Assembly: GCF_003932895.1 (NCBI RefSeq)
Contig: NZ_RQYW01000003.1
Span: forward strand, 1-64,000
Reading direction: 5' to 3'
Length of the DNA stretch: 64,000 bases
Source of the DNA: Leptotrichia sp. OH3620_COT-345
GTDB taxonomy: Bacteria > Fusobacteriota > Fusobacteriia > Fusobacteriales > Leptotrichiaceae
Shown piece after piece: positions 1 to 64,000 of this stretch. The notes beneath the pieces are model-generated. The model made no database searches. It was given only the letters and a program-made list of their open reading frames with translations, and was not told the DNA's origin. Made by a program: the position numbers and the translations under genes. How positions within the stretch are numbered: position 1 is the stretch's first letter; the number at the start of each line of letters is the position of its first letter.

Positions 1-81
1 TATTTCCAAATCTATTCCGTGTACCGCTTTAAATCCATTAGGATATTGCTTCTCCACTTTTTTCAATACTACTCCTGACAT
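1..81 (-). CDS. Sugar ABC transporter ATP-binding protein, N-terminal fragment (UgpC/MsmK type)
   Basis: Only the first 27 codons lie in the window. The start ATG is at 79-81, preceded on the minus strand by a strong AGGAGGAG ribosome binding site. The translation begins MSGVVLKKVEKQYPNGF and continues AVHGIDLEI, the usual N-terminus of the MsmK/UgpC family of carbohydrate ABC ATPases, which energise CUT1-type sugar importers. The gene begins 29 bases after the lyase gene and ends the sialic-acid operon that also encodes a binding protein and two permeases, so it is probably the ATPase of that importer. The Walker motifs are outside the window. Confidence 0.8.
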   Translation of the reverse strand, partial: MSGVVLKKVEKQYPNGFKAVHGIDLEI

Positions 82-109
82 ATCTGCTCCTCCTGAAAAT
101 AATTTTATT

Positions 110-1024
110 TTATCTGATTTTTTCTATTAATACTGATATTTTATTATTCAATCCTTTTAAAAATTCTTTTGCTTTAGGATCAGTTATAGGTAACAGGGGC
201 AGTCTCGGTACACCTGTTTCTACTCCTCTTAAATGAAGTATATATTTACATGCTCCATATAAAGAACCTACTGAAAGCAATCCTTTTATAATTTCATTCA
301 CTTCATTCTGCAGTTCTCTTGCTTTATCAAGTTCCTGATTTTTCATATATTCATCAAGTTTCATAAACAGTTCGGGCATTACTCCGTAAGTTCCTCCTAT
401 CCCTCCGTCAGCTCCGATTGCCTTTCCTGCTATGAACTGTTCATCAGGTCCGTTAAATACAAGAAAATCCTTTCCTCCCACAGATTTAAACTGTTGAAGT
501 TCAAATGTACTTTCTGAGGAACATTTTATTCCTATTACTTTTTTTTGTTTAACCATTTCCTCAAATAATGTCATAGGCAAATTAAATCCTGTTGTTTGAG
601 GTATATGGTATATTATAAAAGGTAAATCCGTACTATCTATCATTTCCTGCCAATGTACTCTTACAGATTCAGGTGAAAGTCTGTAATAAACTGCGGGTAT
701 TGATGAAACGGCATCAGCTCCGCATTTTTGTGCGTGCTGTGCAAGCCTTACACTTTCAAGTGTAGAATTAGCTCCTACATGAACTATTACTGTCAATTCA
801 CCTTTTACTTCCTCCATTACAGCTTCAACTACCTGCTTTCTTTCTTCTTCACTTTGTAATATTCCTTCTCCTGAACTTCCTCCTACATAAAGTCCTTTTA
901 CTTTTTTATCGGCATAATACCTTGCAAGCTTTTTAACTCTTTCTTTATCTACATTTCCATCATCATCATAGGCAGAATACATTGCCATAAAAATTCCTTT
1001 AAATTTTTCCAAATCAATTTTCAT
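110..1024 (-). CDS. nanA: N-acetylneuraminate lyase
   Basis: A 304-residue class I aldolase of the DapA/NanA superfamily, which splits sialic acid into N-acetylmannosamine and pyruvate in the cytoplasm. The Schiff-base lysine is Lys167 in VIGIKCSSES, the catalytic tyrosine is Tyr139 in YHIPQTTGF, and the carboxylate-binding loop GGSSGEG is at residues 48-54. The family signature and normal length argue for NanA rather than dihydrodipicolinate synthase, and so does its place directly after a ROK kinase and downstream of an ABC sugar importer. AAAGGAAAAAA precedes the ATG. Being a related aldolase acting on another keto-acid is the main alternative. Confidence 0.85.
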   Translation of the reverse strand: MKIDLEKFKGIFMAMYSAYDDDGNVDKERVKKLARYYADKKVKGLYVGGSSGEGILQSEEERKQVVEAVMEEVKGELTVIVHVGANSTLESVRLAQHAQKCGADAVSSIPAVYYRLSPESVRVHWQEMIDSTDLPFIIYHIPQTTGFNLPMTLFEEMVKQKKVIGIKCSSESTFELQQFKSVGGKDFLVFNGPDEQFIAGKAIGADGGIGGTYGVMPELFMKLDEYMKNQELDKARELQNEVNEIIKGLLSVGSLYGACKYILHLRGVETGVPRLPLLPITDPKAKEFLKGLNNKISVLIEKIR

Positions 1025-1040
1025 TTTTTTCCTTTCACTA

Positions 1041-1955
1041 TTATATGTTATTTATTTTATTACGTCTACTCAAAAAGTGATACAATGCACCTAACAATCC
1101 AGCCTGATTCCCCTGTTTTGCCAATTTTATCTTTGTCTTTCTAAATATATCACTTATCATATTGTCATTTACGTATTGTCTTATTTTTTCTTCCAAATAC
1201 TCCTTTTGTGCAGTTATTCCTCCTCCTATGACTACTATTTCAGGATTCAATAAATATATTATATTTCTTATACTTATGGAAAGATTTCTTATTAATTCGT
1301 CAATAACTTCAACACATATTTTATCTCCCTGTTTTGCCAGCTCAAAAATATGTAAACCGCTTATTTTCCCCTCTATTCCTTCTTTCTCTTTTTTTTCTTT
1401 CTGAATTTTTTCAATTAAATATTTCGAAGATGCTATATTTTGAATATAATTTCCGTTTATATCCATATAGCCTATCTCTCCTGCAGTATATCCTATACCG
1501 TTTAGCAATTTACCATCTAAGATTATCGACCCGCCTATTCCTGTTCCCACTGTAATACAAACCATTGACTTTGAATTTATCCCGACTCCTTTCCAGTATT
1601 CACCCAGTCCTGCACAGTTCACATCATTTTCCACTTCACAGGGCAAATTAAACTCTTTTTCCAGTTCTTCTTTTATTTTTGTGCCTGTATATTTTGGAAT
1701 TGTCGGTCCTGCATAAATAATTTCCCCTTTTTCGGTATCTACCACTCCTGCCGAAGAAATACAGATTCCTTCTATTTTATACACGCCATACTGTTCAAGA
1801 ATATCTTTTATAAGCTTTTTTACATCTGTAAGTATATAATTTTCTCTTGATGTAACTCTTGTACTAACTGTGCCGTTTATAAGCATATCTCCATTTTCAG
1901 TAAATACTCCGTATTTTATTGAAATTCCTCCTATATCTATGCATATGTAGTACAT
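1041..1955 (-). CDS. nanK: ROK-family kinase, probable N-acetylmannosamine kinase
   Basis: A 304-residue ROK-family sugar kinase. The N-terminal phosphate loop DIGGISIKYG, the ENDVNCAGLGEYWKG segment and the VTVGTGIGGSI adenosine-binding segment are all visible. The usual ROK CxCGxxGC zinc motif is absent; the corresponding stretch reads YTAGEIGYMD. The start overlaps the preceding gene's stop by one base (TGATG), implying translational coupling. Sitting directly upstream of nanA, it would phosphorylate the N-acetylmannosamine released by the lyase. Substrate is inferred from context; a glucokinase-like activity cannot be excluded from sequence alone. Confidence 0.78.
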   Translation of the reverse strand: MYYICIDIGGISIKYGVFTENGDMLINGTVSTRVTSRENYILTDVKKLIKDILEQYGVYKIEGICISSAGVVDTEKGEIIYAGPTIPKYTGTKIKEELEKEFNLPCEVENDVNCAGLGEYWKGVGINSKSMVCITVGTGIGGSIILDGKLLNGIGYTAGEIGYMDINGNYIQNIASSKYLIEKIQKEKKEKEGIEGKISGLHIFELAKQGDKICVEVIDELIRNLSISIRNIIYLLNPEIVVIGGGITAQKEYLEEKIRQYVNDNMISDIFRKTKIKLAKQGNQAGLLGALYHFLSRRNKINNI

Positions 1956-2254
1956 CAGTATTTCACATCCGATCTTCCTAAAAATTTTCTGATAATAAAG
2001 ATGGAAATGTTATAAATAATACTTGCAGTCACTACAGGAATATAATTAAAATATACTGCATAACTCATATTTTTCATATTCAGTTTATATGCTGTAATTA
2101 ATAATACCACACTGACTGCATTAATTACAAGAGGCGAAATATATAATTTATTAAAAATTCTATTCAGAAGGGCAGTTACTATAATTGAGCCTGCCATAAA
2201 TACCGAACTGTAATAAAACCATCCTATTATCATTATTTTAAAATTCTCAATCAT
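1955..2254 (-). CDS. Small membrane protein of the sialic-acid operon
   Basis: A 99-residue hydrophobic protein with three or four predicted membrane segments (around residues 5-28, 35-53, 63-88) and a basic C-terminus (IRKFLGRSDVKY). It lies between the ABC permease and the kinase, and its stop overlaps the kinase start. Small membrane proteins in the same place are known in sialic-acid operons of streptococci, but I cannot assign a function. It may assist the transporter or the lyase/kinase pathway. No catalytic motif is visible. Confidence 0.7.
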   Translation of the reverse strand: MIENFKIMIIGWFYYSSVFMAGSIIVTALLNRIFNKLYISPLVINAVSVVLLITAYKLNMKNMSYAVYFNYIPVVTASIIYNISIFIIRKFLGRSDVKY

Positions 2255-2306
2255 TTTTTCCTCTTTATATTTTTAAATAATAAAATCTAATTTTACAAAA
2301 TTACAT

Positions 2307-3143
2307 TTATCCTTTTACAGCTCCCATTGTTACTCCCTGAGTGAAGTAATTCTGGAACATTAAAAACACTATTATCATCGGTAGTGATGCAAGCAACGCT
2401 CCTGCCATAAGTAATCCGTAATTCAGCGAAAATTCGGCACTTTGTGCCATTGCCGCAACTCCGAGAGGTAATGTTTTCATTGTTTCACTGTTTGTAAATA
2501 TCAATTGTGAAAAATAATCATTCCAACTGGCTATAAATGTAAATATCGCCAATGCTCCTATTCCCGGTTTTATAATAGGCAGAACAATATTCATGAACGT
2601 TCTTAATTCACCACAACCATCTATTCTTGCTGACTCAAGCAGCTCGTTAGGTACTGAATGAGAAAACTGTTTCATCAGAAATACTCCGAATGGCCAACCT
2701 ACTGCAGGAAATATAAGTGCCTTATAAGTATCTATCCAACCAAGTTCCGTAATAAACTTCAATAGCGGTATGAGTATTACCTGTTTTGGTAATGCCATTG
2801 CAGCTACAAATACTATAAATATAATTCCCGCTCCCGGAAACTGCTTCTTTGCAAGGGCATACCCTGCTAAAGATGCTGTTATACACACAAGCACAGTTGT
2901 AGAAAATGACACAAATACTGAATTAAAAAACCATTTTGTAGTCAATGGTATAAGCAGTTTATCAAAATTTTCCAATGTAGGTTTTAAAGGAAACCATTCA
3001 GGCGGTATACTTATTGCCACTTCCTGTACTTTAAATGCTCCTGTAGCTATCCAATAAAAAGGAAATATAAAAAATATTGTTAATAATACTAATATTGTCA
3101 TTGAAAAAATTGAAAATATCGATGCTTTTTTATTATTTTTCAT
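2307..3143 (-). CDS. Sugar ABC transporter permease (MalG-like, CUT1)
   Basis: A 278-residue inner-membrane permease with about six membrane segments. The cytoplasmic EAA loop is clear at ELLESARIDGCGELRTFMNI, which is the site that contacts the ATPase. The ending, GVTMGAVKG, is typical of MalG/MsmG-type subunits. The ATG follows GGAGGGAAAAATG. Translation starts 10 bases after the partner permease, and the pair belongs to the sialic-acid importer set. The substrate is inferred from the adjacent nanA and nanK homologues. Confidence 0.85.
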   Translation of the reverse strand: MKNNKKASIFSIFSMTILVLLTIFFIFPFYWIATGAFKVQEVAISIPPEWFPLKPTLENFDKLLIPLTTKWFFNSVFVSFSTTVLVCITASLAGYALAKKQFPGAGIIFIVFVAAMALPKQVILIPLLKFITELGWIDTYKALIFPAVGWPFGVFLMKQFSHSVPNELLESARIDGCGELRTFMNIVLPIIKPGIGALAIFTFIASWNDYFSQLIFTNSETMKTLPLGVAAMAQSAEFSLNYGLLMAGALLASLPMIIVFLMFQNYFTQGVTMGAVKG

Positions 3144-3152
3144 TTTTCCCTC

Positions 3153-4118
3153 CTAATCTATATCTTTTGATAAAAATTTAAACTGTAATATTGATATTAC
3201 TCCTATTATAACTGCTAAAATTATTCCCATTGCCGATGATACTCCGAAACGACCTTCCACTATAGCTGTCTGATAAACAAGATACATAACCGTAGAGGTA
3301 CTGTAATTTGGACCTCCATGAGTTAAAAGCTGTATCAAAGCAAATATCTGGAAACTGTTTATAGTTGTTACTACTACTATATATAATGTTGTAGGCATAA
3401 CCATCGGCCATGTTATATCTCTGAATGTCTGCCATTCACTGGCTCCGTCTATTCTTGCAGCTTCCATTAAATCTTTAGGAACATTTCCCAATGCAGCTAC
3501 ATACAATATTATAGGTTGTCCCACACTTGTTGTTATAAGTATTGCTATAATTGCAAATATTGCCGTACGTGGATTCCCCAACCAGTCGACAGGCTCTTTT
3601 ATTATATGTGCCTGCTGAAAAATATAATTTAATATTCCATATTTAGGATGATATATCCAGTTCCATACAACTGTAATTGAAACAACGGAAGATATGGCGG
3701 GAATATAGAAAACTCCTCTAAAAAATGATCTGACCGTTGCACTTTTTTCATATATTACATAAGCTACAAATATTGAAAACACCACAACTATAGGTAATGC
3801 TACAAACGTAATAAAAATCGTATTTCCTGCTGATTTTAAAAATATATCGTTTTTAAATAAATCAATATAATGTTTTAATCCGACAAAAGTCGTATTCCGA
3901 CCTCTAAATCTGTATAAAGACAAATGTATCCCCTTTATCATAGGATATAAAACAAAACTTGAAAAAAATACAAGTACAGGTAAAATAAACATATAGGCAC
4001 TGTAATCGACTTTTTTCCAATTCCATTTATATTTTACAGCAATATTACTACTCATTCCTTTTTTCACCGTTCTTTCATTATAAGCTGAAGTATAATCAAA
4101 ATGAAAATAGATTTTCAT
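3153..4118 (-). CDS. Sugar ABC transporter permease (MalF-like, CUT1)
   Basis: A 321-residue inner-membrane permease. The first ~40 residues are hydrophilic, followed by six membrane segments, with an EAA loop DLMEAARIDGASEWQTFRDI near residue 235. It is the partner of the downstream MalG-like subunit. The start is uncertain: the given ATG has a weak AAGG about 13 bases upstream, and an internal ATG at codon 22 (MSSNIAVKYK) is an alternative. A stem-loop separates it from the binding-protein gene, a common way to give the binding protein higher expression than the membrane subunits. Confidence 0.85.
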   Translation of the reverse strand: MKIYFHFDYTSAYNERTVKKGMSSNIAVKYKWNWKKVDYSAYMFILPVLVFFSSFVLYPMIKGIHLSLYRFRGRNTTFVGLKHYIDLFKNDIFLKSAGNTIFITFVALPIVVVFSIFVAYVIYEKSATVRSFFRGVFYIPAISSVVSITVVWNWIYHPKYGILNYIFQQAHIIKEPVDWLGNPRTAIFAIIAILITTSVGQPIILYVAALGNVPKDLMEAARIDGASEWQTFRDITWPMVMPTTLYIVVVTTINSFQIFALIQLLTHGGPNYSTSTVMYLVYQTAIVEGRFGVSSAMGIILAVIIGVISILQFKFLSKDID

Positions 4119-4160
4119 TTTTAAATTTCTGCCTTTTTATTAATTTATTGATATAGAGCA

Positions 4161-4187
4161 ATATGAGGGCAATTTTTACCCTCATAT
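4161..4187 (-). promoter_or_regulatory. Intercistronic stem-loop after the binding-protein gene
   Basis: A perfect 9-bp inverted repeat (ATATGAGGG / CCCTCATAT) lies between the binding-protein stop and the permease start and has no strong U-run. It probably acts as a partial terminator or a 3' stabilising hairpin that keeps the binding-protein message more abundant. A very similar ATGAGGG hairpin sits at the corresponding junction of the liv operon (58753-58773). Confidence 0.6.
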
Positions 4188-4212
4188 AATCTCCGGTATA
4201 CAGATACCTGCA

Positions 4213-5541
4213 CTATTTTGCGTCCGACACTGTTTTGTTTGCATCTTCGGCAAATTTGTCCAATCCCGCTTTCACTTCAGACTGACCGTTTAATACTGCC
4301 TGAACCATATTGAACCAAAGTGGTCTCATTTGTGCATATCCGTCTATTGTATTATAATAAGGTCCATAGAAACCTACAAGAGATTCCAGATATTTAACTT
4401 CCGGATCATCACCGTATATTCCGGCTTTTCCTGAAGGAGAAAAATTATTTGTGGCCTTTAAGTTTCTTTCACCCCACACAGGATCATTTACAACAAAGTC
4501 AACAAATTTTTGAGCTGCTGCTACTTTTGCATTATCTCCATTATCAAATACTGCTGCTCCTGCAAGCAAAAATTCAAATTTTGCCTGTCCTGATTCATTA
4601 GGAAACGGTAGAAATACAGGTTCCAAGTCTCCTTTTGCGATAACTTCTTTATCCTGCCCTTTTAATCCCGGAGAATAAAGAATTGTTATTACGGCTTTCC
4701 CACTTCTGAAAGCTTCCAATGCGTCTTTTGCTTCGGCAGAAACTCCTTTCCCTAATAAGCCTTCATCATAAGCTTTTTTTATCCATGTCAGTGATTTTAC
4801 ACCATTCTCATCATTTATTGTATATTTTGTAATTCCTTCATCTGTTATCCATGAATTATATAAATTTGAAACAAATGCTCTCGGTCCCTGATCTCCTGCC
4901 TGGCTTTTCGTATAAAACAATACAGGGTCAACAGAAGAATCTTTAGATTTTACCGCTTTTAAAAATTTTTCAAATTCAGCTACCGTCCAGTTTCTTCCCG
5001 GCTTATTCAACGGGAGAAGTTCAGTAACTCCCAATCTATCTGTCAATTTTTTATTAACCGCCATAACGAAAGGAGCTGTTCCCAAAGGATATAAATAAAG
5101 CTTATTTTCAAAACTGCTTGCTTCTGTAATAACTTTTGAATATTTTGAAGTATCTACATTTTCAAAAGGTGCCAAATACCCTTTTTTAGCCCAGTCGATA
5201 ATTCTTCCCGGGGCATCTATTACAACATCGGGATTTGACTTAGCCTGAATTGCAGTTTCAATTTTAGCAGGTCCATCGGTAAAATCAATTTTCTGATATT
5301 CAACTTTAATGTTCGGATTTTTTTCTTCAAATGCTTTAATTAGAGCTGCATCATATTCTTCAGGAGTTTTAAATTCTCCATCTGAAGTAAAATTCGGAAA
5401 AGACCAATATTTAATAGTAACTTTTTGGTTGGGATCCAGTTTTTTCTCACCAGCTTTTTCCTGTTTTCCTCCTCCACATGCCATGAGAACAAAAGCGAAT
5501 AACACTCCTGTTAATATTTTCTTCATGAAATTTCTTTTCAT
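4213..5541 (-). CDS. Sugar ABC transporter substrate-binding lipoprotein, probable sialic-acid binder
   Basis: A 442-residue extracellular solute-binding protein of family 1. It has a lipoprotein signal peptide with lipobox VLMAC (Cys22) and a GGGKQE linker, so it is anchored to a membrane facing the periplasm. The ATG follows GGAGGTAATGAA. First gene of an operon whose order (binding protein, two permeases, small membrane protein, ROK kinase, lyase) matches the SatABC-type sialic-acid loci of streptococci. Ligand assignment rests on this context. A promoter lies about 50-80 bases upstream. Confidence 0.85.
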   Translation of the reverse strand: MKRNFMKKILTGVLFAFVLMACGGGKQEKAGEKKLDPNQKVTIKYWSFPNFTSDGEFKTPEEYDAALIKAFEEKNPNIKVEYQKIDFTDGPAKIETAIQAKSNPDVVIDAPGRIIDWAKKGYLAPFENVDTSKYSKVITEASSFENKLYLYPLGTAPFVMAVNKKLTDRLGVTELLPLNKPGRNWTVAEFEKFLKAVKSKDSSVDPVLFYTKSQAGDQGPRAFVSNLYNSWITDEGITKYTINDENGVKSLTWIKKAYDEGLLGKGVSAEAKDALEAFRSGKAVITILYSPGLKGQDKEVIAKGDLEPVFLPFPNESGQAKFEFLLAGAAVFDNGDNAKVAAAQKFVDFVVNDPVWGERNLKATNNFSPSGKAGIYGDDPEVKYLESLVGFYGPYYNTIDGYAQMRPLWFNMVQAVLNGQSEVKAGLDKFAEDANKTVSDAK

Positions 5542-5584
5542 TTCATTACCTCCATGTTTTCTTTTTTATAATTTATTATTTTTT

Positions 5585-5620
5585 TACAATATATTGTACC
5601 CTATTTTTTCAATTTGTAAA
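5585..5620 (-). promoter_or_regulatory. Promoter and palindromic operator of the sialic-acid operon
   Basis: On the minus strand a -35 TTTACA (5615-5620) and -10 TACAAT (5593-5598) are separated by 16 bases. The -10 overlaps a perfect 14-bp palindrome, TACAATATATTGTA, at 5585-5598, which is well placed to bind a repressor. No regulator gene is adjacent in the window. Confidence 0.6.
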
Positions 5621-5721
5621 TAGATGAAAATAAATTTTTTTTTATTTTTTTTTTATTTTTTAAAATTTTTTTTCATTTTTAATTTATTATATCAGATAAC
5701 AGGAAAAATATTTTTAAAATA

Positions 5722-5768
5722 AAAAATACTCCAATATCTTTTAGGAAAGAATATTAAAGTATTTTTAT
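5722..5768 (-). terminator. Rho-independent terminator after the PTS operon
   Basis: On the minus strand an imperfect hairpin AATACTTTAATATT ... AGATATTGGAGTATT is followed by a T-run, just downstream of the IIC stop and upstream of the sialic-acid promoter. Confidence 0.65.
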
Positions 5769-5801
5769 TATTTTTGAGTTTCTACTATTTCAATTTTATA
5801 T

Positions 5802-7133
5802 TTATATTTCTCCGCTTTCTTCCTGCAACTTTTTACTATCCCACATTTTAAAGAAAGGATAATATATAATTCCTGTTACAAAGAAATTCACAATCTGCAC
5901 AACTGCTCCCGAAATTTTTCCTCCGGTAACGAGATATCCTGAAATTATAGGAGGAGTTGTCCATGGAATAGCAATTCCCGTAGGTTTTGCAACAATACCG
6001 AGTTTCATAGTCCAATACGTTATTGTAACCGCAGCTAAAGGAGCCAGTATAAACGGTATTATTAATAAAGGATTCATTACTATCGGTAACCCGAACAGTA
6101 TAGGTTCATTTATATTAAAACATGCAGGACCTATTGACAGTTTACCTATTTCCTTGAGCTGTTTACTTTTTGCCCAAAATAACAACATTAATGCGAGGGA
6201 AAATGTAGCTCCCGAACCTCCCATTGACTGAAATATATCAAAAAACTGAGGAGTAACTACATGTTGTATAGGTTTCCCCTGTGAAAATGCTAACCTGTTT
6301 TCATCAAGTAATACATAAAGTGCAGGATATACAATTCCCGTTACTATATTTGCTCCATGCAGTCCACATGTCCATAAAAGATGTATCAATATTGTCACTA
6401 TAACTACTCCAAAATACGATCCTCCTATTGCTGTTAAAGGTTTTGTCAGTAATTTTGTTACTACTTCATGTATATTTCCGAATCCTGTATTTTCAAATCC
6501 TATTCTTATTAATAAAGATACCAGAACTATTATAAATCCGGGAATTAAGGCAACAAACGTTTTAGAAACTGCAGGAGGAACCATGTCAGGCATTTTTATT
6601 ACAAGATTTTTCTTTACTATAAAGTTAAATATCTCAACTGCTAAAATAGCCATTATTATTCCTACAAAAAGTCCTGCACTTCCTGTACGACTTAAAGGTA
6701 TTCCTGTGGCTGTGAGTTCACCGTACTGTTCATGAGTGAATGTTATGGTAAAAGGAGTCACAAGTAAAAAAGATACAAATGATATTATTGCTCCTGATAT
6801 TCCATCCAGTTTATAATATTCAGATAAACGGTATGCAACTCCCATACATGTTATAATACCTATCATATCAAATGTTACGGAAACAGGATAAAGTAACCAT
6901 TTCTGTATTGTAGCTCCTAAAGGTGTAGCATAAAAGTTTGCAACTGCAGGTATAGGAAGAGCTGCAAGTATTAAAAATACAGAACCTATTATAACAATAG
7001 GAACCGTTATTATAATTCCATCTTTTATTGCTGCAAGATGTCTTTGATTTGCAACTTTTGCCGCTAAAGGCATCAATTTTTCTTCAAGGCTTTTCGTAAA
7101 TTTATCCATAAAATTTGCCATATAATATTTCAC
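5802..7133 (-). CDS. PTS sugar transporter subunit IIC (lactose/cellobiose family)
   Basis: A 443-residue polytopic membrane protein of the cellobiose/lactose EIIC family, the sugar channel of a phosphotransferase system. It shows the typical N-terminus (FMDKFTKSLEEKLMPLAAKVANQRHL), about ten membrane segments, and the family signature around ACFNINEPILFGLPIVMNP that contributes to substrate binding and phosphotransfer. The IIB gene lies directly upstream; no IIA gene is in the operon, so IIA must be supplied elsewhere. The sugar is likely a beta-glucoside, a chitobiose-type sugar or lactose, but it cannot be fixed from sequence. Confidence 0.88.
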   Translation of the reverse strand: MKYYMANFMDKFTKSLEEKLMPLAAKVANQRHLAAIKDGIIITVPIVIIGSVFLILAALPIPAVANFYATPLGATIQKWLLYPVSVTFDMIGIITCMGVAYRLSEYYKLDGISGAIISFVSFLLVTPFTITFTHEQYGELTATGIPLSRTGSAGLFVGIIMAILAVEIFNFIVKKNLVIKMPDMVPPAVSKTFVALIPGFIIVLVSLLIRIGFENTGFGNIHEVVTKLLTKPLTAIGGSYFGVVIVTILIHLLWTCGLHGANIVTGIVYPALYVLLDENRLAFSQGKPIQHVVTPQFFDIFQSMGGSGATFSLALMLLFWAKSKQLKEIGKLSIGPACFNINEPILFGLPIVMNPLLIIPFILAPLAAVTITYWTMKLGIVAKPTGIAIPWTTPPIISGYLVTGGKISGAVVQIVNFFVTGIIYYPFFKMWDSKKLQEESGEI

Positions 7134-7184
7134 TCCTTATTTAATTTATAAATACTTTTTCTATATTTCTGTTTCAAATATAAT

Positions 7185-7490
7185 TTATCCAAGTAATTTT
7201 AAAGCTGCTTCCAAAACTTTCGTACCATTCATCATTCCATAATCTACCATATTAATTGCTTCTATTTTTTTCCCATGCTCATCGGCTATTTTTTTTAATT
7301 CAGGTAAAGCATACTTAACTTGAGGGCCTAACAATACAACATCTGATTTAGGTATTTCAGTTGCAGCTTTATCAAGAGGCTCTGCCCATATTTCAACTTC
7401 TTCCCCTTTAGCTTCTGCTGCCGCTTTCATCTTATTTACAAGTAGGCTTGTTGACATTCCCGCTGCACAGCATAATAAAATTTTTTTCAT
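7185..7490 (-). CDS. PTS sugar transporter subunit IIB (lactose/cellobiose family)
   Basis: A 101-residue cytoplasmic EIIB of the ChbB/CelA type. The phospho-accepting cysteine is Cys8 in LLCCAAGMSTSLLV, aligned with Cys10 of E. coli ChbB; the preceding residue is also Cys. The DVVLLGPQVKYALPE segment is characteristic of the family. It passes phosphate from IIA to the sugar carried by the downstream IIC. It has its own promoter (7535-7562) and starts the two-gene operon. Confidence 0.88.
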   Translation of the reverse strand: MKKILLCCAAGMSTSLLVNKMKAAAEAKGEEVEIWAEPLDKAATEIPKSDVVLLGPQVKYALPELKKIADEHGKKIEAINMVDYGMMNGTKVLEAALKLLG

Positions 7491-7534
7491 AAAATTCTTC
7501 CTTTCATAATTTATTTTTGTTTTCTTATATTACA

Positions 7535-7562
7535 GTTATATCATCATATTTTATTTTGTCAA
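7535..7562 (-). promoter_or_regulatory. Promoter of the PTS IIB-IIC operon
   Basis: Minus strand: -35 TTGACA (7557-7562), 16-base spacer, -10 TATAAC (7535-7540). The start codon lies about 45 bases downstream, after AAAGGAAGAATTTT. Confidence 0.7.
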
Positions 7563-7746
7563 GTTTTTAATATTTTTCTTTATTTTTCGTCTATTTTTAT
7601 TAAATATTTTCCTTAAAATAGAGCTATATTTCAATTCAAACTTATTTAAACGTTTTTTTAATTCCATTTTTTCGTCTATTGAAAAATAACTGATTAACAA
7701 AAAATATAATTTTTTTCTAAAAAGTTCCATTTTTAAAATTAATTTT

Positions 7747-7801
7747 AAAAAAAATTGAAGCCGATAATTAGAAAACATCTCTTTACTAAAATCGACTTCA
7801 A
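7747..7801 (-). terminator. Rho-independent terminator of the zinc-ribbon gene
   Basis: Minus strand: arms TTGAAGTCGAT (7801-7791) and ATCGGCTTCAA (7765-7755), with one G-T wobble, are followed by eight T residues. It lies 27 bases after the stop of the gene ending at 7828. Confidence 0.75.
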
Positions 7802-7827
7802 ACTTTAATTCATCTATTTTTCTTAAA

Positions 7828-8058
7828 TTATTTCACATCATCAGGTACAGTATATGCCTGATTACAAATAGGGCATTGTAAATATTCGTGCTTTCTGCTT
7901 ATAGGAAATACCGGTATAAAAAACAGTGTAAACCAATTTCTATATTCCATGAACTTCCATTCAGACACATTATGACATCTAGAACATTCATAATTTCCTA
8001 CAATTCCCATATCCTTATATATTGTTTTTGTTCCGAAAAGTATTATCATTTTTTTCAC
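7828..8058 (-). CDS. Small zinc-ribbon protein
   Basis: A 76-residue protein. Two CxxC knuckles (YECSRCH near residue 25 and QCPICN near residue 62) flank a central aromatic segment YRNWFTLFFIPVFPISRKHEY. This arrangement is that of the zinc_ribbon_15-type family, in which a hydrophobic insert separates the metal-binding pairs. The function is unknown. It appears monocistronic, with GAGGTG before the ATG and its own terminator. Confidence 0.75.
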   Translation of the reverse strand: MKKMIILFGTKTIYKDMGIVGNYECSRCHNVSEWKFMEYRNWFTLFFIPVFPISRKHEYLQCPICNQAYTVPDDVK

Positions 8059-8163
8059 CTCATCTATATAATAAAAACATATTTAAACTTAACCTGATTG
8101 TTGATTATTCTGTCATTTTTTCCATTTCAATTACAGAACTGTTTTAACACATCAGTCTTACTT

Positions 8164-9942
8164 CTAATCTTTGTTTATTTCCAACAGTTTTAACTGTAAA
8201 TCTTCTTTAAGTACTTTTTCTTCCACTTCTGCAGGAGCTCCTGTCATAAGATCCTGACCTTTGTTTGTTTTAGGAAACGGTATTACTTCTTTTATGGAGG
8301 TTTCTTTAAGCATTGCCATGAGCCATCTGTCTATACCGAATGCCAAACCTCCATGAGGAGGAACCCCATATTTCAAAACTTCAAGAAAAAATCCGAATTT
8401 ATCTTTCAATTCCTCCTTGCCAAGTCCAAGTTTTTCAAAAACTTTTTCCTGCAACTCATTATCATGTATTCTTATACTTCCTCCTCCGATTTCGTATCCG
8501 TTTAGTATCATATCATAAGAATCCGTCTTTATTTTTTCAAGCTCATTTGTATCCAGATATTTCCTGTCTTCAATTTTTATTGAAGTAAAAGGATGATGCT
8601 GAGCTTTATATCTGTTTTCTTCCTCACTCCATTCAAACATTGGAAAATCTACTATCCATAAAAATTTATAAACATCCTTATCGATTAAATCAAATTCTTC
8701 TCCAAGCTTTAATCTTAAAGCTCCAAGCCCATCATGAACAGTCTTGTATTTATCTGCTAAAATGAATGCCGTTTCATTATTTTTTATGTTCAGTTTTTTA
8801 AGAATTTTTTCTAAAGTATCTTCACTGAAAAACTTTACAATAGGTGAATTTATCTGTCCGTTTTCATCTTTCTTTATATATGCCAGCCCTTTTGCTTTGA
8901 AGTATACTTTTAGATAATCCTCCAAATCTTTAATATATTTCCGTGTAAATTTCTCTCCGTTCGGAGCGACTAAAGCTTTGACATATCCTCCTTCTTTAAC
9001 TGTATTTTCAAATACTGAAAACCCGCATGTTTCAGTTTCTTCAGATAAATTTATAAGTTTCATATCAAATCTTAAATCGGGTTTATCCGAACCGTAATTT
9101 TCCATTGCATAATCATAAGTCATTCTTTCAAATTTTTCATTTACTTCTTTTCCTGTAACATCTTTAAACACTTTTTTTACAAGTTTTTCAGTTATATTTA
9201 TTATATCTTCCTGACCTACAAAGGACATTTCGACATCAAGCTGTGTAAATTCAGGCTGTCTGTCCGCCCTTAAATCCTCATCTCTGAAACACTTTGCAAT
9301 TTGATAATATTTATCAACACCCGCTACCATAAGTATCTGTTTGAATAGCTGAGGAGATTGAGGCAATGCATAGAAATTTCCTTTATTTGTTCTACTCGGA
9401 ACTATAAAATCTCTGGCTCCTTCAGGGGTAGCTTTGGCAAGTATGGGGGTATCAATATCAAGAAACCCGTTTTCATTCATAAATTTTCTTATAGAAAACA
9501 ACATATCATTTCTTTTTATAATATTATTTAACATTCTGGGTCTTCTTATATCTAAATATCTGTAAGTGAGTCTTAAATTTTCATTTAAATTTCCGGTTTC
9601 ATCCGTTTCAAAAGGAAGGGATTTTGATCGACTTAAAACTTCTATGTTTTTTGCTTGTATTTCAATATCCCCTGTAGGAATTTCTGAATTTTTGCTGCTT
9701 CTTTCTACAACTGTTCCTTTTACTTTTATTACCCACTCATTTTTATATTTTTTTACTTTTTCAAACAGTTCTTTTCCTGAAATTTCTTCATTTACAAATA
9801 TTTGAGTAATTCCATATCTATCCCTTAAATCAATAAATACAAAGTGCCCTTTATCTCTTATTTTTGAAATCCATCCTGATAATATAACTTCTTCTCCTGT
9901 ATTTTCAATTCTTAATTCGTTTAACTTATAGGTCCTATACAT
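8164..9942 (-). CDS. aspS: Aspartyl-tRNA synthetase
   Basis: A 592-residue class IIb aminoacyl-tRNA synthetase that charges tRNA with aspartate. It has an N-terminal OB-fold anticodon-binding domain ([20 protein letters not shown]), class II motif 2 ([20 protein letters not shown]), the bacterial GAD insertion and motif 3 ([17 protein letters not shown]). Length is normal for bacterial AspRS. It follows hisS by 18 bases, the same order as in many Firmicutes and Fusobacteria. Whether it is discriminating or also charges tRNA-Asn cannot be told from this window. Confidence 0.97.
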
Positions 9943-9960
9943 TTTTTCTTCACCTCTTTA

Positions 9961-11196
9961 TTATTTTATAATATTTACAACTTCATCAACAGAGTATTTT
10001 TTCTGTTCTCCTGTAATAAAATTTTTAAGTGTCACAATATTTTCATCTTTTTCTTCTTCACCTAATATTATGACATATTCAACATTTATTTTATTGGCTT
10101 TTTTTATTTGAGCATTAAAACTTTTCGGATTATAATCAAAATTTATTTTTATATTATTTTGTCTCATTATATCCGCTATTTTTATGAAATATTCTTTTGT
10201 TTCATTAAAATATATTATATAAACTCCTTTTTTCTCTTCTTTTATCAAAGAATCATCCATAAGCATCGCTATTCTTTCCATCCCTGCTGCAAATCCTATT
10301 CCGGGTATTTTTACCTTCCCCATTATTTCGAGTAATCTGTCATATCTTCCACCTGCCAGAACAGTCGACTGTGCTCCCAGTTTATCTGACTTTATTTCAA
10401 ATACGGTATCCGAATAATAGTCTAATCCCCTTACAAGTTTAGGATTTTCTTTATAACTTATTCCCATTATTTCAAGATATTTTTTCATTTCTTCAAAATA
10501 TTCTCTGCTTTCTTCATCAAGGTAATCATATAATTTAGGAGCATCTTTAAATTGTTCCTGATCCCCTTTATCTTTGGAATCAAGTGCTCTCAATGGATTT
10601 TTTTCATATCTTCTTTTGGAATCTTCACTAAGTTTGTCAAATCTTTGAGCCATAAAGTCTTTTAAATCATTTATATATCTTTTTCTTGATTCGACATTTC
10701 CAAGACTGTTTAATTCTACCGTTAAATCTTTTATTCCCAGTTCTTCCAGAAAATCGCAACCCATTTTTATAATTTCAGCATCTAAATAAGGATTTCTTAT
10801 TCCGAATACTTCCGTTCCGACTTGGTGAAATTCTCTATATCTTCCTTTTTGTGGAGCTTCATATCTATACATGGGGCCGTTATAATACCATTTTACAATA
10901 GGGTCCGCTTTATGAAATCCTGCTTCAAGATAAGCTCTTACAACTCCTGCTGTACCTTCAGGACGCATAGTGACACTACGTCCTCCTTTATCTATAAAAT
11001 CATACATTTCTTTGGAAACTACATCTGTTTCATCTCCTACACTTCTTCTGAAAAGCTCAGTTTCTTCAAGAATAGGAGTTATTATCTTTTCAAAATTGTA
11101 TTTTGAAAAAATTTTCTTTGCTGTATCCATTATAAAATCATACTTTTTTACATCATCTGAGTGCCTGTCTTTCATTCCTTTTAAAATATTTATCAC
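9961..11196 (-). CDS. hisS: Histidyl-tRNA synthetase
   Basis: A class IIa synthetase charging tRNA-His. I place the start at the GTG at 11194-11196 (411 residues, VINILKGMKDRHSDD) because GAGAGG lies seven bases upstream and the family begins with this (R/K)GxKD segment. An upstream ATG at 11226 would add ten atypical residues and overlap the binding site. Motif 2 (MYRYEAPQKGRYREFHQVG), the HisA loop (LVRGLDYYSDTVFE) and motif 3 (GIGFAAGMERIAM) are all present. Second gene of a tmk-hisS-aspS operon. Confidence 0.95.
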   Translation of the reverse strand: MINILKGMKDRHSDDVKKYDFIMDTAKKIFSKYNFEKIITPILEETELFRRSVGDETDVVSKEMYDFIDKGGRSVTMRPEGTAGVVRAYLEAGFHKADPIVKWYYNGPMYRYEAPQKGRYREFHQVGTEVFGIRNPYLDAEIIKMGCDFLEELGIKDLTVELNSLGNVESRKRYINDLKDFMAQRFDKLSEDSKRRYEKNPLRALDSKDKGDQEQFKDAPKLYDYLDEESREYFEEMKKYLEIMGISYKENPKLVRGLDYYSDTVFEIKSDKLGAQSTVLAGGRYDRLLEIMGKVKIPGIGFAAGMERIAMLMDDSLIKEEKKGVYIIYFNETKEYFIKIADIMRQNNIKINFDYNPKSFNAQIKKANKINVEYVIILGEEEKDENIVTLKNFITGEQKKYSVDEVVNIIK

Positions 11197-11235
11197 AAAA
11201 AAACCTCTCTTTCTTTCATAAGTCATTTTTATTTT

Positions 11236-11913
11236 TTAAATATTATGTATTATTTTTTCCATTATTTCATTGTTTATTTCTTCAACTGATTTTAATTTAT
11301 TATCTTTTACGCAGGATATTATTATCCAGTTATATTTTATGGCAAGCTCTTTTGCAAGGTTATAAGCACTTTTCAGATACTCCTTATCACTTTCATGTAT
11401 GTCCTTTTTTTCTTCCCCTGTTATTTTGTTATTCCTTTCTTTCATCAGCTTCTGACTGAATTCAAAAGGAACATCCAAAAAAAACACCAAATCCGGTTTC
11501 GGTATGGAAATTTTCTTCCATTCCAAATCCGTAAGCCATTCCAAAAATTTTTCTCTTTCTTCTTCATTTTTTATTTTCGGAGTCTGATGCACCATATTTG
11601 ATGTGGTGTATCTGTCACTTATTACTATTCCGCCCTTATTATAAAATTTTTCCCATTCTTTTTTAAAGGAAGCATATCTGTCTACCGAATAAAATAATGA
11701 GGCTGCATACGCATTCACACTGTCTACATTTTTTCCAAATTCTCCTGCAAGATACATTTTTACAGGTTCTGAAGCCTTACTTTCATAATTTGGAAAGGAT
11801 ATTTTTTTTATGTTTTTCTTTCCTTTTATTTCACACAATTTTTCATATAAAAGGGCGGTTTGGGTTTGTTTTCCACTTCCATCCGTTCCTTCAATGATTA
11901 TAAGTTTTCCCAT
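11236..11913 (-). CDS. tmk: Thymidylate kinase family protein
   Basis: A 225-residue P-loop nucleotide kinase, probably dTMP kinase for dTTP synthesis. The Walker A is GTDGSGKQTQ at residues 9-18; the DR(Y) motif is at VISDRYTTSN and a lid region lies around KLMKERNNKITGEEKKD. Gln replaces the more common Thr/Ser in GKxTQ, a variation seen in some thymidylate-kinase-like proteins. First gene of the operon with hisS and aspS, under an extended -10 promoter at 11950-11978. Confidence 0.82.
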   Translation of the reverse strand: MGKLIIIEGTDGSGKQTQTALLYEKLCEIKGKKNIKKISFPNYESKASEPVKMYLAGEFGKNVDSVNAYAASLFYSVDRYASFKKEWEKFYNKGGIVISDRYTTSNMVHQTPKIKNEEEREKFLEWLTDLEWKKISIPKPDLVFFLDVPFEFSQKLMKERNNKITGEEKKDIHESDKEYLKSAYNLAKELAIKYNWIIISCVKDNKLKSVEEINNEIMEKIIHNI

Positions 11914-11949
11914 TTTCCCTCCGGTACTGTTTTGTATTGTATGTTTTTA

Positions 11950-11978
11950 ATTATATCATAAATTATCTTTTATTTTAA
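11950..11978 (-). promoter_or_regulatory. Promoter of tmk-hisS-aspS
   Basis: Minus strand: TTAAAA (11973-11978), 17-base spacer ending in TGA, then TATAAT (11950-11955). This is an extended -10 promoter about 40 bases before the tmk start. Confidence 0.6.
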
Positions 11979-12048
11979 GACGAATTATAATAAAACTGTT
12001 TTCATTTTTTCTCCTTTCTTCTAATGCTCTACATACTTACATACAATG

Positions 12049-12135
12049 CTAATAAACTAATTTATTTATAACATTTCTTAATTCTTTAATATTACGGCAT
12101 GTGTCAACTCGGGCAACAATATTTTTTTACTTGTG
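12049..12135 (-). pseudogene. Relic 3' end of a tyrosine integrase gene
   Basis: The last 38 bases match the 3' end of the intact integrase gene (51781-51818) with one mismatch, and both end in VINKLVY plus a TAG stop. Reading upstream on the minus strand gives NIVARVDTC then RNIKELRNVINKLVY, against NIVGHKVKD...IEELRDVINKLVY in the intact protein. That is a recognisable C-terminus with an internal deletion and no upstream gene. It indicates that a related element once sat on the left side of this site. Confidence 0.75.
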
Positions 12136-12842
12136 TTCCATAATTTTTTTGAAGCCGTTCCATTTTTTATACTCTCATCTTATTAGAAATATTTTTGAAA
12201 TTGAAAAAAATCAGAAGTCTTTGCAGAAATGATTAAGAAAAATATTACACAGTTATAAAAAATTTAAATATTATAGCATTAATATTTATCAGTATTTATG
12301 AGTAAAAAATAAATTTAATGAGCAATTTCATCAATGAAAGTTATCCTTTTTATTTGACAAAAATTATAAAAAAATTTCTGCCACATAATTAATAATTCCC
12401 GAAATCCATTTTACTGAAATTTGACAAAAATTTAAATATTGTTATAAAATAAAGCATAAATAATGTAAAAAGAATATATCATGTCCGAAATCCCGAATCT
12501 AGAATCTGAAAGAAATTAGAAAAAGGATAGAGGAAGAACTTAAAAAAATTTAACTATGAAAGAAACCAAGCAAAGAGTAAAACAATTGGATTTAAAAAGA
12601 AAAAATTACATTATGGAAGAAAAAATGAATCTTTTAAAAATCTCTTTTATTGTAGGACATGCTATATATGATTGGAAAAGTTCATATAATCCTGTAGTAA
12701 AAAGAGAAGAAAAAGAAAAGACATTAAAAATAACAAAAATGTTAAAATAGCTCTGAATATATTGAAAAATTTTAAATTTTGATACTCTTTATAAAACTAA
12801 CTGAAAAAATTCTTATTATAAATATTTTTTAAGCTATAAATT
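12136..12842. other. AT-rich decayed stretch without a convincing gene
   Basis: I see no gene that I trust here. A consensus-like plus-strand promoter is present: TTGACA at 12421-12426, 16-base spacer, TGTTATAAA ending at 12448. It is followed by short, frame-broken coding fragments (MSEIPNLESE, then RKRIEEELKK in another frame) and a 64-codon open frame at 12556-12750 (MKETKQRVKQLDLKRK...) with no ribosome binding site. This looks like the residue of an earlier insertion between the relic integrase and the left repeat. Confidence 0.5.
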
Positions 12843-13012
12843 AATATGCTGTCAGTATGTTACCAAATAAATTTAAATTATAACAAATTTAAGTAAATTA
12901 TAACAAATTATAGCTATCTTCAAAATATCATAAATAAAATAAAAATGTGCAATTCAGTATAAATACCGCCTTGCACTATATATCCATTTTTTAGTTATAT
13001 TAGTGGAGGCGA
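12843..13012. repeat. Left end of the integrative element (attL), 170-bp direct repeat
   Basis: This 170-bp block is repeated at 55593-55762 with only a handful of mismatches. It ends in TGGAGGCGA, identical to the CCA end and acceptor strand of the tRNA-Cys gene at the other boundary, and identity stops right after it (GAGAC here, CAACC in the tRNA). This is the arrangement expected after integration at a tRNA 3' end: an intact tRNA at one end and a copy of its 3' tail at the other. Confidence 0.82.
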
Positions 13013-13124
13013 GACTAAAATAATTTTTAAAAATAAAGATTTCACTAGTAACTCTGTTGTCAGTGTGTTGTCAATTGTTAGTTTAAAATTTTCAAAAAAA
13101 TTTTCTCTTTATGTTTTTTTTATA

Positions 13125-13153
13125 TTGACAAATTTAAAAAAATAAGGTATCTA
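13125..13153 (+). promoter_or_regulatory. Promoter of the cargo operon
   Basis: TTGACA (13125-13130), 17-base spacer, TATCTA (13148-13153), about 35 bases before the first gene's ribosome binding site GAAGGTGAT. Confidence 0.55.
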
Positions 13154-13189
13154 TTATTATATAATTTGATATATTTAGAAGGTGATATT

Positions 13190-14380
13190 TTGAGACAAGA
13201 AAACTTTTTTAAATTTAATAAATATCAATTTATTTCAAATTCTTCCATAAACAATACTAATCATACAATGTCAAGTTCTATTAATAAATTTTGCTTTCAA
13301 AAAATACCTGTAAATATTTTAATTAATTTGTTAAATGAAGGATATACAATTGATATTATTGGAATTTTCCCACACTTTTTTGAAAAATATTATTTTTCAT
13401 TGGGGTATAAAGATATTGTCCAAGTTCCATTTATTTATAATAAAAGATTGAAAAAACTAAACTACATTAGACCAACTTTTTTTATAGGAAAAAATTTTTA
13501 TAATCAAAAAAAAATTATATTAAGTGTTCCATCTGGTGAAGATTATATAAAACATTATACAAAAATTATATTACATTTTTTAGATATATATTTTAAAAAT
13601 CCAAAAATATTAACTAATATTTATAGATCAAGTTATCACGAAAAAAATATTATGGAAATAACGGGTTTTAATAATCAATTTATTTTTACTAATGATATCG
13701 TTATTTTAGGTTATATAGATGAAATTTATGATAATTTAAAAGATAAACTATTATTAATTTCTGAACAACAAAATGAATATTATATAAGTAAGCGGTGTAA
13801 AATAAACAATAAAATCATAAATTTTTTAGGAATAAAATATAGTTACTGGGGAAATATAAGTCAAAAAATAATAGAAAGGCTACTAAAATGTAAAGTTAAA
13901 GAAATAATATATTCCGCAAAATTAGGGACATTGATATCTCATTTAGATATTTATTCAAAAATCTATTCACCTTCTGAATACATTATTATAGAGGACTTAA
14001 AAATAAAAACTAAAAAATTTAAATTAGAAAATAAAATATTAAAACTTTTCCCTTTTTTAAATACTCAGCTTCATGTGAGTACACCTACAATTTTAGAACA
14101 AACTTATAAACAGCGAGAATTTCTTTCAAAAATGAATGTAAATTCTATAGATAACGAAATTTCACAAATGGCGGAAGTAATCTACAAGAAAAAATTAAAA
14201 GTAAATTTTTTTTCAATACATTTTCCAACTGATTATTTAAGAAAAGAAAATGAAAGAGATTTACGTACAAATTTTGATTTAAGTAATAACCGTAAATCAA
14301 TGGCAATTTTTAAAAAAAATAAAATCATAAAAGAAATTTCTTATTATTTATATCAATATTTTATGGAGGAAACTATATGA
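13190..14380 (+). CDS. Nucleoside-phosphorylase-like protein, cargo operon gene 1
   Basis: A 396-residue protein if translation starts at the TTG at 13190, which has AGGTGATATT immediately upstream; an upstream TTG at 13166 lacks a binding site. I do not recognise a characterised homologue. The C-terminal half resembles the nucleoside phosphorylase/uridine phosphorylase fold: KEIIYSAKLGTL, a conserved-looking STPTILEQT segment, and VNSIDNEISQMAEV, which aligns with the VDMExA motif that contacts ribose. The N-terminal ~170 residues are unassigned. The stop overlaps the next gene by four bases (ATGA). Function is unknown; a phosphorolytic or purely binding role on a nucleoside-like compound is a guess. 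Confidence 0.6.
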   Translation: MRQENFFKFNKYQFISNSSINNTNHTMSSSINKFCFQKIPVNILINLLNEGYTIDIIGIFPHFFEKYYFSLGYKDIVQVPFIYNKRLKKLNYIRPTFFIGKNFYNQKKIILSVPSGEDYIKHYTKIILHFLDIYFKNPKILTNIYRSSYHEKNIMEITGFNNQFIFTNDIVILGYIDEIYDNLKDKLLLISEQQNEYYISKRCKINNKIINFLGIKYSYWGNISQKIIERLLKCKVKEIIYSAKLGTLISHLDIYSKIYSPSEYIIIEDLKIKTKKFKLENKILKLFPFLNTQLHVSTPTILEQTYKQREFLSKMNVNSIDNEISQMAEVIYKKKLKVNFFSIHFPTDYLRKENERDLRTNFDLSNNRKSMAIFKKNKIIKEISYYLYQYFMEETI

Positions 14381-15387
14381 AAAAAAAAATTAATTGTGCT
14401 GTAATTGGAACTAGATTCGGGGCAAGAACAATTTTACCTGTAATTTTCAAAATTAAGTGTTTAAATATAAAATATTTATGTGGTGGAAAGGATAAAGAAA
14501 AAACAAAAGTAATTGCTAATAAATATTTAATAGAAAACTATGAATGTAGTTTTGATGATATAATAAATGATAATGAATTAAAAATAATTTTTATTGCTTC
14601 TCCACACCAATTTCATTATGAAATGATAAAAAAATCAATTAAAAAAAAACTAATTATATTAACTGAAAAACCGTTAGGAATTAATGAATTTGAAGTAAAT
14701 GAAATAATCAGATTAAAAAATCATAACAATAATTTAATGCTTGTTAATCACCAACTTAATTACTATCCAGTTTTTAATAAAATAAAAGATAAAATAAATT
14801 TACTAGGCAAATTATATTATATGAAAATTTATTATCAAACTAATAGATTAACATATTTAGATAAATCTAACTGGACTTTAGATTCAAAAAAAGGCGGTGG
14901 TTTATATTTAGCTATGGGCTCTCATATCCTTAGTCTATTATCTTTTTTATTTAGTGATAATATAAAAATTATAAATTCGTATTGTGATAGTTTTGAATTA
15001 AATTATGCTGAAACATTATTTGAATTTCAGGCTTTTATTAATAATTTAAGAATCAACACAACATGTATTGGAACTTCATATAATGAAGATTACTTAGAAA
15101 TAAAAATATTTGGGGAGTTAGGAGAAGTTAATTTTAAATCGAATTTAGAAGCTACATTAACTTATTTAAGTGATAAAAAATTAAAAAAAGAAAATTTATA
15201 TAAAGGCATTAATAAAAATATTTCAATATGGAAATTATCATTTGAAAACTATTTATTTGAAATAATAAATAATCTTAACAATAAAGATTATATTTATAAT
15301 GACCAAAGAAATACAAGTTTTGAAAAATTTCAAAAACAATTTATGCTATTAAAAAAATTAGAAAAAGAGGCAAAAGGTAATGAATAA
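14377..15387 (+). CDS. Gfo/Idh/MocA-family oxidoreductase, cargo operon gene 2
   Basis: A 336-residue NAD(P)-dependent sugar dehydrogenase-like protein. The N-terminal Rossmann segment INCAVIGTRFGARTILP, the catalytic lysine motif LTEKPLG and the family's GGGLYLAMGSHILSLL segment are all present, so the enzyme is probably active. GGAGGAAACTAT precedes the ATG, which overlaps the upstream stop. Codons 2-4 are encoded in a run of ten A residues, a possible slippage tract. The likely role is oxidation or reduction of a sugar or cyclitol intermediate. Substrate unknown. Confidence 0.8.
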   Translation: MKKKINCAVIGTRFGARTILPVIFKIKCLNIKYLCGGKDKEKTKVIANKYLIENYECSFDDIINDNELKIIFIASPHQFHYEMIKKSIKKKLIILTEKPLGINEFEVNEIIRLKNHNNNLMLVNHQLNYYPVFNKIKDKINLLGKLYYMKIYYQTNRLTYLDKSNWTLDSKKGGGLYLAMGSHILSLLSFLFSDNIKIINSYCDSFELNYAETLFEFQAFINNLRINTTCIGTSYNEDYLEIKIFGELGEVNFKSNLEATLTYLSDKKLKKENLYKGINKNISIWKLSFENYLFEIINNLNNKDYIYNDQRNTSFEKFQKQFMLLKKLEKEAKGNE

Positions 15388-16264
15388 AATTAATGATGAA
15401 TTATATGGAGAATATTATATAGATGATGTTATCTATGAAATAATAGAAACTAAAGCTTTTAAAAGATTAAAAAATATATATCAATCGGGTGGAGGATACT
15501 TAGTTAATGAGTTATGGAATGTGACTAGGCAAGAACATTCAATAGGAACAATGATATTATCTTTAAAATTTAATGGAAGTCTTGAAGAACAAATAAAAGC
15601 ACTTTTACATGATATTTCACATACAGCTTTTTCACATGTTATAGATTATATTTTAAAAAATAAAGATGAAAATTATCATGAGAAAATACAAAAAGAATTC
15701 TTAAATGATAAAGAACTACTAAATGTCTTTAAAAAGTATAATTTAAATATTAGAAAAATAATGTCAAGCAATTACAAATTTTTAGATGCTGAATTACCAG
15801 AGTTATCATTTGATAGAATAGATTATACTTTAAGAGATCTATTTAGACAAAAAAAAATTTCACTTAAAGAGATTGAAAAATTATTAGCTCATTTAGTAAT
15901 ATATCAAAACAAATTATGTATTAATTCTTTAGAAATTGGAAAATGGTTTCAGGAATTATATTTTAAAGAAGTTGTAGAATATTTTCAAGATCCTTTAAAT
16001 AAATATATAAATACAATGCTATGTAATTTATTGATTTCTGCTTTAAATGAAAAGATTATTCAATTTAAAGATTTCAATTTTACAGACAAGCATATATTAA
16101 AAAAAATTAAAAATTCCTCAAAAAGGAAAGAACTAGAAGATATAATTAACAAGAAAAAATTCAATGAATTTTTATTATTAGAAGAAAAAATAAAAATAAA
16201 ATATAGATATATAGATCCTTATATTTTTATTAATGATGAAATAAAAAAAATATCTGAAATCTAG
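15380..16264 (+). CDS. HD-domain phosphohydrolase, cargo operon gene 3
   Basis: A 294-residue HD-superfamily protein. The metal-binding His and His-Asp pair are visible in TRQEHSIGTM and LLHDISHTAFSHV, with a later Asp in FDRIDYTL. The pattern is that of the dGTPase/YwfO-like branch of metal-dependent phosphohydrolases, which act on nucleotides or phosphorylated metabolites. The start overlaps the oxidoreductase stop by eight bases, so the two are co-translated. The C-terminal third is unassigned. No antiviral dNTPase assignment is justified without structure. Confidence 0.75.
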   Translation: MNKINDELYGEYYIDDVIYEIIETKAFKRLKNIYQSGGGYLVNELWNVTRQEHSIGTMILSLKFNGSLEEQIKALLHDISHTAFSHVIDYILKNKDENYHEKIQKEFLNDKELLNVFKKYNLNIRKIMSSNYKFLDAELPELSFDRIDYTLRDLFRQKKISLKEIEKLLAHLVIYQNKLCINSLEIGKWFQELYFKEVVEYFQDPLNKYINTMLCNLLISALNEKIIQFKDFNFTDKHILKKIKNSSKRKELEDIINKKKFNEFLLLEEKIKIKYRYIDPYIFINDEIKKISEI

Positions 16265-16319
16265 TATAACAAACTAATAAAATTTACAAGAAATTTAAAG
16301 TGAAGGAGTGATATTTACT

Positions 16320-17498
16320 ATGACAATTTCTACTTGTATATTAGCTAAAAATGAAGAAAGAAATTTAAAAGATTGTTTAGAAAGTGTGAAAACAATTTCA
16401 GACGAGATCATTGTTGTTGATAACGGTTCAACAGATAATACTATAAAAATAGCAAAAGATTTTGAATGTGAAATAATTAATAGTCCAAACACAATTATAG
16501 ATGAAGGTAGAAACTTATATTTGGAAAAAGCAAAATCAGACTGGATATTTATAATAGATGCAGATGAAAGATTAGACTTAAAGTCTAAAAATGAAATATT
16601 TAAGTCTATTCAAACTGCAATAAGTAATCCCCAAATATTAGCGTTTACCTTAGATTCTTATCAATATACAGGAAAAGGAAAATGGGCAACAGTAAAATTT
16701 ATTAGATTAATTAAAAATGGAAAAAATATTAAATATCAAGAAACCCCAATACATTCTGATTTAGAAACATCTATTCTTGAAAATAAAGGAATTATTTATA
16801 ATTGTGGAGCATATATACATCATATTGATATTTTAATAAATAATCGAACTAAATTGAAACGAAAAAAATATCAAAATCACATATTAAGAAGATTAGAAAA
16901 AGAAAACTTAAATTCTATAACAGGAGCATATCTAATGTGCTTTCTTGGACTTGAGTATGCTGCACAAAAAAAATTTGACTTAGCTGAAAAATGTTACTAT
17001 AAAGTAATTGAAAAAAATGAAAAAGTAAAAAGTTTTGCTAAAATATTTTTATCTCAAAATTATATCTTACAACATAAATATTTTGAATCTGAAAAAATAC
17101 TATCTTCTTTAGAAAATAAGACTAATAATACTATTGATTATCAGATTATTCCTCAATTAATAGAAATTTATAAAAATACAAATAGAATCAAGCAAGCAAT
17201 AAAACTTTGTGAAAATGAAATAACTAAAAATGAAAAATTAGCTCATTTGTATGTTAATTTAGCAATATTGTATGAGGATATATTTCCTGAAAAAACTATT
17301 GAATTAATTGAAAAAGCAAATAATATAAATAGTTATATATCAAATGAATTAATATATAAAAAAGGGGAAACTCCTAATATTTTTGAACAACAAAGTTGCA
17401 TTATAAATTCATTGAAAACTACAAAAGATATTATGGAAGCATGTTGTAAAAAATTAGGTCAAGAGAAAAGATTCGAAAAAATTTTTATTAAACAATAA
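16320..17498 (+). CDS. Family 2 glycosyltransferase with C-terminal TPR-like repeats, cargo operon gene 4
   Basis: A 392-residue protein starting at the ATG at 16320 behind AAGGAG; an upstream GTG overlaps that site. Residues 1-105 are a GT-A domain with the nucleotide-sugar motifs STCILAKNEERNL, IIVVDNGSTDNT and the metal-binding DADERL. The C-terminal half has helical TPR-like repeats (AQKKFDLAEKCYYKVIEKN, and similar). This two-part layout is shared by many GT2 enzymes, including SunS-type peptide S-glycosyltransferases. The acceptor (lipid, peptide or small molecule) is unknown. Confidence 0.8.
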   Translation: MTISTCILAKNEERNLKDCLESVKTISDEIIVVDNGSTDNTIKIAKDFECEIINSPNTIIDEGRNLYLEKAKSDWIFIIDADERLDLKSKNEIFKSIQTAISNPQILAFTLDSYQYTGKGKWATVKFIRLIKNGKNIKYQETPIHSDLETSILENKGIIYNCGAYIHHIDILINNRTKLKRKKYQNHILRRLEKENLNSITGAYLMCFLGLEYAAQKKFDLAEKCYYKVIEKNEKVKSFAKIFLSQNYILQHKYFESEKILSSLENKTNNTIDYQIIPQLIEIYKNTNRIKQAIKLCENEITKNEKLAHLYVNLAILYEDIFPEKTIELIEKANNINSYISNELIYKKGETPNIFEQQSCIINSLKTTKDIMEACCKKLGQEKRFEKIFIKQ

Positions 17499-17508
17499 TA
17501 TACTTATA

Positions 17509-17581
17509 GGCTGTCTCATAAGTCAAAAACAAATCTCCAACTATAAATATTATGTATTTTTATACTTTATGAGACAGTCCC
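17509..17581. repeat. MITE-like inverted-repeat element
   Basis: A 72-73-bp element. The left arm GGCTGTCTCATAA and right arm TTATGAGACAGTCC are inverted repeats, with no coding capacity between them. The ends resemble termini of bacterial insertion sequences. It separates cargo genes 4 and 5 and could also act as a hairpin terminator or attenuator. A longer relative lies at 19591-19749. Confidence 0.65.
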
Positions 17582-17629
17582 AAGAATGTTCCTATTTAAT
17601 ATTTTTAATAAAAAGGAGAAAATAGAATT

Positions 17630-18550
17630 ATGCAAATTTCTTTAAAAAATATAATTCCAAATTATGACAAATGGGAAAAAATTATTTATATTAATAAAGG
17701 TTTATCAAGTGATAAAAAATTTTTTCTTCAATCAAAAACTCAAAAAAAATATATAATAAGAATTTCTAAAGTAAAAGAATTAAATAATAAAATAAATGAG
17801 TACAATGCTGTAAAAAAAATAAAAAAACTTAATTTTATTCAAAAATTTCTTGGTTATGGAATATGTGAAAATAAAGAATTCATGTATTCTATCTATTCAT
17901 GGTTACAAGGAGAAAATTTAGAAGAAAAAATTTTTAAATTAACTAAAAGGAAGCAATATGAATTAGGATTTCAAGCTGGTAAAAAATTAAGAAAAATTCA
18001 TACATTAACAATTACAGATACTAACTATAATTTTATTAAGGAAATTAAGGAAAAAGTAAATATCTCTAAGAAAGAATATGTTAAAAATAAATATAAAATT
18101 AAAAATGAAAAAATTATTTGGAATTTTATTAACAAAAATCTTTATCTTTTAGATAAAAGAGAAAAATGTTTTTTACACGGAGATTTTCATATAGGAAATA
18201 TTATCTTGAATAAAGATAAAGAACTAGGTTTTATTGATTTAAATTGGTTTAGATACGGAGATCCCTATAAAGATTTCGTAAAATTAGTATATGTATCAAG
18301 AATGTTAAGTGTCAATTTTTCTATTGGTCAAATTAATGGTTATTTTGATAATAAAGTTCCAGAAATTTTTTTTAAAGTTCTAGCTTTATACACTGCAATT
18401 AATGTTCATTTTAGCATTTTATGGTCAAGTAAACTAGAAAAAAAAGAATTAAATAAGGACTTAAAAAGAATACAAAAAGTTTACAATGATTATAGTGGTT
18501 TCAAACTTATTATACCTAAATGGTATACAAAACCAAATGATAACTTGTAA
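17630..18550 (+). CDS. APH/choline-kinase-fold phosphotransferase, cargo operon gene 5
   Basis: A 306-residue member of the aminoglycoside phosphotransferase/choline kinase superfamily. The catalytic loop is FLHGDFHIGNIIL (HGDxxxxN) and the metal-binding motif is FIDLNWFRYGDP, so the kinase core is intact. A strong AAGGAG precedes the ATG. In a cluster with a glycosyltransferase, oxidoreductase and HAD phosphatase it more likely phosphorylates a sugar, cyclitol or nucleoside intermediate than an antibiotic, but a resistance role cannot be excluded. Confidence 0.75.
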   Translation: MQISLKNIIPNYDKWEKIIYINKGLSSDKKFFLQSKTQKKYIIRISKVKELNNKINEYNAVKKIKKLNFIQKFLGYGICENKEFMYSIYSWLQGENLEEKIFKLTKRKQYELGFQAGKKLRKIHTLTITDTNYNFIKEIKEKVNISKKEYVKNKYKIKNEKIIWNFINKNLYLLDKREKCFLHGDFHIGNIILNKDKELGFIDLNWFRYGDPYKDFVKLVYVSRMLSVNFSIGQINGYFDNKVPEIFFKVLALYTAINVHFSILWSSKLEKKELNKDLKRIQKVYNDYSGFKLIIPKWYTKPNDNL

Positions 18551-18582
18551 AATTTATTGAAAATAAAGGAGATTTCATTCAA

Positions 18583-19365
18583 ATGAAGTATCTATTTTGT
18601 GATCTTGACAATACTTTAATATTTAACAATAAAATTAAAAAAAATGATATTTTAGCAATACAAAAATGGAAAAAATTAGGTAATGATTTTATCATAACAA
18701 CAGGTAGAAGTTTTTTAGGAGTAAAAAATATACTTGAAAATTATTTGAAAATAGATTATAAATATATAATATTGAACAATGGAGCATTAATTTATAAAAA
18801 TAATAAAAAAATATATGAAAAAAAACTTGATTCCGAAATTGTATTTCAAATATTAAATGAGTTTATAGAAGATAGAAATGTTTATATGCGTTTTGACGAC
18901 AACGGAATAAACACTTTAGTTACTTCTGAAATAGAATCTAAAAACAACATAAATCATATTGATAAAGTAATATACAAAGAAAATTTATCATTAAAAGGAA
19001 AAGAGATTTATATGCTAACTATATTTAATAAATCAAAAAAAGAAATTGATGCAAAAAAAATAGAAAAAACTATAAAAAAGAGATATAACAATATACTAGA
19101 AGTTAAAATGAATAAATATGCAGTTGATATTACATTTAAAGGTATTTCAAAAGGAAATGCAATTTGTGAAATTTTGAAATATGAAAATATAGATAAAAAT
19201 GATATATATACGTTGGGAGATTCTTTTAATGATATTTCTATGTTTAAACTAAATAACAATTGTTTTACTCTCAAAACAGCAAGCTTTTTTATTAGAAAGC
19301 AAGTTAATTATATAGTTAATAATGTAGAAGAATGTATTATAGATATTTTAGAAAATAATATTTAA
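18583..19365 (+). CDS. Cof-type HAD-superfamily hydrolase, cargo operon gene 6
   Basis: A 260-residue type IIB HAD phosphatase. Motif I is LFCDLDNTLIF with nucleophile Asp near residue 6, motif II is ITTGR, the conserved lysine lies in FKGISKGNAI, and motif IV is TLGDSFNDISMF. The central cap domain is of normal Cof size. It is 33 bases after the kinase with AAAGGAG before the ATG. Together with the kinase it could form a phosphorylate/dephosphorylate pair in a biosynthetic route. Substrate unknown. Confidence 0.82.
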   Translation: MKYLFCDLDNTLIFNNKIKKNDILAIQKWKKLGNDFIITTGRSFLGVKNILENYLKIDYKYIILNNGALIYKNNKKIYEKKLDSEIVFQILNEFIEDRNVYMRFDDNGINTLVTSEIESKNNINHIDKVIYKENLSLKGKEIYMLTIFNKSKKEIDAKKIEKTIKKRYNNILEVKMNKYAVDITFKGISKGNAICEILKYENIDKNDIYTLGDSFNDISMFKLNNNCFTLKTASFFIRKQVNYIVNNVEECIIDILENNI

Positions 19366-19590
19366 CATAAAAAGTATACTTAATATATTTAGTTCATCAA
19401 TCAATATTTAATTCAAAATGTTTTACATTTAGCTTTTACTAGTATTACTTTTAATTTGACTTTTTAATTATTAAGTAATATTATCTTGATTTGAATTTTT
19501 TGTTTTCAATATTAGACTCTTTTTCTTAAATATTCTTATGCAATACCTTTAGTTATTTTTACTTTTTTAATTTTATAATAAATTTAAATA

Positions 19591-19749
19591 AAAGAGACTG
19601 CCTCATAAATCAAAAATAAATCTCTAACTATAATTATTATATATTTTTAAAAATTGAAAGATATTGTTTTTAGTAGTTTTATAAAAATAAAAAATATATA
19701 AAATTTATGATTAAATATGTTTTTATACCTTATGAAATAGCCTCTTTTA
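19591..19749. repeat. Longer MITE-like element related to 17509-17581
   Basis: About 158 bp. The left end AAAAGAGACTGCCTCATAA and right end TTATGAAATAGCCTCTTTT are imperfect inverted repeats. The first ~55 bases are clearly homologous to the short element between cargo genes 4 and 5. No transposase is encoded. It closes off the cargo operon against the convergent topoisomerase gene, so the pair of elements brackets cargo genes 5 and 6. Confidence 0.6.
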
Positions 19750-19753
19750 AATA

Positions 19754-21877
19754 CTATTTATCTTTTTCTAGATTAACGTAATCACCATTCAGTTTCATTT
19801 TAAAATTAGCTTTGTATTCTTTTCCGTTTTTAGCTTTCAATTTAAATTCAACTTTTTCTCCGTTGATTAACTTAAGAGCATTTTTCTTATTTATCTTTAA
19901 CATTTGTTCAAAATATTTAGTTTCTTTCCATAAAGAAAACTTACAACCATTTTTATATTCTGAACAATAAAATGCTTTATTTTTTTCTAAAATATCTCCT
20001 TTTTCACATTTAGGACATTCACACAACACTTCCTTTTTTTCACTAATCACTGAAGTCTTAATTTTTGTATGATTATCTTCTATTATTTTTATAACTTGAT
20101 ACAGCACAAAGTCTGTCAGCTTTTCTTTTTTTGATTTTCCTTCTTTAATTTCTTCCTGAATAGACCACCATAACGCTGTCATATCTGCACTTTTAAGACT
20201 TTCGGGTAAAGTTGAAAGATATTCTTTAGCTAATTCTGTAGAAACTACTGTTTTTCCCTTTTTTTCTAAATACCCTCTTTTAAAAAGTTCCGTAATAATA
20301 TTTGCCCTTGTAGCAGTAGTTCCTATACTTCCATTTTCTCCTTTCTTTTCCTTATCTTTTTCTTTTAAGATCCCTCTTATTTTTTCATCTTTTACATATT
20401 TTGATATATTTGTCATATCTGACAATAAACTTGCCTCTGTATAAGGTTTTTTCGCTTTAGTTTCCTTCTCCTCAATTTTCATATTACCATTTTTTATAAT
20501 CACCGGATATTCTCCATTTTGAATATCATACAAATCATATTCTGTTTTTTCTTTTTCGTTATCATCTTCATAAATAACTTTATATCCTAACTCTAAAACT
20601 TTAACAGAAGAAACTTTAAATTCATTACTTTCAACATTTACTACTGCTTCTATTTTTTCAACTTTTTCTTTATCCATAAACTGAATAATATATCTCTTTG
20701 CTATCAATTCATAAATATTTTTTTCTTCTTGATTAAATTTTGATAATTCTCCACTAAAAGTTGGTATTATTGCATGATGAGCAGTTATATTTTTTTCATT
20801 GAAACATTTCGACTTATTTTCTTCATCGAAATTCAGTTTCAAATTTTCTAATCCAATTTTCTTCATTACTTCAGGAATTAATCTTACGGCTTCTTTAAAA
20901 TGCTCTTCAGACAGATATTCACAATCGGATCTATTATAAGTTATTGCTTTATGATTATCCCTTAAACTTTGAGTGATATCCTGTGTTTTTTGAGCAGAAT
21001 ATCCAAATTTATTATTAGCTTCTATTTGAAGCTTTGCAAGATTAAAAGGTAAAGGTGGTGAGTTATAACTTTCTTTTTTGTTAATTTTAACTATACCTGT
21101 TTTCGCCTCTATTTCTGATATAATTTTTTCTACAGTTTCTTTATCTTTAATCATGCCTTCTTCTATACTTTTCGGTACAGAATATTTTAATTTTAATATT
21201 TTATGATTAATTTTTATATTTAAATAAAGATCATAATATTTTTCTTTTACATGATTTTTTATTTCATAATCTCTATTTACTACCAATGCAAGAGTAGGAG
21301 TTTGGACTCTTCCTACAGTTAAAGGTTTGCTCGCATTATTGTATAAAGTAAAAAATCTGCTTAAATTAAATCCTACAATCATATCTGCAATTGCTCTTGC
21401 TTCAGCTGCTTTTCCTAAATTTACATAATTTAAATTGTAATCCATTTTCTGAAATGCTTTTTTTACTGCTTCTGTATTATTATCGTTTATCAAAATTCTC
21501 TTTACTACTCCATCATACTTACAATATTCCAATATTTCATCTATCAAATACTGACCTTCATCATCGGGATCTCCTGCATGAATGACTTCTTTTGTATTTT
21601 TCAAAAGCTCTTTTATATTTTTTACTATATTTTCTTTTCCTTTGATAGGAATTTTGCTCCATTTAGGAAAGTAAATCGGTAAATCTTCCATATTCCATTT
21701 TTTATACTTCTCTTCAATTTCTCCAGGATTTTTATGTCTTAAAATATGTCCCACAGCCCATACTATAGTATATTCTTTTGTTTCTATTTTATTATTAAAA
21801 TATTTTTTTTCTCCTTCAACTGCTAATGCTATTGCTTTTGCTAATTCGGGCTTTTCGGCTATTATAATTTTTTTCAT
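19754..21877 (-). CDS. topB: DNA topoisomerase III, element-encoded
   Basis: A 707-residue type IA topoisomerase. The N-terminal Toprim domain has Glu8 in AEKPELA and HAGDPDDEGQ at residues 100-109. The active-site Tyr314 is in AITYNRSDCEYL. A C-terminal four-cysteine zinc motif (CECPKCEKGDI then CSEYKNGC) is present. TopB homologues are standard cargo of conjugative elements, where they help resolve or process transferred DNA. GGAGG lies before the ATG. A dispersed palindrome (21894-21916) and the first small-RNA cassette lie just upstream on the opposite strand. Confidence 0.93.
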   Translation of the reverse strand: MKKIIIAEKPELAKAIALAVEGEKKYFNNKIETKEYTIVWAVGHILRHKNPGEIEEKYKKWNMEDLPIYFPKWSKIPIKGKENIVKNIKELLKNTKEVIHAGDPDDEGQYLIDEILEYCKYDGVVKRILINDNNTEAVKKAFQKMDYNLNYVNLGKAAEARAIADMIVGFNLSRFFTLYNNASKPLTVGRVQTPTLALVVNRDYEIKNHVKEKYYDLYLNIKINHKILKLKYSVPKSIEEGMIKDKETVEKIISEIEAKTGIVKINKKESYNSPPLPFNLAKLQIEANNKFGYSAQKTQDITQSLRDNHKAITYNRSDCEYLSEEHFKEAVRLIPEVMKKIGLENLKLNFDEENKSKCFNEKNITAHHAIIPTFSGELSKFNQEEKNIYELIAKRYIIQFMDKEKVEKIEAVVNVESNEFKVSSVKVLELGYKVIYEDDNEKEKTEYDLYDIQNGEYPVIIKNGNMKIEEKETKAKKPYTEASLLSDMTNISKYVKDEKIRGILKEKDKEKKGENGSIGTTATRANIITELFKRGYLEKKGKTVVSTELAKEYLSTLPESLKSADMTALWWSIQEEIKEGKSKKEKLTDFVLYQVIKIIEDNHTKIKTSVISEKKEVLCECPKCEKGDILEKNKAFYCSEYKNGCKFSLWKETKYFEQMLKINKKNALKLINGEKVEFKLKAKNGKEYKANFKMKLNGDYVNLEKDK

Positions 21878-21893
21878 ATATTTTCCTCCTTGT

Positions 21894-21916
21894 CACTCTA
21901 TATTAAATGTAGAGTG
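21894..21916. repeat. Dispersed 23-bp palindrome (copy 1)
   Basis: Arms CACTCTATA and TGTAGAGTG around TTAAA. It lies ten bases before the -35 of small-RNA cassette A. Confidence 0.7.
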
Positions 21917-21925
21917 CTTTATTAT

Positions 21926-21953
21926 TTGACATTTTTAAATTTTATGTTATAAT
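21926..21953 (+). promoter_or_regulatory. Promoter P1 of cassette A (small RNA)
   Basis: Perfect TTGACA (21926-21931), 16-base spacer ending TGT, perfect TATAAT (21948-21953): a near-consensus extended -10 promoter. Confidence 0.85.
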
Positions 21954-21959
21954 ATTTAT

Positions 21960-22041
21960 GTAACTCCCCCTAAGGAGTTCACTATAAATATAAGTTAAAT
22001 AAATTTGCGGTAAAGAAGACTGGTTTTTTCCAGTCTTTTTT
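21960..22041 (+). ncRNA. Cassette A putative antitoxin small RNA
   Basis: About 82 nt from the P1 start to an intrinsic terminator (GACTGG 22018-22023, loop, CCAGTC 22030-22035, six T). It starts with a hairpin AACTCC/GGAGTT. Bases 21982-21997 are perfectly complementary (16 nt) to 22076-22091 of the downstream peptide mRNA, reaching the first G of its GGAGG. Bases 22004-22010 pair with 22064-22070. Bases 21967-21975 (CCCCTAAGG) complement the mRNA's 3' hairpin at 22176-22184. The layout predicts an antitoxin RNA that blocks ribosome binding in trans. This is inference from sequence; no expression data. Confidence 0.75.
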
Positions 22042-22049
22042 GCTATAAT
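22041..22049 (+). promoter_or_regulatory. Promoter P2 of cassette A (peptide mRNA)
   Basis: An extended -10 element TGCTATAAT directly after the T-run of the small-RNA terminator. The -35 is poor. The same TGnTATAAT stands in cassettes C and D. Confidence 0.65.
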
Positions 22050-22102
22050 ATTTTGAACGAGTTCCGCAAAACTCGTAACTTATATTTATAGGAGGTATAC
22101 AT

Positions 22103-22162
22103 ATGCGTATATTATTTTTGTTTTTAGTATTTTTTTTACTAATTCAAAAAATTTTATACTAA
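22103..22162 (+). CDS. Cassette A 19-residue hydrophobic peptide, putative type I toxin
   Basis: ATG with a strong GGAGGT seven bases upstream encodes MRILFLFLVFFLLIQKILY and a TAA stop. The peptide is one short membrane segment ending in a basic/polar tail, comparable in size with Ibs-type toxins of type I toxin-antitoxin systems, though not recognisably homologous. The mRNA would start near 22056 and end with hairpin CCCC-TTA-GGGG (22174-22184). Its leader around the binding site is the target of the small RNA encoded just upstream on the same strand. All four cassettes encode exactly 19 residues. Confidence 0.75.
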   Translation: MRILFLFLVFFLLIQKILY

Positions 22163-22188
22163 TGTCGCCTCAACCCCTTAGGGGTACG

Positions 22189-22211
22189 CACTCTATATTA
22201 TGTATATAGTG
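22189..22211. repeat. Dispersed 23-bp palindrome (copy 2)
   Basis: Arms CACTCTATA and TATATAGTG. It is directly adjacent to the stop codon of the minus-strand gene ending at 22212 and closes cassette A on the right. Confidence 0.7.
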
Positions 22212-22481
22212 TTATCTTTCCCAATCTTTATCACTGCTTTCTATCCAAAAGTTTTCACTAGTATTTTCCTTTAATACTTCTTCTTTTTGTTTTCCGTGAA
22301 CTTTAAGATATTTAAGCATTTCCATTTCTGTTTCAAAATTTATTCTTTCTTCAATTTCTTCATTTTCTTCACTATAATACAAATGATTTATAAAATATTC
22401 TCCTGATAAATAACTTTTTCCATAATCTAAAATCATATCTGTTTCATTTTCTAAATACATATATTTTCCTTTTAATCCCAT
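22212..22481 (-). CDS. Hypothetical acidic protein with DWER C-terminal tail
   Basis: An 89-residue acidic protein that I do not recognise. It is rich in Glu and Tyr, with no signal peptide or membrane segment. Its last 13 residues, FWIESSDKDWER, closely resemble the ends of the primase-like protein and ArdC encoded next to it. GGAGGAGAT-type binding sequence precedes the ATG. The gene sits between small-RNA cassettes A and B and is bounded by palindromes on both sides. I infer that the tail is a shared signal, possibly for conjugative secretion; what the body does is unknown. Confidence 0.65.
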   Translation of the reverse strand: MGLKGKYMYLENETDMILDYGKSYLSGEYFINHLYYSEENEEIEERINFETEMEMLKYLKVHGKQKEEVLKENTSENFWIESSDKDWER

Positions 22482-22503
22482 TTTTATCTCCTCCTAATTT
22501 TTT

Positions 22504-22526
22504 CACTCTATATTAAATATATAGTG
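22504..22526. repeat. Dispersed 23-bp palindrome (copy 3)
   Basis: Arms CACTCTATATT and AATATATAGTG. Ten bases before the -35 of cassette B, the same spacing as in cassette A. Confidence 0.7.
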
Positions 22527-22535
22527 TTTTATTAT

Positions 22536-22563
22536 TTGACATTTTTAGATTTTATGTTATAAT
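22536..22563 (+). promoter_or_regulatory. Promoter P1 of cassette B (small RNA)
   Basis: TTGACA (22536-22541), 16-base spacer ending TGT, TATAAT (22558-22563). Confidence 0.85.
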
Positions 22564-22569
22564 ACTCGT

Positions 22570-22647
22570 GTAACTCCCCTAAGGAGTTTTACTATAGAAA
22601 AATATGTAAATTTTGCAGATAAGGACTGGATTTTTTCAGTCCTTTTT
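22570..22647 (+). ncRNA. Cassette B putative antitoxin small RNA
   Basis: About 78 nt ending in terminator GGACTG...CAGTCC plus five T (22623-22647). Bases 22595-22606 are complementary (12 nt) to 22680-22691 just before and into the peptide gene's AGGAGG. Bases 22612-22619 (TTTGCAGA) pair with 22666-22673. The 5' hairpin CCCCTAAGG (22576-22584) complements the mRNA 3' hairpin at 22776-22784. The pairing bases differ from cassette A (AGAAAAATATG instead of ATAAATATAAG), yet complementarity inside the cassette is preserved, which is strong evidence for selection on the interaction. Confidence 0.75.
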
Positions 22648-22649
22648 AG

Positions 22650-22655
22650 TATAAT
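22650..22655 (+). promoter_or_regulatory. Promoter P2 of cassette B (peptide mRNA)
   Basis: TATAAT right after the terminator T-run. The extension reads TAG instead of TGn, so this copy may be weaker. Confidence 0.5.
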
Positions 22656-22703
22656 TAATTGGGTTTCTGCAAAGACCTGCATATTTTTCTAGGAGGTATA
22701 CGT

Positions 22704-22763
22704 ATGCATATATTATTTTTGTTTTTAGTATTTTTTTTACTAATTCAAAAGATTTTATACTAA
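22704..22763 (+). CDS. Cassette B 19-residue hydrophobic peptide, putative type I toxin
   Basis: MHILFLFLVFFLLIQKILY, differing from the cassette A peptide only at residue 2. AGGAGGT lies seven bases before the ATG. The mRNA begins near 22662 and ends in the CCCC-TTA-GGGG hairpin (22774-22784). The coding part is almost identical to cassette A, while the untranslated segment that pairs with the small RNA has diverged in step with that RNA. This suggests the two copies are kept functionally separate. Confidence 0.75.
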   Translation: MHILFLFLVFFLLIQKILY

Positions 22764-22788
22764 CGTATCCTCACCCCTTAGGGGTATA

Positions 22789-22809
22789 CACTCTATACTA
22801 TATATAGTG
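22789..22809. repeat. Dispersed palindrome (copy 4, 21 bp)
   Basis: Arms CACTCTATA and TATATAGTG with a shortened centre. It touches the TAG stop of the minus-strand gene ending at 22810. Confidence 0.7.
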
Positions 22810-23712
22810 CTATCTTTCCCAATCTTTTTCATCATCTTTTATCCATAAATTTTCTTTTTCAATATTCTTTATCTCTTTTAAATCATCGTTCCAATCTTTA
22901 TTTTTCGATTTTTCTCTATAGATATTTAAATTACTGTATTCTTCTTTTATTACCTTATAAAAATTATCTCCTGCTTCATCATTGTCAGTACATATGTAAA
23001 TACTCTCGATATCTTCAGATAAATAACTTTTAAATATATCGTTTCTAACTCCTGAAATACTTAAAAATCTACTATTTTCTTCTACGTTTCCCTTATTTAA
23101 TTGTAAATAAGACAGTAGATCTATCGCAGCTTCGAAAATATATAAATTTTTTATTTCTTTATTATTTGTTATATTAAATCCGTAATGACTACTAGTATTT
23201 CTTTTAAATTTACTTTCTCCAGTACCTACTAAGTCATAGCCCTGTATTTTATTTCCAATATCCCTGATTGTAAAATTAACATTATCTCTCTCATCTAAAA
23301 AGATAATTTCTTTTTTATATAACGCTTCCACTATCTTTTTATTTATCCCTCTTTTTTCAGATAAATAATTAATTACTTTATTTAAATTATCTTTTTTTAT
23401 TGAAAATCCTTTCACAGAAGTTTTGCTGCTATATACATTACTTTCACTGGGTTTATATTTTTCATTTTTTATATCTTCTAAAAATTCTTCTACCTTTTCA
23501 AATATTTTCCTCCCTTCTATTCCATATAAGTTTTTAAGTAAGTCGTAATAATTCCCTTTTATATTTTTAGAGTTCCAGACAAATAATGAACCGGATAAAA
23601 TAAGGCTATCATGATCTTTTAATTTGTACCTCCGCCTTCCATGAGGAATTAAACTTTCTCCCATATATTCAAGAAGGTCTTTTAAATTTATATCGCTTAA
23701 ATTCGTATTCAT
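22810..23712 (-). CDS. Toprim-domain primase-like protein with DWER tail
   Basis: A 300-residue protein. The C-terminal half has a Toprim fold: conserved Glu in YIFEAAIDLLSYL and the acidic DxDxxG motif in ICTDNDEAGDNF. The N-terminal part (DLLEYMGESLIPHGRRRYKLKDHDSL) resembles the DUF3991/primase-associated domain found in relaxase- and ICE-encoded primase relatives. A primer-synthesis or single-strand maintenance role in transfer is likely. It ends NLWIKDDEKDWER, nearly identical to the end of ArdC, and the last ~46 nucleotides are almost the same in both genes. Attenuator-like leader RNA 1 is immediately upstream. Confidence 0.78.
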   Translation of the reverse strand: MNTNLSDINLKDLLEYMGESLIPHGRRRYKLKDHDSLILSGSLFVWNSKNIKGNYYDLLKNLYGIEGRKIFEKVEEFLEDIKNEKYKPSESNVYSSKTSVKGFSIKKDNLNKVINYLSEKRGINKKIVEALYKKEIIFLDERDNVNFTIRDIGNKIQGYDLVGTGESKFKRNTSSHYGFNITNNKEIKNLYIFEAAIDLLSYLQLNKGNVEENSRFLSISGVRNDIFKSYLSEDIESIYICTDNDEAGDNFYKVIKEEYSNLNIYREKSKNKDWNDDLKEIKNIEKENLWIKDDEKDWER

Positions 23713-23724
23713 AACTTTTCTCCT

Positions 23725-23810
23725 AAAAAAAGATAAAGGTATCCCATAAATGCAAATTCGTCGATTTGCTATTATGAAATACCTTTTTATGTCAATTCGC
23801 CGACTGACGG
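23725..23810 (-). promoter_or_regulatory. CGRCGA-loop attenuator leader 1 (upstream of the primase-like gene)
   Basis: Minus strand, 5' to 3': hairpin I, GTCAGT-CGGCGA-ATTGAC (23808-23791); then a terminator whose outer stem AAAGGTAT/ATACCTTT encloses hairpin II, GCAAAT-CGACGA-ATTTGC (23769-23752); then seven T; then at once AGGAG and the start codon. A terminator lying directly on the ribosome binding site implies regulated antitermination. Three further copies stand before other transfer operons. Confidence 0.75.
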
Positions 23811-23837
23811 TTTCATTCCTCTATTTGATTTTTAAAT

Positions 23838-23858
23838 ACTCTATGTAAAATATAGAGT
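23838..23858. repeat. Dispersed palindrome (copy 5)
   Basis: Perfect arms ACTCTAT and ATAGAGT, eleven bases beyond the stop of the NlpC/P60 gene. Confidence 0.6.
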
Positions 23859-23869
23859 CCTTATTTAAA

Positions 23870-24415
23870 TTATATTACTGATATAGCCCATTTGAATTTT
23901 TCTCTGTAAAAACCTGAAAATTCAGATATAACAACCTTTTTACTCGCTGAACTTGCATGAATGAATCTGTTATCTCCCATATAAATTCCCACATGGGAAA
24001 TACGTCCTTTTCCTAATGTTTCAAAAAAAAGAAGATCTCCTTTCCTAATCTTTGATATACGGGGTTTAAACTGTGCCTGTTCATAAGAAACTCTAGGTAA
24101 GTTTATTCCCATTGTTTGCTTATATACGTATTGTACAAAACTAGAACAATCAAATTTATCTGTTCCACTAGCACCCCATAAATATGGACTCCCTAGTTTT
24201 TTTGTAGCAAAATTTATTATTTCATTTCTAATATCTAAATTTGTTTCATTAGAAGATTTATTAATTACTTTTATTTTATCTATTTTATCCTTCTTCTTTT
24301 TTACAAATCCGTAATCTGTATTAGTACCTCTGTTTATAAAACTTATTCCACTTGCGATTGTATTATTCAATATAACAAGAAATAAGAAGGAATAGATAGA
24401 AATTTTTCTTTTCAT
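23870..24415 (-). CDS. NlpC/P60 family peptidoglycan hydrolase
   Basis: A 181-residue secreted cysteine peptidase. A signal peptide (residues 1-22) is followed by a short linker and a C-terminal NlpC/P60 domain with catalytic Cys90 in KFDCSSFVQYVYK, His141 in SHVGIYMGDNRF, and a third polar residue at His153. Such enzymes cut D-Glu-diaminopimelate bonds in the cell wall. In this element it probably opens peptidoglycan locally for the conjugation channel. It is one of three wall hydrolases in the element, with 36588-37271 and the fused protein at 27344-28792. Confidence 0.85.
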   Translation of the reverse strand: MKRKISIYSFLFLVILNNTIASGISFINRGTNTDYGFVKKKKDKIDKIKVINKSSNETNLDIRNEIINFATKKLGSPYLWGASGTDKFDCSSFVQYVYKQTMGINLPRVSYEQAQFKPRISKIRKGDLLFFETLGKGRISHVGIYMGDNRFIHASSASKKVVISEFSGFYREKFKWAISVI

Positions 24416-24430
24416 TTTGTATCCTTTCTT

Positions 24431-24452
24431 ACTCTATACTGAGTATATAGTG
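24431..24452. repeat. Dispersed palindrome (copy 6)
   Basis: Arms ACTCTATACT and AGTATATAGTG; one base from the TAA stop of ardC. Confidence 0.65.
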
Positions 24453-24453
24453 C

Positions 24454-25434
24454 TTATCTTTCCCAATCCTTTTCATCATCTTTTATCCATAAATTTTCTT
24501 GTTTTTCTTCTAATTTGATATTTTTTAATTGTTCTCTATATGGTTCTAATATATAGTCATTTATTTTTTGTGCTTCTTTTATGGCTTCAAATAATACTCC
24601 GGGATTTTCTTTTAATATGCTATTCCAACTTTTGATGTATGCTGCATTATTTTCAAACTCTTTATCTTCTATTTTCAGTTTAGTTTCTTGTTGTATAAAT
24701 ATTGATGAAAATTCCGCTATTAACTCTTCTTTGGCATAACTTTTATCTCCGAATTTACCAGACATATCCCGATTTAATCTTTTCTTATGTCCTGTTGAAT
24801 GTGCCATTTCATGTAGTGCAATAGAGTATAAATCTTCTATTCTATTAAACTTTTCTTTTTTAGGAAGATGAATACTATCATTAATTAAATTATAAAAAGC
24901 ATTATTTAATTGATCATACTTTATCGACACTTCAAAATTATCAAGGATTTGTTCTATTATCTCATTTCTCTTACTACAATCTATTTGAATTTTTTGATTA
25001 TATTTCTCAATTCCATGTATTTGCTCCGCATTAAACACATTATATTTTTTAGTAATAATATAAATATTTTCTGATAAATATTTACTTTTTTCTTCTTCAG
25101 ACATATTTTTTATAGTTTCATTATTAAATTCCTTTTTTGTATTTTTATCAGTTAATTGATAAAAATACACCGGTGTTGATTTTTCTCCTTTTTTTACTTG
25201 AAAATTGTTTTCTCTAGCTTGATTATAAGTCATCCATCTAGGGTCATTATATCCATTTTTTATTGATGAAATTAACAGTCTTATATTATTAGACCCCTTA
25301 TATTCTTTATTTGATATTGGGTTATTTGGTTCATCTAAACTTCTCCATGTTTTTCTCCAGGATAAGTCTTCTTTTTCTATTAGCTTTATAATATCATTTA
25401 CTAATTCTTGTTTTTCATTACTCAATTTTGCCAT
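24454..25434 (-). CDS. ardC: ArdC-like antirestriction protein with DWER tail
   Basis: A 326-residue ArdC-family protein. The N-terminal single-strand-DNA-binding region shows the family segments LSWRKTWRSL, GSNNIRLLISS and WMTYNQA. It is followed by a zincin-like metallopeptidase domain with HEMAHSTGHKKRL and a later Glu in AKEELIAEF. ArdC proteins shield incoming single-stranded DNA from restriction, and plasmid pSa ArdC is reported to travel with the DNA into the recipient. The C-terminus NLWIKDDEKDWER matches that of the primase-like protein. It follows a 41-codon gene by one base and is likely coupled to it. Confidence 0.85.
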   Translation of the reverse strand: MAKLSNEKQELVNDIIKLIEKEDLSWRKTWRSLDEPNNPISNKEYKGSNNIRLLISSIKNGYNDPRWMTYNQARENNFQVKKGEKSTPVYFYQLTDKNTKKEFNNETIKNMSEEEKSKYLSENIYIITKKYNVFNAEQIHGIEKYNQKIQIDCSKRNEIIEQILDNFEVSIKYDQLNNAFYNLINDSIHLPKKEKFNRIEDLYSIALHEMAHSTGHKKRLNRDMSGKFGDKSYAKEELIAEFSSIFIQQETKLKIEDKEFENNAAYIKSWNSILKENPGVLFEAIKEAQKINDYILEPYREQLKNIKLEEKQENLWIKDDEKDWER

Positions 25435-25435
25435 A

Positions 25436-25561
25436 TTAATCTTCTCCTTTTTCTATTATTTCCATAACTGATTTTTCAGATATTTCATCAGGAATTTCAT
25501 TTTCAAAAGGATTTTCCTCTTTAAAATCATATAATTTCATCAAGCTTTCAATTATTTTCAT
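25436..25561 (-). CDS. Small acidic hypothetical protein upstream of ardC
   Basis: A 41-residue open frame: MKIIESLMKLYDFKEENPFE, then NEIPDEISEKSVMEIIEKGED. AAAGGAA stands at proper spacing before the ATG, and the stop is one base from the ardC start, suggesting translational coupling. It is acidic, probably helical, and has no recognised domain. Its reality rests on the ribosome binding site, the tight junction and codon-like composition only. Confidence 0.5.
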   Translation of the reverse strand: MKIIESLMKLYDFKEENPFENEIPDEISEKSVMEIIEKGED

Positions 25562-25574
25562 ATTTTTCCTTTCC

Positions 25575-25597
25575 CACTCTATACTAAATATACAGTG
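25575..25597. repeat. Dispersed 23-bp palindrome (copy 7)
   Basis: Arms CACTCTATA and TATACAGTG; eleven bases before the -35 of cassette C. Confidence 0.7.
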
Positions 25598-25607
25598 TTT
25601 ATTTCAT

Positions 25608-25635
25608 TTGACTTTTTTGTAATTTATGATATAAT
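25608..25635 (+). promoter_or_regulatory. Promoter P1 of cassette C (small RNA)
   Basis: TTGACT (25608-25613), 16-base spacer ending TGA, TATAAT (25630-25635). Confidence 0.8.
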
Positions 25636-25641
25636 ATCAGT

Positions 25642-25716
25642 GTAAATCCCTAAAGGGAACTTATATTAATGATAAAAAATGGTGACAAATCAGACTGGAA
25701 AATACCAGTCTTTTTT
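25642..25716 (+). ncRNA. Cassette C putative antitoxin small RNA
   Basis: About 75 nt with a 5' hairpin TCCC-TAA-AGGGA and terminator GACTGG/CCAGTC plus six T (25693-25716). Bases 25660-25674 are complementary (15 nt) to 25750-25764, covering the start of the peptide gene's AAGGAG. Bases 25680-25685 (TGGTGA) pair with 25740-25745. Only the terminator and general plan are shared with cassettes A and B; the pairing sequences are unrelated but still self-complementary within the cassette. Confidence 0.75.
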
Positions 25717-25724
25717 GTTATAAT
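25716..25724 (+). promoter_or_regulatory. Promoter P2 of cassette C (peptide mRNA)
   Basis: Extended -10 TGTTATAAT at the end of the terminator T-run. Confidence 0.65.
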
Positions 25725-25775
25725 GTTTTTTGAACGAGTTCACCACTCGTATCATTAATATAAGGAGTGATGTCT

Positions 25776-25835
25776 ATGAAGACATTTATTTTTATTTTAG
25801 CAATATTTTTGCTAATTCAGAGGTTCTTGCTCTAA
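25776..25835 (+). CDS. Cassette C 19-residue hydrophobic peptide, putative type I toxin
   Basis: MKTFIFILAIFLLIQRFLL, with AAGGAG nine bases before the ATG. It shares the plan of the A and B peptides, including the LLIQ(K/R) core: a short basic N-terminus, one membrane segment, and a basic residue near the C-terminus. A CCC-TAC-GGGG hairpin follows (25849-25858). The gene is convergent with the minus-strand gene ending at 25886. Confidence 0.72.
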   Translation: MKTFIFILAIFLLIQRFLL

Positions 25836-25885
25836 ATAACTCACTCAACCCTACGGGGTATTATTTACTTCTTATCAACATTTTT

Positions 25886-26302
25886 TTATTTTTCAAATAT
25901 TTCTTCATAATCTGATTTTCCGTCTTTATCTGTATCCTTATCCCACGGATCTGTTCCATAATACAATTCTTGCCTATTAGTAAGACCATCTCCGTCATAA
26001 TCCTTATCCATTATAAGTCTTTTATCCATCGGAATTATTATTTGCAAGAGATTTTCCTTATTGTCTCTTAAATCTTTGTATATTTCCAATACCTCATTCA
26101 CAGACTTTTTCAGTTCCTTTTCTTCAATGGAGTTTCCGTCTATTCTTAATTTTAAATTTTCCAATTTCCTAATCTGTTTTTCCAGTTCATTCAAAAATAA
26201 TTCTTCCGTATACTCCTTTACATTCTGTGATTTCATAGTTTCAAATATATTTCCAACCTTTTCATAATTTCCGTCAAAAAAATCTCTATTCATTATTACC
26301 AC
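25886..26302 (-). CDS. Hypothetical protein with thrombospondin-type-3-like calcium-binding repeats
   Basis: A 138-residue protein without a signal peptide. Residues ~1-95 are helical and charged. The C-terminus contains an acidic repeat, DYDGDGLTNRQE followed by GTDPWDKDTDKDGKSDYEE, the DxDxDG pattern of TSP3-type calcium sites usually found on exported proteins. It overlaps the upstream TraD-like gene by 17 bases, placing it in the transfer operon. Role unknown; an intracellular, metal-stabilised partner of the relaxosome is one possibility. Confidence 0.6.
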   Translation of the reverse strand: MVIMNRDFFDGNYEKVGNIFETMKSQNVKEYTEELFLNELEKQIRKLENLKLRIDGNSIEEKELKKSVNEVLEIYKDLRDNKENLLQIIIPMDKRLIMDKDYDGDGLTNRQELYYGTDPWDKDTDKDGKSDYEEIFEK

Positions 26303-26570
26303 TCTCTTTCATTTGTTTTCTAAGCTGATTTCTTTTAATTTTAAATTTATTACCTAAACTTCTGGTTTTTTCTTTTTCCTCATCACTCATGTCGAATACT
26401 TTTAATAAAACACCTAACAAAAAATCCTCATCCATGTCGTCAATTCCCAACATCTCAAATATTGCACCCTTTTTTACAAGATGATGTTGCCGTTCCTTCC
26501 TTGTTCTGGGCTCTTTAATTGCCCTATTTTTCTGCAAAATTTTTATCACTTCTTTTTCAATGTTTGTCAT
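26286..26570 (-). CDS. TraD/MobC-like small mobilization protein
   Basis: A 94-residue basic, helical protein. The segment RKERQHHLVKKGAIFEMLGI followed by DDMDEDFLLGVLL fits the small conjugal transfer protein TraD family (as in Ti and RSF1010-type mobilization regions: RxxRERTRxLIxxGALxxxAGL...LLGALL). Such proteins accompany the relaxase at the transfer origin. It overlaps both neighbours (14 bases with the peptidase gene, 17 with the calcium-repeat protein), so the three are translated together. Confidence 0.65.
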   Translation of the reverse strand: MTNIEKEVIKILQKNRAIKEPRTRKERQHHLVKKGAIFEMLGIDDMDEDFLLGVLLKVFDMSDEEKEKTRSLGNKFKIKRNQLRKQMKESGNNE

Positions 26571-27033
26571 TATTTCCTCCTAATTTTAATAATAAATATG
26601 CTTTATATTTTATTTTTTCTTTATCAATAACTCCGTAATATCTACTATCAAGTGAATTCTCATTTTCAGAAAAAGTGAAGTATTCTTCTTTTTTCAATGT
26701 ATTATTTTTAATTTTTGAAGGTATATTATATTTTAAAATACCTTCCCTTTTTCCATTTATAAATAATGTGTTTTCAGTTATTTCAATTTTATCCCCTTCT
26801 GCGGCTTTTACTTTTTTTAAAGCCGGTAAGTTTTGTAGTTTTTTATCTGCATACTTTTTATATTCTTTAGGAGTTTCATATACAATATAGTCATTTATTT
26901 TATAATTCTTACTGAATCTGTTTATTATATAAATCCCTGTCGGAGAGCTTTCACTAATATTAATAATTATATTAGAAACTGTAAATCCGATTAACAAAAG
27001 AACTCCTGTTAAAATTAAAACTATTTTTTTCAT
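26557..27033 (-). CDS. traF: TraF-like S26 peptidase, pilin maturation
   Basis: A 158-residue membrane-anchored serine peptidase of family S26, similar in plan to RP4 TraF, which trims and cyclises the TrbC pilin. Residues 5-25 form a signal/membrane anchor. The catalytic Ser lies in ISESSPTGIYI and the Lys in LPALKKVKAAEGDKI. A second conserved box is FTFSENENSLDSRYYG, matching the GDNxxxSxDSR box of signal peptidases. Its expected substrate is the TrbC-like pilin at 46260-46646. Cassette D lies just upstream on the opposite strand. Confidence 0.8.
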   Translation of the reverse strand: MKKIVLILTGVLLLIGFTVSNIIINISESSPTGIYIINRFSKNYKINDYIVYETPKEYKKYADKKLQNLPALKKVKAAEGDKIEITENTLFINGKREGILKYNIPSKIKNNTLKKEEYFTFSENENSLDSRYYGVIDKEKIKYKAYLLLKLGGNNDKH

Positions 27034-27065
27034 TTTATCTCCTTAAAACTTGTGTTATACCCAAT

Positions 27066-27093
27066 TTGACAATTTTATATTTTATGATATAAT
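27066..27093 (+). promoter_or_regulatory. Promoter P1 of cassette D (small RNA)
   Basis: TTGACA (27066-27071), 16-base spacer ending TGA, TATAAT (27088-27093). Confidence 0.85.
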
Positions 27094-27099
27094 ACTGTC

Positions 27100-27187
27100 A
27101 TAGAAGATTACTCTTCTACCCTTAAGGGAAACTTATAAGAATTTAAAAATACGTTTCAATTAAGACTGGTTTTTCCCAGTCTTTTTT
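27100..27187 (+). ncRNA. Cassette D putative antitoxin small RNA
   Basis: About 88 nt: hairpin TAGAAGA...TCTTCTA, then CCCTTAAGGG, then terminator GACTGG/CCAGTC plus six T (27164-27187). Bases 27132-27147 are complementary (16 nt) to 27216-27231, ending on the first G of the peptide gene's GGAGG. CGTT at 27152-27155 pairs with AACG at 27209-27212. This is the most diverged copy, yet the complementarity sits at the same place relative to both the terminator and the ribosome binding site. Confidence 0.75.
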
Positions 27188-27195
27188 GATATAAT
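27187..27195 (+). promoter_or_regulatory. Promoter P2 of cassette D (peptide mRNA)
   Basis: Extended -10 TGATATAAT directly after the terminator T-run. Confidence 0.65.
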
Positions 27196-27242
27196 TTTTT
27201 TGAGGGGTAACGCCCTTTAAATTCTTATAAGGAGGTAGTAGC

Positions 27243-27302
27243 ATGGAAAATGTTATTACTATTATTGTTATGATGTATATCATATACAGATTAACTAAGT
27301 AG
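27243..27302 (+). CDS. Cassette D 19-residue hydrophobic peptide, putative type I toxin
   Basis: MENVITIIVMMYIIYRLTK, with GGAGGT at eight bases before the ATG. The sequence is unrelated to the A-C peptides except for length and plan: a hydrophobic centre and a basic tail. A CCCTTAGGGG terminator-like hairpin followed by a T-run (27328-27346) ends the message. Confidence 0.72.
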   Translation: MENVITIIVMMYIIYRLTK

Positions 27303-27343
27303 TTTTAATTTTACCTCTACTCCTCAACCCTTAGGGGTATTTT

Positions 27344-28792
27344 TTAAAAACTTATTTCTATTTTATGGATTACTGTATAAATTATAAATATAAGAAATAT
27401 GTATAGTATGAAATTTCCTGTAAGTATTGTCTCTATATCTTTCAATGAATCAACTAAATTTTGAAAAGTATTATTTTCAGATAAAACCTTAATCCCTATA
27501 ATAGCAAAGAAGTTAATTGAAACCAGTTTTAGTATAAAATTTATAATCATACTAAAGATTTTCCCTACATTATAATACTGTCTTGTTTCATCTAATATTC
27601 CGAGAGTAAGAAATATAGGAGATAAACTTAAAGATAATTCAAATCCGATTAATAGTTTAAGCAAATCAAACATAATAAACAGAAAAGCAACATTAATCAG
27701 TACAAATATCACCAGTAATGCTATTGTAACTAACAAATTTTTTTGAAAATCCAAAGGATTTATCCAGTTTATTTTAGTAATAGCTTCAAATACTTCAGAA
27801 GCTAATTTCTCTTTTAATGTCCATATTTCATTCAGCTTTTGAGTCTTTTCACCTGTGAGTTTTTCAAGTATTCCATAGCTTATATCTTTTCCCATTTGAA
27901 TTAACTCACCGCTAAATATCTTATTAGTTATAAAAATATAAAATACAAATCCGAAAGTTCTTTTAAAAATAGTTCCTGAAATAAATCCTTTAATATTATT
28001 ATCAGCAATAGCAAAAATGGAATCTTTTATAACTTGAATTATAAAGAAAGTAGTCATAATGAAAATAAATATATTCCCTATGTTCCCAAAATTATCAAGC
28101 CCTTCTTTGAGAAATCCCATAATGTTATCCGCAAATGTGTCCCAGTCCATTTTATTTGAAGGTTCGTATTGAATATTCACAGTATCTTGTGAAGCTGTAC
28201 CATAAGCATTTGTGCTGATACTTGAACCATTTGGTGGAACAACTACTTGTCCGATTGAATTAATTGGTGTGTATCCATTGTTTATCAATATTTGTGTTGC
28301 ACTGGTTGCTCCAATATACGAACCTCCTCTATAAGTTCTTACATCTATAATATCAATCACTGTTCCTCTCGAACTGGAAGCATGAGCCATCTTAAATTTT
28401 CCATTTCCCAAATTTTCAAGTACAATTCCCACATGTCCATACCCTTTACTTCCTTGAGCTCCAAAATTTAAAAGATCTCCGGGTTTTATCTGATCAAATG
28501 AAGTTCTTTTTACTTGTCCAGCTCCTCTTATTCCGGCAGTCGTAGTTGAGGCACCACCTTTACCAGTGACTCCTCCGTTCATTCCTGCAGCTGCGGTTGC
28601 TCTTCCCACATATGAGGAACAATCAAAATATCCCCCCCTCATTCTATATTGATTGCTATAAGGTCTATTCAAATTATTAACTGCATAATTTATTATATCT
28701 TGTCTAAATTTTGTATCATCATAATTCCCTTTATTTGCAAACGATAAAATACTTAAACAGATAAAACTGAATATCATTATTATTTTTCTCAT
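27344..28792 (-). CDS. NlpC/P60 hydrolase fused to a TrbL/VirB6-like membrane domain
   Basis: A 482-residue protein starting at the ATG at 28790-28792; a longer reading frame upstream runs through the structured leader and is not credible. Signal peptide at residues 1-19. Residues 25-160 form an NlpC/P60 domain with Cys58 in YFDCSSYVGRA, His120 in GYGHVGIV and His137. After a linker, residues ~230-480 hold six or so membrane segments like those of VirB6/TrbL inner-membrane channel proteins. The fusion would tether a wall hydrolase to the secretion channel. Leader RNA 2 lies immediately upstream. Confidence 0.75.
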   Translation of the reverse strand: MRKIIMIFSFICLSILSFANKGNYDDTKFRQDIINYAVNNLNRPYSNQYRMRGGYFDCSSYVGRATAAAGMNGGVTGKGGASTTTAGIRGAGQVKRTSFDQIKPGDLLNFGAQGSKGYGHVGIVLENLGNGKFKMAHASSSRGTVIDIIDVRTYRGGSYIGATSATQILINNGYTPINSIGQVVVPPNGSSISTNAYGTASQDTVNIQYEPSNKMDWDTFADNIMGFLKEGLDNFGNIGNIFIFIMTTFFIIQVIKDSIFAIADNNIKGFISGTIFKRTFGFVFYIFITNKIFSGELIQMGKDISYGILEKLTGEKTQKLNEIWTLKEKLASEVFEAITKINWINPLDFQKNLLVTIALLVIFVLINVAFLFIMFDLLKLLIGFELSLSLSPIFLTLGILDETRQYYNVGKIFSMIINFILKLVSINFFAIIGIKVLSENNTFQNLVDSLKDIETILTGNFILYIFLIFIIYTVIHKIEISF

Positions 28793-28826
28793 ATTTTTCT
28801 CTTTTCCTTTCTTCTCAAATTTACGA

Positions 28827-28911
28827 TAAAAAAATAAAGGTATTCCATGAATGCAAATTCGCCGATCTGCTATCATGAAATACCTCTTTATGTCAGCTCG
28901 CCGGCTGACGG
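28827..28911 (-). promoter_or_regulatory. CGRCGA-loop attenuator leader 2 (upstream of the NlpC/P60-TrbL gene)
   Basis: Minus strand: hairpin I, GTCAGC-CGGCGA-GCTGAC (28909-28892, perfect 6-bp stem); terminator stem GGTATT/AATACC enclosing hairpin II, GCAGAT-CGGCGA-ATTTGC (28870-28853); then a seven-T run (28834-28828). Nearly the same as leader 1, including the flanking bases. Confidence 0.75.
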
Positions 28912-28940
28912 ATTTCATACTATTTTATTCAATTTTTCAG

Positions 28941-29306
28941 TTAATTACAGGTTTGATTTCTTATACATTCTACTACTCTTTTTTCTTTACTTAATATATT
29001 TCCGTTTCTATCAACCATTACCAGTGTTTTATATTTTATATCCCAAGCAAAATAAGTATTTCCATATTTATTATACTCATCACTAAGATTAAATACCAAT
29101 ATTCCACTTTTATATTTTGAAATTTTTCCAACTTCTCCACTACTGTATTCGATATACCAATTATTATTCTTTTTTTCAATACTTGCTAATATTGAATCCC
29201 AGTTACCTTTTAACTTATCTAAATTATCTTTACCGTCTGTAGTCAGTTTTTCTGCAAAAACTGAAACACTGAATAACAACATCATTAATATTAGTAACTT
29301 TTTCAT
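28941..29306 (-). CDS. Hypothetical exported protein
   Basis: A 121-residue protein starting at ATG 29304-29306 behind GGAGGTTAGAG, with a cleavable signal peptide (MKKLLILMMLLFSVSVFA). The mature part is beta-rich (WYIEYSSGEVGKISKYKSG) and ends VVECIRNQTCN, whose two cysteines could form a disulfide. I do not recognise the family. Its position between conjugation genes suggests a periplasmic accessory of the channel or an entry-exclusion-type protein; neither can be shown. Confidence 0.6.
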   Translation of the reverse strand: MKKLLILMMLLFSVSVFAEKLTTDGKDNLDKLKGNWDSILASIEKKNNNWYIEYSSGEVGKISKYKSGILVFNLSDEYNKYGNTYFAWDIKYKTLVMVDRNGNILSKEKRVVECIRNQTCN

Positions 29307-29356
29307 CTCTAACCTCCATTTTTTCATGTTATAAATCTTCTCGATTTTTAATAGGA

Positions 29357-29935
29357 TTAAATCGGAAAGTTTTCTAACTCTATTATTTGACTTATAGTAT
29401 TATCTAATCTGTAATCCAACTGAGCCATTCCGCTACTTATTCTATCAAGACTATTATAATCTATAATATTATTTTTGAAATTATCAATTCTTTCAATTCT
29501 TACTTTTACTTCTGACATTATAGCACTAAGTCCATTATAATATGATATTTCCATTATATTTTTTTCATTAACTTTTCTTTTAGATACTTTTTTTTCTAAT
29601 TTCTCAATAATTTTTTTTACTTTTTCAGTTTTAGGAAATTTCATAGAATCTATTTCATTTTTTGTCTTTTCAAATATCTCTTTTTTAAAAGCCTCTCTCT
29701 TAGCTATAACCTCATCACTTTCTTTATCCCCAACAAAAGTTGTCCTTTTCATTATATCTGCATTCAGTTCTTCTTTATGAAATTCAACTACCCTATCCAG
29801 AATTGGTTCGTATTCTTTATTAATTTCTTCCAAAGCTGCTTTTAATTCAGCCAAATCTTTTTTAATTTCTTTTGTCGGATCGTTACAGGAAAATATCCCT
29901 AAAATTAATAGCAGAAATATAATGATTCTTTTCAT
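29357..29935 (-). CDS. Hypothetical lipoprotein, helical
   Basis: A 192-residue lipoprotein. The ATG at 29935 has AGGTGA upstream, followed by signal MKRIIIFLLLILGIFSC with lipobox Cys17. The mature protein is charged and largely helical, with coiled-coil-like stretches (KKIIEKLEKKVSKRKVN). Lipoproteins at this place in Trb operons can act as TrbK (entry exclusion) or TrbH/VirB7 (outer-membrane pore), but the sequence decides neither. It begins ten bases after the coiled-coil gene. Confidence 0.6.
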   Translation of the reverse strand: MKRIIIFLLLILGIFSCNDPTKEIKKDLAELKAALEEINKEYEPILDRVVEFHKEELNADIMKRTTFVGDKESDEVIAKREAFKKEIFEKTKNEIDSMKFPKTEKVKKIIEKLEKKVSKRKVNEKNIMEISYYNGLSAIMSEVKVRIERIDNFKNNIIDYNSLDRISSGMAQLDYRLDNTISQIIELENFPI

Positions 29936-29944
29936 TATTATCAC

Positions 29945-30193
29945 CTATCTTTCCCAATTTTTATTTTTTTCTTCTAATAATTCTATCCTCTTTTCTAAAC
30001 TTATAATCTTTTCATTTAACTCTTCATTACTTTTTTCCAATACTTCTATTTTTTTACGATCTGAGTTGGTTGCTCTTATTACTTTATTAATTTGGTCAAT
30101 TATTTTTTTTATTATACCGGTATCTTCTACATATTGTAGATTTTCTCTAGCTCTTTGTTCCATATCCAGTATATCATCATAGCTCATTGACAT
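29945..30193 (-). CDS. Coiled-coil protein with NWER tail
   Basis: An 82-residue protein. Residues ~35-78 are a continuous heptad-like coiled coil (EKSNEELNEKIISLEKRIEL). It ends EEKNKNWER, a shorter version of the DWER tail on ArdC, the primase-like protein and the 22212-22481 product. GAAAGGAGAT precedes the ATG. No function recognised; the tail suggests the same targeting as the other tagged proteins. Confidence 0.6.
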   Translation of the reverse strand: MSMSYDDILDMEQRARENLQYVEDTGIIKKIIDQINKVIRATNSDRKKIEVLEKSNEELNEKIISLEKRIELLEEKNKNWER

Positions 30194-30246
30194 AAAATAT
30201 CTCCTTTCGCCATTTATATTAATTATACCTTAGAAATTTAATAAAA

Positions 30247-31857
30247 TCAATTCTTTTTATTATTTTCAGTATCGTAGATTCCATCAAATGCGTCCTCCTT
30301 TTCTTTTTCCTCATAAAACTTTTTCCTATTATTTTCAGTATCTCTAAATTTACCCCATTTATCTTTTCCTGTGACAAATTTATTCCTATCTCTGAATTCT
30401 TTCCATTTTTTTCTATTTTCCGGATTATCAAATTCTTTTCTTTCATTATATTTTCTCTGCCCTACCCTGTAAGAATTCATCCTGTTTTCCTTACTGTTAT
30501 ACTGTTTCAGGAAAGTTTCCGTAGCTTTTCTGTATTTGGATATTCTGCTTACTTTTTCCTCTTCTCCGAGATCTTTAAGTTCTTCTTCCAGTGCTTTTGT
30601 GTATTCTGCTTTTGCTGCTTTTATTGCATTATTGATTTTATGTGTTCCTGCATAATCTTTAAGTTCTCCGATTGTGTCTTCAAACAGAGCTTCTTTTTTC
30701 TGTCTTTTTTCTTCGGTATTATGTCCTACTGTCTGGTCTCCAATTGTTCCGAATACTCCGCCAAGTAAATCTCCACCTAAGTTTGTAAGGTTTCTTTGAC
30801 CGGAACCGTAAGCTATTGTTTTCTGAATTCCTGAATTCAATCTTCTTCCTGCCTTAGCAAGTCTTGTACTTTGAGCATAATCTTTTCCGGCTTTCATTCC
30901 TTCTCTTGCCGACTTTAGAACTCCTTGTAAATTTTTTCCGCTTTTTATTGCCTGTGCTGCTCTTGCACTTCCTGCTGCAAGTGAAGTTCCTCCGGTATAG
31001 GCAGCCGCTACAACAGAAGCCCCTGTCGCTGCAACACTTGTTAATCCTGTAGCCAACGCACCTGATCCTTTTCCTGCTGCTGTACCGTTTATAAGCATTG
31101 ACCCGAATTCTTTTGCCTGTGTGACAAGAAAAGCACATAACAGAAGCATAAATAACCATGTTAAGGAATCTCCTAAAGTTATTGTATTCCCTGTAGAAGT
31201 AGAGGTATATGCTCTTGTTTCCAATACCTTTAACGTTATCCCCGTCAATGAAACGGCGGTTAACAATACTCCTAATTCTGCCAATATCCCATGAAATAAC
31301 TTTTCTCCCATTGCCTTTGTCTGTTCAAAGGCGTTAAAGGGAATCAGGAAATATCCTATTGTTGACATTGTTTTGAGTTTTATAAAAGAAATTATTATTT
31401 CTTTCAGGATTAAAAATATTGCTATTAATCCCACTATCATTATTATAAGATATATTAATTGATCTCCAAATTTATCGAAACCCAATTTACTTCTTTCCTT
31501 GTTTATATTAATTATACTGACTAATAAATTACTATAAATTGTATCAAAATCAATAATTTTTCCCATTACATATCCCTGTTCCGGGAAAAACTTATATCCT
31601 ATAATAAACATAAGTTCAATTAAGTAATCCACTACTTTTCCGAAATACCTTATTAATGCAAAAAGTGTAGCATATTTAAATAATTTTTGAAAAAATATTT
31701 TTAAAACATTCATAAAATCTTCGGAATATTGGTATATAAAAGCTAAGGTAAAGTCTATAACTGCTATTGTAGTAGTTATAAAGAGTACTATAGGAGCGGA
31801 TTTATCTCTTCCTATATCTAAGAATTCCGTAAAAGTTTCTAAAAAACTGTTGAGCAT
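30247..31857 (-). CDS. trbL: TrbL-like conjugal transfer membrane protein
   Basis: A 536-residue protein. The N-terminal ~260 residues have five or six membrane segments in the TrbL/VirB6 pattern, followed by an Ala/Gly-rich stretch (AAGKGSGALATGLTSVAATG) and a long, highly charged cytoplasmic C-terminus. VirB6-type proteins form part of the inner-membrane translocation channel. It lies directly after the TrbJ-like gene (five bases), the usual Trb order E-J-L. A second TrbL-like domain is fused to a hydrolase at 27344-28792, so this element has two. Confidence 0.82.
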   Translation of the reverse strand: MLNSFLETFTEFLDIGRDKSAPIVLFITTTIAVIDFTLAFIYQYSEDFMNVLKIFFQKLFKYATLFALIRYFGKVVDYLIELMFIIGYKFFPEQGYVMGKIIDFDTIYSNLLVSIININKERSKLGFDKFGDQLIYLIIMIVGLIAIFLILKEIIISFIKLKTMSTIGYFLIPFNAFEQTKAMGEKLFHGILAELGVLLTAVSLTGITLKVLETRAYTSTSTGNTITLGDSLTWLFMLLLCAFLVTQAKEFGSMLINGTAAGKGSGALATGLTSVAATGASVVAAAYTGGTSLAAGSARAAQAIKSGKNLQGVLKSAREGMKAGKDYAQSTRLAKAGRRLNSGIQKTIAYGSGQRNLTNLGGDLLGGVFGTIGDQTVGHNTEEKRQKKEALFEDTIGELKDYAGTHKINNAIKAAKAEYTKALEEELKDLGEEEKVSRISKYRKATETFLKQYNSKENRMNSYRVGQRKYNERKEFDNPENRKKWKEFRDRNKFVTGKDKWGKFRDTENNRKKFYEEKEKEDAFDGIYDTENNKKN

Positions 31858-31862
31858 TTTAC

Positions 31863-32912
31863 TTACCTCCCTAAATCTCCTGCAAATCTATTTCTCTTTT
31901 TTGCTTCCCTAACTTCTTTTTTAAGTTTTTCCTGATAATTATTTAATTTTGTTATACTTTCCTGTCTTTCCTGTTTTGAAGCTATTTCTTCTTCCACTTT
32001 CTTATTATCTGCCAGTATTTCTTTTGTTGCAACAGCTGCCGAATCAGACATATATTTTTCAAACATACTTATTAAAAGATTTATTTGAGCATTCAGCTTT
32101 GTCATTTCCTGTGTTGCATTCTGTGGATTCATATTTCTTATTCTGGCTTTTGCTTCATTTAGTGCTTTTAAAACCTTTCCGGCTTCATTTCCGCTTAGTC
32201 TGTCTAAAGCCTCATCGTTTACATTCTTTAAATTTATATCTCCCATCATTAAATTTTCCCAGCCTTCAAAAGTTGACAAATCAGAATTTCTTACCAAATC
32301 TCCGTAAGCAACCGTTTTTTCTTTTAAATCAAATCCTTCTGAAACTATACCGTCTAATCTGTCTAGTGTAGTACTTATTTCTGCTAAGGTTTTCAAATCA
32401 TTTTTATTAAATGTTCTGACAGAATCAAGGAATCTTTTATACTGCTTTAAATCATCCACTCTTTTTCTCATTGCCAATAATTTTTGTAAAATAAGTTGGA
32501 TATTAGACCCCATTGTCGCAACTCCTCCCATAAATCTTGTACTTCCTGCTAAACTTGCAGCTACTGTGGCAGAATCGGCTGAACGGGATACAGCATTAAA
32601 ACTTAGCTCTGTAGCTTTATTGGCAATTTCATAATAATTATCAAGAGTATTAAATAGGCTGTCTAAATTAACAGAACCACTTATACTTCTTATTCCTCCT
32701 CCCCCTCTTACATAATTACTGCTTGGTTCCGTTTTTTCTTTTTCTGTAAAATCAAAATTTTTATCATTTATTTCAGTAGTTCCTTCAGTTGCCCGATTAA
32801 TCAGTTCTAATCTCGGGTTAAAAGTTCCTATAGTTACTTTTGATGTCGGATTTGCAAATCCGATAGTGCTTAAAATTCCTAAACATACTAATAATATAAT
32901 TTTCTTTTTCAT
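31863..32912 (-). CDS. trbJ: TrbJ-like periplasmic transfer protein (VirB5 analogue)
   Basis: A 349-residue exported protein with signal peptide MKKKIILLVCLGILSTIGFA. The long helical mature region (LQKLLAMRKRVDDLKQYKRF and following) matches the P-type TrbJ plan, and the gene sits between trbE and trbL homologues as in IncP plasmids. VirB5/TrbJ proteins act at the pilus tip or in pilus assembly. Its start is only one base beyond the TrbE-like stop. Confidence 0.75.
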   Translation of the reverse strand: MKKKIILLVCLGILSTIGFANPTSKVTIGTFNPRLELINRATEGTTEINDKNFDFTEKEKTEPSSNYVRGGGGIRSISGSVNLDSLFNTLDNYYEIANKATELSFNAVSRSADSATVAASLAGSTRFMGGVATMGSNIQLILQKLLAMRKRVDDLKQYKRFLDSVRTFNKNDLKTLAEISTTLDRLDGIVSEGFDLKEKTVAYGDLVRNSDLSTFEGWENLMMGDINLKNVNDEALDRLSGNEAGKVLKALNEAKARIRNMNPQNATQEMTKLNAQINLLISMFEKYMSDSAAVATKEILADNKKVEEEIASKQERQESITKLNNYQEKLKKEVREAKKRNRFAGDLGR

Positions 32913-32913
32913 A

Positions 32914-35502
32914 TTAATCTCCTCCTAATAAAATATCTTTATATTGCTCTATTTCATATAACGGTATCTGATTCATTTTGTACTTATAATTTATCCATTC
33001 CTTATTCAGCTGAAGAATTCTTTTTTCTTCAGACATTGGAATTTCATCTAACATTTTTTTTAACTGAATTATTTTTTTCTGGTCATTTTTATCAGATGAA
33101 CCGACAAGAGAAATTTCTGTTGCTGTACTGTTTAGCTGAAATAATCTTGTTCCGTCAGTTCTTTTAACAAAATAATCCATTTTTTTAAGTCCATTCCTGA
33201 TTTCTTCTATTTCTTTGTCATTTAAATTAAATCTATGATACAAATCTCTCCATGTAGACATCGCTCTTTCATTAGGCAAATAAATATTTGTCTTACATGC
33301 GTCTATTATTGAGGCAGCTATACTTGATTCAGACAAATGTTTTAGTGACTGTGTAGATAGAATAACCGAAGCATTATATTTTCTTAATGTATTAAGCCAT
33401 TTTTCTATTTTTTCCTTCATTTTCTCATTTTTTACCAATACTTGAAACTCATCTACTATTATAAGTGTCGGTGTCCCGTCCAGTTTATCTCTTTCAATTT
33501 TATGAAATATATAATCAAGCAGAGGAACAATCACTTTTTCATTAGTAATTACATTATTCATTTCAAATACTATAAAATTATTTTCTTCCATTTCTTCCTT
33601 ACTGCTGTCAAAATATTTTGCATATGCTTCAGTTCCACAGTAAATACTCAATGCTTCCCTTATGTTTCTTGATTGAATGTAGGCACAGTAGTTACTTAAA
33701 GTTCTGCTTTCTCTTTTTATGTCGGAACTTGCCAAAGATTTTATAGCTTCCCATAAGATAGTTCTAACTCTTGCGTCTACATTAATTCCTTCCTGTTCCA
33801 GCAAAATGGAAATCCAACTTAACGCCCACTCTTTTTCTTTATCATCGTCTATATTTGCTAATGGTTGGAATGATACTTCCATTTCATTAGTTTCTTCATC
33901 ATCTTTTCCTAAATCATAAAATTTTCCTCCGTTCAATTCACATAAAACTCTGCTCGAACCTCCTACATCGAAGAAAAAAACCTGAGCTTTCTTTGTTATA
34001 TATTCAGGTTGCCCTTGTTCATTTTCCATTAATTTCTGATATTCATATTTTCCAAATTCAGTAGCAAGAAAATTTAAAAGAAAAGATTTTCCATATCCTG
34101 TAGGACCTATAAGGCTTGTATGTCCTACATCTCCGTTATGGAGATTGAAATAAAATAATTCCTTTTCTGTTTTGGTAGTAAAAAGTGCAATATCTTTTAA
34201 ATGCCTATTATATTTATCTCCTACATACAGACTGCTCATAGGCATTAATGTTGCTACGCTTTTACTGCTCATAGGAACTTTTCTTATATTTGCCACAATA
34301 TTTCCCGGAATAGAGCCGAAAATAGAATCAAAGGTATTATATTTATCTTCATTAGCTACAAAATCCAAAACACTTAATACTTTTCTTACTTCCTGTACTT
34401 TTCTGTCTAAAGACTCCAAATCTTTATCTTTTATAAGGAAAGTAAAAGTATAATATCCTAAACTTGCTTCTCCCGATTTAAGTTCCATTTCAATTTCATC
34501 AGCTTCATTTATTTTTTCAAGCTGATTCGTATCTATACTCGTTGTTTCTCTCTGATTTATTCCGTCTATAATCCACTGTATTAAACTTTTAAGTTTAAAA
34601 TTAAAATATATTCTTGCTTTTTTTAATATATCCAGTGCCTCTTCTCTTGTTAATACAATGAATCTCGTTACAAACCTGTATTCAAAATTTAAATTTTCCA
34701 GTTCATTGAAAATTCTTGGATAAGTTTTTCCCGGATATAAATTAATAGTTATAGCTTTTATATAATCATTCATTATTTTTGCAGGCTTCTCATCATCTTC
34801 ATTTGTTAAAGTCGAAGCTGTAATAAGTTCGTCTATATACATACTTCCTATAGGCGGTACTCCCACTGTTTCTCTTTTTTCATTATTTACAGCCGTATAC
34901 AGGAAGCCTAGTAGTTCCCTATCTGTAAGCTGATCTACACTTATTGCAGCAGTTCTGTATTGCGTTACGAATAATTCAACCGTATTTTTAAATTCGGTAA
35001 GTTCTTTTTTGAACTCTTTCAGCAATTCCTCTTTACTTTTTTCAATTTCTTTTGATTTCCTTAATTTAAATGTTTTAAAAAAATTTATAAATTTATCAAG
35101 ATAACTTACAACATCAGGCTTCATAGTATATGTAACAGAAATAAAATATTCTGTTATATAAAACTCTTCCTTTTTTACTGAATTTTCTCTAAGTCTTTCT
35201 ATAATCCTTGTCGGATAAGGTTTATCATTTAAATCCTTCGCTGGATATTCATTCGACTTATTTCTTTGTACCTCAAAATGAATACTGTAACCGTCCGGTA
35301 ATCTTCTTATTGCCTGATTTATTCTATTTAAAATTGTTTCATAGTCCTCTACTTCCAAGTAATCCAAATCATTAAACCGAACTCTAAAACAGGACATGAA
35401 ACTGTTTGTTTTGTTAAGAACTATCCCTTCATCAATAAGTATTTCATAGGGTACAAAGGACTTATATGAATTTTTATAGTTTTTCAATATTTTTGATAAC
35501 AT
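32914..35502 (-). CDS. trbE: TrbE/VirB4 conjugation ATPase
   Basis: An 862-residue VirB4-family ATPase that powers pilus assembly and substrate transfer at the inner membrane. The N-terminal CagE/TrbE/VirB domain is followed by Walker A GPTGYGKSFLLN and Walker B TLIIVDEFQVLV, with a conserved LSTQSLKHLSES segment. Length is normal for TrbE. It is the longest gene of the transfer region and lies between the TrbD- and TrbJ-like genes. Confidence 0.93.
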   Translation of the reverse strand: MLSKILKNYKNSYKSFVPYEILIDEGIVLNKTNSFMSCFRVRFNDLDYLEVEDYETILNRINQAIRRLPDGYSIHFEVQRNKSNEYPAKDLNDKPYPTRIIERLRENSVKKEEFYITEYFISVTYTMKPDVVSYLDKFINFFKTFKLRKSKEIEKSKEELLKEFKKELTEFKNTVELFVTQYRTAAISVDQLTDRELLGFLYTAVNNEKRETVGVPPIGSMYIDELITASTLTNEDDEKPAKIMNDYIKAITINLYPGKTYPRIFNELENLNFEYRFVTRFIVLTREEALDILKKARIYFNFKLKSLIQWIIDGINQRETTSIDTNQLEKINEADEIEMELKSGEASLGYYTFTFLIKDKDLESLDRKVQEVRKVLSVLDFVANEDKYNTFDSIFGSIPGNIVANIRKVPMSSKSVATLMPMSSLYVGDKYNRHLKDIALFTTKTEKELFYFNLHNGDVGHTSLIGPTGYGKSFLLNFLATEFGKYEYQKLMENEQGQPEYITKKAQVFFFDVGGSSRVLCELNGGKFYDLGKDDEETNEMEVSFQPLANIDDDKEKEWALSWISILLEQEGINVDARVRTILWEAIKSLASSDIKRESRTLSNYCAYIQSRNIREALSIYCGTEAYAKYFDSSKEEMEENNFIVFEMNNVITNEKVIVPLLDYIFHKIERDKLDGTPTLIIVDEFQVLVKNEKMKEKIEKWLNTLRKYNASVILSTQSLKHLSESSIAASIIDACKTNIYLPNERAMSTWRDLYHRFNLNDKEIEEIRNGLKKMDYFVKRTDGTRLFQLNSTATEISLVGSSDKNDQKKIIQLKKMLDEIPMSEEKRILQLNKEWINYKYKMNQIPLYEIEQYKDILLGGD

Positions 35503-35514
35503 TTACCCTTCTTT

Positions 35515-35769
35515 CTAAAATCCAAGCCAAACAGGATTTTTCACTATATTATTTAAATATATAAGTATAAATATCATATCTTTTTTTGAAATATATGCGG
35601 TAGCAATATATAAAATTATTACAGGTATTACTACAAGCCAACTCCAAAACATTAAATATAGTATCCCTATAAGTGCTCCGAATATAACTATAAACTCTAT
35701 AGGAATTCCAAATATATTTTTCTTTTCAACTAATCCCTGATATAACCTGATTTCAATCATTATTTTCAC
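35515..35769 (-). CDS. trbD: TrbD/VirB3-like membrane protein
   Basis: An 84-residue inner-membrane protein with an N-terminal basic segment (IRLYQGLVEKKNIFGIP), two adjacent membrane helices and a short cytoplasmic tail, as in VirB3/TrbD. It is immediately upstream of the VirB4 homologue, its usual partner. It overlaps the preceding lipoprotein gene by 17 bases. Confidence 0.82.
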   Translation of the reverse strand: MKIMIEIRLYQGLVEKKNIFGIPIEFIVIFGALIGILYLMFWSWLVVIPVIILYIATAYISKKDMIFILIYLNNIVKNPVWLGF

Positions 35770-36604
35770 CTCTTAATTTCTGCTCTACTTCTAAAGTTCT
35801 TACAAACTTATTTTTTAGTTTATATTTTTGACTCATAAATATTTTGTTGTCTTCCAATTCCACAAATGTTCTCCATTTACCATGTTCATCAGCCTTTGTT
35901 TTTATAATTGTACCGTTTTCCTTTCTAATATTTATTTCTGCATTTTCTATACTATTTCCTTCAAGATAAGTTGCTTTTTTCAATTTACTTAAATTTCTGT
36001 TATAAATTTTACCCCCGATTCTTTCCTTCAGATGATATTGAGCTATAAGGTTATCTTCATAAAATGCTATATTTGTCTCTTTTTCAATATCTTCTTTGAC
36101 TTTTCTTTCCCAAGTATTTTCATCTAAAAACAAAGGCTTTAACAGAAAATAAATGTATTCTCCCTTTTTTTCTTTTACTACTTCAAAAATGGTATTGTCA
36201 ATACTTTCAGGAAAATTCACATTTACCTTTAAATCAGAATTTTCGTTTACTCTTAAAAAAGGAATTTTTTTATTAATAGTCTGCTCTTTCCCTATGCTAT
36301 TAAGTTCAATTAATAGATTTCCTTTAATAGGCTCTTCTATTAACATACCGTCGGAAATACCTTTTGAATAATCTATATCCAAAATAATCTTAGGAATATT
36401 TTTAAGTTTTACTTTTTTAATGCTGTAAAGGTTTATTTCCTTATTTGTTAAATCAGTTATATCTCCCAAATCAAGCATTTCAATCTTGTTAAAATTTACC
36501 GGAACTGCTGAAATATACAGTTCACTATTTTCCTTAGCTATCTGATTTGAACAACATGACATAAGCAACAGTACCGATATTATTATTCTAAAAATCTTCT
36601 TCAT
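35753..36604 (-). CDS. Lipoprotein with a C-terminal carboxypeptidase-regulatory-like domain
   Basis: A 283-residue lipoprotein. Signal MKKIFRIIISVLLLMSCC gives lipobox Cys17 or Cys18. The middle is beta-rich, and the C-terminus (GNSIENAEINIRKENGTIIK and KADEHGKWRTFV) has the look of a CarboxypepD_reg/Ig-like domain. It sits between the lytic transglycosylase and the TrbD gene, overlapping both. In this position it may serve as the outer-membrane lipoprotein of the channel (VirB7/TrbH role), but length and domain differ from classical VirB7. Confidence 0.6.
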   Translation of the reverse strand: MKKIFRIIISVLLLMSCCSNQIAKENSELYISAVPVNFNKIEMLDLGDITDLTNKEINLYSIKKVKLKNIPKIILDIDYSKGISDGMLIEEPIKGNLLIELNSIGKEQTINKKIPFLRVNENSDLKVNVNFPESIDNTIFEVVKEKKGEYIYFLLKPLFLDENTWERKVKEDIEKETNIAFYEDNLIAQYHLKERIGGKIYNRNLSKLKKATYLEGNSIENAEINIRKENGTIIKTKADEHGKWRTFVELEDNKIFMSQKYKLKNKFVRTLEVEQKLRGENND

Positions 36605-37271
36605 TTTCCCTCTTTTCTACAGTTTTAAGGTCTCTTTTTATATATGATATTGTGTTATTATTTCTCCAGCCTTTCTTTATCTTACTCTCTTCCTCTTCAA
36701 TTTCCGCTTTAACTGTTTTATTTCCCGATTCTATTTTTGTGTTGTCCGTTTTACTTATTTTTAAAGTATTTTCAAAATTTGGATTTCTGTTTTTTCTGTA
36801 TTCCATTATCTTTTTATAAAATTTATCTACTTTAACAATATAATCTCTTGTTTCCTTTATATTCAACCATGCATTATTTTTTAAACGTCCGCAGCCGGCA
36901 TTATAGCAAATTAAAGTATCTCTTATGTTTTTTGTCCTTTCAAAGTCTCTTTTTAAATGAAGCACTCCCCCTCTTATATTTCCCGCAATTGTATTGTCAA
37001 CATTAAACTCACGGAAATTGAAAGGCATAAGCTGCATAAGTCCTTTCGCTCCGGCATGACTTACTGTATTATGATTAAAGGAACTTTCTGTCTGCATAAC
37101 GGCTAAAACTAAATAAGGATTAATATCATACTTTCTGCTATTTTCCATTACATTGTAAACTATATACTTTGCTGTTGTTTTATCTAATTTCGGGTTATAC
37201 TTTATTAAATAATTTTCCATTGTAAAAGTTATATTAAATAAAAATAGTGTCATTAACAAAATTATTTTCAT
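36588..37271 (-). CDS. Lytic transglycosylase, VirB1-like
   Basis: A 227-residue exported SLT-domain protein. A signal peptide (MKIILLMTLFLFNITFT) is followed by the transglycosylase core with catalytic Glu in MQTESSFNHNTVSHAGAKG, then LMQLMP and CYNAGCG motifs. A charged C-terminal tail follows. It cuts glycan strands to make room for the secretion channel. It overlaps the downstream lipoprotein gene by 17 bases. Confidence 0.88.
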   Translation of the reverse strand: MKIILLMTLFLFNITFTMENYLIKYNPKLDKTTAKYIVYNVMENSRKYDINPYLVLAVMQTESSFNHNTVSHAGAKGLMQLMPFNFREFNVDNTIAGNIRGGVLHLKRDFERTKNIRDTLICYNAGCGRLKNNAWLNIKETRDYIVKVDKFYKKIMEYRKNRNPNFENTLKISKTDNTKIESGNKTVKAEIEEEESKIKKGWRNNNTISYIKRDLKTVEKRENEEDF

Positions 37272-37293
37272 TTTTCCTATCCCCTCCTATCTG

Positions 37294-37315
37294 CACTATA
37301 TATTTAGTATAGAGT
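37294..37315. repeat. Dispersed palindrome (copy 8, inverted orientation)
   Basis: Arms CACTATATA and TATAGAGT, reverse orientation to most copies. It lies 20 bases before the lytic transglycosylase start. Confidence 0.6.
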
Positions 37316-37337
37316 CCTTTTATAGGTTGTTAGAAAT

Positions 37338-37361
37338 ACTCTCTATACAGAATATATAGTG
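37338..37361. repeat. Dispersed palindrome (copy 9)
   Basis: CTCTATACAG / AATATATAGTG arms. Second of a cluster of three within 112 bp. Confidence 0.55.
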
Positions 37362-37380
37362 CTTTAATTTCTTTATTACT

Positions 37381-37406
37381 CACGCTCTATATATAATATA
37401 CAGTAC
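37381..37406. repeat. Dispersed palindrome (copy 10, degenerate)
   Basis: CACGCTCTATA / TATACAGTA arms, two bases from the TGA stop of the gene ending at 37409. Confidence 0.5.
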
Positions 37407-37408
37407 CG

Positions 37409-38080
37409 TCATCTTTCTTTTTCTTCGGTTTCAGTTTCATTTTCCCAGAAATGTTTCTCTTTATCTTCTTTAAAAGAAAATAATTCATATTTTTTTGTTT
37501 TGTCATTATATTTTGAAATTTCAGTGATTTTTTCAAATATTCTGCTGTTTTCAAAATAATTTATATCTTCCCTTGCAAAATAAGTTTCCAGTATATCCTT
37601 CGTTCTATTATCAACTTCAAATTCTGTTATTATATCTCCGTATTCTTCTTTTCTTATTCCTAAATGAAGAAACTGATTATTTTTTGTCTGAACAACTAAG
37701 TAATTACTTTTTATTTGAGTATATTGATTCGTCTGTTCAAAAATATATCCATTTTCCAAATTTTCCATAAATTCTTTGAAAGTATTAATTCTGTTGGCTA
37801 CACTATCAATCTTATTTGCATTATGTTCAGCTATTAAATCATATATATCCTGATCGGATAGATTTTCTTCATTTATTTTGTTATATAATCTTTGACCTTT
37901 TAGCACTCCATGTTTACTTTCATTATCATTGATATACTGTAATCCTAATAAATGAGGAAGAGATTTATTGTTTATTTCTATAAAAAATTCCTTACTTTTA
38001 CTTTTTATGCATATATCTTCCTTGTCATATTTGGAAAACCATTTAAATATCTCCTGAACCTTGTAAGATTGCTCTCTCAT
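37409..38080 (-). CDS. Unknown protein, possible PBECR-type nuclease-like domain, EEKER tail
   Basis: A 223-residue protein starting at the ATG at 38080 behind GGAGGTAAAA. The N-terminal half contains LPHLLGLQYIN and HGVLKGQRLYNKI, which recall phage PBECR (Barnase/EndoU/ColicinE5-D/RelE-like) domains; this is a tentative resemblance from memory. No signal peptide. It ends FWENETETEEKER, like the 38654-39337 product (DWENEAETEEKER). If the tail is a secretion signal, this could be a toxin-like protein sent to recipients or competitors. No immunity gene is evident, unless it is 38130-38531 just upstream. Confidence 0.5.
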   Translation of the reverse strand: MREQSYKVQEIFKWFSKYDKEDICIKSKSKEFFIEINNKSLPHLLGLQYINDNESKHGVLKGQRLYNKINEENLSDQDIYDLIAEHNANKIDSVANRINTFKEFMENLENGYIFEQTNQYTQIKSNYLVVQTKNNQFLHLGIRKEEYGDIITEFEVDNRTKDILETYFAREDINYFENSRIFEKITEISKYNDKTKKYELFSFKEDKEKHFWENETETEEKER

Positions 38081-38094
38081 TTTTACCTCCAAGT

Positions 38095-38130
38095 AAAAAG
38101 AGACTGTATTATTTTCTACAGTCTCTTTTT
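38095..38130. terminator. Bidirectional terminator
   Basis: A perfect 14-bp stem AAAAAGAGACTGTA/TACAGTCTCTTTTT directly at the stop codon of the gene ending at 38130. It can work on both strands. Confidence 0.8.
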
Positions 38131-38531
38131 TATAATTTTTGCAGTGATATTAATTTTGAAGCTTCAGGATTCGGAAACCAATTATGAAATACTATTTTCT
38201 TATTTTTCAATTTTTTCAAAATTTCTTCAAAAAATTCTTTATTTAAGCTTTTATCATAATCAGTTATTGCCTTATATTTTATTGATTCTTCTGTACTGAT
38301 ATTTTCTTTTACCAATTCATATTCAATACATGTATATCCTATAAAATTATATCCCTTACTTTCTTCTATGTACGGTTTACATTCACAAACCATATTTTCT
38401 ATTTTTTTAAGTGCCTCATTCTTATTATTAAATTCATATAAAGGTAAAAATTCTTTATATTCTTTTAAATTATTATTTTTATCCAAGTAATAACAATGGG
38501 AAACTTCATACACTACATATGTATCATTCAT
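38130..38531 (-). CDS. Hypothetical protein
   Basis: A 133-residue soluble protein, acidic in the middle (CECKPYIEESKG), with no signal peptide, membrane segment or recognised motif. GGGAGGAAATTT precedes the ATG. A terminator follows directly, so it is probably a short transcription unit placed just upstream of the possible PBECR-like gene. An immunity-like partner is conceivable from position only. Confidence 0.5.
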   Translation of the reverse strand: MNDTYVVYEVSHCYYLDKNNNLKEYKEFLPLYEFNNKNEALKKIENMVCECKPYIEESKGYNFIGYTCIEYELVKENISTEESIKYKAITDYDKSLNKEFFEEILKKLKNKKIVFHNWFPNPEASKLISLQKL

Positions 38532-38627
38532 AAATTTCCTCCCGAATATAAATCTTTATATTTAATTTTAGCACTTTTAATATCACTTTTCAAGACTGTA
38601 CTTGTTTAATTTCCATTGTCCTTTTAG

Positions 38628-38651
38628 CACTCTATACTGAATATATACTAC
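38628..38651. repeat. Dispersed palindrome (copy 11, degenerate)
   Basis: CACTCTATACT / AATATATACTA. Two bases from the stop codon of the tagged gene ending at 38654. Confidence 0.55.
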
Positions 38652-38653
38652 TT

Positions 38654-39337
38654 TTATCTCTCCTTTTCTTCAGTTTCAGCTTCATTTTCCCAATCTGAAT
38701 TTTCTTTTTCCTTGTTTTCTTTTATATGTTGTTTAACTTCTTCTCTTTTCAAAACCTTATTCAAAATATCACCTCTATCAATTAATATAAACTTTTCTTC
38801 ATTATCTTTTTCTTTTGATATTTTTGTTGTAAACAGTACTTTATTTACTGTCAGCTCTTTCTGTGCTTCCAGAAAATCCTTAAAGTTTAATTTAGAAGCC
38901 TTTCTCACCGTTTTTGAATCAAGATATACAAGTTCACCTAAATTTTCTTTATATGTGCTATAAATCAATTTTGCATTATCGGATAAAGTGTTTAATTTAT
39001 CCTCTTTAACTTTTTCAATCTCTTCTCTTCTAGCCAGTATTTCCGCCTCTTTTTCTTCGTATTTATTTTTATAGTCAACTGCCTTGTTCTTATCTATAAA
39101 GTATTTCATTTTGGGCATTTCAAATACTGAACCGTCATAATTTATTTTTGCCTCTACAGATTGATGAAAAAATATTTTATTCTCCTGAACTAATTCCTTA
39201 AATGCCGTTTTAAATTTTTCGTCATCATTGATTCCCATTTTATCCTGTATCTGACTTCTGTTTAATGAAGTATACCCGATTTCATTATTTGTCTTTTCTT
39301 CTAAAAATTTCATAATCTGATCTTTCATTTTCATCAT
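38654..39337 (-). CDS. Winged-helix-like protein with EEKER tail
   Basis: A 227-residue charged protein. Residues ~1-75 (DQIMKFLEEKTNNEIGYTSL, then RSQIQDKMGINDDEKFKTAFKEL) look like a winged-helix domain, and a second similar unit follows near residue 120 (KLIYSTYKENLGELVYLDSK) after a coiled-coil linker. It ends SDWENEAETEEKER, sharing the acidic, tryptophan-containing tail of the 37409-38080 product. The start could be ATG codon 1, 2 or 4. A DNA-binding role at the transfer origin or in the recipient is a guess. Confidence 0.55.
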   Translation of the reverse strand: MMKMKDQIMKFLEEKTNNEIGYTSLNRSQIQDKMGINDDEKFKTAFKELVQENKIFFHQSVEAKINYDGSVFEMPKMKYFIDKNKAVDYKNKYEEKEAEILARREEIEKVKEDKLNTLSDNAKLIYSTYKENLGELVYLDSKTVRKASKLNFKDFLEAQKELTVNKVLFTTKISKEKDNEEKFILIDRGDILNKVLKREEVKQHIKENKEKENSDWENEAETEEKER

Positions 39338-39383
39338 CTCACTTTCAATATTTTTTATACTTTATTTTTCATTTTCTCCTGTT

Positions 39384-40388
39384 TTAATTTATTTTTTCTA
39401 AAATATATTCCTTTTTCTCATAATCGTATCCCTTTACTAATGCAATTTCTTTTATTCCTCTAACTGTATTCTGTTTTGTTATATTTACAACTATATTTAC
39501 AGCTTCCAGTATCATTCCGATCTGTTTTCTTGAACTTACTTCTCCTAAATACTGTTCAACTTTCTTTAAAGCAGATTGATTAGTATTGGCATGTATTGTT
39601 GATATTCCTCCCGGGTGTCCTGAATTCCACGCTTTAAGTAATTCTATGGTTTCTTCTCCTCTTCGCAACTCTCCCACAAAAATTCTGTCCGGGTTAAGTC
39701 TCATACAAGATCTTAGTAAATCTTTTGCACTTACTGTTTCTGTTGTTCTTAACATAACTTTGTTTTCTATATCTCTACAGTTAAGTTCCCGAGTATCCTC
39801 TATTGTTATTATTCTGTCCTTAGTACCGTTTAAGAGCTGTATCATAGCATTCGTAAGACTGGTTTTTCCTGATGATGTTCCACCGTTTACTAAAATATTG
39901 GCTCTATTTAATATCGCCATTTTTATCAACTCTTGAGAATTTTCAGCTTTGGAAAGTATATCGTATATTTCTTCTCCATTTTCATCTTCAAATACGGCTT
40001 TAAAGAAATTTTCCAACGGAATTATTCCTCTGCTCGGCTTTCTGATTGAGAATACGGGTTTATCATCTACAGGTTCTCCCAGTATCCCCTCAAATCTTTC
40101 TTTATTCGGTAAAGTAGCGGAAACTATAGGTGTATCATTGTTGGCACTTTTTCCGTTAAAGGAAGCGATAACTTCGATAATAGTTTTTCTTCTTAAATTA
40201 TCGTATATGGTTTCTGTTTTTACATACCCTTCTTTTGCTATATCTATCCATACTTTTCCGTCCTGATTTACTGAAATTTCATTTATATCTTCTCTATCAA
40301 GCAAATCCAATATTTCATCTCCTAAGTTTTCATTCAGAAAGTTTATTTTTTTCCGTTTGTCTATATCTCTTTTTTCAGCTTCCGTCAT
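39384..40388 (-). CDS. trbB: TrbB/VirB11 conjugation ATPase
   Basis: A 334-residue hexameric secretion ATPase of the VirB11/GspE family. Walker A is VNGGTSSGKTSLTNA, then the Asp box TIEDTRELNC, Walker B-like FVGELRRGEE and the His box GGISTIHANT. I take the ATG at 40388 (MTEAEKRD), which has GGAGAAG upstream and overlaps the preceding gene's end by 14 bases; an upstream ATG at 40460 would add 24 Lys-rich residues inside that gene. It works with the VirB4 and VirD4 homologues. Confidence 0.92.
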   Translation of the reverse strand: MTEAEKRDIDKRKKINFLNENLGDEILDLLDREDINEISVNQDGKVWIDIAKEGYVKTETIYDNLRRKTIIEVIASFNGKSANNDTPIVSATLPNKERFEGILGEPVDDKPVFSIRKPSRGIIPLENFFKAVFEDENGEEIYDILSKAENSQELIKMAILNRANILVNGGTSSGKTSLTNAMIQLLNGTKDRIITIEDTRELNCRDIENKVMLRTTETVSAKDLLRSCMRLNPDRIFVGELRRGEETIELLKAWNSGHPGGISTIHANTNQSALKKVEQYLGEVSSRKQIGMILEAVNIVVNITKQNTVRGIKEIALVKGYDYEKKEYILEKIN

Positions 40389-40662
40389 TTGTATCTTCTC
40401 CATTTTCTTCATTTTTAAATTCTTTATTTCTTTTTTCAGAATTTTCTGTATTTTCATCAATTTCTATTTTAATAATCCTGTCTTTTCTCTGATTGTAAAT
40501 ATCCGCTATGATTTTAGTAAACTCTTTTGCAGTTATTACCTCATGAATAGGATACTTGGTACTTAACAAATTATCAAAAGTTGTTATAAGTTTTGTTTTT
40601 TCTTCTTCCTTCAATTTCTCTAACCGTATTACCATTGATTCCAATTTCTTATTTATTCTCAT
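40375..40662 (-). CDS. Small charged hypothetical protein upstream of trbB
   Basis: A 95-residue helical, charged protein (MRINKKLESMVIRLEKLKEE start, NEENGEDTNDGS end). Its end overlaps the trbB start, so the two are co-translated. No recognised domain; the position between traG and trbB is typical of small accessory transfer proteins. A palindrome lies 16 bases upstream of its start. Confidence 0.6.
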   Translation of the reverse strand: MRINKKLESMVIRLEKLKEEEKTKLITTFDNLLSTKYPIHEVITAKEFTKIIADIYNQRKDRIIKIEIDENTENSEKRNKEFKNEENGEDTNDGS

Positions 40663-40677
40663 TTTTCACCTTTCCTG

Positions 40678-40700
40678 CACTCTATATAGAATATATAGTG
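40678..40700. repeat. Dispersed palindrome (copy 12)
   Basis: Arms CACTCTATAT and ATATATAGTG; nine bases beyond the coupling-protein stop codon at 40710. Confidence 0.65.
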
Positions 40701-40709
40701 CTTTCAGTT

Positions 40710-42611
40710 CTATTTTTTCATTCTTTTCATTATTTCCATTTCTGCCTGCATAGCAGGAGTGGGATCAATAGGGATTTTTATTTTGTGCTTAAATCTCTTG
40801 TCGTCAAAAAACAGTATTTTTTTAGTTTGTATAGGGTACTTCCCTCCAACCAGCAAAAGAATCTTATCTAACGGAAATCTTCTCATTTCTTCCGCTTTCA
40901 GCAATTCCCGTCCGGTTTTTGATATAGTTGAATTTCTTTTTATAATTCCTCCTGAATATGATTTTGAAATAACAGTTTCTGTCCCTATTGTTTTACTGAT
41001 ATACTCTGATGTCTGATTTTCATTTGAAGTATAAAATATCTGATTTTGACAATTTGATAAAAATGCATTGTCTTTTGTATATATTTTGTTCAACTGATCC
41101 AAAGATTGGACTACCAACATCATTTTCATTCCATATCCTGCTACATATCCTATTGCCTTTTCTAAAATTTCCATTTTTCCTATACTTGGAAATTCATCAA
41201 GCAGCATAAGAAGTCTATGTTTGAATTTAACTGCGTTTTTATTATTTCCTGTATAGTCCATTTCCGGAGTCAGCAATGTAACACACTGAATTATTAGTAT
41301 CCTTAATAATGGAGCTAATGCCTGCAAATCTCCCGGTTCTATAACAATATATAAACTTATGGGCTTATCCCCTGCCATTAAATCCATTATTCTGAAGTCA
41401 CTGTCACTTGTATTGTATTTAACAGTAGGAAGCTCAAAAACTGATAATGCAGCTTTTGCAGTAGCAATTATACTTGCCATAGTTTTTTCACCTTTTTGCA
41501 AAGTGTCCGCCATTGCTCTTATTACAAACGGATGAAATCCTTTTTTTACAACATCTGCTTCCATAGGATAAATTTCAGTTAATTTTTCCATTATTTCTCT
41601 ATCTTCAAAATTATTTTTATCAAACATAGGTTTTGTTATTATTTCTGTCATTCTTTTATTTATAGGTTTAGAAGCGTCTGTAATAAAATCAACTACATTT
41701 CCCAATCCTGCTTTTCCTCTTGTTCTGTAAAGTTCATACATTATTATTCCTAAAATAAAGTCCGAACCTGCATTTTCCCAAAAAGGATCACTTGAACTGC
41801 TGTCACCTATTACAATTAATTTAGCTATAACCTGTGCGTCCTCTATTTCCTTGTCAGTTAAATATCTTATTTCCTGTAAAGGATTAAACTTACAGGAATC
41901 TTTTTTCTTAGGAGAAAATTTAAGTATTTTATTTTTAAATTCTTTTTTTCTCCAGCCAGCTGTCATCTGATGATTTTCTCCTTTTACGTCAAGTACCAAA
42001 ACACTGTCTTTCCAAGTATCCACAAGTGTAGGAATTATTACGGAAACTCCCTTTCCTGTTCTTGTAGGTGCTGAAAGTATTATATGTGTCTTCCCGTTGT
42101 CCCTTAAAATTCTCCCGTTATATTCACCCAAGACGACTCCGTTTTCTTCCAATAGATTAAGTTCAAATGCTTTTGCATATTTAGTCGGAAAGAAAAACCC
42201 GGAATACCCCAAATCATCAAAATTTGCCCATCTTGCACTTCCGTGAGTTATATCTTTTCTCTTATATTTAAAAGGTAATGCTATAAAAAACCATAAAAGA
42301 AATTCTGTAATTAATACCCATTTAAATATATTTTTTGTTTTAATATAAGCATTAGGAGTTGTTTTAAATAAATTAAACATTTCTTTATGCGGAATATACA
42401 CATTAAATTTTTCTGTTTTTAAAAGTAACCATATATCTAATTGTTTAGGATTACCCATTACCCATGAATAGATAGAAAAAAATACAAATAAACAGGAAAC
42501 TATAATTACTATTAAAGCTATAACTGTTGTTATAATAAATTTTTTTTCAGTATTTTTCATATTTTTCCATCTTAATTTTTTAATTTCGTTCCATGTTTCT
42601 TTTAAATTCAT
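40710..42611 (-). CDS. traG: TraG/VirD4 type IV coupling protein
   Basis: A 633-residue inner-membrane ATPase that brings relaxase-DNA and protein substrates to the channel. Two N-terminal membrane segments (residues ~20-50 and 83-103) are followed by Walker A SAPTRTGKGVSVIIPT, Walker B LMLLDEFPSIG and the conserved Gln motif MLVVQSLDQL. It would be the receptor for any C-terminal secretion signal on element proteins. Leader RNA 3 lies directly before its start, separated only by the ribosome binding site. Confidence 0.93.
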   Translation of the reverse strand: MNLKETWNEIKKLRWKNMKNTEKKFIITTVIALIVIIVSCLFVFFSIYSWVMGNPKQLDIWLLLKTEKFNVYIPHKEMFNLFKTTPNAYIKTKNIFKWVLITEFLLWFFIALPFKYKRKDITHGSARWANFDDLGYSGFFFPTKYAKAFELNLLEENGVVLGEYNGRILRDNGKTHIILSAPTRTGKGVSVIIPTLVDTWKDSVLVLDVKGENHQMTAGWRKKEFKNKILKFSPKKKDSCKFNPLQEIRYLTDKEIEDAQVIAKLIVIGDSSSSDPFWENAGSDFILGIIMYELYRTRGKAGLGNVVDFITDASKPINKRMTEIITKPMFDKNNFEDREIMEKLTEIYPMEADVVKKGFHPFVIRAMADTLQKGEKTMASIIATAKAALSVFELPTVKYNTSDSDFRIMDLMAGDKPISLYIVIEPGDLQALAPLLRILIIQCVTLLTPEMDYTGNNKNAVKFKHRLLMLLDEFPSIGKMEILEKAIGYVAGYGMKMMLVVQSLDQLNKIYTKDNAFLSNCQNQIFYTSNENQTSEYISKTIGTETVISKSYSGGIIKRNSTISKTGRELLKAEEMRRFPLDKILLLVGGKYPIQTKKILFFDDKRFKHKIKIPIDPTPAMQAEMEIMKRMKK

Positions 42612-42623
42612 AATTTTTCTCCT

Positions 42624-42706
42624 AAAAAAAGATAAAGGTATCCCATGAATGTAAGTTCGTCGTCTTACTCATGAAATACCTTTTTGCATCGATATGCCAA
42701 TCGACA
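42624..42706 (-). promoter_or_regulatory. CGRCGA-loop attenuator leader 3 (upstream of traG)
   Basis: Minus strand: hairpin I here is TCGAT-TGGCAT-ATCGA, a diverged loop; terminator stem GGTAT/ATACC encloses hairpin II, GTAAGA-CGACGA-ACTTAC (42668-42651); then seven T (42630-42624), then AGGAG and the start codon. The ~35 bases around the T-run and ribosome binding site match leader 1 almost exactly. Confidence 0.75.
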
Positions 42707-42722
42707 GTTTTCATTTGTTTTT

Positions 42723-44168
42723 TTATTTTTTTTGTTTTTTCAATGGTTCCAATTCCAGATCTTCATTAACTATAATATTAAATCTGTATCCTTTTCTTAT
42801 CGTTATTGTAGGTTGTCTGTCAACAGCTCTTTCCAAAATTTTAGCCGTTGCAGCTTCATAAGGAGAACTATTTCCTTCTTCTCCTCCACTTGACACATTT
42901 CCATTTAATCCTACTGTAACATTCTTACCTATTTTAAAATGTGTGTTTCCTGCTAATTTATTTGTTATATTTAGAATACTTGAAAAAACTGCATTTCCTA
43001 TTAAACTTAAAATATGATTGCTTCTTTTATCCTTTAATCCCGAATTCCCCAATCTGTCTGCCCCCTGCATTGCCAACAAATCCATATGATTTCCGTTAGT
43101 TAAAATAAGCTTATCAAATACTATTAATACCCTGTTCTGACCGGCTGTAATAGAACTTTCGTATCGTCCGTATAACTTGGAACCCTTAGGGATTAACAAA
43201 TAATTCCCTGTAATCGAATCATATACATCTTCTCTTACATGTGCTAAAATTGTTCCCGGTAAATCTGTATTAATTTCCGTATCCAGTGTTGCAGGTATTA
43301 CAGACCCCTGTTTTACTTCATATGGACTTTTTACTTTATTCAGAACATTTCTTTTTAATATATTATTTTTTTCTTCTGAGCCTGAATTCTGTTTCTCATT
43401 ATTTTTCTCTTCATCTTTTTCTTTACTTCTATTAATAAAGGATAATCCGTTATTACCGCTTCCGGATTTTTGGGGTGTTTCAAATTGAGCATTTTCCGTT
43501 TCAGCTATAGCATTATTTATATCCTCAATATCTCTATTTCTATTATTTTCCTGTTCATCAATATCATTTCCCGGAGGTATTTTTGAAATATCTGTATCAT
43601 CTATTGAAGGAATTGTTGTTCCTGTAGCGGTTTCAACATTTGTATTATCATTTTCTTGTACCAACGCCTTATCTTCATCTTCTTTACTTTTATCTACATC
43701 TGTAAGCTTAAAGCTGTTCGGATCAGCTAAATTTATTTTTTCTTTTTTTGTATTTTTAGGACTTGAAACATAAAGTACTATTCCGAAAAGGCTCAAAGCA
43801 AAAATCCCTAATATAAACAATAAAAATCTGTTATTTTTTCTTTTTTTCTCACTATAAACTACTTCATCATTATTCAAGTTATTAGTACTATTTTTGTTCT
43901 TTTTAAAGTTTTCTGAAGAATAATCTCTGTTTTCGTCTATATTGTTAATATCATTTTTTTCAATAATATTTTTTTGTCTTAAAGATCTTTTTTCACTTAT
44001 TTGTGAAAATCTATCTTCCAATTCATCTGCCATACCTAGTATTTTTCTCTGTTTTTGAGAAATGCTGTTTCTTAGTTCTTCGTCTACATAGTCATCCGTA
44101 TTTTTTAATTCCTCTATATCATTTTTTAACTCATTTAATGTTAATTCGGCAATTTCTCTTTCTGTCAT
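42723..44168 (-). CDS. trbI: TrbI/VirB10 conjugation channel protein
   Basis: A 481-residue VirB10-type protein spanning from the inner membrane to the outer-membrane pore. A long cytoplasmic N-terminus is followed by one membrane segment near residue 112-128 (FLLFILGIFALSLFGIVLYV), a low-complexity periplasmic linker rich in Asn, Glu and Asp, and the C-terminal TrbI/VirB10 domain (YEVKQGSVIPATLDTEINTD, LIPKGSKLYGRY, VLIVFDKLIL). It follows the VirB9 homologue by nine bases. Confidence 0.92.
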   Translation of the reverse strand: MTEREIAELTLNELKNDIEELKNTDDYVDEELRNSISQKQRKILGMADELEDRFSQISEKRSLRQKNIIEKNDINNIDENRDYSSENFKKNKNSTNNLNNDEVVYSEKKRKNNRFLLFILGIFALSLFGIVLYVSSPKNTKKEKINLADPNSFKLTDVDKSKEDEDKALVQENDNTNVETATGTTIPSIDDTDISKIPPGNDIDEQENNRNRDIEDINNAIAETENAQFETPQKSGSGNNGLSFINRSKEKDEEKNNEKQNSGSEEKNNILKRNVLNKVKSPYEVKQGSVIPATLDTEINTDLPGTILAHVREDVYDSITGNYLLIPKGSKLYGRYESSITAGQNRVLIVFDKLILTNGNHMDLLAMQGADRLGNSGLKDKRSNHILSLIGNAVFSSILNITNKLAGNTHFKIGKNVTVGLNGNVSSGGEEGNSSPYEAATAKILERAVDRQPTITIRKGYRFNIIVNEDLELEPLKKQKK

Positions 44169-44177
44169 TTAAATCAC

Positions 44178-45032
44178 CTATTTCTTTATATCCAATTTTT
44201 CTTTACCTAATATAAGTTGCAATCTGTTTACTACCTTGTCAATTATTATTCTATTATTTACGTATCTGTAATTAATTAAAGATAGTTGTTTGTCTTCTCC
44301 ATAACCATATATAGACGGGGCTTCCTGTAAATTTTCCGGCATAATTAAAATTGTTTTTTCACCGTCATTAAATACTTGAATCGGAGAAAAAGATTTATTC
44401 TTATTATAGCTATATCCAAAATTTAACTTATCTATATTTCCGTTTAATTTTATCTCTCCTTTACTCTGCCCTACATTAAATTTCATTCCTGTTGCGTCAT
44501 AAGGATATTTCCATTGTACAAACGGATTATAATTACTGTCTGTTGATTTCAAGGAAATAAAATAAGTTCTTTTATCCGTAATGACATTAAAATTTGTTTC
44601 CAAATCTGAAAGAAGGGGTTTTATAAAAAGAAAAGTTGAATCATCTCCTCCGCCTTTTGTTTCTTCCACTTCCCAATTTTCTTTATCTCCTCCGCCTACA
44701 TAAATTATATTCTCATCTTTTGAAAACTTTAAACTTGTAGTATGGTTAGGCTTTGTATAAATTTCATAAACGCTTGTTCTGTAATAGTTAAATTCTGTTG
44801 CTATATTTAATCCTGCTGCTGCTCGCCCTGAAATAATTGATAACTTTGATTTTATTTCTTCACTTTCTTCAAAATTATCAACAGAATTTTTTCCTTTTAA
44901 TATCTGAACATTTTTATTATATCTTTGACTTGCTTCTTCCAATTTTTTTATTGCTTTTGAATCACTGGCATATAAAAATGTTCCTAAAAATAACGACAGT
45001 ATAATCAAACTTTTATTCGTCATCTTCTTCAT
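44178..45032 (-). CDS. trbG: TrbG/VirB9 conjugation channel protein
   Basis: A 284-residue exported protein with signal peptide (KSLIILSLFLGTFLYA). It has the VirB9/TrbG features: TNFNVITDKRTYFISLKST, VQWKYPYD, and a C-terminal beta-domain (PIQVFNDGEKTILIMPENL). It forms the outer-membrane core complex with the VirB10 homologue encoded next. GGGAGG precedes the ATG; the start overlaps the upstream gene's end by four bases. Confidence 0.9.
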   Translation of the reverse strand: MKKMTNKSLIILSLFLGTFLYASDSKAIKKLEEASQRYNKNVQILKGKNSVDNFEESEEIKSKLSIISGRAAAGLNIATEFNYYRTSVYEIYTKPNHTTSLKFSKDENIIYVGGGDKENWEVEETKGGGDDSTFLFIKPLLSDLETNFNVITDKRTYFISLKSTDSNYNPFVQWKYPYDATGMKFNVGQSKGEIKLNGNIDKLNFGYSYNKNKSFSPIQVFNDGEKTILIMPENLQEAPSIYGYGEDKQLSLINYRYVNNRIIIDKVVNRLQLILGKEKLDIKK

Positions 45033-45538
45033 ATTTTTCCTCCCTGTCTAATTAATTTCTTTGTCTTATCTATTAAATAATATTTCTGTTCATAATAATA
45101 AGGATAGCCGTATATATTTATTTTTTTTATATTTTCATTTCTTGCATATTCACTGTCAAATAAAAAACTGCACATTATTTTTTTATTTATTTTCAGTTCT
45201 TTATATTCTAATTTTTCTTTCAAATATTCGATAAATTCTTTTTCAATTTTATCGTATTTTTCTTCAACTGTTTTCCTAATATTTTCAAGATATTTTGAAA
45301 ACAGAATTTTTTCCTGTTCATCAGTTTCTACAAAAATTATATCTTCCTGCTTCTCCAATTCTTTTTCCAAGAGTTCCAGATCATTTATTTTTATATCCTT
45401 ATCACCAATAAAATTTACTAATTCCTTATAATTTTTTTTACAGGAATAATCAAAATCTGTTATCTCGTTTTTTATAACTTTTTCAATATATTTTTTCTTC
45501 CATTGAACATATTCATTAAAATATTTTAAGTTCTCCAT
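45029..45538 (-). CDS. Hypothetical charged protein between trbF and trbG
   Basis: A 169-residue soluble, helical protein rich in Lys, Glu and Tyr, with no signal peptide. It ends LIDKTKKLIRQGGKI. It starts one base after the VirB8 homologue and overlaps the VirB9 homologue, so it is translated within the core channel block. No family recognised; a cytoplasmic assembly factor is possible from position only. Confidence 0.55.
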   Translation of the reverse strand: MENLKYFNEYVQWKKKYIEKVIKNEITDFDYSCKKNYKELVNFIGDKDIKINDLELLEKELEKQEDIIFVETDEQEKILFSKYLENIRKTVEEKYDKIEKEFIEYLKEKLEYKELKINKKIMCSFLFDSEYARNENIKKINIYGYPYYYEQKYYLIDKTKKLIRQGGKI

Positions 45539-45539
45539 A

Positions 45540-46247
45540 TTAATTCTCCTGTGTTAAATTAAAATCAGTTATTATCATTCCTATAGGATTTACTGATACC
45601 TGTTCTTTATTCGGAGTAAAAAAGTTTATCTTTAAAATTGAATTTAAATTTCTTCTTTGTGTTAAAGTCCCATTTTCATTATATTCTTTTTCTCTCCATC
45701 TCACCTGATACGTATTTTTAGTTTCCGGAATAGCTGAAATTGAAAGTATCTCAACTTCTCTTGTTTTTTTCAAATCAAAGAAATTAATTACTCCTTCATT
45801 TGACAATATACTTTGTACTTTTTTTTGAGTTTCGGAAGTTAAGAATAAATTTGTATTTTTTATAGTTGATTCAAAAATTTTTCTATCCAGTGTTATTGTT
45901 CTTGTGTCAGCTATAAATTTTTTTAAGAAAAATTCTATTTCATTTTTTCCGATATTCAAAGTATCATTCTTATAAATTTCTGTACTTACCGGTTCTCCTG
46001 TGTTTTCTTTTACTCTTAATATATATCCGAAACCTTTTTCTTTTTTTCCTGACAGATACACAGAATATCCGACTGAAATAACCGTTGAAACTAATAATAT
46101 AAGACAGGTTGCTGACAAAATCTGTATTATCTGTCCCATATCCACATATCTTTCAATTCCCATTCTCAATTTATCCTGATTCCTGCTTGTCGTTGTTATA
46201 TTTTTTTCGGTTTTTCTCTTAATTTTTCTTATACTTTTTATATTCAC
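45540..46247 (-). CDS. trbF: TrbF/VirB8 inner-membrane channel protein
   Basis: A 235-residue protein with an N-terminal basic region, one membrane segment at about residues 38-68 (QIIQILSATCLILLVSTVIS) and a periplasmic VirB8-like domain ending in the family's late motifs (NSILKINFFTPNKEQVSVNP and GMIITDFNL). It is the assembly hub linking the inner-membrane complex to VirB9/VirB10. It starts 12 bases after the pilin gene. Confidence 0.9.
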   Translation of the reverse strand: MNIKSIRKIKRKTEKNITTTSRNQDKLRMGIERYVDMGQIIQILSATCLILLVSTVISVGYSVYLSGKKEKGFGYILRVKENTGEPVSTEIYKNDTLNIGKNEIEFFLKKFIADTRTITLDRKIFESTIKNTNLFLTSETQKKVQSILSNEGVINFFDLKKTREVEILSISAIPETKNTYQVRWREKEYNENGTLTQRRNLNSILKINFFTPNKEQVSVNPIGMIITDFNLTQEN

Positions 46248-46259
46248 ATTTTACTCCTC

Positions 46260-46646
46260 CTAATATTTTACGATCATTCTAAGTCCAATCTCGGCTGAAT
46301 TTATAAGAGTTCCTCCTACTGCAACAGCTCCTTTTTCAATGTTAAATCCTACAGCAAATAGGAAAATCCCTCCAAGTAATTTAATTGCTATTTCTCCAAA
46401 ATCTCCCCGATTAAACATCTGAATTAATCCCCAAATAAATAATCCTGCTCCTATTACCATTAAAAGATATAAAGTCATGTTTTTAAAAAGTACTATATAA
46501 GATACAAATTTTTCAAATCCATCGGCTGCCACTTCTGTTGTATTTGAAAAAGAAATTACTGTTACAAATAAAAATAGTAACATTATCATAATTTTCTCTT
46601 TCGGTAATTTTTTGAGACTTCCAAATTTTACTTTTTCTGTTTCCAT
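46260..46646 (-). CDS. trbC: TrbC/VirB2 pilin
   Basis: A 128-residue pilin precursor starting at ATG 46646 behind GAAGGAGAGTG; the open frame continues upstream into the leader RNA and is not credible there. The long basic pre-sequence ends in a hydrophobic segment (IMIMLLFLFVTVISFS). The mature part has two hydrophobic helices (YLLMVIGAGLFIWGLIQMF and IKLLGGIFLFAVGF) separated by a short basic turn, the VirB2/TrbC pattern. The TraF-like peptidase at 26557-27033 is its likely processing enzyme. First gene of the trbC-F-x-G-I block, under leader RNA 4. Confidence 0.85.
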   Translation of the reverse strand: METEKVKFGSLKKLPKEKIMIMLLFLFVTVISFSNTTEVAADGFEKFVSYIVLFKNMTLYLLMVIGAGLFIWGLIQMFNRGDFGEIAIKLLGGIFLFAVGFNIEKGAVAVGGTLINSAEIGLRMIVKY

Positions 46647-46683
46647 TTTTACACTCTCCTTCTTTAATTTATAAAAAAATAAA

Positions 46684-46749
46684 ATAAAAAGGTACTTCAC
46701 TTGAGTTCGCCGACTCAAATAAAGTACCTTGAATGTTATCCCTGATAAC
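46684..46749 (-). promoter_or_regulatory. CGRCGA-loop attenuator leader 4 (upstream of trbC)
   Basis: Minus strand: hairpin I, GTTATC-AGG-GATAAC (46749-46735, loop not conserved); then perfect 9-bp stem AAGGTACTT/AAGTACCTT enclosing hairpin II, TTGAGT-CGGCGA-ACTCAA (46718-46701); then a T-rich tract. The stem sequences differ from the other three leaders while the terminator-enclosed CGGCGA loop is kept. Confidence 0.72.
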
Positions 46750-46759
46750 GGTATTTTAT

Positions 46760-47002
46760 AATTTTATATTCTATTTTATTTTTAGATTTTTAGAATTTAA
46801 CAATTTTGAAGCCTCTCTTCATTAGAAATATCTGCTTTTTATTTTTAATATTTTTAAAAATAAAGACATCCCTAAATTTTTTGTTAAATCTTATATTATC
46901 TTAATTTTAATATACCATATAATTTTACTTTTTTCAAGTGAAAAAACAAAATATTTTTTTATTTTATGACTACTCTGACACCCTATAATTTATTACAATT
47001 AT
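46760..47002. other. AT-rich intergenic region before trbC
   Basis: No gene visible. It should contain the minus-strand promoter for the trbC operon, but I cannot pick one hexamer pair with confidence. Confidence 0.4.
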
Positions 47003-47132
47003 TTTACAGAAAATTTTCTTTTGTTATACTTGTAGCCCCTTGTGGGCAGACCATTTTCAGCAAAGCTGAAAATCACGTGTGTTTCTCACCAAAGGTGAGA
47101 AACAGGTAAACGTGCAGTGAAAAATTCACGTG
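47003..47132 (+). ncRNA. Structured small RNA or transfer-origin region
   Basis: A plus-strand promoter (TTTACA 47003-47008, 16-base spacer ending TGT, TATACT 47025-47030) leads into four hairpins in a row: GCCC/GGGC; ATTTTCAGC-AAA-GCTGAAAAT (47053-47073); GTTTCTCACC-AAA-GGTGAGAAAC (47081-47103); and GTGAA-AAA-TTCAC (47117-47129). Two CACGTG motifs lie between them. It lies between the relaxase operon and the pilus operon, where a transfer origin is often found, so either a small RNA or oriT, or both, fits. Confidence 0.55.
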
Positions 47133-47144
47133 TTTTCATTTAAC

Positions 47145-47175
47145 AAAAAAAGGACATTTTTTGCCATGCCCTTTT
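47145..47175. terminator. Bidirectional terminator after the relaxase operon
   Basis: AAAAGGACAT / ATGCCCTTTT stem with T-runs on both sides. It closes the minus-strand operon ending at 47174 and would also end the plus-strand structured RNA. Confidence 0.7.
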
Positions 47176-47521
47176 ATATGAACCGTTTTATTGTTAGGTC
47201 TATTAAAAAATAACATACACATATCACAATCGAATATCTCTTTATAACTTCTATAATCCTTTCATCCTTAAATTTAAGCTTTTCATGTTCCAGTATTTTC
47301 AATGAAATGAAGAATAATCCACATATATTCAGCATATAATTTATATTTTTACTGTAAAGAAGATACAGATACAATCCCAGATAAGTATTTATCAATACTG
47401 AGAAAGTTATGAAAAACTTCCTATAATCGTTATCCGTTTTCCATTTCTTGATATCTTTCATTTTATACAACAGCAAAAATTCTAAAATTCCGATTGTACA
47501 AAATATTATCAATATAATCAT
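47174..47521 (-). CDS. Small membrane protein downstream of the relaxase
   Basis: A 115-residue protein starting at the ATG at 47519-47521, which has GGAGGTAATAAAAAT in front. It has four predicted membrane segments (MIILIIFCTIGILEFLLLY at the start, ICVCYFLIDLTI near the end) with basic connecting loops. It follows the relaxase C-terminal frame by seven bases. Function unknown; entry-exclusion or channel accessory are position-based guesses. Confidence 0.6.
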   Translation of the reverse strand: MIILIIFCTIGILEFLLLYKMKDIKKWKTDNDYRKFFITFSVLINTYLGLYLYLLYSKNINYMLNICGLFFISLKILEHEKLKFKDERIIEVIKRYSIVICVCYFLIDLTIKRFI

Positions 47522-47528
47522 ATTTTTA

Positions 47529-48554
47529 TTACCTCCATAATCCCACTTCATATTCTTCATCAAAATTAATGTACTTGTAATCTAACAATATAAATTCTCC
47601 ATGTTTTTGAATCTGTTCCTGAGCCTTAACGTCATTAATCTGTTTTTTTCTGACCCTATTTATTGAAGCAATATTTTTTCTTATATTACTATTTTCAGAT
47701 TTTATATTATTGACTTTTTTATAATTCCTACTTTTCAAATTTTCCTTTATCTCATTTTTGTTTTTTTCCAGTTTTGTCATTTCATTAAATTTTTCTTCTC
47801 TTAAGTCAGTTCTTTCTATGTATGCCTTATACAAATTCTTTTCATCTAAATTTTTAATTTCTTTTTCTTTTAACTTTTCAACGAAAATTTTATCCATGAT
47901 CTTTTTTTCTTCTATTTTGAATTTTAATACATTCATATATTTTCCTTTTAACTCTAATTTTTTGTCGGGAATCTCTTTTTCATGTTTTTCTTTTAAAAGA
48001 TTTATATTTTTATCAATTATTCTTATCTTATTTTTTATATTTTTCTTTTTATCTTCTCGGACAGTTTTTAATTCTTTAAATAATTTTCTTTTTTCATTTT
48101 TAAGTTTGTTCGCTTCTCCTTTTGAAAGAATATCTAAAGCTCTTGTTTCCAAATTTTTATCCAGTATATTTTTACTTAGTTTGAATATTTCCTTTTCTAT
48201 ACTTTCTTTTTCCGTTAAAATCTCTTCAAAAGTTTTATTGTCACATTTTTCTTTTTTTTCATTGTATTTTTTGCTAAAACGTTTCTGAAAATATATTTTA
48301 TCAATTTCCTCTCTTAGTTTTTGATCTTCCTGTAATTTATCATTTTTAATCTTTTTATTTAAAGAATAGATGTCATCTTTACTATGTCTGTAGTTAAAAT
48401 TAATTGCTTCTCTGTTAAGTTTTTCAGCCTTATATAACTCATTATTTTTTATTGCTGTATCTCTCTGCTTTTTCAAACTGTCGGCTGATACTTTTTCGAT
48501 TCCTTCCGCTTCTAAATAAAGATTTAAATGTTTTTCCCAACTTTTTCTAAACAT
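47529..48554 (-). CDS. MobA/MobL relaxase, C-terminal part (reached by -1 frameshift)
   Basis: A 341-residue open frame. Its beginning, MFRKSWEKHLNLYLEAEGIE then KVSADSLKKQ, matches the segment that follows the catalytic core in MobA/MobL relaxases. The rest is a very long charged, coiled-coil-like region (KKIKNDKLQEDQKLREEIDK and onward). It has no ribosome binding site of its own at the internal ATG and overlaps the N-terminal frame by 31 bases in the -1 register, so it is probably made as a fusion with 48524-49033. Confidence 0.78.
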   Translation of the reverse strand: MFRKSWEKHLNLYLEAEGIEKVSADSLKKQRDTAIKNNELYKAEKLNREAINFNYRHSKDDIYSLNKKIKNDKLQEDQKLREEIDKIYFQKRFSKKYNEKKEKCDNKTFEEILTEKESIEKEIFKLSKNILDKNLETRALDILSKGEANKLKNEKRKLFKELKTVREDKKKNIKNKIRIIDKNINLLKEKHEKEIPDKKLELKGKYMNVLKFKIEEKKIMDKIFVEKLKEKEIKNLDEKNLYKAYIERTDLREEKFNEMTKLEKNKNEIKENLKSRNYKKVNNIKSENSNIRKNIASINRVRKKQINDVKAQEQIQKHGEFILLDYKYINFDEEYEVGLWR

Positions 48555-49033
48555 TTTAAGAATTTCTTTTTTTTTAATCCCTCATCTTTTTTAGCTCCCC
48601 CTAATTCAGGCTTTTCAGAATTATATCTTTTAAAAAACTTTTCTTTTTTTCTTTCTATTCCATCTAATTTTCTATCGCAGAACATAACATGAGCATGAGG
48701 TTGCTCCCCTTTAGGATTATGCACTGCATAGTTATATACATAATCTTTTCCGAATATTTTCTCTAAAAATCTTTCTAATATTTCTATATTTTTTTCATTT
48801 GAAAACTCTCTCGGTAAAGCTATTTCATACTCTCTGTAAATATTTGCATTTTTTCTTTCGTATCGTACTGCACTTTCCCAAAAATCTTTTATATTTTCAA
48901 AATCTTCCGGAAGATTGAATGCCTTACTCTTTACAAAATCATTTTTATATTTATATTTATCAACTCTTTCTATATACTCTAAATGTGAAAGCACTTTCTT
49001 TCCGCATTTAGCTTTGAAATAATAAATTGCCAT
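48524..49033 (-). CDS. mobL: MobA/MobL relaxase, N-terminal catalytic part
   Basis: A 169-residue frame starting MAIYYFKAKCGKKV behind GGAAGTGAAG. It carries MobA/MobL relaxase features: SKAFNLPEDF, REYEIALPREF and the metal-binding histidine motif QPHAHVMFCDRKLDGI. The protein would nick oriT and stay attached to the DNA. The frame ends soon after a run of nine A residues that contains the slippery heptamer A_AAA_AAG in the correct phase (about 48577-48583). A -1 shift there continues as KKKEILKMFRKSW into the downstream frame. Without it the catalytic core is made alone. Confidence 0.85.
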   Translation of the reverse strand: MAIYYFKAKCGKKVLSHLEYIERVDKYKYKNDFVKSKAFNLPEDFENIKDFWESAVRYERKNANIYREYEIALPREFSNEKNIEILERFLEKIFGKDYVYNYAVHNPKGEQPHAHVMFCDRKLDGIERKKEKFFKRYNSEKPELGGAKKDEGLKKKKFLKCLEKVGKNI

Positions 49034-49113
49034 TTACTTCACTTCCTTTTTATTATCTATTTCTATTATTATAAATAAAAATCACAACCAAATTAATGAT
49101 TGTGATTAACATA

Positions 49114-49944
49114 TTAAATTTCTAATCTTTTAACTTCATGTACCTTCAAAATATAGTATTTTACTTTATTTTTTTCTTTAATTTCTTTCATATCTACAAT
49201 AAGTATATCTTGTGAACTAAGAAATATTTCCCCTGCATGAAGTTTTTTTAAAAAATTTTTATCCCAAATAGAAACTTTTATAGTTTCATTTTCAAAGATT
49301 ACATCCCATTGTGAATTCCCTTGAAAAGGAACTTTATATAATCTTAATTCTGTATTTTCTAATAAAATTTCCATTTCTTCTTCTACTTCTTCTATTTCTT
49401 TTTCTTCAATTGACATTACATTTATTTCTTCTTTTGACAGTTCTAATTTTATACTTTCATTAATAGAATATTTTATATTTTCTCTGTCTTTTAAATTTTT
49501 TACACTCTTTTTTATTTCTTTCTCAATATTAGGACTTGACAGATATAAATTTATAGTTTCAATATTATAATTGTTAACTTCTCCATAATAATTTGTTACA
49601 TCTCCAGTAGTTGTATCTATTTTTTTAGGATTTTTCCCTTTTAAATCTCTTATTAATTTTATAACTTCTAAAAATAATTTAAGTGTTGCTACTGCTGTTA
49701 TCACATGTCCCGTTATTTTAAAAATTTCAGGAGTTATAGCAGAAAAATCTAAAATAACTGATCCTTTCTCAGAAGCTTTAAAATTCAATTTAAAATAAGA
49801 ATTCTTTGCTGTTATTGATGTTATTTTTGATAAGGTATCGTATGTTCCTTTTAAAAATTCTGAAAGTTCCTTTGCATCAATTTCATCAGAACCACCAATT
49901 TTTATTTTTAAATCTGCTTTAGTCTCATTGTACATTTTCCACAT
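49114..49944 (-). CDS. Hypothetical protein with one membrane segment
   Basis: A 276-residue protein. Residues ~10-75 form an alpha/beta domain (IDAKELSEFLKGTYDTLSKI). A membrane-like segment follows at residues ~78-98 (ITGHVITAVATLKLFLEVIK), then an Asn/Tyr-rich stretch, an acidic helix (EEKEIEEVEEEMEILLENTE) and a C-terminal beta-rich domain. I do not recognise a characterised relative, though the plan is common among phage and element hypothetical proteins. Monocistronic with GGAAGG upstream of the ATG. Confidence 0.6.
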   Translation of the reverse strand: MWKMYNETKADLKIKIGGSDEIDAKELSEFLKGTYDTLSKITSITAKNSYFKLNFKASEKGSVILDFSAITPEIFKITGHVITAVATLKLFLEVIKLIRDLKGKNPKKIDTTTGDVTNYYGEVNNYNIETINLYLSSPNIEKEIKKSVKNLKDRENIKYSINESIKLELSKEEINVMSIEEKEIEEVEEEMEILLENTELRLYKVPFQGNSQWDVIFENETIKVSIWDKNFLKKLHAGEIFLSSQDILIVDMKEIKEKNKVKYYILKVHEVKRLEI

Positions 49945-50096
49945 TTTATTTCCTTCCTTTAGGATAATATATTATATCCTAATTTTTTAAAAATGCAATA
50001 TTATCACAATAATTATTTAAATGCCATTGTCCTATATTTTCATTTTTTATATTATTAATCATTCGTAATATTTTTATTTATAATTCTTTTCTACAT

Positions 50097-50327
50097 CTAA
50101 ATTTGACTATTTCTTCTTGTTATTAGATATTCTATTACTCCATTTCCCTGTGCAAGAAGCATTCCTTTTTCTACAAGCAATGGCATTGTATCTGCTCCCT
50201 GTTTTATCATTTTTGTTCTTATTTCTTTTGTTAGTTGATGTATTTCTATTTTTTCTCCTTTAACAGCTTTTATATATTTTTTTATATTTTCACAATTTTT
50301 ACAACCCTCTTTAGTGTATAGAATCAT
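50097..50327 (-). CDS. Glutaredoxin-like protein
   Basis: A 76-residue thioredoxin-fold protein of the NrdH/glutaredoxin size class. The redox motif CKNC is at residues 9-12 (YTKEGCKNCENIKKY) and the cis-proline is in ADTMPLLVEKG. It probably reduces disulfides; in this element it could support folding of exported cysteine proteins or a nucleotide-related reductase. AAGGAGAATATATAA precedes the ATG. Confidence 0.75.
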   Translation of the reverse strand: MILYTKEGCKNCENIKKYIKAVKGEKIEIHQLTKEIRTKMIKQGADTMPLLVEKGMLLAQGNGVIEYLITRRNSQI

Positions 50328-50340
50328 TTATATATTCTCC

Positions 50341-50426
50341 TTGATTTTTTTAAATTTTATGTTATAATCAAAATATAGTTTTAAAACTATACCCACAGCC
50401 TCTGTGGGCTTTTATTATGCTATAAA
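50341..50426 (+). ncRNA. Degenerate small-RNA cassette E (P1, terminator and P2 without peptide gene)
   Basis: TTGATT (50341-50346), 16-base spacer ending TGT, TATAAT (50363-50368) matches the P1 of cassettes A and B base for base over most of its length. A ~40-nt RNA then ends in terminator CCCACAG-CCT-CTGTGGG plus T-rich tail (50392-50413), followed by an extended -10 TGCTATAAA (50418-50426) in the P2 position. No plus-strand peptide gene with a ribosome binding site follows, so this looks like a fifth cassette that lost its toxin, or an orphan RNA. Confidence 0.55.
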
Positions 50427-50435
50427 TTCCGGTTA

Positions 50436-50486
50436 CTACAATAAGTAATATTGGAAAATATCCCAATATTTCCTGATAACTTTCAT
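50436..50486 (-). CDS. Possible 16-residue peptide opposite cassette E
   Basis: ATG at 50484-50486 with an excellent AAAGGAG upstream encodes MKVIRKYWDIFQYYLL and a TAG. A second minus-strand frame over the same DNA encodes a hydrophobic stretch (FPILLIVVTGIYSIIKAHRG) but lacks a good start. The short frame could be a leader or decayed peptide gene. Reported because the ribosome binding site is strong. Confidence 0.3.
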   Translation of the reverse strand: MKVIRKYWDIFQYYLL

Positions 50487-50510
50487 TGAAATATCTCCTT
50501 TCTTAATCTT

Positions 50511-50657
50511 TTAGTAATTAATTATACAACAAGAAACTTTTATAACTTCATTTTCTTTTTTTACTTCTTTTCCTGTTTCATAAAAGTATGCAGCAAAAAT
50601 AATTGCAGCTATAGAACCCATTATCAACCCTATCAAAAACATTATAAAACTTTTCAT
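50511..50657 (-). CDS. Small single-pass membrane protein (DUF3789-like)
   Basis: A 48-residue protein: a membrane segment at residues 4-26 (FIMFLIGLIMGSIAAIIFAA), then a short charged tail with a CC pair (KVSCCIINY). AAAGGAGAA precedes the ATG. The size and plan resemble DUF3789-type small proteins encoded in conjugative elements next to regulatory genes. Function unknown. Confidence 0.55.
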   Translation of the reverse strand: MKSFIMFLIGLIMGSIAAIIFAAYFYETGKEVKKENEVIKVSCCIINY

Positions 50658-50674
50658 ATTTCTCCTTTTCTGTA

Positions 50675-51376
50675 TTATCTTTCTATTTTTAATTCACTTA
50701 ATTTTTCAAATATATATTTTTCTCCTTTAGAAGTCCACTTCAATATGTATTTTCCGTTTACTTTTTGATACTTTATATAACCTTTATACTTATGCTCTCT
50801 GTATAATTTTAGAATTTTTCCTTTTTTATAAATTAATCCAATTTCATTCAATTTTTCTAAAAACTCTTCATAAGGTATTTCATATATATCTGCTAAAGAT
50901 TTTGTTGTAATATATTCTCTATTCGTATCAAAAAAAGTTTCATATTCCTTAACTTTATCACTTAACAGAAGAAATTCTTTTTTTGTAGCCTCCAATATGC
51001 TTTCTACCCTTTTCCGAATTTCAAGTTCATTATCTGAAGCTTTTACATAAATATATCCTCCATGTTTTCTAACCGATTTTAAAATCTCCTTGACTTTTTT
51101 CTTAAATTCTTTAGCTTCAGGCTTTCTACTTAACATTAGTACTTCATACAATCCTTCTTCTGTCAGATACCATTGTTTATAAGGAACATTATTGTTTCCA
51201 TACATTGTTATTAATTCCTTTTCTTCTGCTTCCACTGGTTTAAGCATTTGACTTACATTGCTGTTTTTTATTATTTTAGCTATTTCATTAGCGTTAAATA
51301 AAGGTCTTTCATAATCACCGTATATATTTATATTTGTTCCTATGACTTCAGTATTCTTGATTATTTTAAGATTCAT
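50675..51376 (-). CDS. Phage antirepressor-like protein (BRO-N and KilA-C/ANT domains)
   Basis: A 233-residue protein. The N-terminal BRO-N domain (YERPLFNANEIAKIIKNSNV, YLTEEGLYEVLMLSRKPEA, FKKKVKEILKSVRKHGGY) is followed by a linker and a C-terminal antirepressor/KilA-C domain (YITTKSLADIYEIPYEEFLE ... GLIYKKGKILKLY). Such proteins counteract repressors in phages and related elements, which here could be the HTH repressor at 53999-54349. It overlaps the upstream small gene by 11 bases. Confidence 0.8.
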   Translation of the reverse strand: MNLKIIKNTEVIGTNINIYGDYERPLFNANEIAKIIKNSNVSQMLKPVEAEEKELITMYGNNNVPYKQWYLTEEGLYEVLMLSRKPEAKEFKKKVKEILKSVRKHGGYIYVKASDNELEIRKRVESILEATKKEFLLLSDKVKEYETFFDTNREYITTKSLADIYEIPYEEFLEKLNEIGLIYKKGKILKLYREHKYKGYIKYQKVNGKYILKWTSKGEKYIFEKLSELKIER

Positions 51377-51719
51377 TTTCAGTTCCTCCTAATTTTTTTA
51401 AAATATATATTACATCTCCTAATTTAGCTAAATAGGAATTTTCATTTTCTTTTAGATTTTGATTATTATTTTCTATTCTTATAAGTTTATATTTTTCACT
51501 TATCCAAATAGTTATAATCATTTCATCAATTTTATGTTCAATCTTCTGCTTAATTTTCAAAAATCCCAATAACTCATTAAATGTGTTATTTCTTTTTATT
51601 TCTTTATTATCACACATTTCAGTCCATTTTTTATAACCCGTTTTTTCTTTATTTTTTCTTGTGTCCCTATAAAAGAAATAAAGTTCTCCATTTTTTTCTT
51701 TAAAATAAAACTGTTTCAT
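51366..51719 (-). CDS. Hypothetical protein upstream of the antirepressor gene
   Basis: A 117-residue basic, beta-rich soluble protein (MKQFYFKEKNGELYFFYRDT start). No recognised motif. It is co-transcribed with the antirepressor-like gene, which overlaps its end. AAAGGAG is present before the ATG. Its place just downstream of the integrase suggests a regulatory accessory role, unproven. Confidence 0.55.
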   Translation of the reverse strand: MKQFYFKEKNGELYFFYRDTRKNKEKTGYKKWTEMCDNKEIKRNNTFNELLGFLKIKQKIEHKIDEMIITIWISEKYKLIRIENNNQNLKENENSYLAKLGDVIYILKKLGGTENES

Positions 51720-51756
51720 TTTTTCTCCTTTCTTTAGTTACATATAATATTTATAT

Positions 51757-51780
51757 ACTCTCTATACACTGTATATAGTC
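51757..51780. repeat. Dispersed palindrome (copy 13)
   Basis: CTCTATACA / TGTATATAG arms directly against the integrase stop codon at 51781. Confidence 0.55.
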
Positions 51781-52800
51781 CTAATAAACTAATTTATTTA
51801 TAACATCTCTTAATTCTTCTATACTCCAATGAGTATAAATCCCGTCCGTAATGTCTTTTACCTTATGTCCGACAATATTTTTTACTTTTGAAGCTGGTAC
51901 ATCTTTTATTCTTCTCATTTTGGTTATAAAAGTATGACGTATTGAATGTAAGTTTCCTTCAACATCGTATTCCTTTAAAATATTATTGAAACGATTTTTT
52001 AAAGTGCCATAGTCATCTTCAAAAAACATTTTTCTTTTTTCACTCATATATTTTTTTACAATGGGCAGAACTAAATTATGAATAGGTATCCGTCTATTTA
52101 TTCCCGCTTCTGTTTTTGAACCTGTTATTAAATACTTTTCTTTTAAATTTATATTTTCATTTTCTATTCTAAATAAATCAACACTTCTCATTCCGGTATA
52201 AAAAAGCAGTAAAACCATTGCAACATATATATTGTTTGTACACTCATAATTTTCCCATAACATTCTTACAAACTCATCTTTAAATATTACTCTATCAACT
52301 GTTCTTATTATCTGGTCGGAAGATTCTAAATATAAAGAAATATTTTCCTTCACTATACGTTGCTTCATTGCTTCCACATAAATTGATTTTAAAACTGTTA
52401 AAGCTGTTCTTCCTTTGTTTTTAGGATAATTGTTCAATCTATTCTGATAATCACTATAATCTAAAGATATAAATGAATCTTCCAAGATTTCCTCAAAAAT
52501 TACGGTGAAATCTCTACAATATCTATTGAATGTTTCTTCTGTTTTAATACTTTTGGCATGTTTTGATATTTTCCATTTATTAAATAGATCAACTAATTTC
52601 AATTCAGAATACTCTATATTCAAATTTCTGGAATTATATTCACGCAACATCTCCTGTGCTTCTTTCTGTGTTCTGTAGCTTCCGATAATAGGTCTTTTAT
52701 ATTTCCCATTTATCAAACGGGCAGGTTCTCTTACAATCCAAGGCTTTCTAGATTTTTCTTTTCGTTTGTAAACACTCCCTGTTCCATTAGCATTCCTCAT
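51781..52800 (-). CDS. int: Tyrosine site-specific integrase
   Basis: A 339-residue phage-type integrase starting at the ATG at 52800 (MRNANGTGSVYKRK) behind AAAGGAAA; an in-frame ATG 15 bases upstream has no binding site. An AP2-like arm-binding N-terminus (GSYRTQKEAQEML) and a core-binding domain precede the catalytic domain. The catalytic residues are Arg in TGMRSVDLF, HxxR in LHSIRHTF, His in VGHKV and Tyr in DGIYTHW. It would integrate the element at tRNA-Cys. A relic of a second integrase end is at 12049-12135. Confidence 0.93.
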   Translation of the reverse strand: MRNANGTGSVYKRKEKSRKPWIVREPARLINGKYKRPIIGSYRTQKEAQEMLREYNSRNLNIEYSELKLVDLFNKWKISKHAKSIKTEETFNRYCRDFTVIFEEILEDSFISLDYSDYQNRLNNYPKNKGRTALTVLKSIYVEAMKQRIVKENISLYLESSDQIIRTVDRVIFKDEFVRMLWENYECTNNIYVAMVLLLFYTGMRSVDLFRIENENINLKEKYLITGSKTEAGINRRIPIHNLVLPIVKKYMSEKRKMFFEDDYGTLKNRFNNILKEYDVEGNLHSIRHTFITKMRRIKDVPASKVKNIVGHKVKDITDGIYTHWSIEELRDVINKLVY

Positions 52801-52820
52801 TATTTTTCCTTTCACTTTAT

Positions 52821-53024
52821 TTAAATATTATGAGCTTTTTCTTTGTATTCATTAATGTACTCTATCGTTTTTAACGGATCAAAATGATAAGAATTTCTGC
52901 CCGATTTTCCCTTTATAACTGTCACAAAGTTGAATGTCCCTGATATAGCTAATTCTTTAAACTTGAAATAGGTCAAACCCAATTCGTTAGACACTTTTTT
53001 CACTGTAAATCCGTGCTTTCTCAT
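52821..53024 (-). CDS. xis: Excisionase-like small DNA-binding protein
   Basis: A 67-residue protein 20 bases upstream of int. Its N-terminal segment GFTVKKVSNELGLTYFKFKE is helix-turn-helix-like, followed by a wing-like region (GKSGRNSYHFDPLKTIEYI), the MerR/Xis winged-helix layout. GGGAGGAAGATA precedes the ATG. Size and position make it the best excisionase candidate; a transcriptional regulator of int is the alternative. Confidence 0.65.
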   Translation of the reverse strand: MRKHGFTVKKVSNELGLTYFKFKELAISGTFNFVTVIKGKSGRNSYHFDPLKTIEYINEYKEKAHNI

Positions 53025-53048
53025 TATCTTCCTCCCTATTTACTATCT

Positions 53049-53187
53049 TTATAATTTTTTTATTTTATGCTATAATTTTTTTAAACACTACTTGAGCATT
53101 CAAATATATACCTAAAACTTAAAATTTTAAAATATCATCTTTTTTAATATCTTAGTCTTTTAATATTTATATTAAGATATTCTTTTG
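53049..53187 (+). ncRNA. Possible plus-strand small RNA between xis and the iterons
   Basis: An extended -10 TGCTATAAT (53068-53076) with a weak -35 (TTATAA, 53049-53054) leads to a perfect 9-bp hairpin AATATCTTA (53146-53154) / TAAGATATT (53173-53181) followed by CTTTTG. The predicted RNA is about 105 nt. It could be an antisense or replication-control RNA; it does not overlap the rep gene. Confidence 0.35.
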
Positions 53188-53228
53188 TTATATATTATTT
53201 ATTCTTATTATATTATTCTTATTAGGGT

Positions 53229-53301
53229 CAAATTTTTTTACCAGTCTAGTCAAATTTCTTTACCGGTCAAATTTTTTTACCAGTTAAATTTCTTTACCGG
53301 T
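53229..53301. repeat. Four 17-bp iterons
   Basis: Repeats at 53229-53245, 53251-53267, 53268-53284 and 53285-53301 alternate between CAAATTTTTTTACCAGT and (C/T)AAATTTCTTTACCGGT. The last three are head to tail without gap. They lie eight bases beyond the stop of the RepA_N-like gene, the usual place for a replication origin bound by the initiator. Confidence 0.75.
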
Positions 53302-53309
53302 TAAAATTT

Positions 53310-53633
53310 TTAAATGATATTAGCTAAATAATAAATATTAGATTCTCCCGACTCCTTTACTGCCTCAAGTAATTCATTTTCTATTAATTTTTTGAAAGCA
53401 GATATTATAGTCGGTTTACTTACTTTCATTTTTTTAGCCATTTTCTTCTGACTTGCATAAAAATAAATTTCATCATTACTATTTATCCAATTATTTTTTA
53501 ATGATAATCTCCAATTTTCAAAGCAAAGCATATATAATTCTCTATCAACAGGTCTTAAATTAAATTCATATATCTTTTTTGGCATTTTATAAAATTCATT
53601 TTTCTCTAAGTCATCTAATTTTATTCTTTTCAT
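53310..53633 (-). CDS. RepA_N-like replication initiator domain protein
   Basis: A 107-residue protein made almost entirely of a winged-helix domain like the N-terminus of RepA_N initiators: FYKMPKKIYEF, LSLKNNWINSNDEIYFYAS, then the helix-turn-helix KMKVSKPTIISAFKKLIE. It lacks the further domains of full RepA_N proteins. With iterons directly downstream it may support extrachromosomal replication of the excised element or act as its own regulator. GAGAAATG-type context at the start. Confidence 0.7.
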   Translation of the reverse strand: MKRIKLDDLEKNEFYKMPKKIYEFNLRPVDRELYMLCFENWRLSLKNNWINSNDEIYFYASQKKMAKKMKVSKPTIISAFKKLIENELLEAVKESGESNIYYLANII

Positions 53634-53660
53634 TTCTCACCTTACCCCTCAACATTTTGC

Positions 53661-53673
53661 AACTTTTTAAGTT
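53661..53673. promoter_or_regulatory. AACTT-N3-AAGTT operator copy 1
   Basis: AACTT-TTT-AAGTT at the 3' end of the small HTH gene, matching the two copies in the divergent promoter. Confidence 0.5.
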
Positions 53674-53873
53674 GTTCTAAGATTAAAAAAAATCACAATT
53701 TCTTCATTAGATAAATTATAAACATCTGAAATTTTTCTTATTTCATTTGCTTTAAATTGAAATTTAGCATTCAATTTTTTTGATAAAGTATCTTTATTTA
53801 TTTGAGTTTTTTTTGATAGTGATGTAATATTATCATCATTTTCATACATTTTTAAAAATAATTTCTTATACAT
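53667..53873 (-). CDS. Small HTH regulator (Cro-like)
   Basis: A 68-residue protein with a helix-turn-helix pattern: NITSLSKKTQINKDTLSKKL followed by FQFKANEIRKISDVYNLSNE. It reads like a Cro/C1-type domain. It is divergent from the HTH repressor at 53999. Its promoter is near consensus and lies under two palindromic operators, so it is probably the first gene turned on when the repressor is lost, as in phage-type switches. Confidence 0.7.
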   Translation of the reverse strand: MYKKLFLKMYENDDNITSLSKKTQINKDTLSKKLNAKFQFKANEIRKISDVYNLSNEEIVIFFNLRTT

Positions 53874-53885
53874 ATTTTTCCTCCA

Positions 53886-53935
53886 AACTTATTAAGTTAT
53901 TAATATTATAACACTTTTTTGCAACTTGTCAAGTT
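53886..53935 (-). promoter_or_regulatory. Repressor-controlled divergent promoter with two operators
   Basis: Minus-strand promoter: TTGACA (53931-53926), 16-base spacer ending TGT, TATAAT (53909-53904). The -35 lies inside operator AACTT-GTC-AAGTT (53923-53935), and a second operator AACTT-ATT-AAGTT (53886-53898) covers the transcription start. Confidence 0.7.
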
Positions 53936-53998
53936 ATTTTTGTCTTATACAACGTTTTTTTTTCTTTTTTTATGATAAAATGAGAAAAGGAGAAAAAT

Positions 53999-54349
53999 AT
54001 GGATAAGCATATAGGACTAAAAATTTTAAGATTAAGAGAAAATAAAAAATTAAGTCAACAACAATTGGCAAAAAAATTATCAGTAAAACCACAAACAATA
54101 TATAAATATGAAAACGGAATTATAAAAAATATAAAATATGAAACTATTGAAAAATTAGCTAAAATTTTCAATGTTTCTCCGCAATATCTTTTAGGACTGG
54201 ATGATGAAGAAAATATTGTTCCTACAAAAGAGGAATTGGAAAGAGGAAGTATGCTTTTTTATCAAAATAAAAAAATTTCTGATGAAGATAAAGACGAGCT
54301 ATTTAAAAAAATTCAGGAATATTATTTTAAAGAGCGATTAAAAAAATAA
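53999..54349 (+). CDS. XRE-family repressor (ImmR-like)
   Basis: A 116-residue protein. The N-terminal Cro/C1 helix-turn-helix is IGLKILRLRENKKLSQQQLA then KKLSVKPQTIYKYENGI; the C-terminal part (DEDKDELFKKIQEYYFKERL) is probably for dimerisation. GAAAAGGAGAAAAAT precedes the ATG. Divergent from the small HTH gene and followed by a broken ImmA-type peptidase gene, the ImmR-ImmA order of ICEBs1. I infer that it represses the element through the AACTT-N3-AAGTT sites. Confidence 0.8.
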   Translation: MDKHIGLKILRLRENKKLSQQQLAKKLSVKPQTIYKYENGIIKNIKYETIEKLAKIFNVSPQYLLGLDDEENIVPTKEELERGSMLFYQNKKISDEDKDELFKKIQEYYFKERLKK

Positions 54350-54386
54350 AGTTAAAATTAACTAATATTAGTAAAGGGATTCAAAT

Positions 54387-54720
54387 TTGAAAGATTCACA
54401 TATAAAAAATACTGTTAAAAATGTTATAGAAGCTGTACAAACAAAAAATATATACAAGTTATGTGACTACTTCAAAATTTCTATTCTACCATGTGATTTT
54501 AAAAGTCAAAAAGGATTAATAAGTTTTTTCAATAAAAAATTTTATTGGAATCAGTAAAAATCTTTCTTCAGATATCAAAAAAGAAGTTTTAATACATGAA
54601 TTTGCTCACTTTATACTCCATAAGGAAATATTAAAAAACAATAGGAGTTTCAAAAAATCACATGAAAAAGAAGCGGAATTATTTGTAAAATATTTTATAA
54701 AATATAAATTTAAAAAATAA
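54387..54720 (+). pseudogene. ImmA/IrrE-like metallopeptidase, frameshifted
   Basis: Two frames together encode one ImmA-like protein. The first, starting at TTG 54387 behind AAAGGG, reads LKDSHIKNTVKNVIEAVQTK ... GLISFFNKKFYW and stops at 54555-54557. The +1 frame continues FIGISKNLSSDIKKEVLIHE then FAHFILHKEIL to the stop at 54718-54720, with the zinc site HEFAH. The break is near an A/T run at 54533-54546. ImmA peptidases cleave their paired repressor; a broken copy could lock the repressor on. A sequencing error or programmed shift remains possible. Confidence 0.7.
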
Positions 54721-54737
54721 TAGGGGAATTTATTATT

Positions 54738-55511
54738 ATGGAAGAAAAAAGAGAATTTATTGATCATAAAGATCCCAATGTCTTTTATGTAGCTAAAAAT
54801 TATTCTATCATATTGGAGGGAATCACCGCGGATATTAAAATTTCTAAGGGGATGTGTTCATTTATTAAAGAAAAATTATCAGGAAAATCGAATTTTATAT
54901 CTTCTTTTAAAGCAATTGTGCCGTACATAGATTTAGAATATATTAATAAAACTTTTAATTTATCTTCTTCTGAAAAGCTATTTATAATATCTTCAAAAGA
55001 AATTTATGAAAATAATGATGAAGTTAAAATTAGAAGAAATAAAAATAGAAAATATTTAGAAAGCAAAATAAAATACACCTCTGTTTTTGATATCAATGGG
55101 AAAAAAAAGTTAAGTAAAGAATTTACAGATAAAACTCTTAATTTAATTACTTTTAAATATAATTCAAAAGCAAAAGATATAGTGAGGAATGAAAAAAATT
55201 TTTTTAATATACACTCAAAAATTTTTTTGATAAACAATGAATTTGCCTTTATAGGTTCCGCTAATCTAACTTCAAATGCTTTGACAAATAATTATGAAAC
55301 TTTGTTTTTTATTGATAAAAATAAAAGCAGTGAAAATAAAATTTTTATAGATAAGTTAATTGAATTCTTTAATAACATTCAAAATGAAAAAAATATTGAA
55401 ACAGAAGAAATATTCTTTAATGATCAGAACATACAAGAAAATAATAATATAGAAAACGATATTAAAAATTTATCATTTATAAAAAAGTTAAAATTATTAT
55501 TTAGTAAATAA
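54738..55511 (+). CDS. Phospholipase D-family (HKD) protein
   Basis: A 257-residue protein with a single PLD active-site motif at about residues 156-180: NIHSKIFLINNEFAFIGSAN with following LTSNALTNNYETL. No signal peptide. Single-HKD proteins of this type act as dimeric nucleases or similar phosphodiesterases (Nuc, BfiI, Bfil-like helicase-associated proteins). It is the last gene before the right end of the element, co-directional with the repressor and the broken peptidase gene. A defence or stabilising role is possible. A terminator follows. Confidence 0.7.
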   Translation: MEEKREFIDHKDPNVFYVAKNYSIILEGITADIKISKGMCSFIKEKLSGKSNFISSFKAIVPYIDLEYINKTFNLSSSEKLFIISSKEIYENNDEVKIRRNKNRKYLESKIKYTSVFDINGKKKLSKEFTDKTLNLITFKYNSKAKDIVRNEKNFFNIHSKIFLINNEFAFIGSANLTSNALTNNYETLFFIDKNKSSENKIFIDKLIEFFNNIQNEKNIETEEIFFNDQNIQENNNIENDIKNLSFIKKLKLLFSK

Positions 55512-55537
55512 AAATCCGAATTTTATTCGGTTTTTTT
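55512..55537 (+). terminator. Rho-independent terminator after the PLD gene
   Basis: CCGAA-TTTTA-TTCGG followed by seven T. Confidence 0.75.
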
Positions 55538-55592
55538 ATTTACTATCTTATATATTCGGACTTTTAAATTATACTGTAACCATTAAGTTGTC

Positions 55593-55762
55593 AATATGTT
55601 GTCAGTATGTTGCCAAATAAATTTAAATAATAACAAATTTAAGTAAATTATAACAAATTATAGCTATCTTCAAAATATCATAAATAAAATAAAAATGTGC
55701 AATTCAGTATAAATACTGTCTTGCACTATATATCCATTTTTTAGTTATATTAGTGGAGGCGA
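55593..55762. repeat. Right end of the integrative element (attR), 170-bp direct repeat
   Basis: Nearly identical to 12843-13012. It begins in the TGTTGTCAGTATG-type repeats and runs into the 3' end of tRNA-Cys (TGGAGGCGA at 55754-55762). Short TTGTCARTRTG direct repeats just inside the element (55586-55611, and 13058-13077 at the left end) may be arm sites for the integrase. Confidence 0.82.
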
Positions 55763-55828
55763 CAACCAGATTCGAACTGGTGTACAAGGTTTTGCAGACC
55801 TCTGCCTAAGCCCCTCGACCATGTCGCC
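55754..55828 (-). tRNA. tRNA-Cys (GCA)
   Basis: Minus strand: acceptor arms GGCGACA and TGTCGCC, discriminator T, encoded CCA. The T loop is GTTCGAATC. The anticodon loop CTGCAAA gives anticodon GCA. The gene is intact and serves as the attachment site of the element; its 3' end is copied at the left boundary. Confidence 0.95.
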
Positions 55829-56458
55829 ATTAACTTGTTCAGTATATCACTAATATTTTTTTTTGTCAAATTTTTTTATCGTTCATACTCATCTTTTCAC
55901 ATATTTATTTCTTTTAGACAATACACAATTCATTAATTAACAAAAAGTTTTTAGCTCTATATTAAATATTAAATGAATTTAACTAATAAACACAATGTAA
56001 CAAAAACAACTGATAGTCAAATTAATTTTTTATAATTAGTCCGATATAAGATATTTATAAATATAGAAATAATTAAAAACAATAATAATTGATTGGAAAT
56101 TATTCATATTAAGTTTTTGATCCAAAATATATAAATGTTTCCTCAACAAAAAACTATTAAAAATATCATTTTTTAGCTTTCTGTTCCAATAAGTTCATCT
56201 ACTAATTTTTCATTTGACTTAATACTTTTTTCCAGCAGCATTTTCATTGTATTGATCAACTCAATCTTTTCTTGTTATAACATCATCAATTTTTTCGACA
56301 ATACTTTAAATCATATAATCTGATATTTTTTTAAAATTTTTATTCCTTTTTTAGAATACAAAAATTACAAACTCCAATTAAAAATATTAAATTTTTACTA
56401 TTTTCATATAAATAAATAATACTTTTTAATTATTAATTTTTTAAAAAATATTTACATA
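55829..56458. other. Non-coding, decayed region after tRNA-Cys
   Basis: No intact gene. On the minus strand around 56280-56180 a fragment reads KIELINTMKMLLEKSIKSNE then KLVDELIGTES before a stop, the helical C-terminus of some regulator-like protein, with broken frames upstream. The rest is AT-rich without features I can support. Confidence 0.5.
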
Positions 56459-57256
56459 TTATTTTACTCCATATGTGTATATACCCAAACGATTATTATA
56501 CAAGTACATAAATGGAATTATCCATTTTTTTGTAAATGGAAGCATTTTTTTCATTTTAACTGTAAAATTTATTAATCCTACCTGTTTTATTTTCGGATTT
56601 AATTTAACTAATTCACTTCCATCTTTTACTCCCCATTTAAATTGAGCATTCATTTTCTTTAATGTATCATGTTTTTTCTGCATTTTTAATGCTCCCAAAG
56701 AAAGTAAATCAAATTGGGCCTCAAATTTTTCAAAATTTTCTGTAAGTATTTCAAGAAATTTTTTCACTTCCTTTTCTTCGAAATACATTAATACTCCTTC
56801 TGAAATAATAAGTACTTCTTTTCCATCAATTCTTATATTTTCAATCCATGAAGGATCCAATGCCGATTTTGAAATATTTATTACTCTTTCATTTTCGTCA
56901 AAGAATAATCTTCTTTTTTGAATTACTTCAGGAAAATCTAAATTATACCATTGAATTTTCCCATTATCTATTCTTTCAAAACGTGTATCAAATCCACATC
57001 CTATATAAATAACAACACAATCAGGATTTTTCATAATAAAGCTTTGAGCCTTCTCATCCATTGTTTTTGCCCTTGCCAAAACTCCATAATAAGAAGTCCA
57101 TCCGTCCTTAAATTTTGAAAAATCATAATCTATTTTTGACATTATCTCAGCAGATTTTTTATCTTTTAGAACGGATTTTTCTTTTTTAAAATCTTCACCT
57201 CTTATATATAGAGGTATAAGTAATGTTTCCATTACTCCTTCTAATTTAATTTTCAT
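56459..57256 (-). CDS. SAM-dependent methyltransferase, leucine carboxyl methyltransferase family
   Basis: A 265-residue class I methyltransferase of the LCMT/COG3315 family of O-methyltransferases. The SAM-binding motif I is VVIYIGCGFDTRFER, the family's (N)LD(F/L)PEV(I) motif is YNLDFPEVIQKR, and motif IV lies in VLIISEGVLMYFEEKEV. Such enzymes methylate carboxyl or hydroxyl groups of small molecules; the substrate is unknown. It is monocistronic with AGGTAATATG at the start and divergent from the liv operon. Confidence 0.82.
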   Translation of the reverse strand: MKIKLEGVMETLLIPLYIRGEDFKKEKSVLKDKKSAEIMSKIDYDFSKFKDGWTSYYGVLARAKTMDEKAQSFIMKNPDCVVIYIGCGFDTRFERIDNGKIQWYNLDFPEVIQKRRLFFDENERVINISKSALDPSWIENIRIDGKEVLIISEGVLMYFEEKEVKKFLEILTENFEKFEAQFDLLSLGALKMQKKHDTLKKMNAQFKWGVKDGSELVKLNPKIKQVGLINFTVKMKKMLPFTKKWIIPFMYLYNNRLGIYTYGVK

Positions 57257-57456
57257 ATTACCTCCATTCTTTTAAATCATTTAACCATAAAACGATTTTA
57301 ATGTCAATTTTTTTTATTACAGTGCTATAAATATTTTTTTCTTACTAAAATCTATATTCTTTAAGTATAAATTTATTAGATTAATTGTATCATTAATAAT
57401 ACATATTTTATTTATATTATTAATTGTGATATACTTCCAATACATAATATATTATC

Positions 57457-57523
57457 CTGTAATTTTTACAGTTATTAAATATAGATATTACAAATTGCAA
57501 ACTATATTCTGTAATTAAGACAG
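57457..57523 (+). promoter_or_regulatory. Two operator-like palindromes upstream of livK
   Basis: CTGTAATTTTTACAG (57457-57471) and CTGTAATTAAGACAG (57509-57523) share the arms CTGTaa/(t)ACAG. Their centres are 52 bp apart, about five helical turns. They sit in the promoter region of livK and may bind a repressor or activator dimer pair. No clear -35/-10 pair could be chosen. Confidence 0.45.
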
Positions 57524-57557
57524 TTTAAAAATAAATTTATAGAAGGAGAAAGAAAAT

Positions 57558-58700
57558 ATGAAAAAGTTATTGTTACTGATGTCATTACTTGTTGTATTTA
57601 TCCTCAGCTGCGGCGGAAAAAAAGAAGCTGCTGAAAACGGAGAAAAGAAAACAGCTGAAAGTGATGTAATTAAAATAGGAGTTATCGGTCCGCTTACAGG
57701 AGAAGTGGCTCAGTACGGAGAAGCCACTATTAACGGTTTTAAATTAAAAGTTAAAGAAATAAATGAAGCGGGAGGAATAAACGGTAAGAAAATAGAACTT
57801 GTTATTTCCGACAGTAAAGGAGATTCAACCGAGGCTGTAAATATATTCAAAAAAATGGTTTCTCAAGATAAAATCAATCTTGTAGTAGGAGAAATTATCT
57901 CATCCGCTTCACTGGCAATTGCAGACTTGGCACAAAGTGCAAAAGTACCTATGATTACACCTACAGGAACAAACTTCGATATTACTAAAAGTAAAGATTA
58001 TGTGTTCAGAACAACATTTACCGATCCTTATCAGGGAGTTGTAACTGCAAAATATGCACACTCAAAAGGAATTAAGTCCGTTGCCGTTTTGACAAACAGT
58101 TCAAATGACTATGCAGTGGGGTTGGCTACATCATTTAAAGAAGAAGCCGCTAAAAACAGTATAACTGTTATTGAAGAAAAATATACTAAAGACGACAAAG
58201 ATTTCAAATCTATCCTGACTAAAATAAAAGGACAAAATCCTGAAGCTGTATTCATACCTGATTATTACAATACAATCGGACTTATACTTACTCAAGCTAA
58301 TGAACTCGGACTGAAAACTCAATATTTAGGAGGAGACGGTTGGGACGGAATTCAGACTAACTTCGGTGCTGCTGCTGAAGGTGCAATATTCGCGAGTCAG
58401 TTTGCTCCCGATGATACTGCAGAAGTTGTTCAGAAATTTATAGCTGCTTATAAAGCTGAATATAATGCAGAACCTATTGTTTTTGCAGCTTTAGGTTATG
58501 ATACAGGTTCCATTCTGGAAGCTGCCTTAAAATCTGTAAAAGATTTATCACCTGCTTCAATCAGAGAAGCAATTGCAGGAACAAATGCTACTAATCTGAT
58601 TACAGGAGACTTAAAATATGATGCTGAAAGAAACCCTGAAAAAAAAGTTACATTTATAGAAGTTAAAGATGGAAAACTGGTATTAAAGGAAAAACTGTAA
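57558..58700 (+). CDS. livK: Branched-chain amino acid ABC transporter, substrate-binding lipoprotein
   Basis: A 380-residue periplasmic-binding-type lipoprotein of the LivJ/LivK family. Signal MKKLLLLMSLLVVFILSC gives lipobox Cys18. The mature part begins IKIGVIGPLTGEVAQYGE and contains the family's GGINGKKIELVISDSKGD and LVVGEIISSASLAIADLA segments that form the ligand pocket. GAAGGAGAAAG precedes the ATG. First gene of livK-H-M-G-F. The ligand is most likely leucine, isoleucine or valine. Confidence 0.92.
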   Translation: MKKLLLLMSLLVVFILSCGGKKEAAENGEKKTAESDVIKIGVIGPLTGEVAQYGEATINGFKLKVKEINEAGGINGKKIELVISDSKGDSTEAVNIFKKMVSQDKINLVVGEIISSASLAIADLAQSAKVPMITPTGTNFDITKSKDYVFRTTFTDPYQGVVTAKYAHSKGIKSVAVLTNSSNDYAVGLATSFKEEAAKNSITVIEEKYTKDDKDFKSILTKIKGQNPEAVFIPDYYNTIGLILTQANELGLKTQYLGGDGWDGIQTNFGAAAEGAIFASQFAPDDTAEVVQKFIAAYKAEYNAEPIVFAALGYDTGSILEAALKSVKDLSPASIREAIAGTNATNLITGDLKYDAERNPEKKVTFIEVKDGKLVLKEKL

Positions 58701-58738
58701 TTTTAGTTACATTTATAAATAAAATACTGCATGTAAGA

Positions 58739-58863
58739 AGGATATCCTGAAAATGAGGGTTATCAGCCCTCATACTCCATTTACCTTGCTTCTTCCGTTT
58801 CTACGGAAATGATTTACGATTAAGGTAATATGAAAGTAGAGTTTTCTATTTCAAGGATATCCT
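58739..58863 (+). promoter_or_regulatory. Structured livK-livH intercistronic region
   Basis: Contains the hairpin ATGAGGG-TTATCA-GCCCTCAT (58753-58773), the inverted pair TTACCTT/AAGGTAA, and a perfect palindrome AGGATATCCT at both ends (58739-58748 and 58854-58863). No T-run. It probably tunes the ratio of binding protein to permease mRNA. Confidence 0.5.
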
Positions 58864-58892
58864 CTTTAAATTTAATCACAAGGAGTTTCAAA

Positions 58893-59789
58893 ATGTTTAA
58901 AAATTTTATTGAACAGACTATTAACGGTCTTCAGACAGGAAGTATATATGCTTTGATAGCATTAGGATATACTATGGTCTACGGAATAGTCAAACTTATA
59001 AATTTTGCCCATGGAGATATATTAATGGTAGGAGCTTATACGGTATTCATAGCTGTTTCCAACAGCATTCCATTTCCTGTAGCTCTTATTCTGGCAATTG
59101 TTTTCTGTTCTGTTCTCGGAGTTGTTATAGACTGGTTTGCATACAGGCCTCTTAGAAACGCTCCCAGAATATCGGCACTGATAACGGCTATCGGAATAAG
59201 TTTTCTTCTTGAAAGTGCCGCACTTATAATTTTTGGTGCAACTCCTAAAATTATTGACAGTAAGTCCATTCCGGCTTTTTTGTCACCGAATATTAAAATA
59301 AATTTAGGAATTGTAAATATCAGTATGCTTACTATCTTTGTCATATTTATTACTATAGTATGTATGTATATTCTGAACCTGTTTATAAAAAAGACAAAAT
59401 TGGGAAAAGCTACAAGAGCGGTTTCTCAAGATACCGGAGCTGCAAAATTGATGGGAATAAATGTAAATCTTACTATTGCTATTACATTTGCAATAGGTTC
59501 AGGACTGGGAGCATTGGGCGGAGTCCTTTATGCTATTATGTATCCAACTGTAGAGCCTTATATGGGAATGCTTCCCGGACTTAAGGCATTTATTGCAGCT
59601 GTATTCGGAGGGATAGGAAGTATCCCCGGAGCAATGATTGGAGGATATGTTCTAGGAATTATCGAATCATATACAAAAGGATATATTTCTTCCACATGGG
59701 CAAATCCCATAGTTTTCGGTGTATTGATTTTAATATTAATATTTAAGCCGAACGGATTATTCGGTAAAAACCTGAAAGAAAAAGTTTAA
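58893..59789 (+). CDS. livH: Branched-chain amino acid ABC transporter permease LivH
   Basis: A 298-residue inner-membrane permease starting at the ATG at 58893, which has AAGGAG upstream; the longer frame lacks a ribosome binding site. The family's start FIEQTINGLQTGSIYALIAL and GYTMVYGIVKLINFAHGD are present, followed by about eight membrane segments and the ATPase-contact loop RAVSQDTGAAKLMGIN. Pairs with LivM. Confidence 0.92.
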   Translation: MFKNFIEQTINGLQTGSIYALIALGYTMVYGIVKLINFAHGDILMVGAYTVFIAVSNSIPFPVALILAIVFCSVLGVVIDWFAYRPLRNAPRISALITAIGISFLLESAALIIFGATPKIIDSKSIPAFLSPNIKINLGIVNISMLTIFVIFITIVCMYILNLFIKKTKLGKATRAVSQDTGAAKLMGINVNLTIAITFAIGSGLGALGGVLYAIMYPTVEPYMGMLPGLKAFIAAVFGGIGSIPGAMIGGYVLGIIESYTKGYISSTWANPIVFGVLILILIFKPNGLFGKNLKEKV

Positions 59790-59801
59790 TTAGGAGGAAA
59801 A

Positions 59802-60845
59802 ATGCAAAAAACTAAACAAAATACCGAAAATAAATGGGGAAACCTGAATTATTTCAACAAACTCAATATTAAAAATTATTCTTTAACATTTTTATTTTTA
59901 ATAGCTCTATATTTTGTCTTATATTTAAGTATCGACAAAGGCAATCCGTTTGATTACAAAAGCGGAATATATACAAGCGTACTTATTTCCATAATATTTG
60001 CAGTCAGTCTGAACATCGCAGTAGGACTTATGGGACAACTCAGTTTAGGGCATGCAGGATTTATAGCAATAGGCGGATATACTGCCGCTTTTATTTCAAA
60101 ATTACTCGTTCCTTATAATCTTCCTCCTTTTATTCAGTTGATTGTTGTTACTCTTGCAGGAGGAATACTGGCAGGAATATTCGGCTTTTTTGTAGGAGGA
60201 AGTACATTACGTCTGAGAGGAGATTATCTTGCAATTATCACTCTCGCTTTCGGAGAAATCATTAAATATGTTATTCAAAATATGAATTTTCTCGGAGGTG
60301 CTACAGGACTTAAAAGTATTCCGAGTATTCTCGATTTTTCAAGTGTCTATTTCATTGCGGTAATTTCGGTTGTAATTATGTCAATGATAATGACTTCGAG
60401 AAAAGGAAGGCAAATTCTTTCAATAAGAGAAAATGAGATAGCTGCTGAAAATATAGGCATAGATATAAATCATGTAAAACTTTACGGATTTGCTCTTTCA
60501 GCGTTTTTTGCAGGAGTTGGAGGTTCATTATTTGCACATAATGTCGGAATACTGACCCCTGACAAATTCGGATTTGTATTTTCTATTGAAATACTTGTTA
60601 TGATTGTCTTCGGAGGATTGGGAAGTATTACAGGAGCCGTACTGTCAGCAGTTCTTCTGACAGTACTTAATGAGCAGCTGAGAGAAGTTTCTCAGTACAG
60701 ATATCTTGTTTATGCAATAATACTTATAATACTGATGATTTTCAGACCTGACGGTGTTTTCGGCAAAAAAGAACTTACTATACCAAGATTTATAAATAAA
60801 TATAAAAGAATAAGAAACAATTTAAACAAAAAAAACAATAACTAA
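59802..60845 (+). CDS. livM: Branched-chain amino acid ABC transporter permease LivM
   Basis: A 347-residue permease. A hydrophilic N-terminus (~25 residues) is followed by nine or so membrane segments with the LivM segments GLMGQLSLGHAGFIAIGGYT and the cytoplasmic loop SIRENEIAAENIGID. It begins 12 bases after livH behind AGGAGGAAAA. The Lys/Asn-rich tail is encoded in an A-rich stretch. Confidence 0.92.
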   Translation: MQKTKQNTENKWGNLNYFNKLNIKNYSLTFLFLIALYFVLYLSIDKGNPFDYKSGIYTSVLISIIFAVSLNIAVGLMGQLSLGHAGFIAIGGYTAAFISKLLVPYNLPPFIQLIVVTLAGGILAGIFGFFVGGSTLRLRGDYLAIITLAFGEIIKYVIQNMNFLGGATGLKSIPSILDFSSVYFIAVISVVIMSMIMTSRKGRQILSIRENEIAAENIGIDINHVKLYGFALSAFFAGVGGSLFAHNVGILTPDKFGFVFSIEILVMIVFGGLGSITGAVLSAVLLTVLNEQLREVSQYRYLVYAIILIILMIFRPDGVFGKKELTIPRFINKYKRIRNNLNKKNNN

Positions 60846-60863
60846 TAAATAGGAGTAATAAAT

Positions 60864-61622
60864 ATGTCATTGTTAAAAACGACGAATTTGGGAATATCTT
60901 TTGGGGGACTTAGAGCTGTAGATAATGTAAATATCGAAATAAACAACAAAGAACTTGTTGGATTAATCGGTTCTAACGGTGCAGGAAAAACTACAATTTT
61001 CAACTTGCTTACAGGAGTTTATAAGCCTACTGACGGAAATATATCCTTGAATAATGTAAATATAAATAAAAAAACCACTCCGCAGATAGTTGCTTTGGGC
61101 GTTGCAAGGACATTTCAGAATATAAGACTTTTCAAAAATCTGTCCGTTCTGGATAATGTAAAACTTGCTTTAAACAGCAGTATGACTTACTCAACTTTAT
61201 CCGCTATTTTCAGATTACCTAAATATTGGAAAGAAGAAAGGAAAGTTACTGATAAAGCCCTTGATTTACTTGATATATTTGAAATGGCAGAAATGGCAGA
61301 CATAACTGCAGGAAATCTGTCTTACGGACAACAGCGTAAACTTGAAATTGCCAGAGCACTCGCCACTTCGCCTAAGCTTCTTCTATTAGACGAACCTGCT
61401 GCCGGAATGAATCCTAACGAAACAAAAGAACTGATGAATACTATAAGTTTTATAAGGGAAAAATTTAAAATTTCCATACTGCTCATAGAACATGATATGG
61501 AGCTTGTAATGGGAATTTGTGAAAGGCTTTATGTCCTTAATTTCGGAAAAATAATAGCAGAGGGACTACCTGAAGAAATTCAAAACAATAAAGAAGTTAT
61601 TACCGCTTATTTAGGGGAATAA
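60864..61622 (+). CDS. livG: Branched-chain amino acid ABC transporter ATPase LivG
   Basis: A 252-residue ABC ATPase. Walker A is LIGSNGAGKTTIFN, the Q-loop follows in ARTFQNIRLF, the signature is LSYGQQRKLEIARAL, Walker B is LLLLDEPAAGMNP and the H-loop is IEHDMELV. The LivG-specific LTGVYKPTDGNI is present. Energises the LivHM permease. Confidence 0.94.
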   Translation: MSLLKTTNLGISFGGLRAVDNVNIEINNKELVGLIGSNGAGKTTIFNLLTGVYKPTDGNISLNNVNINKKTTPQIVALGVARTFQNIRLFKNLSVLDNVKLALNSSMTYSTLSAIFRLPKYWKEERKVTDKALDLLDIFEMAEMADITAGNLSYGQQRKLEIARALATSPKLLLLDEPAAGMNPNETKELMNTISFIREKFKISILLIEHDMELVMGICERLYVLNFGKIIAEGLPEEIQNNKEVITAYLGE

Positions 61623-61649
61623 CAAAAAAGCAGATTACAGGAGGATTTT

Positions 61650-62363
61650 GTGGATATTTTAAAAGTAAATGATTTAAATGTATATTACGGGGGTATTCAT
61701 GCAATAAAAAATATTTCATTTAATATAAAAAAGGGGGAAATTGTTTCCCTTATAGGTGCAAACGGAGCGGGTAAAACTTCTACATTGCACGCAGTTTCAG
61801 GATTAATTCCTATAAAATCCGGAGAAATTTCCTTAAACGGTATAAATGTGACAAACATTGAAGCTCATAAACTTGTAAAACAGGGAATGGCACATGTACC
61901 TGAGGGAAGACGGATTTTTACAGAACTGACCGTTATGGAAAATCTTGAAATGGGTGCATATATAATTAACGATAAAAACAGTGTAAAAAAAGATATGGAA
62001 AACCAGTTCAAGCTTTTTCCAAGACTTTCAGAAAGAAAAAAACAGCTCGCGGGAACAATGAGCGGTGGAGAGCAACAGATGCTTGCCATGGCAAGAGCAT
62101 TAATGTCAAGACCTTCTTTACTCTTACTTGACGAACCTTCAATGGGACTTGCCCCTCTTCTTGTTCAAGAAATTTTTAAAATTATAGAAAAAATAAATAA
62201 AGAACACGGAGTTACAATTTTACTTGTAGAACAAAATGCAAATATGGCACTTTCCATTGCGAACAGAGGATATGTTCTTGAAACCGGGCAGATTATACTT
62301 GAAGGAACAGGGAAAGAACTTATAACTAATCCTGAAATTAAAAAGGCATATCTGGGAGGATAA
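61650..62363 (+). CDS. livF: Branched-chain amino acid ABC transporter ATPase LivF
   Basis: A 237-residue ABC ATPase starting with GTG behind AGGAGG. Walker A is LIGANGAGKTSTLHA, the signature is MSGGEQQMLAMARAL, Walker B is LLLLDEPSMGLAP and the H-loop is VEQNANMAL. The HVPEGRRIFTELTVMENL segment is typical of LivF. Last gene of the operon; a terminator follows before the convergent pgeF. Confidence 0.94.
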   Translation: MDILKVNDLNVYYGGIHAIKNISFNIKKGEIVSLIGANGAGKTSTLHAVSGLIPIKSGEISLNGINVTNIEAHKLVKQGMAHVPEGRRIFTELTVMENLEMGAYIINDKNSVKKDMENQFKLFPRLSERKKQLAGTMSGGEQQMLAMARALMSRPSLLLLDEPSMGLAPLLVQEIFKIIEKINKEHGVTILLVEQNANMALSIANRGYVLETGQIILEGTGKELITNPEIKKAYLGG

Positions 62364-62545
62364 AATTTATCATAAAATTTTAAATATTAAAGATTATTTA
62401 AAATAATAGAAGAATTTTGATTTTTAACAATTTTTCAAAAAAATATAAATTATGTTAAACTGAAAAGCGGTAAACTGAGTGAAATCAATTTTTTGTTTTT
62501 TAAACATAACAAATGTTTTTGAAGTTAAAAATTCTATAGTTAATA

Positions 62546-62582
62546 AAAAAAGTATGAAAACAACAACCTTTCATACTTTTTT
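62546..62582. terminator. Bidirectional terminator between livF and pgeF
   Basis: AAAAGTATGAAA / TTTCATACTTTT stem with A- and T-runs on both flanks, between two convergent genes. Confidence 0.8.
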
Positions 62583-62583
62583 A

Positions 62584-63351
62584 TTATTTAAAACTTATAA
62601 CCGCTGCAGCTCGCCCTGACTTCTTTCTCTCCCTTCTATAAGAATGAAACTTTTCATTCCATGTATCTTCATCTGAAATAATCAAATTTTTCTCATTGAT
62701 TCCAAGCCTAAGTGCTGTAATTTTATTAAAAATTATATTACTGAAATGATATTTACCCGTTTTTTCATTGAATTTAAAAGACTTTAATACTAATTCACTG
62801 TCCTTACCGAATTTTTGAATAAAGTTATCATATAAATCCTGACCTACTTCATAGTTTTCCTGTTGTATCCCTATTCCCAAAGCCATCAGTACATTTTTAT
62901 AATCTGTTTTATATGTTTTCTTCATTATCTCCAGTCCATTTTTCATTATTTCCTTATGAGTTCCCGGCCAACCTGAATGCCAAACACCTATAACTTCATT
63001 TTTTTTGTCATAAACAAAAATGGGTAAACAGTCTGCATAAAAGGTAAAAAGTGCTACATCTTTCCTCTTAGTCACAAAACCGTCAATTTCTTTAAATGTA
63101 AAATTAAAAGTATCTTCATTTATTACTTCAACATTATTCGTGTGTGTCTGAAAAGACATGACGGTTATTTTACTTTCGATATTCATCTCTGATAATAACT
63201 TGTTCCTATTTTTCTTTTGTATTCCTTTTTCTTGTCCTTCCATGTTACAATAATCAGACATATTTCCTGCACTTTTTTTTGAATATACCGCTTTTATACC
63301 ATATTTTTCAAATTCCTCAATATAAAAGTAATTTTCTTTTTCTTTAAACAT
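62584..63351 (-). CDS. pgeF: Peptidoglycan editing factor PgeF (YfiH/Cu-oxidase_4 family)
   Basis: A 255-residue laccase-domain protein. The zinc/copper-binding residues are visible: first His in SFQTHTNNVEVI, Cys and further residues in FYADCLPIFVYD, and His in GVWHSGWPGTHKEI. E. coli YfiH removes wrongly incorporated residues from peptidoglycan precursors; relatives are also described as polyphenol oxidases or purine nucleosidases. It ends IISFK after RRERKKSGRAAAV. Translation follows the polyprenyl synthase gene by one base, suggesting coupling. Confidence 0.85.
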   Translation of the reverse strand: MFKEKENYFYIEEFEKYGIKAVYSKKSAGNMSDYCNMEGQEKGIQKKNRNKLLSEMNIESKITVMSFQTHTNNVEVINEDTFNFTFKEIDGFVTKRKDVALFTFYADCLPIFVYDKKNEVIGVWHSGWPGTHKEIMKNGLEIMKKTYKTDYKNVLMALGIGIQQENYEVGQDLYDNFIQKFGKDSELVLKSFKFNEKTGKYHFSNIIFNKITALRLGINEKNLIISDEDTWNEKFHSYRRERKKSGRAAAVISFK

Positions 63352-63352
63352 A

Positions 63353-64000
63353 TTAAGCTTCTCTCTTTCCTATGTACTCAGTCAATTCCATAAGTAAATT
63401 ATTATTTTCAAAGTCTTTTAATATTTTTTTAGCCTCTGAAATATGTTCGTTCAGTATTTCTTTTGATTTTTTAAGTCCAAATAAACTTGGATATGTAGTT
63501 TTCTCAAGTTTTTCATCACTCGGCTTTTTTCCTATTTTTTCAAAAGTTCCTTCAATATCTAAAATGTCGTCCTTTATTTGAAATGCGGTTCCTATAAGCC
63601 GGGAATACTTAATCAACTTTTCTTTTCTGATCTGATTGACATTTAAAATTATAAGAGGAAGTTCTATTGCTGCGGTAATTAGTTTTCCTGTTTTATTTTC
63701 ATGAATATACTTAAGAGTATCATAAGACACTTTTATATGTTCAGATTTTATGTCTACAAATTGTCCCCCTGCCATCCCAAAAAAACCGGCATACTCAGAA
63801 AGCTTCGACATTACATTGACTTTATTTTTATCATTTATATAATCCGAAGTCGCTATAATATTGAAAGCCTCTGTAAGCAAAATATCTCCGACAAGTATTG
63901 CTGTCGCTTCATCATATTTTGTGTGTACTGTCAGTTTTCCTCTTCTATATATGTCGTTATCCATAGCAGGTAAATCATCATGTACTAAAGAGTAGCAATG
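63353..64000 (-). CDS. ispA: Polyprenyl synthase (farnesyl/geranylgeranyl diphosphate synthase), partial
   Basis: The C-terminal 215 codons of a trans-isoprenyl diphosphate synthase; the start lies beyond the window. The frame runs to 64000 and includes the first aspartate-rich motif SLVHDDLPAMDND with RRGKLTVH behind it, and the second motif QIKDDILDIEG. The enzyme condenses isopentenyl diphosphate units for undecaprenyl carrier or quinone synthesis. The short-chain (IspA) type is suggested by HDDLPAMDND; the exact chain length is not fixed by sequence. Confidence 0.9.
   Translation of the reverse strand, partial: HCYSLVHDDLPAMDNDIYRRGKLTVHTKYDEATAILVGDILLTEAFNIIATSDYINDKNKVNVMSKLSEYAGFFGMAGGQFVDIKSEHIKVSYDTLKYIHENKTGKLITAAIELPLIILNVNQIRKEKLIKYSRLIGTAFQIKDDILDIEGTFEKIGKKPSDEKLEKTTYPSLFGLKKSKEILNEHISEAKKILKDFENNNLLMELTEYIGKREA

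Follow-up and report, generated by a model that had tools for sequence, protein, structure and literature searches.

Toxin and antitoxin genes of the known trans-type type I toxin-antitoxin systems are laid out in divergent or overlapping fashion (PMC4147584, PMC5668327). 'Parallel' is named next to 'divergent' and 'convergent' in PMC8167048, in a passage that gives no parallel example. According to a paper from 2025, the known occurrence of type I systems had been confined to Proteobacteria, Firmicutes and Tenericutes; the same work argues for adding Cyanobacteria (PMC12390103). Here we describe four cassettes in a stretch of 64,000 nucleotides from Leptotrichia sp. OH3620_COT-345 (the window), in which a gene for a small RNA (sRNA) and a gene for a hydrophobic peptide follow each other on the same strand. 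A reading made from the sequence alone had considered this layout unlike that of known trans-type systems, and the sources cited agree, with the qualification that 'parallel' appears in the consulted passage of PMC8167048. The cassettes very probably belong to a type of RNA-controlled toxin-antitoxin system that had so far escaped notice, and would be a type I case in Fusobacteriota; no paper in the collection searched combined Leptotrichia with 'type I toxin-antitoxin'.

Promoter and terminator scans and an exact pairing search confirmed the common gene order of the four plus-strand loci. The near-consensus sRNA promoters take the top four ranks in a promoter scan of positions 21700-27500, with 12, 12, 12 and 11 of 12 consensus matches, a 16-nt spacer and an extended -10 element. 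The four terminators named earlier were recovered from the same interval, which holds nine terminator-like sites where 0.9 are expected, and a second -10 is seated on the terminator in each copy. The sRNA length of 75-88 nt proposed by the sequence-only reading is kept as an estimate with predicted RNA ends, and sRNA and mRNA would be transcribed separately. All four peptide genes encode hydrophobic products of 19 amino acids, as had been claimed. The parts are as follows.

21926..21953, plus strand: cassette 1 sRNA promoter, TTGACA-16-TGTTATAAT, 12/12, extended -10
21960..22044, plus strand: cassette 1 sRNA with 5' hairpin, single-stranded antisense stretch and terminator; start placed ~7 nt past the -10
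22044..22049, plus strand: cassette 1 mRNA -10 (TGCTATAAT) on the terminator T-tract, conserved in A2
22057..22076, plus strand: cassette 1 mRNA 5' hairpin, kissing block in its loop
22103..22162, plus strand: cassette 1 peptide gene, MRILFLFLVFFLLIQKILY
22536..22563, plus strand: cassette 2 sRNA promoter, 12/12
22570..22649, plus strand: cassette 2 sRNA, predicted ends
22650..22655, plus strand: cassette 2 mRNA -10
22704..22763, plus strand: cassette 2 peptide gene, MHILFLFLVFFLLIQKILY
25608..25635, plus strand: cassette 3 sRNA promoter, 11/12
25642..25719, plus strand: cassette 3 sRNA, predicted ends
25719..25724, plus strand: cassette 3 mRNA -10
25776..25835, plus strand: cassette 3 peptide gene, MKTFIFILAIFLLIQRFLL
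27066..27093, plus strand: cassette 4 sRNA promoter, 12/12
27100..27189, plus strand: cassette 4 sRNA, predicted ends
27190..27195, plus strand: cassette 4 mRNA -10
27243..27302, plus strand: cassette 4 peptide gene, MENVITIIVMMYIIYRLTK

In each cassette an outer block of the sRNA is perfectly complementary to the peptide mRNA next to its Shine-Dalgarno (SD) sequence, and the exact Watson-Crick blocks of 16, 12, 15 and 16 nt in copies 1-4 lie where the sequence-only reading had placed them. The pairing bases vary among the copies while complementarity is kept, with off-diagonal combinations reaching 9 nt at most, and 0, 1, 0 and 0 of 500 dinucleotide shuffles per copy attained the observed block length. 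The second block of 4-8 nt is also present, with 7, 8, 6 and 4 nt, the last being weak taken alone; its target is the loop of the mRNA 5' hairpin, a kissing-loop arrangement that the earlier reading had missed.

21982..21997, plus strand: cassette 1 antisense outer block, complementary to 22076-22091
22004..22010, plus strand: cassette 1 antisense inner block TTTGCGG, complementary to the loop at 22064-22070
22076..22091, plus strand: cassette 1 sRNA target, ending on the first G of the SD (GGAGG 22091-22095)
22595..22606, plus strand: cassette 2 outer block, complementary to 22680-22691
22612..22619, plus strand: cassette 2 inner block TTTGCAGA, complementary to 22666-22673
25660..25674, plus strand: cassette 3 outer block, complementary to 25750-25764
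25680..25685, plus strand: cassette 3 inner block TGGTGA, complementary to 25740-25745
27132..27147, plus strand: cassette 4 outer block, complementary to 27216-27231
27152..27155, plus strand: cassette 4 inner block CGTT, only 4 nt, complementary to 27209-27212

A covariance model search yielded further cassettes in 21 of 33 Leptotrichiaceae genomes and none in 65 genomes of other Fusobacteriota (model R1, stricter filters). In all intact cassettes the two genes are non-overlapping and on the same strand, with the sRNA upstream. Conservation of the complementarity in other genomes, a point singled out beforehand, holds strongly: across about 45 distinct cassettes the first base of the SD anchors the antisense block, and nearly all pairs are kept through several pair types. 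Counted from the SD, positions 1-9 form pairs in 43-45 of 45 cassettes and draw on as many as six pair types. For 46 distinct cassettes the mean SD-anchored score is 13.3 for cognate and 5.6 for non-cognate combinations at equal sliding freedom, and the best of 10,000 permutations reached a mean of 7.1, in a test that ignores kinship among cassettes gathered partly by their pairing. Chance complementarity is ruled out by shuffles, cross-pairs and conservation. The covariation supports base-pairing of the sRNA with the peptide mRNA, which would have a regulatory effect. The conserved complementarity likewise favors the candidate new type I family that had been proposed, for which 'toxin-antitoxin' is a label that we infer. 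Membership in a known RNA or protein family was rejected, as Rfam gave gathering-level matches to tRNA only, with miRNAs, TarA and STnc100 weak and far under family thresholds, and Pfam and NCBIfam gave none for the peptides, in profile searches of low power at ~20 residues. Cassette 1 had no BLAST match among plasmids and phages.

The 3' end of the mRNA carries a covarying anti-Shine-Dalgarno element that the sequence-only reading did not mention.

22168..22185, plus strand: cassette 1 mRNA 3' end, anti-SD CCUC (weak in this copy) and hairpin ACCCCUUAGGGGU
22765..22785, plus strand: cassette 2 mRNA 3' end, anti-SD GUAUCCUC and hairpin
25841..25859, plus strand: cassette 3 mRNA 3' end, anti-SD UCACUC and hairpin
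27317..27338, plus strand: cassette 4 mRNA 3' end, anti-SD CUACUCCUC and hairpin

The anti-SD of cassette 3 fits its altered SD, GGAGUGA. Cognate duplexes of SD and 3' end beat 10,000 of 10,000 permutations (uncorrected for kinship among cassettes), part of this signal being generic because the anti-SD shares CCUC with any SD. In predicted folds the SD is closed by the 3' end in 45 of 49 mRNAs, compared to 48% with shuffled tails.

The peptides of relatives comprise 18-21 residues in nearly all cases, with GRAVY values of ~0.5-2.6, and their pN/pS ratios of 0.28-0.51 in five subfamilies indicate that the peptide is under purifying selection. Judged by its composition the product is a small hydrophobic, putatively membrane-bound peptide like the type I toxins, most of which are single-helix membrane peptides. 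It could also be a non-toxic membrane microprotein with a benign role in regulation or structure, whose translation is controlled by the antisense sRNA. This explanation, which we consider improbable, draws on the purifying selection, on the many copies in relatives that apparently reside in the chromosome on large contigs, and on the fact that regulation is well supported while toxicity is presumed. It does not sit well with the presence of copies on an ICE, two Sebaldella plasmids and a prophage contig, with the tandem arrays, or with near-identical peptides that are served by strongly divergent, private RNA-RNA codes. Furthermore, an adjacent sRNA accompanies 19 of 19 in-cassette peptide matches and no convincing peptide match was found outside a cassette or without a neighbouring sRNA, whereas about ten sRNAs persist after loss of their peptide; size and composition also match toxins of the IbsC type (19 aa; PMC8309996).

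With both arms on one strand, a cassette has the form of a nested inverted repeat, and read-through RNA would fold into the corresponding long hairpin. One continuous transcript with the 'terminator' as apical stem, that is an attenuator or a self-sequestering leader, is nevertheless very unlikely. An extended -10 is conserved between the arms (TGn in 35 of 46 cassettes) and is followed by the mRNA 5' hairpin, and the window holds no downstream same-strand gene that an attenuator could control. Two cassettes of genome G018, at 581264 and 583085, show a reciprocal swap of partners in both blocks, with 15 and 13 bp in trans and at most 6 in cis, and G005 and G015 each contain one mRNA whose partner sits in the neighbouring unit. 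The reciprocal perfect pairing in G018 therefore favors RNAs acting in trans over one self-pairing transcript; a single uninterrupted transcript per locus, which the sequence-only reading had set against its own proposal, is thus argued against by these cassettes as far as sequence can tell. The trans partner swaps themselves had escaped that reading. A type III system resembling ToxIN, in which the RNA binds the toxin protein, can practically be dismissed: RNA antitoxin, terminator and toxin follow each other in identical order on one strand (PMC4147584 and the pertinent part of PMC8167048), but the cassettes contain neither tandem-repeat RNA nor a gene for an endoribonuclease or ToxN-like protein, only an ORF for 18-21 hydrophobic residues, and the conserved property of the RNA is its complementarity to the mRNA.

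It is likely that the cassettes are two-gene type I toxin-antitoxin-like modules on one strand, including the whole control scheme that we propose as follows. A strong, constitutive-looking promoter would drive a short sRNA consisting of 5' hairpin, unstructured antisense stretch and terminator, while the extended -10 on the terminator would give rise to a separate mRNA for the membrane peptide of 18-21 residues, the presumed toxin. This mRNA would be controlled at two or three levels. Pairing of the 3' anti-SD with the SD would keep the full-length message translationally inert until 3' trimming, as in hok and aapA. The sRNA would make contact at the loop of the 5' hairpin and then zip along the single-stranded target through the first base of the SD, which would keep ribosomes out and probably attract RNase III. 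Read-through past the terminator would produce a transcript holding both arms that folds shut on itself. As pairs diversify, each RNA would silence the peptide of its own cassette, and partners could be exchanged when cassettes recombine. Where a module is carried by an ICE, plasmid or prophage, cells that lose the element would be punished by post-segregational killing; a stabilising function is less evident for the many apparently chromosomal copies in relatives. We tentatively extend this to a lock-and-key arrangement, in which near-identical toxic peptides with private two-block RNA codes might multiply in tandem and be reshuffled by recombination at the shared terminator/promoter junction, toxin-less chromosomal RNAs might act as anti-addiction devices against toxins on plasmids, ICEs and phages, and the same-strand order might be a fail-safe because read-through transcripts silence themselves.

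Similar systems may be overlooked elsewhere because the same-strand order defeats pipelines such as that of PMC12390103, which seek the antitoxin on the strand opposite the toxin. The ~45 natural RNA pairs, including swapped partners, allow direct tests of RNA-RNA specificity and of how it evolves.

Among known systems, TisB/IstR-1, ZorO/OrzO, ShoB/OhsC, DinQ/AgrB and TimP/TimR share with the cassettes a short, non-overlapping sRNA with an antisense stretch, a small hydrophobic peptide and separate promoters; sequence kinship was not found in Rfam, Pfam or NCBIfam. These systems are divergent (PMC4147584, PMC5668327; for TimR the part of PMC8167048 used here), whereas the cassette genes point in the same direction with the RNA first, and most of their sRNAs bind far upstream of the SD, as far as the same three sources report, whereas the cassette antisense block runs into it. 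AapA1/IsoA1 and Hok/Sok have an mRNA 3' element that pairs with the SD and keeps the message inert until trimmed (PMC6733600 and the relevant section of PMC8167048), as the anti-SD of the cassettes is predicted to do, and they share a stable 5' stem-loop and several copies per genome, but their antitoxin gene lies antisense to the toxin mRNA and is not a separate upstream gene on the same strand; the tests run revealed no kinship of the peptides to AapA1 or Hok. Ibs/Sib resembles the cassettes in its hydrophobic 19-residue toxin, its multiple copies and an antitoxin with two target-recognition domains that covers the ribosome-binding site (PMC4147584, PMC8309996), but Sib is antisense over the whole ibs gene while the cassettes lack antisense overlap, and no match to this family appeared in Pfam, NCBIfam or Rfam (profiles of 20 residues being low-powered). 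Fst/RNA II of the par locus of pAD1 also combines a plasmid-borne peptide toxin with an antitoxin whose short complementary elements block ribosomes, but has convergent genes, a shared terminator and direct repeats (PMC4147584). ToxI/ToxN of type III, finally, has RNA antitoxin gene, terminator and toxin gene on one strand just as the cassettes do, but its RNA repeats bind an endoribonuclease protein, whereas the cassette RNA, free of internal repeats, has a very short peptide's mRNA as its pairing partner.

The four cassettes, each comprising a promoter, a small RNA (sRNA), a terminator with a second -10 element and an mRNA for a hydrophobic peptide of about 19 residues, lie on the plus strand in gaps of an integrative element (ICE) whose protein genes occupy the minus strand and encode VirB4, VirB8, VirB10/TrbI, VirB11, a TraG/VirD4 coupling protein, a MobA/L relaxase, a topoisomerase, an ArdC antirestriction protein and a tyrosine integrase. 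Relatives of the source genome include Sebaldella termitidis (family Leptotrichiaceae). Features of the element in the window are:

19754-55828: approximate span of the element, which carries a conjugation gene set
51781-52815: integrase
55754-55828: tRNA-Cys, a possible attachment site of the ICE
22212-22481, minus: charged-tail protein gene
22810-23712, minus: charged-tail protein gene
24454-25434, minus: charged-tail protein gene
29945-30193, minus: charged-tail protein gene
37409-38092, minus: charged-tail protein gene
38654-39337, minus: charged-tail protein gene

A similar charged C-terminal tail (DKDWER, DEKDWER, NKNWER, ETEEKER) is found on ICE proteins that are not related to one another, the ArdC homologue and a Toprim protein among them, and may be a common signal for translocation by the type IV secretion system. 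A 21-bp near-palindrome, ACTCTATATTAAATATAGAGT, occurs at about eight window sites (21895, 22190, 22505, 23838, 25576, 37295, 37384, 40679; 14 strand matches versus 0.01 expected). Most of the sites seem to fall between genes of the ICE, and several flank cassettes 1-3; the palindrome may act as an operator or as a bidirectional terminator for the element.

The four sRNA promoters head the list of a promoter scan (12, 12, 12 and 11 of 12), and the same scan recovered the four terminators claimed in the sequence-only reading, whose coordinates for the exact complementary blocks were also reproduced. Cognate sRNA and mRNA match over 16, 12, 15 and 16 nt in copies 1-4, all other combinations over at most 9 nt, and among 500 shuffles per copy the observed length was reached once only (copy 2). 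In the predicted folds each sRNA forms a 5' hairpin and a terminator hairpin with a mostly open antisense stretch between them, and each mRNA starts with a hairpin followed by an open target stretch up to the first Shine-Dalgarno (SD) base. The second pairing block proposed earlier is present in all four copies, immediately 5' of the sRNA terminator, and is complementary to the loop of the mRNA 5' hairpin (sRNA/mRNA):

Copy 1: TTTGCGG/CCGCAAA
Copy 2: TTTGCAGA/TCTGCAAA
Copy 3: TGGTGA/TCACCA
Copy 4: CGTT/AACG

The predicted geometry is that of a kissing contact, which would nucleate pairing and then extend to the ribosome-binding site. In most cassettes the hairpin at the sRNA 5' end (CCCUAAGG type) is similar to that at the mRNA 3' end (CCCUUAGGGG type; 21963-21979 and 22173-22185 in copy 1); the two could kiss or have a protein in common. 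The same genome contains a decayed cassette (G000:C4:67218-67337) with an altered start codon and a broken terminator.

Relatives were sought by BLAST and, as had been proposed, with a covariance model, for which 16 cassettes were used. Cassettes occur in 21 of 33 family genomes and 6 of 11 genera; a single genome often carries several copies, and there are tandem arrays with a period of about 290-300 bp (G015:C1:1943131-1944583 and G017:C78:89-804); outside the family, 65 genomes of the phylum gave no hit with the model. Roughly 45 different intact cassettes were read, nearly all with an antisense block of 10-17 bp from the first SD base. As among the four window copies, complementarity is kept across genomes while the pairing bases vary: at each of positions 1-9 from the SD, 43-45 of the 45 cassettes have a pair, and as many as six kinds of base pair occur at one position. 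With equal freedom to slide, the mean pairing score is 13.3 for cognate and 5.6 for non-cognate combinations, and in 10,000 permutations the highest mean was 7.1; because the permutations take no account of kinship, and pairing was one of the grounds on which cassettes had been selected, the within-genome sRNA x mRNA matrix is the fairer check, and its diagonal stands out in most genomes having intact cassettes.

Partners are also exchanged between cassettes. Cassettes 583085 and 581264 of genome G018 lack pairing in cis, and each sRNA perfectly matches the mRNA of the other (15 bp, CTTTATATAACGTTT/AAACGTTATATAAAG; 13 bp, CTCATATACAAAT/ATTTGTATATGAG), the kissing blocks ATGCCA and TATGCTA being likewise exchanged. 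In G005, mRNA 15967 finds its match in the sRNA of the adjoining unit 15526 (14 bp), and in G015 mRNA 1944298 is matched by sRNA 1944466 (11 bp exact plus a G-U extension; also, by inspection of the sequences, TTACTGA/TCAGTAA). Such swaps are difficult to account for if the RNAs are not separate molecules that act in trans.

The peptide has 18-21 residues in nearly all intact cassettes, is hydrophobic, usually has a net charge of +1 or +2 and forms several subfamilies. Nonsynonymous/synonymous change is 0.28-0.51 in five of these, and the peptide sequence is therefore under selection. In peptide searches of the family genomes, 11 of 11 strong matches of one peptide and 8 of 8 of another adjoin an sRNA; three more matches of the first (E 0.1-0.9) are at chance level. 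Some ten sRNA copies no longer have their peptide, and two of these, in G009 and G011, keep their match to an intact mRNA from a sister species (15 + 7 nt). This asymmetry, unbiased on the peptide side only as the sRNA search was tuned to RNA, is what a toxin and its antitoxin would leave behind.

A third pairing, absent from the sequence-only reading, joins the SD to an anti-SD between stop codon and 3' hairpin of the mRNA, which tracks changes at and past the SD core (bracketed bases are bulges):

GGAGGAAUAC/GUAUUCCUC
GGAGGAAUGU/ACAUUCCUC
GAGG[U]AGUAG/CUACUCCUC
GAGG[U]AGCAG/CUGCUCCUC
GAGGU[A]CUG/CAGACCUC
GAGG[U]GUACUA/UAGUACCCUC
GAGUGA/UCACUC (window copy 3)

Mean duplex energy is -11.3 kcal/mol for cognate versus -9.2 for permuted pairs (cognate stronger than 10,000 of 10,000 permutations), and in predicted minimum-energy folds the 3' end closes the SD in 45 of 49 mRNAs versus 48% with a shuffled tail. 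The hok and aapA mRNAs, according to two papers, stay inert as long as their 3' ends are untrimmed, by the same SD-closing logic (PMC8167048; PMC6733600); the cassette mRNA would presumably be trimmed at its 3' end as well.

S. termitidis ATCC 33386 has cassettes on both of its plasmids (NC_013518 and NC_013519), in gaps without a listed gene; on pSTERM01 (NC_013518.1, 26150-30403) one adjoins MazEF, TIR and SIR2 genes, a possible defence or stabilisation cluster. Another lies on a prophage contig that carries a terminase gene and further phage genes, and others occupy chromosomal gaps, some adjoining restriction or Abi genes.

Judged from sequence, the cassettes encode a hydrophobic peptide that is under selection and is controlled by real, co-varying RNA-RNA pairing, and they would work like a type I system. 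Trans-type type I systems have divergent genes (PMC4147584; PMC5668327), as does TimP/TimR (PMC8167048), whereas the cassette genes share a strand; other named type I systems have overlapping genes, unlike the cassettes. The review that treats TimP/TimR names a 'parallel' orientation in general terms (PMC8167048). The order RNA-terminator-toxin is common to type III systems, but the mechanism differs. The layout that had seemed unfamiliar is indeed unlike that of every named system checked, and no described family fits by the tests run; with toxicity, transcript ends and processing putative, the cassettes very probably constitute a new family, type I toxin-antitoxin-like, in which both genes lie on one strand.

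Follow-up and report, generated by a model that had tools for sequence, protein, structure and literature searches.

A 64,000-nucleotide stretch of DNA from Leptotrichia sp. OH3620_COT-345 (contig C3 of a 2.5-Mb genome; hereafter the window) carries two short cassettes, A and B, whose peptides are almost the same but whose surrounding RNAs differ. An initial annotation read them as identical toxins with deliberately different RNA targets. This raises the question of what these cassettes are, and how near-identical peptides came to be addressed by different small RNAs (sRNAs). We analyzed A and B together with two relatives in the window, C and D, and then across the Leptotrichiaceae.

Layout of the four cassettes

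The window contains an integrative conjugative element (ICE) encoding an integrase, VirB4, VirD4 and VirB11-type proteins, a MobA/MobL relaxase, a topoisomerase and ArdC. Cassettes A (~21926-22184), B (22536-22786), C (25608-25866) and D (27066-27345) are all on the + strand, whereas the adjoining ICE genes are on the other, and have one layout in common: sRNA promoter, sRNA, terminator and toxin promoter, all on the same strand. Each begins with a promoter (TTGAC, 16-17 nt, TATAAT), followed by an sRNA with a 5' hairpin and an intrinsic terminator. Straight after the terminator comes the extended -10 of a second transcript, then a 5' hairpin and a Shine-Dalgarno (SD) sequence, and the distal part consists of a hydrophobic ORF of 19 codons followed by a 3' C/G hairpin.

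In cassette A, the sRNA promoter (TTGACA, 16 nt, TATAAT; 21926-21953) was recognized by sequence and is kept across the family. Folding and pairing place the predicted antitoxin sRNA, with predicted ends, at 21960-22042, comprising a 5' hairpin (21962-21979), seed2 (~21981-21996), seed1 (22004-22010) and the terminator (22018-22041). The extended -10 of the toxin mRNA (TGCTATAAT, 22044-22049) abuts this terminator, and its TATAAT is kept in the family alignment. The mRNA opens with a 5' hairpin (22057-22076), placed by folding and pairing, whose loop CCGCAA (22064-22069) is the seed1 target; target2 (22077-22091) is single-stranded in the mRNA fold and overlaps the start of the SD (22090-22095). 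The toxin-like ORF MRILFLFLVFFLLIQKILY (22103-22162; subfamily pN/pS 0.51) is followed by a 3' UTR (22163-22184) with an anti-SD and a CCCCTTAGGGG hairpin, and in the full-length fold the SD is sequestered.

Cassette B repeats this order. Its sRNA promoter (22536-22563) and toxin-mRNA -10 (22650-22655) were assigned by sequence; the predicted antitoxin sRNA (22570-22647; seed2 ~22593-22608, seed1 22611-22618, terminator 22623-22647), the mRNA 5' hairpin (22661-22678; loop CTGCAA, 22667-22672, as seed1 target) and target2 (22679-22692), which adjoins the SD (22691-22696), were assigned by folding and pairing. The ORF MHILFLFLVFFLLIQKILY (22704-22763) is followed by a 3' UTR (22764-22786), in which the fold pairs CGTATCCTC with the SD-to-ATG region, and again by the CCCCTTAGGGG hairpin. 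Neither this hairpin nor that of A has a clear U-run, so the 3' ends of both mRNAs are uncertain. Cassette C comprises an sRNA promoter (25608-25635), sRNA (~25642-25716), mRNA -10 (25719-25724), hairpin (25734-25750), ORF MKTFIFILAIFLLIQRFLL (25776-25835) and 3' hairpin, and cassette D an sRNA promoter (27066-27093), sRNA (~27100-27188), mRNA -10 (27190-27195), ORF MENVITIIVMMYIIYRLTK (27243-27302) and terminator.

Several other features of the window were recorded. An operator-like palindrome, CACTCTATAnTnAnTATAkAGTG, occurs at about ten places in the ICE (21894, 22189, 22504, 22789, 24430, 25575, 37294, 37339, 38628 and 40678), with none expected in shuffles, and it flanks cassettes A-C as well. 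It looks like a binding site for an ICE regulator, for which the HTH protein at 53999-54349 is a candidate. Several ICE proteins that are otherwise different (22212-22481, 22810-23712, 24454-25434, and also 37409-38092 and 38654-39337) resemble one another in their C-terminal tails (...NLWIKDDEKDWER, ...FWIESSDKDWER, ...WENEAETEEKER), which may be a common signal for secretion or targeting. Lone promoter- or terminator-like pieces that resemble the cassette but have no toxin lie at 50341-50368 and, elsewhere, at G000:C20:24623; they may be relics or chance matches. A search with tRNA 3' ends for an ICE attachment repeat matched only the tRNA itself.

Cognate pairing at two contacts

As the initial annotation stated, the A and B peptides are hydrophobic 19-mers one residue apart (R2H), and their coding DNA agrees at 58 of 60 nt. 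The two 11-mers that it had quoted as matching segments are indeed parts of the sRNAs (ATAAATATAAG in A, ~21984-21994; AGAAAAATATG in B, ~22597-22607), and the reverse complement of each lies just 5' of its own cassette's SD. Its expectation that only cognate pairs match well was borne out. RNAduplex energies between sRNA and leader were -29.4 kcal/mol for A/A and -27.7 kcal/mol for B/B, but -10.6 for sRNA-B on A and -12.3 for sRNA-A on B. Over all 16 combinations in the window, the 4x4 matrix was diagonal with both RNAduplex and full-length RNAcofold, and predicted cognate and non-cognate affinities were clearly unequal. Cassettes C and D obeyed the same cognate-only rule: RNAduplex gave -29.4, -27.7, -25.1 and -23.0 for the cognate pairs A-D and -5.2 to -12.3 for the twelve non-cognate ones, and RNAcofold gave -21.1, -20.2, -14.6 and -19.4 against -1.9 to -10.5 (A/B crossed, -9.2 and -6.7). 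Among 2000 dinucleotide shuffles of each sRNA segment, the cognate energy was attained 0, 0, 0 and 19 times for A, B, C and D, respectively. All such energies leave out kinetics and protein factors.

The sRNA contacts the mRNA at two places, the 5' hairpin loop (seed1) and a single-stranded stretch reaching the SD (seed2), a pattern that recurs across the family; the pairing is predicted to overlap the start of the SD. At seed1, the loops CCGCAA (A) and CTGCAA (B) pair with TTTGCGG and TTTTGCAG of the respective sRNAs, and the energies (cognate, -9.9 for A and -10.6 for B; crossed, -6.9 and -7.7) make this contact partly cross-compatible. Seed2 separates the pairs far more sharply (cognate, -17.6 and -14.3; crossed, -5.8 and -3.0). 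Because the loop contact is partly shared, discrimination between A and B rests on seed2, the segment quoted in the annotation. When partners were chosen as best in genome by a single contact, seed2 sufficed for 39 of 39 parsed leaders and seed1 for 32 of 39.

The difference between A and B extends beyond the 11-mers. The promoter (88% identity), SD and spacer (92%), SD and coding sequence (92-97%) and mRNA 3' hairpin (100%) are conserved, whereas the whole sRNA core with its seeds and the 5' leader are only 50-67% identical, which rules out simple point changes in the 11-mers.

In the MFE fold of each of the four mRNAs, the 3' UTR pairs with the SD, and the hairpin loop and target2 remain open. 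Among 35 relatives, the SD was predicted to be buried in 31 full-length folds compared with 8 without the 3' UTR, and its mean unpaired probability was 0.13 at full length, 0.47 without the 3' UTR and 0.25 with a shuffled 3' UTR. Because a shuffled 3' UTR hides part of the SD as well, this predicted element is less certain than the sRNA pairing. The two sides co-vary (GGAGTGA with TCACTC in C; GAGGTATACG with CGTATCCTC in B), and pairing of each TIR with its own 3' UTR averaged -13.2, compared with -11.7 for permuted partners (minimum of 5000, -12.7), in a permutation that ignores relatedness. The predicted fold resembles the hok and AapA mRNAs, which require 3' processing before translation (PMC6733600).

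The family in Leptotrichiaceae and partnership in trans

About 60 copies of the module occur in Leptotrichiaceae (Leptotrichia and Sebaldella). By blastn, cassettes were present in 17 of 33 Leptotrichiaceae genomes and in 0 of 65 other Fusobacteriia genomes. We parsed 39 toxin leaders from 15 genomes and 56 sRNAs. Every leader had a strong best-in-genome sRNA (-17.0 to -29.4, mean -23.2; within-genome non-cognate mean, -9.9), and the partner was the adjacent sRNA in 35 of 38 cases (permutation mean 11.2, maximum 24 in 20,000 permutations). sRNA and toxin were co-directional in all parsed cassettes. The parser probably miscalled the start codon of G017 603981. The peptides, 19-21 aa and almost wholly hydrophobic, had pN/pS values of 0.23-0.51, indicating that they are translated and constrained.

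A covariance model of the terminator-to-start region, built without seed2, located diverged copies in the Sebaldella-type genus g9, whose genomes had no part in forming the pairing rule and served as a held-out test. There, the own pair ranked first in 17 of 21 cases, and a further plasmid copy joined them after a corrected parse; among the g9 copies, G023:C96 had no good partner in the search, and G024:C6 pairs only weakly (-11.7). Six cassettes of Sebaldella termitidis ATCC 33386, a g9 genome, gave cognate energies of -26.0 to -31.2 and a strongest off-diagonal value of -15.3. Both plasmids of this strain, NC_013518 and NC_013519, carry one cassette each; these plasmid copies were too diverged for blastn and were found by the RNA model. 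Location on an ICE and on both plasmids agrees with the annotation's expectation of an addiction module. Many copies are nevertheless chromosomal and syntenic, so mobile-element maintenance cannot be the role of every copy.

Database searches returned no family match for five 20-21 aa members (Pfam, NCBIfam, PADLOC) or for six loci (Rfam, where two sub-threshold mir-2558 matches were dismissed). Cassette A had no blastn match in plasmids and phages, and a pattern scan of IMG/VR gave no match. Pattern matches in Lactobacillus, Clostridia and Flavobacterium were unrelated terminators with flanks lacking a cassette, and RNA-model matches outside Leptotrichiaceae (E ~1e-4) were taken as chance terminators.

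Four leaders had a non-adjacent partner. Two of them form a reciprocal swap in G016, where leaders 581282 and 583103 pair with each other's sRNA (-24.0/-27.4) rather than with the adjacent one (-11.2/-10.0); both seeds match the other cassette's leader. The array concerned (L184, G016:C1:580400-584200) holds three tandem cassettes, with an apparent IS transposase ORF between the swapped two. The other two leaders, G013 1944372 and G003 16011, are partnered by relic sRNAs (1944540 and 15569, respectively). The reciprocal swap is strong evidence for action in trans. Since leaders in G016, G013 and G003 are served by another cassette's sRNA, the pairing partner lies in trans and immunity is kept at the level of the genome. 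G016 and G013 are counterexamples to a general rule, stated in the annotation, that every copy has to hold by itself. In addition, sRNAs have been retained at loci where the toxin is missing or has a changed start codon (G007 548403, G009:C63, G011 599696, G021 1022700 and G009:C49).

Two loci merit separate mention. Across Leptotrichia species, a typA/BipA-like gene is preceded by a conserved cassette locus (L066, L067, L068, L069, L064, L070, L081, L026, L027, L028), three of these being antitoxin-only relics that have lost the toxin and retained the sRNA (L026, L027, L028). L173 (G013:C1:1942400-1945300, - strand) comprises six or more cassettes or relics in tandem, which have 21-aa toxins and differ in their codes.

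Origin of the codes and nature of the module

The annotation attributed the A/B difference to selection for non-cross-reacting antitoxins after duplication. Its premise, cognate-only pairing, stands; selection is one candidate cause. We sought such selection as weaker non-cognate energies within than between genomes and found no difference: the within-genome mean (-9.9) equals the between-genome background without orthologue-like pairs (-10.1), that is, it sits at the random floor. An account to which we give about even odds, and which is compatible with a type I-like family, is that the difference arose by recombinational import of a whole block of sRNA core plus leader, or by neutral co-drift of sRNA and target. 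The floor-level energies favor it, as do the contiguity of the divergent block, which runs from seed2 to target2 between a conserved promoter and a conserved SD and coding sequence, and the orthologous locus upstream of typA, where Leptotrichia species with 90-98% identical toxin coding sequences carry several differing codes; the G016 swap demonstrates that exchange between cassettes happens. Against it, near-identical toxins (coding sequence ≥90%) cross-matched in 0 of 6 co-resident pairs, compared with 0.27-0.33 of 48 between-genome pairs, which is the direction predicted by cross-talk selection but in numbers too small to decide. Block recombination or co-drift accounts for the code difference as well as cross-talk selection does. 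More tentatively, and with somewhat less than even probability, the family may be an evolving RNA address code, in which a conserved killer peptide is combined with an sRNA-plus-target block that is exchanged or invented anew as a whole. Plasmid, ICE and chromosomal copies would then be mutually non-neutralising, like incompatibility groups, and immunity would be held by the genome, as the reciprocal swap suggests, and not cassette by cassette.

The cassettes have a common anatomy, complementarity that is confined to cognate pairs, co-variation throughout the family, constraint on the protein, a predicted sequestration of the SD and, at four loci, a partner in trans. We propose that A-D probably belong to a type I-like toxin-antitoxin family of Fusobacteriota that has not been described before, the toxin label being given by resemblance and context. 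As in type I systems, an RNA is complementary to the toxin mRNA, cognate-only in the window and in the family, and the protein is small (<60 aa; here 19-21 aa) and hydrophobic. We infer transcription, toxicity, a translation block and an addiction role, which would operate as follows. In a cassette of ~280 bp, the first promoter would make an sRNA of ~80 nt. The second, which has the same orientation and comes right after the sRNA terminator, would make the mRNA for a hydrophobic peptide of 19-21 aa, presumably a membrane toxin. In the full-length mRNA, the 3' UTR would hide the SD by forming a helix with it and leave the 5' hairpin loop and the single-stranded pre-SD stretch exposed, and sRNA binding at both sites would block ribosome entry, trigger cleavage, or both. 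Upon loss of the cassette, the unstable sRNA would decay and leftover mRNA would be translated. With both sRNA segments and their targets changing together around a constant peptide, co-resident cassettes would not silence each other.

That the peptide is instead a non-toxic small membrane peptide under a specific sRNA switch appears improbable. Its toxicity is deduced by analogy, and many copies are chromosomal, with a conserved position beside typA; however, antitoxin-only relics in which the sRNA outlives the toxin or its start codon, as in zor/orz with its orphan antitoxins (PMC11264685), tandem multicopy arrays, plasmid and ICE locations, and the resemblance of the hydrophobic 19-mers to known type I toxins all argue against it. 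That the sRNA region is merely the first part of a read-through leader attenuating the toxin mRNA in cis is very unlikely: the parts are adjacent on one strand with the toxin -10 directly after the terminator, but the strong terminator and the separate extended -10 (TATAAT) are conserved across the family, and cis pairing cannot account for G016, G013 and G003, where a different cassette holds the matching segment.

Compared with known systems, the type I-like family proposed here follows the same principle as zor/orz of E. coli O157:H7 (ZorO/OrzO, ZorP/OrzP), in which a short variable segment (V1) sets specificity, OrzP does not silence zorO, the segment has been proposed to prevent crosstalk, the pairing region varies across loci and orphan antitoxins are reported (PMC3919570, PMC11264685). 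Both have duplicated near-identical small hydrophobic toxins and an adjacent sRNA of limited complementarity to the toxin mRNA, and in both a short variable segment decides specificity, the pairing region varies and orphan antitoxins occur. zor/orz genes, however, are divergent with one 18-nt contact, whereas the cassettes are co-directional in every parsed case, have two contacts (hairpin loop and pre-SD) and many more codes, and belong to another phylum; they gave no Rfam, Pfam or NCBIfam match, and no known family was recognized. In AapA/IsoA of Helicobacter pylori, a long-distance anti-SD interaction of the 3' end renders the full-length mRNA inert, several copies occur per genome, and antitoxins are strictly module-specific (PMC6733600). 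The cassettes share multiple copies, module specificity and, by prediction, RBS sequestration by a 3' UTR anti-SD, but IsoA is a cis-overlapping antisense RNA from the opposite strand, whereas the cassette sRNA has limited complementarity and comes from an upstream gene on the toxin strand. TisB/IstR-1 of E. coli likewise has an adjacent sRNA of limited complementarity, and there the sRNA and ribosomes compete for a standby site that precedes a structured RBS (PMC8167048), but the system is SOS-regulated and laid out differently. Clostridioides difficile also carries several homologous type I modules per genome with mostly cognate-only antitoxins (PMC6563280), in antisense-overlapping gene pairs, unlike the non-overlapping, same-strand cassettes. 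A parallel orientation has been mentioned as possible for type I systems in a review (PMC8167048).

According to a 2025 paper, Proteobacteria, Firmicutes and Tenericutes were the only phyla with known type I systems, to which it added Cyanobacteria (PMC12390103); in the literature that we searched there was no report of one in Fusobacteriota, and the cassette family would add this phylum. The novel elements are the family itself and its phylum, the tandem arrangement of co-directional genes with two contacts, the extent to which codes turn over, and the reciprocal swap. With orphan antitoxins, a reciprocal swap that arose in nature and dozens of codes, the roughly 60 cassettes form a rare data set on how an sRNA and its target can switch specificity together without killing the cell, and the cassettes supply ready-made orthogonal sRNA/target pairs.
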